Shown: piece by piece, positions 1-5,343 of the stretch
Layout of the letters: each line of letters begins with the position of its first letter
Position numbering within the stretch: position 1 is the stretch's first letter
Origin: an uncultured Shinella sp.
Lineage (GTDB): Bacteria; Pseudomonadota; Alphaproteobacteria; Rhizobiales; Rhizobiaceae
Assembly (NCBI GenBank): GCA_946886325.1
Contig: CAMPIK010000218.1
Coordinates: 1-5,343, forward strand
Length of the DNA stretch: 5,343 nucleotides
Reading direction: 5' to 3'
The notes under the pieces: generated by a model
What the model saw: only the letters and a program-made list of their open reading frames with translations
The model's database searches: none
What the model was told of the DNA's origin: nothing
Made by a program: the position numbers and the translations under genes

Positions 1-38
1 AGGGGCGTCAGGATATTGGGTGTCAGGGCGCGAGACAT
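1..38 (-). CDS. 5' end of an unidentified gene, third in the leftward operon (partial)
   Basis: Only the first 12 codons are present, reading MSRALTPNILTP, and the gene runs off the left edge. The start is supported by a strong purine-rich ribosome binding site, GGAGGAGG on the minus strand at 44-51, a few bases before the ATG. It lies 66 bp downstream of the SDR1 stop on the same strand, and no terminator-like hairpin is evident between them, so it is probably cotranscribed with the regulator and SDR1. The context suggests a catabolic enzyme for the same substrate. Twelve residues are too few to assign a family, and I do not recognise it. That a gene starts here is fairly likely; its function is unknown. 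Confidence 0.6.
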   Translation of the reverse strand, partial: MSRALTPNILTP

Positions 39-104
39 GGCTTCCTCCTCCGGGCGCGTGCATGCGCACCCGTGTCGCGTGAAAAAATGTAAAAGTTCAA
101 TGCG

Positions 105-914
105 TTACTGGATGCACCAGCCGCCGTCGATGTGGATCATCTGGCCGGTCATGTAGTCGCTGTCGTCGCTCGCGAGGAACGATGCCGTGCCGACGATGTC
201 GTCGGGATAGGAGACCCGCTTGATCTTCAGCTCGTTCCTGGTGATGTCCTCGTAGGCCTGGCCTGCCTTCTCCTTGAAGCCGATTTCGACAAGGTCCTTG
301 TCGAGCTGCTCCCAGAGCGGCGTCACGACGACGCCCGGCGCATAGCCGTTGACGGTGATGTTGTGCTCGGCAAGCGCCACGGCGCCGCAATGGGTGAGCG
401 CCAGGCAGCCGTATTTCGAGGTGCAGTAGACCGTCACGTCGATCAGCGGCTTGCGCGAGGCGATCGAGCCGACATTGATGATCTTGTAGGGATGTCCCTC
501 CATCGGCCCCTGGGCGATCATCTGGCGGGCCGTTTCCTGCATGCCGAGCCACATCGCCTTGGTGTTGACGGACATGATCATGTCCCAGTTGTCTTCGTCG
601 ATGTCCATGAAGAAGCGGGGCTTGTTGAGGCCGGCATTGAAGAGGCCGATATTGATCGAGCCGAATGCCTCGACCGTCGCTGCGACGGCACTGGCGTTGT
701 CCTCGCGCCGCGTCACGTCCATCCGGACGGCGATTGCCTTGCCGTTGCCGTCAGCGTTGATGCGGTCGGCAACCTTCTGCGCTTCGTCGAGGTCCAGGTC
801 CCCCAGGCAGACATTGGCGCCCTGCCGGGCAAAGGTTTCCGCATTGGCGGCGCCCATGCCGCGCGCCGCGCCTGTGATCAGGATGTTTTTGCCCTTGAGG
901 CGGTTCGGGTCCAT
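105..914 (-). CDS. SDR1: classical short-chain dehydrogenase/reductase, probably NAD-dependent sugar or polyol dehydrogenase
   Basis: This is a 269-residue cytoplasmic oxidoreductase of the classical SDR family, whose usual length is about 250-270. The Rossmann cofactor motif TGAARGMG is at residues 14-21. Asp39 at the end of the second strand (sequence LGDLD) favours NAD(H) over NADP(H). NAG is at 93-95; the usual first Asn of NNAG is Phe92. The catalytic tetrad reads Asn117 (IMSVN), Ser150, Tyr163 and Lys167 (YCTSK). The end reads TGQMIHIDGG, typical of the family. The frame stays open far upstream, but the ATG at 914 is chosen because it has GGGAGG five bases before it and places the first beta strand correctly. 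It overlaps the 3' end of the regulator gene by 37 bp. Homology to SDR2 across the divergent promoter suggests related substrates. The family is secure. The substrate is unknown; sugar alcohols or sugars are likely from context. Confidence 0.95.
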   Translation of the reverse strand: MDPNRLKGKNILITGAARGMGAANAETFARQGANVCLGDLDLDEAQKVADRINADGNGKAIAVRMDVTRREDNASAVAATVEAFGSINIGLFNAGLNKPRFFMDIDEDNWDMIMSVNTKAMWLGMQETARQMIAQGPMEGHPYKIINVGSIASRKPLIDVTVYCTSKYGCLALTHCGAVALAEHNITVNGYAPGVVVTPLWEQLDKDLVEIGFKEKAGQAYEDITRNELKIKRVSYPDDIVGTASFLASDDSDYMTGQMIHIDGGWCIQ

Positions 915-2761
915 GGTTTCCTCCCTGCTTGACTGGTTTCGCGTATCGCGCGATCGGCTCTGTCCTGCGCCCGGCGCAACGCGGTTTTTGGCGTAACGCT
1001 GCCGCGCAGCATGTCGTGGAATTCTTCGCCGCAGATGCGGATGATCTCGGAGATCTGCGGGATCGGCGGACGCGGCCAGAACTGAAGTTCGTCGCGCCAG
1101 GACATCGAGTCGATCGCCTCGAAAATGTCGGACGAGCGACGAACTTCCGGGTCGGCGCCGACCGAGTAGCGCGGATTGGTGCGGCTTCCGTTCTGGATGT
1201 AGAGCTTCTGCGCCTCGGGCGAGGTGAAGACGATCAGCGCCTCGGCGGCGGCGCGCAGGCGCTCGGGATGAAGGTTGCGCGGGATCCCCATCGCATAGCC
1301 GCCGACCGGCGCGATCGGCGCGGCACCGGGGCCGACCGGATGCGGCAGGTAGCCCGTCTGGCCGTGCGCAGGAGACGTCGCGTCCAGTTCGAAATAGGGT
1401 GCCAGTAGCGTGTAGCCATAGGCCATCGCGACGTCGCCCGCCGCATAGGGGCGCACCCGCTCGTACCAGGACATGGAGAGGATATAGGGCGGCGAATATT
1501 GCAGCAGGTCCATCAGATATTCGGCCGCCTCGAAGCCCGCTTCGCAATCGATCATCGGACGGATTTCCATCCGGTCGAGCCTGTCGGTGTCGAAACCGCC
1601 GGCAATTGGCGGCAGGTCGATGACGGGCTGACCGAAATCGGCGAGCATCATCAGGAACGTATGGCCGAGCGCCGTGCCGCGCGCCGCATTCCAGGCGATG
1701 CCGTATTTGCCACGGGTCGGATCGTGGAACTCGCGTGCGGCGCGGATGACGTCTGCGGTCGATGCCGGCGGTTCGAGGCCGGCCTCGGAGAACAGGTCCT
1801 TGCGGTAGAGCAGCAGCTCCGGCGTCGTCTGGGCAGGCACGCCATAGGGTTTGCCGCCCCAATGGGTGGCCTTCCAGCCGGCGGTGTGGAAGTCGGCCGG
1901 ATCGAGTCGGGCGACATCAAGCGCCTCGTCGAGCGGCATCAGCACGTCGTTTGCGGCGAGTTCGCCGAGCCAGGGCAGGTCGAAGGCAACGATGTCGTAA
2001 CGGCTTGCCTTCCGCTCGGCGTTCTTCAGGATCTCCTGGTGCAGGCGGTCGATGGAAAAGGCGCGCTGATGGATTTCCGTGCCGACGACCTGTTCGAACT
2101 GCCGCTTGAGATGACCCATCACCATGAAGGTCGGATCGCCATGCACGAGCACACGCACGCCGCCCGGAATGCGCAGCGGCTCCGGCAGGACATTCAGCGG
2201 TGGAATGGGGCGGGCGGCCATGTAGGAGCCGCCGAAATAGTAGTCCTCGACTGCGTCGCTCTTCCGGTTCAGGCCGGGAAAGTGCGACGCGGCGAGACGT
2301 TGCAGCCGGCCGGTCAACTGAACCCAGTTTTCAAGCAGGGCGTCGCTCGGATGCAGCGTGAAGGTCTTGCCGCTGCGGGTGCGGGGCCGCTGCTCGATCA
2401 GGCCGCCGTCGATCATCTCCCGGATGCGGCGCGTCGCGGTCGCATAGGGCACGCCGGACGCACCGATCAGCGAGGTCGGCGTGACGGCCTTTGCTTCCAG
2501 ATGACTTCTGACCAGATGCAGCGACATGCGGAATTGCGGATTGGGCGCGAAGAAATCGACTGTGTCTTCAAGTTCGCCGGCAAAGGCATCGAGGAAGGAG
2601 ATCACATTGATCATCTCGTCCCGGTCGCTCTTTGACGCCGTCACAGGCTCCGCGCTTGCTCCTCCCTTCTTCATTTGAAATGGTGCCCCTCGTTCTGCTT
2701 CGGTGCCGACGCGGCGCGTTGCGGATTTCGGGAAGCCCTCGGTCTTCTTGTTCGCGTTCAT
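878..2761 (-). CDS. Cytoplasmic transcriptional regulator: winged helix-turn-helix fused to a MalE-type solute-binding domain
   Basis: The protein has 627 residues, no signal peptide, no lipobox cysteine and no hydrophobic membrane segment, so it should be cytoplasmic. Residues 1-45 are charged, low in hydrophobics and probably disordered. Residues about 75-140 form a MarR-like winged helix: helix 93-100, recognition helix around TATRRIREMIDGG (108-120), then a wing at RPRTRSGKTFTLHP. Residues about 200-605 read as a full SBP_bac_1/SBP_bac_8 domain: DLPWLGELAANDVLMPLDE (261-279), GVPAQTTPELLLYRKDLF (307-324), EAGLEPP, GDVAMAYG (442-449), GGYAMGIP (487-494), FTSPEAQKL (512-520) and a C-terminal AL..AQDRADRAI helix. 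An automatic annotation could easily call it an extracellular solute-binding protein. ATG 2761 is preceded by GAGAGG at 2767-2772 with a five-base gap. SgrR of E. coli is a known HTH plus solute-binding precedent, with a different binding-domain family. It probably senses a sugar or polyol and controls both divergent units; that role is inferred. Confidence 0.88.
   Translation of the reverse strand: MNANKKTEGFPKSATRRVGTEAERGAPFQMKKGGASAEPVTASKSDRDEMINVISFLDAFAGELEDTVDFFAPNPQFRMSLHLVRSHLEAKAVTPTSLIGASGVPYATATRRIREMIDGGLIEQRPRTRSGKTFTLHPSDALLENWVQLTGRLQRLAASHFPGLNRKSDAVEDYYFGGSYMAARPIPPLNVLPEPLRIPGGVRVLVHGDPTFMVMGHLKRQFEQVVGTEIHQRAFSIDRLHQEILKNAERKASRYDIVAFDLPWLGELAANDVLMPLDEALDVARLDPADFHTAGWKATHWGGKPYGVPAQTTPELLLYRKDLFSEAGLEPPASTADVIRAAREFHDPTRGKYGIAWNAARGTALGHTFLMMLADFGQPVIDLPPIAGGFDTDRLDRMEIRPMIDCEAGFEAAEYLMDLLQYSPPYILSMSWYERVRPYAAGDVAMAYGYTLLAPYFELDATSPAHGQTGYLPHPVGPGAAPIAPVGGYAMGIPRNLHPERLRAAAEALIVFTSPEAQKLYIQNGSRTNPRYSVGADPEVRRSSDIFEAIDSMSWRDELQFWPRPPIPQISEIIRICGEEFHDMLRGSVTPKTALRRAQDRADRAIRETSQAGRKPWTRTASRAKTS
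920..925 (-). promoter_or_regulatory. Ribosome binding site that fixes the SDR1 start
   Basis: GGGAGG on the minus strand sits five bases before the ATG at 912-914. It lies inside the last codons of the regulator gene, so SDR1 translation is probably coupled to translation of the regulator. It excludes the much longer upstream extension that the open frame would allow. Confidence 0.85.
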
Positions 2762-2779
2762 GGCGACCTCTCAAAAATG

Positions 2780-2845
2780 TTCAGAATGACATTTCGAGAC
2801 TATGGGGAAAAAGTCCAAAATGGATATTCAAATATTCAGAATGGA
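2780..2845. repeat. Three copies of a near-dyad repeat, consensus TYCA-RAA-TGRM, candidate regulator sites
   Basis: The copies are TTCAGAATGAC at 2780-2790, TCCAAAATGGA at 2814-2824 and TTCAGAATGGA at 2835-2845. The second copy is a perfect inverted repeat with 4-bp arms (TCCA and TGGA) around AAA; the others are partial dyads. Centres are about 34 and 21 bp apart, the latter close to two helical turns, which favours cooperative binding on one DNA face. The last two copies share the longer string AATGGATAT. The first copy lies just upstream of the regulator's ribosome binding site, suiting autoregulation. The last lies against the TATATT -10 candidate of the rightward operon. Assignment to the neighbouring regulator is inference. 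Confidence 0.45.
2824..2835. repeat. Small AT-rich inverted repeat in the promoter region
   Basis: ATATT and AATAT are perfect 5-bp arms around a CA spacer. The repeat sits between the second and third copies of the TYCARAATGRM repeat, so it may be part of a composite operator or simply AT-rich promoter DNA. A 12-bp AT-rich dyad can occur by chance. Confidence 0.3.
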
Positions 2846-2891
2846 TATATTTCGTGCTCTCTTCCGCGGCTCGACGCGGCACTGTGTAGCC

Positions 2892-2916
2892 GCTGCCCAG
2901 AGGAGGTTCGGGCAGC
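2892..2916 (+). promoter_or_regulatory. Potential leader hairpin with a Shine-Dalgarno-like loop
   Basis: Arms GCTGCCC and GGGCAGC (7 bp, GC-rich) enclose an 11-base loop containing AGAGGAGG. It lies in the presumed leader of the rightward operon, about 70 bases before the binding-protein start. No start codon lies at a suitable distance after the AGGAGG, so it is not a normal ribosome binding site. It may be a structural leader element or coincidental. Confidence 0.3.
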
Positions 2917-2928
2917 CACGAGCCGGCG

Positions 2929-2951
2929 TGCAATCGGTTGATCCGATTGCA
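2929..2951. promoter_or_regulatory. Perfect 9-bp-arm palindrome, candidate operator or leader hairpin
   Basis: TGCAATCGG at 2929-2937 and CCGATTGCA at 2943-2951 are exact reverse complements around a 5-bp spacer, TTGAT. This is by far the strongest dyad in the intergenic region, and its size and symmetry fit a dimeric repressor operator. It lies 36 bp before the binding-protein ATG, where a bound protein would block transcription. In RNA it would form a 9-bp stem. No T-rich tail follows, so it is not an intrinsic terminator. It is unlike the repeats near 2780-2845, so a second regulator may be involved. Confidence 0.5.
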
Positions 2952-2987
2952 AAGCGGCCGAAGATTTAACGCATTGGGAGGAACGAG

Positions 2988-3944
2988 ATGAACATTCGCA
3001 TGTTGCTTGCCGCGACGACCGCCATGGCCGGAATTGCCGTTGCCGGCGCGGCTTTTTCCGCTGACTACAAGATCGGCATCACGCAGAACAATGTCGGCGT
3101 CGACAGCTACCAGACGACCTATGAGAAGGCGTTCGTCGCTGCCGCCGAAGCCAACGACAAGGTGGAAACGGTGGTGCTGGATGCCGGCGGCGACGTCGCG
3201 CGCCAGATCGCCCAGGTGGAAGACCTCATCCAGCAGGAGGTCGATGCCATCATCATCTGGCCGACCAATGGCGAGGCCGTCATTCCGGCCGTGCGCAAGG
3301 CCCACAACGCCGGCATCCCGGTCATCGTCACCAATTCCAACATCGCCGAAGAGGGCTTCGACTTCGTCAAGTCCTTCTCGGGGCCTGACAATATCACGCA
3401 GGGATCGCGCGCTGCCGAGATCATGTGCGACAAGTTCAAGGCGATGGGTATCGAAAACGAGGCGAAGATCGTCCAGATCTCCGGCCAGCCGGGCTATACG
3501 ACGGCGATCGAGCGGGCCAAGGGTTTCGAGGATCGTCTTCCGGCGGTCTGCCCGAACGTCGAACTGGTGGAGACGCAGCCGGGCGACTGGAACCGCGAGA
3601 AGTCGCAGAAGGTCATGGAAGCCTTCCTGGTCAAATATGACGATATCGACGGCGTCTATGCCGGCGACGACAACATGGGCGTCGGCGCCCTCAATGCCGC
3701 CAAGGCGGCTGGCCGCGAGGGTATCATCTTCGTCGGGGCAACCAATTTCTCGGTCGGATATGAGGCGATGGAGCGCGGCGAATACTGGGGCTCGATCTAC
3801 CAGTCGCCGGTCGACGACGCCAAGGCCGCCTTGCAGACGGCGATCGACATTTTGGACGGCAAGGACATTCCGTTCCTGAACTATTTCGACACGCCGAAGA
3901 TCACCCAGGACAACATGAAGGACTTCGACAAGCCCGTCTTCTGA
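2988..3944 (+). CDS. Periplasmic sugar-binding protein of an RbsB-type (CUT2) ABC transporter
   Basis: This is a 318-residue Peripla_BP_4 (RbsB-like) binding protein, close to the usual 300-330. The signal peptide has Arg4, a hydrophobic core to about residue 21 and a likely cut after Ser24 (AFS, then ADYK). No lipobox cysteine is present, so it should be soluble in the periplasm. The mature protein opens with YKIGITQNNVG and continues with family features: ARQIAQVEDLIQQEVDAIII, the PAVRKAHNAGIPVIVTNSNI strand, a conserved PGYTTAIERAKGFED stretch, GVYAGDDNMGVGAL and GSIYQSP near the end. The ATG has GGGAGGAA at 2976-2983, five bases upstream (four if counted from the last A). It heads the rightward operon, followed by SDR2 and the permease. 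The family captures sugars or polyols and delivers them to the permease. The ligand cannot be named from the sequence. Confidence 0.95.
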   Translation: MNIRMLLAATTAMAGIAVAGAAFSADYKIGITQNNVGVDSYQTTYEKAFVAAAEANDKVETVVLDAGGDVARQIAQVEDLIQQEVDAIIIWPTNGEAVIPAVRKAHNAGIPVIVTNSNIAEEGFDFVKSFSGPDNITQGSRAAEIMCDKFKAMGIENEAKIVQISGQPGYTTAIERAKGFEDRLPAVCPNVELVETQPGDWNREKSQKVMEAFLVKYDDIDGVYAGDDNMGVGALNAAKAAGREGIIFVGATNFSVGYEAMERGEYWGSIYQSPVDDAKAALQTAIDILDGKDIPFLNYFDTPKITQDNMKDFDKPVF

Positions 3945-3961
3945 CGCGGCCGTCGCGAGCG

Positions 3962-3996
3962 GGAGCGCGGCCGGTTGTCCGCGCTCCTCTTCTTGT
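3962..3996 (+). terminator. Hairpin with T-rich tail after the binding-protein gene, probable intra-operon attenuator
   Basis: GGAGCGCGG (3962-3970) and CCGCGCTCC (3979-3987) form a perfect 9-bp, very GC-rich stem with an 8-base loop. They are followed by the T-rich run TCTTCTTGT. It lies 17 bp after the binding-protein stop and 29 bp before the SDR2 start. Such structures often allow partial read-through or protect the upstream message, giving excess binding protein over downstream products. The T tract is interrupted by C and G, so termination is probably incomplete. Confidence 0.6.
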
Positions 3997-4024
3997 CATT
4001 TCCAATTTCGAGACGGAGGCAGGC

Positions 4025-4822
4025 ATGGGCCGCGTATCCGGCCGGTCCTGTATCGTGACCGGTGCTGCCAGGGGAATCGGCCGGGCGATCGGCAAGGCCT
4101 TGCTGCAAGAGGGGGCCGACGTCTGCTTCGCCGACATCGACGCCGACGGCGCCAGGAAGGCTGCCGAAGAGGGGGCGCATGAAGCGGCCGGGAACGGCGG
4201 CAGGGTGACCTCGTTCCGCGTCGATGTCACCGACAGGACCGAGGTTCGCGCGATGATCGCGCACACGGTCGGCACCTTCGGCAAGCTCGACGTCAAGTTC
4301 AACAATGCCGGCGTCAACAAGCCGATGAACTTTCTCGACGTCACCGAAGAGAACTGGCATTTCATCATGGGCGTCAACGGGCTCGGCTGCCTGATCGGCA
4401 TGCAGGAGGCGGCGCGCCAGATGATCGCCCAGGGAACGGGCGGCAAGATCATCAACACGGCCTCGGTCGCCAGCCGGCAGGGCTTCGGCAATGTCGCGCC
4501 CTATTGCGCAAGCAAATGGGCGGTGGTCTCGTTGACCCAGTCGGCGGCCCGTGATCTGGCGGAGCATGACATCACCGTGACCGGATTCGCTCCGGGCGTG
4601 GTTGCGACCGAGATGTGGGAAGAGGTCGATCGCGACCTGATGAACATCGGGGCCGCTGAGCGTCCCGGACAGGCGATGGAGGAATTCGCGGCGGGCATTC
4701 TGAAAGGCCGTGTCGCGAGGCCCGCGGATATCACGGGGACGACGACGTTCCTGGCGTCGGCGGAAAGCGACTACATGACCGGCCAGATCGTGATGATCGA
4801 CGGCGGCATGACACTGGTCTGA
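4025..4822 (+). CDS. SDR2: classical short-chain dehydrogenase/reductase, probably NAD-dependent sugar or polyol dehydrogenase
   Basis: This 265-residue classical SDR carries TGAARGIG at residues 12-19, acidic Asp37 after the second strand (CFADID, favouring NAD), NNAG at 93-96, and the tetrad Asn118 (IMGVN), Ser147, Tyr160 and Lys164 (YCASK). The C-terminal TGQIVMIDGG is typical. All catalytic residues are present. The start has GGAGG at 4015-4019, five bases upstream. It is clearly paralogous to SDR1: both share NAG.NKP, an ENW or DNW followed by an IM.VN segment, GMQE.ARQMIAQG, APGVV.T..WE, and D.DL..IG. SDR1 carries a few extra residues before its KIIN strand. Its place between binding-protein and permease genes ties it to metabolism of the imported compound. 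Similar sequences include sorbitol and butanediol dehydrogenases, but the exact substrate is not determinable here. Confidence 0.95.
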   Translation: MGRVSGRSCIVTGAARGIGRAIGKALLQEGADVCFADIDADGARKAAEEGAHEAAGNGGRVTSFRVDVTDRTEVRAMIAHTVGTFGKLDVKFNNAGVNKPMNFLDVTEENWHFIMGVNGLGCLIGMQEAARQMIAQGTGGKIINTASVASRQGFGNVAPYCASKWAVVSLTQSAARDLAEHDITVTGFAPGVVATEMWEEVDRDLMNIGAAERPGQAMEEFAAGILKGRVARPADITGTTTFLASAESDYMTGQIVMIDGGMTLV

Positions 4823-4833
4823 AAATGCTGCGT

Positions 4834-4845
4834 CGGCAATTGCCG
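4834..4845. repeat. 12-bp perfect palindrome in the SDR2-permease gap
   Basis: CGGCAATTGCCG is self-complementary with no spacer, 35 bp before the permease start. It lacks a loop and T-rich tail, so it is not a terminator. It may be incidental in GC-rich DNA. Confidence 0.25.
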
Positions 4846-4880
4846 GCAAGCGGGCATGAGACCGGCTTTGGGAGGAGCCA

Positions 4881-5343
4881 ATGGCGGAAATGACGAAATC
4901 GGACATCGGCGGCTTTCTGGCGCGTCAGGGCATCCTCATCGCCTTCATTCTGTTCATGATCGGGTTCACCGTCGCCAATGCGCGGTTTGTCGATCCAAGC
5001 AATATAATGGGCGTCGTGCGCTCCTCCGCCATTCTCGGCGTGATGGCGCTCGGCGTCACCTTTGTCGTCATCAGCGGCAATCTCGATCTCTCGGTCGGCT
5101 CGATGATGTCGTTTTCGACGATCGTGGTGCTTGACCTGCATGACACGATCGGCCCTGCGCTCGCCATTCCCGTCATGTTCGCGATGACGCTGTGTCTCGG
5201 CGCGCTGATCGGCTTTCTGGTCGGCTACCTCAGGCTCAATTCGCTGATCGTCACGCTCGGCATGCTATCGGCCATCCACGGGCTGACACTGACCTATTCC
5301 GGCGGCAAGAACATGGACATCGCCGACAAGGCGGGCACCTGGT
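4881..5343 (+). CDS. N-terminal half of an RbsC-type sugar ABC transporter permease (partial)
   Basis: The first 154 residues of an inner-membrane permease are present, with the frame still open at the right edge; RbsC-like proteins are about 320 residues. A hydrophobic segment at about 15-33 is followed by the family loop around ARFVDPSNIMGVVRSSA. Then come a second segment (about 50-65) and the hallmark GNLDLSVGSMM (66-76). Two further membrane segments follow at about 92-116, then NSLIVTLGM (120-128), another RbsC-family signature. The ATG at 4881 has GGGAGG at 4870-4875, five bases upstream; an alternative ATG at 4890 would lack that spacing. It is 58 bp after SDR2 with no terminator between, so cotranscription is likely. 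It should pair with the RbsB-type protein upstream and with an ATPase expected beyond the window. Confidence 0.93.
   Translation, partial: MAEMTKSDIGGFLARQGILIAFILFMIGFTVANARFVDPSNIMGVVRSSAILGVMALGVTFVVISGNLDLSVGSMMSFSTIVVLDLHDTIGPALAIPVMFAMTLCLGALIGFLVGYLRLNSLIVTLGMLSAIHGLTLTYSGGKNMDIADKAGTW

Follow-up and report, generated by a model that had tools for sequence, protein, structure and literature searches.

The 5,343-nucleotide stretch of DNA analysed here (the window) raises the question of why a complete solute-binding protein should carry a helix-turn-helix (HTH) at its N-terminus, and whether such a protein is exported or controls transcription inside the cell. The genes of the window, with their frequency in a set of 80 related loci, are:

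1..38, minus strand: first 12 residues of an M24-peptidase-like gene (M24 family), which comes after SDR1 in relatives (MSRALTPNILTP against MNRALTPNILTP in locus L001)
105..914, minus strand: SDR dehydrogenase (SDR1), the first 37 bases of which overlap the end of the regulator gene; next gene downstream in 79 of 80 loci
878..2761, minus strand: candidate regulator gene, winged helix and SBP_bac_1 domain, 627 residues (ORF list, Pfam and AF2 model)
2988..3944, plus strand: RbsB-like solute-binding protein (Peripla_BP_4, CUT2), transcribed divergently from the regulator in 79 of 80 loci
4025..4822, plus strand: second SDR dehydrogenase (SDR2); 71 of 80 loci
4881..5342, plus strand: ABC permease of CUT2 type (BPD_transp_2), incomplete at the end of the window; found in 75 of 80 loci

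Domain structure of the candidate regulator

A single long open reading frame occupies 878..2761 on the minus strand, the opposite (plus) translation of this span being interrupted by stops. The initial annotation had described its product as an HTH (about residues 75-140) followed by a full MalE-type domain (about 200-605), and both parts were recovered:

2282..2632, minus strand: MarR-like winged helix flanked by further helices, residues 44-160 with the core at 75-138, from the AF2 model, a model of the domain alone, fold matches and PDB profile matches
2174..2281, minus strand: linker, residues 161-196, with pLDDT below 50 over 165-186 (AF2 model)
929..2173, minus strand: complete SBP_bac_1 (CUT1/MalE-type) solute-binding domain, residues 197-611 (Pfam and predicted fold)

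The profile search proposed for the two domains placed SBP_bac_1 at residues 238-519 (E = 6.9e-25), with SBP_bac_8 also matching (E = 3e-21). Among the sequences of solved structures the top match was 5iai, a sugar ABC solute-binding protein, over residues 206-603. On the HTH side Pfam returned only HTH_24, at residues 94-123 and below threshold (E = 0.27). The window protein had no Pfam MarR or MarR_2 match above the gathering score, and MarR_2 was matched weakly by seven of ten family members tested (best E = 3.3e-4). The annotation had staked its reading on structure prediction finding a winged helix at this place, and AF2 predicts a MarR-like one there. Confidence was good for the predicted winged helix and SBP fold, and both had matches among solved structures. 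When the HTH domain was modelled alone, a fold search returned the MarR topology, with matching helices and wing, and the PDB profile matches of this part were TubR, MarR and AspA. A fold search with the whole model gave SBP matches alone among the matches listed, which is not to be taken as evidence against the winged helix. The protein possesses both the MarR-topology winged helix and the SBP_bac_1 domain of exported CUT1 binding proteins.

Absence of an export signal

The claim that an export signal is missing was borne out by hydropathy and motif searches, the two means by which export was assessed. Neither a signal peptide nor a lipobox, both features of exported CUT1 proteins, was seen in the regulators. 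Among 240 regulator homologues, motif search found no lipobox in the first 60 residues. A twin-arginine-like motif was present in five of the 240, in none of them followed by a hydrophobic core. A 12-residue hydropathy test on the first 45 residues was passed by 8 of 240 regulators, compared with 111 of 120 exported relatives. With a loose hydropathy limit over the first 70 residues, 23 of the 240 regulators passed; 22 of these passes lay inside the winged-helix domain and the 23rd, in P0213, lay at the extreme N-terminus within a long start extension. Judged from its sequence, the window protein looks cytoplasmic rather than exported, despite its database label.

Gene neighbourhood

The permease was absent from L010, L040, L041, L050 and L052, all short contigs. 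Nine loci lacked SDR2, and L004, L005, L033, L044 and L080 among them keep the binding protein and the permease. Further neighbours in part of the set were an M24-peptidase-like protein, E1-type dehydrogenase subunits, a lipoyl protein, an aldehyde dehydrogenase, an FMN-dependent dehydrogenase, ThuA, a 3-hydroxyisobutyrate-dehydrogenase-like protein and a didehydro-deoxyrhamnonate hydrolase-like protein, the last with a match below its cut-off. Around five remote relatives, SDRs, an intradiol dioxygenase, YciI and Gfo/Idh/MocA genes recurred; sugar-type ABC transporter genes were found near L081, L082, L084 and L085, and none in the stretch of L083. The common theme is probably the catabolism of a polyol-, sugar- or cyclitol-like compound. 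The HTH and the SBP as separate genes, an arrangement named beforehand as one that would speak against the sensor, did not occur as a pair in any of the loci read.

No CUT1 (MalF/MalG-type) permease was found beside the regulator in the window, the permease there being BPD_transp_2, of CUT2 type. Since the sensor domain is CUT1-type and the adjoining transporter CUT2, the local binding protein was not the source of the sensor. The remote relative L082 has a second ABC system downstream of its regulator, and a local origin of its SBP domain from the SBP gene two places downstream was considered and rejected (23% identity over 144 residues, E = 0.32).

SDR1 (105-914) and SDR2 (4025-4822) are 46% identical to each other; their nearest models, acetoin reductase and L-iditol 2-dehydrogenase, were both below cut-off. 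For the M24-peptidase-like gene behind SDR1 (10634-11929 in L017, and 1-38 in the window), solved M24 proteins were distant (E = 8.1e-22, 80.8 bits), and the L017 protein matched the ectoine hydrolase DoeA at E = 7.4e-11. The distant solved proteins were 4s01/4rzy, both labelled 'Peptidase M24' in the table and which we take to be DddP. The match being a distant one, DddP identity was rejected and no DMSP role is claimed. The reaction of the M24-peptidase-like protein may reveal the substrate.

Predicted operator

Repeats resembling TCCATTTTGGA were first spotted by eye in the window, and a matrix scan placed two predicted operator copies between the divergent genes:

2809..2829: copy 2 of the predicted operator, reading AAAAGTCCAAAATGGATATTC on the plus strand and scoring 23.3
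2830..2850: copy 1, reading AAATATTCAGAATGGATATAT on the plus strand and scoring 26.1, at a distance of 21 bp from copy 2

The pair lies 48-89 bases upstream of the regulator ATG; on the other side, the ATG of the binding protein is 138-179 bases away, the pair again being upstream. Palindromic half-sites were counted exhaustively in 83 divergent regions (79 loci of the 80-locus set, L081, L084, L086 and the window). ATCC-N5-GGAT and TCCA-N3-TGGA ranked top, occurring in 56 and 54 of the 83 regions and about zero times in three shuffles. The matrix consensus is approximately ATATCCA-N3-TGGATAT with A/T-rich flanks, and two copies lie exactly 21 bp apart in 79 of the 83 regions. All 83 intergenic regions scored at least 10, against a mean of 2.9 in resampled sequence, a count that is not independent because the same loci supplied the matrix. 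A held-out matrix was therefore built from L001-L040, seeded with the core, and scored on the 43 other loci: all 43 reached a score of at least 10 (shuffled mean 1.65), and 41 had the exact 21-bp pair at a score of at least 6, compared with none of the shuffled sequences. Across whole loci, 228 matches scoring at least 12 fell in the 29.8 kb of divergent regions, as against 30 in the remaining ~1.3 Mb.

From a second genome sample, 62 of 65 loci were counted (L087 and L125, whose genomes were in the first set, and L119, which has no HTH, were dropped), and the two samples may overlap further. At a score of 14, a site was found in all 44 close relatives (41 with the pair), in all six Skermanella-like loci, in four of eight R83-type and two of three R85-type loci; the other four R83-type loci, one R85-type locus and the single R84-type locus had none. 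Among the loci without a site, L116 alone had an upstream stretch that was visibly short. Identity to the window protein is 34% for the R83 reference protein and 33% for that of R85. In these two types (L083, L085) an oxidoreductase gene comes first and the regulator second, and the sites found were 1-1.2 kb upstream of the regulator; L083 has a site of score 25.7 before the first gene, and L085 has weak matches only (9.8 and 10.9). In L082, at ~40% identity, a scan at score 9 found no site within 700 bp upstream of the regulator or before two other genes tested. The operator is, in sum, kept in some relatives at 33-40% identity and absent in others.

The bare core RTCCANNNTGGAY is not specific genome-wide, with 2-18 copies in eight genomes that have the regulator and 4-23 in ten without a match, and the specificity of the operator rests on flanks, pairing and place. 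A looser operator pattern was dropped, as it gave 136-451 matches per whole genome in five genomes with the regulator. No sigma-70 promoter by which to place the operator sites was found. An extra operator copy occurs 82-86 bp further towards the regulator (55 spacings), and this nearer copy suggests autoregulation. The palindromes fit the dimer binding typical of the MarR family, binding that is predicted here. The conserved predicted operator, absent from the initial annotation, is extra support for reading the protein as a regulator, and it makes each regulon directly testable.

Exported relatives and the solute-binding domain

Exported homologues, whose existence the initial annotation had held to be a possible refutation, do exist. 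The survey match at L152 is a 449-residue protein with a signal peptide (MHFENKQSWIKKAAAMAVAGAVSSIAVAPASAEG), ahead of two permease-like and one ATPase-like open reading frames judged from sequence to be of CUT1 type, and is 39% identical to the regulator SBP domain over 406 residues. A search with it found 252 proteins at E ≤ 0.001, the best 120 of which are listed. These proteins form a separate clade without the HTH, and so look like kin of the captured domain rather than counter-examples. In a tree of a hand-picked subset of rows, from which three very remote outgroups and reg_L121 were left out, 38 regulators and 15 exported proteins lay on two sides of one branch (support 100/100). The split being on one branch, one fusion, or one loss, of the HTH explains the data; the split itself gives no direction. 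When the three very remote outgroups were included, long branches met and the order of regulators and exported SBPs was not settled.

At 31 SBP positions, among them D256, W357, W432, G487 and G488, conservation reaches at least 90% in regulators and exported relatives alike, which is consistent with a retained binding function. A further 46 positions are at least 93% conserved in the exported clade but below 60% among the regulators. The exported sister clade would allow one binding fold to be compared at work in transport outside the cell and, probably, in gene control inside it.

Proposed function and alternatives

Taken as a whole, the results are best explained if the gene encodes a cytoplasmic, ligand-responsive one-component transcription regulator of its operons, a reading to which we give a probability of about 0.78. 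The domains, the missing export signal, the linkage and the conserved operator were computed; from them we infer DNA binding by the regulator, dimerisation, ligand binding and the ligand class, autoregulation, and repression versus activation. The MarR-like winged helix would bind the ATATCCA-N3-TGGATAT palindromes, two dimers sitting two helical turns (21 bp) apart in the divergent promoter, which separates the CUT2 ABC transporter/SDR operon from that of the regulator (in which an SDR, the M24-like gene and others follow). The MalE-type domain, kin to an exported CUT1 binding protein, would bind the imported nutrient or an early breakdown product, presumably a polyol, sugar or similar compound, and its closing on the ligand would alter DNA binding.

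The SBP fold might serve solely for dimerisation or for protein contacts (for example to an enzyme or a transporter part) within a DNA-binding, autoregulated regulator that has lost ligand binding. The 46 positions less conserved in the regulators would agree with this, but the 31 positions kept in both groups argue against it, and the neighbour genes, which vary yet look catabolic, suit effector control; we consider it unlikely. The database records would make it a solute-binding protein that is exported or docked at the membrane and has an unusual extension at its N-terminus, and relatives with signal-like N-termini exist. For the window protein this is very improbable in view of the unseen signal peptide and lipobox, an N-terminus predicted as a MarR-like fold, the RbsB-like binding protein that the operon already has, and the conserved operator at the locus.

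It is also conceivable that the palindromes serve a different regulator, global or encoded elsewhere, and that the HTH-SBP protein acts at other sites. Such an arrangement would account for the short core being equally common in genomes without the protein and for some remote members having no site. However, the extended site accompanies the family down to ~33-40% identity and recurs in operons whose enzymes differ, and we regard the arrangement as distinctly improbable.

As to the history of the ligand-responsive regulator, we would give even odds to a scenario in which a MarR-like DNA-binding domain captured a CUT1-type binding protein once, long ago, and so gave rise to a large family of regulators in alphaproteobacteria. 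In the operon type of the window, the same nutrient or product would then be read twice by unrelated folds, outside by the RbsB-like (type I) protein feeding the transporter, and inside by the MalE-like (type II) domain setting transcription via paired operators two helical turns apart. The SBP domain of the regulator might serve as a sugar biosensor.

Comparison with known systems

LacI, LysR and SgrR are earlier cases of an HTH joined to a binding-protein fold. In LacI/GalR regulators the fold is of type I, and in LysR regulators it is a small type II domain; no LacI HTH, Peripla_BP or LysR domain was found in the window protein by Pfam at E up to 1. The SgrR/DsvR family likewise combines an N-terminal HTH with a C-terminal solute-binding domain, but SgrR has SgrR_N and SBP_bac_5 where the window protein has a MarR-like HTH and SBP_bac_1. 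Neither SgrR_N (PF12793) nor SBP_bac_5 (PF00496) matched the window protein at E up to 1, while SgrR itself gave 2e-43 and 2.2e-21, and BLASTP showed no similarity between the two proteins (E = 0.58). Membership was rejected on these grounds, and the suggested independence from SgrR stands: the window protein is like SgrR in the outline of its working, yet no SgrR member. E. coli SgrR shows negative autoregulation according to PMC13060122, and the joining of an HTH to a binding-protein fold is an old idea (PMC13060122, PMC5882156).

With the MarR family the regulator shares a winged-helix fold with matching helices and wing and a palindromic target (predicted here), but it has a ~410-residue SBP domain appended and its Pfam MarR_2 matches are weak. 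With CUT1 solute-binding proteins (SBP_bac_1; Arad_9887, which is 5iai, and the L152/P0241 clade) it shares the whole binding fold, whereas the L152 protein lacks an HTH, carries a signal peptide and is encoded beside two permeases and an ATPase. Outside the family, the nearest HTH among the matches listed was that of REC-wHTH response regulators (E down to 1.6e-13), which have a Response_reg domain instead of the SBP in the three matches scanned of 26 HTH-only matches listed. These Response_reg proteins (L163 811-1875, L165 1384-3066 and L167 934-1821) have a C-terminal winged helix that resembles the HTH of the regulator family.

Family size, distribution and naming

Among 7994 candidates, a protein search with the window protein found 1565 proteins at E ≤ 0.001, some of which may be plain binding proteins; the 120 best were 560-627 residues long, all with SBP domains. 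A search from a 34%-identical relative found 617 proteins at E ≤ 0.001 among 7995 candidates, and the two sets may overlap. The genome survey for the HTH and SBP order that the initial annotation had called for found family-profile matches (E ≤ 1e-60) in 6 of 289 sampled genomes of the class; for two families the figures were 29 of 297 and 50 of 295, and nearly all matches in these two were full length. Some genomes had two or three matches, copy numbers being lower bounds as at most four candidates were scored per genome. Four matches in the two-family survey lacked the HTH part: G721 (L154) owing to a contig end, G747 as a short fragment, G603 (L152) as the exported protein, and G575. The last (L153 3100-4416) matches the R83 (Sinorhizobium) type at 78% identity in its SBP part, has upstream frames without a recognisable HTH, and is possibly a decayed or truncated regulator. 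A few further survey proteins had an internal stop within the profile match.

Where database entries give family members a name, it is 'extracellular solute-binding protein', '(sugar) ABC transporter substrate-binding protein' or 'multiple sugar transport system substrate-binding protein'. The mislabelling that had been foreseen was found in six plasmid records, where relatives are called 'extracellular solute-binding protein'. With likely regulators filed as binding proteins, regulon maps of marine Rhodobacterales and rhizobia would miss the family and transporter counts would wrongly include it. The family seems to be widespread in marine and soil bacteria and apparently unstudied. No paper on the MarR-like HTH plus SBP_bac_1 architecture was found in the open-licence literature, outside which most subscription papers lie, in keeping with its having been thought little described; in excerpts of PMC13133039, SBP_bac_8 is mentioned only as a neighbouring gene. 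Within the literature searched, this family of MarR-like HTH and SBP_bac_1 proteins appears to be new, as do its spread, its operator and the exported clade that is its sister.

Two regulator copies occur on one contig in L075 (7989-9818 and 13936-15729), at 61% and 65% identity to the window protein; predicted operators lie close to each, and SDR1 is behind the second copy only. In L091 and L092, from 1.4 Mb genomes, a remote member is 36% identical to the Skermanella protein and 33% to the window protein, and its predicted operators are near-perfect and A/T-flanked, with scores of 26.3 and 25.7.
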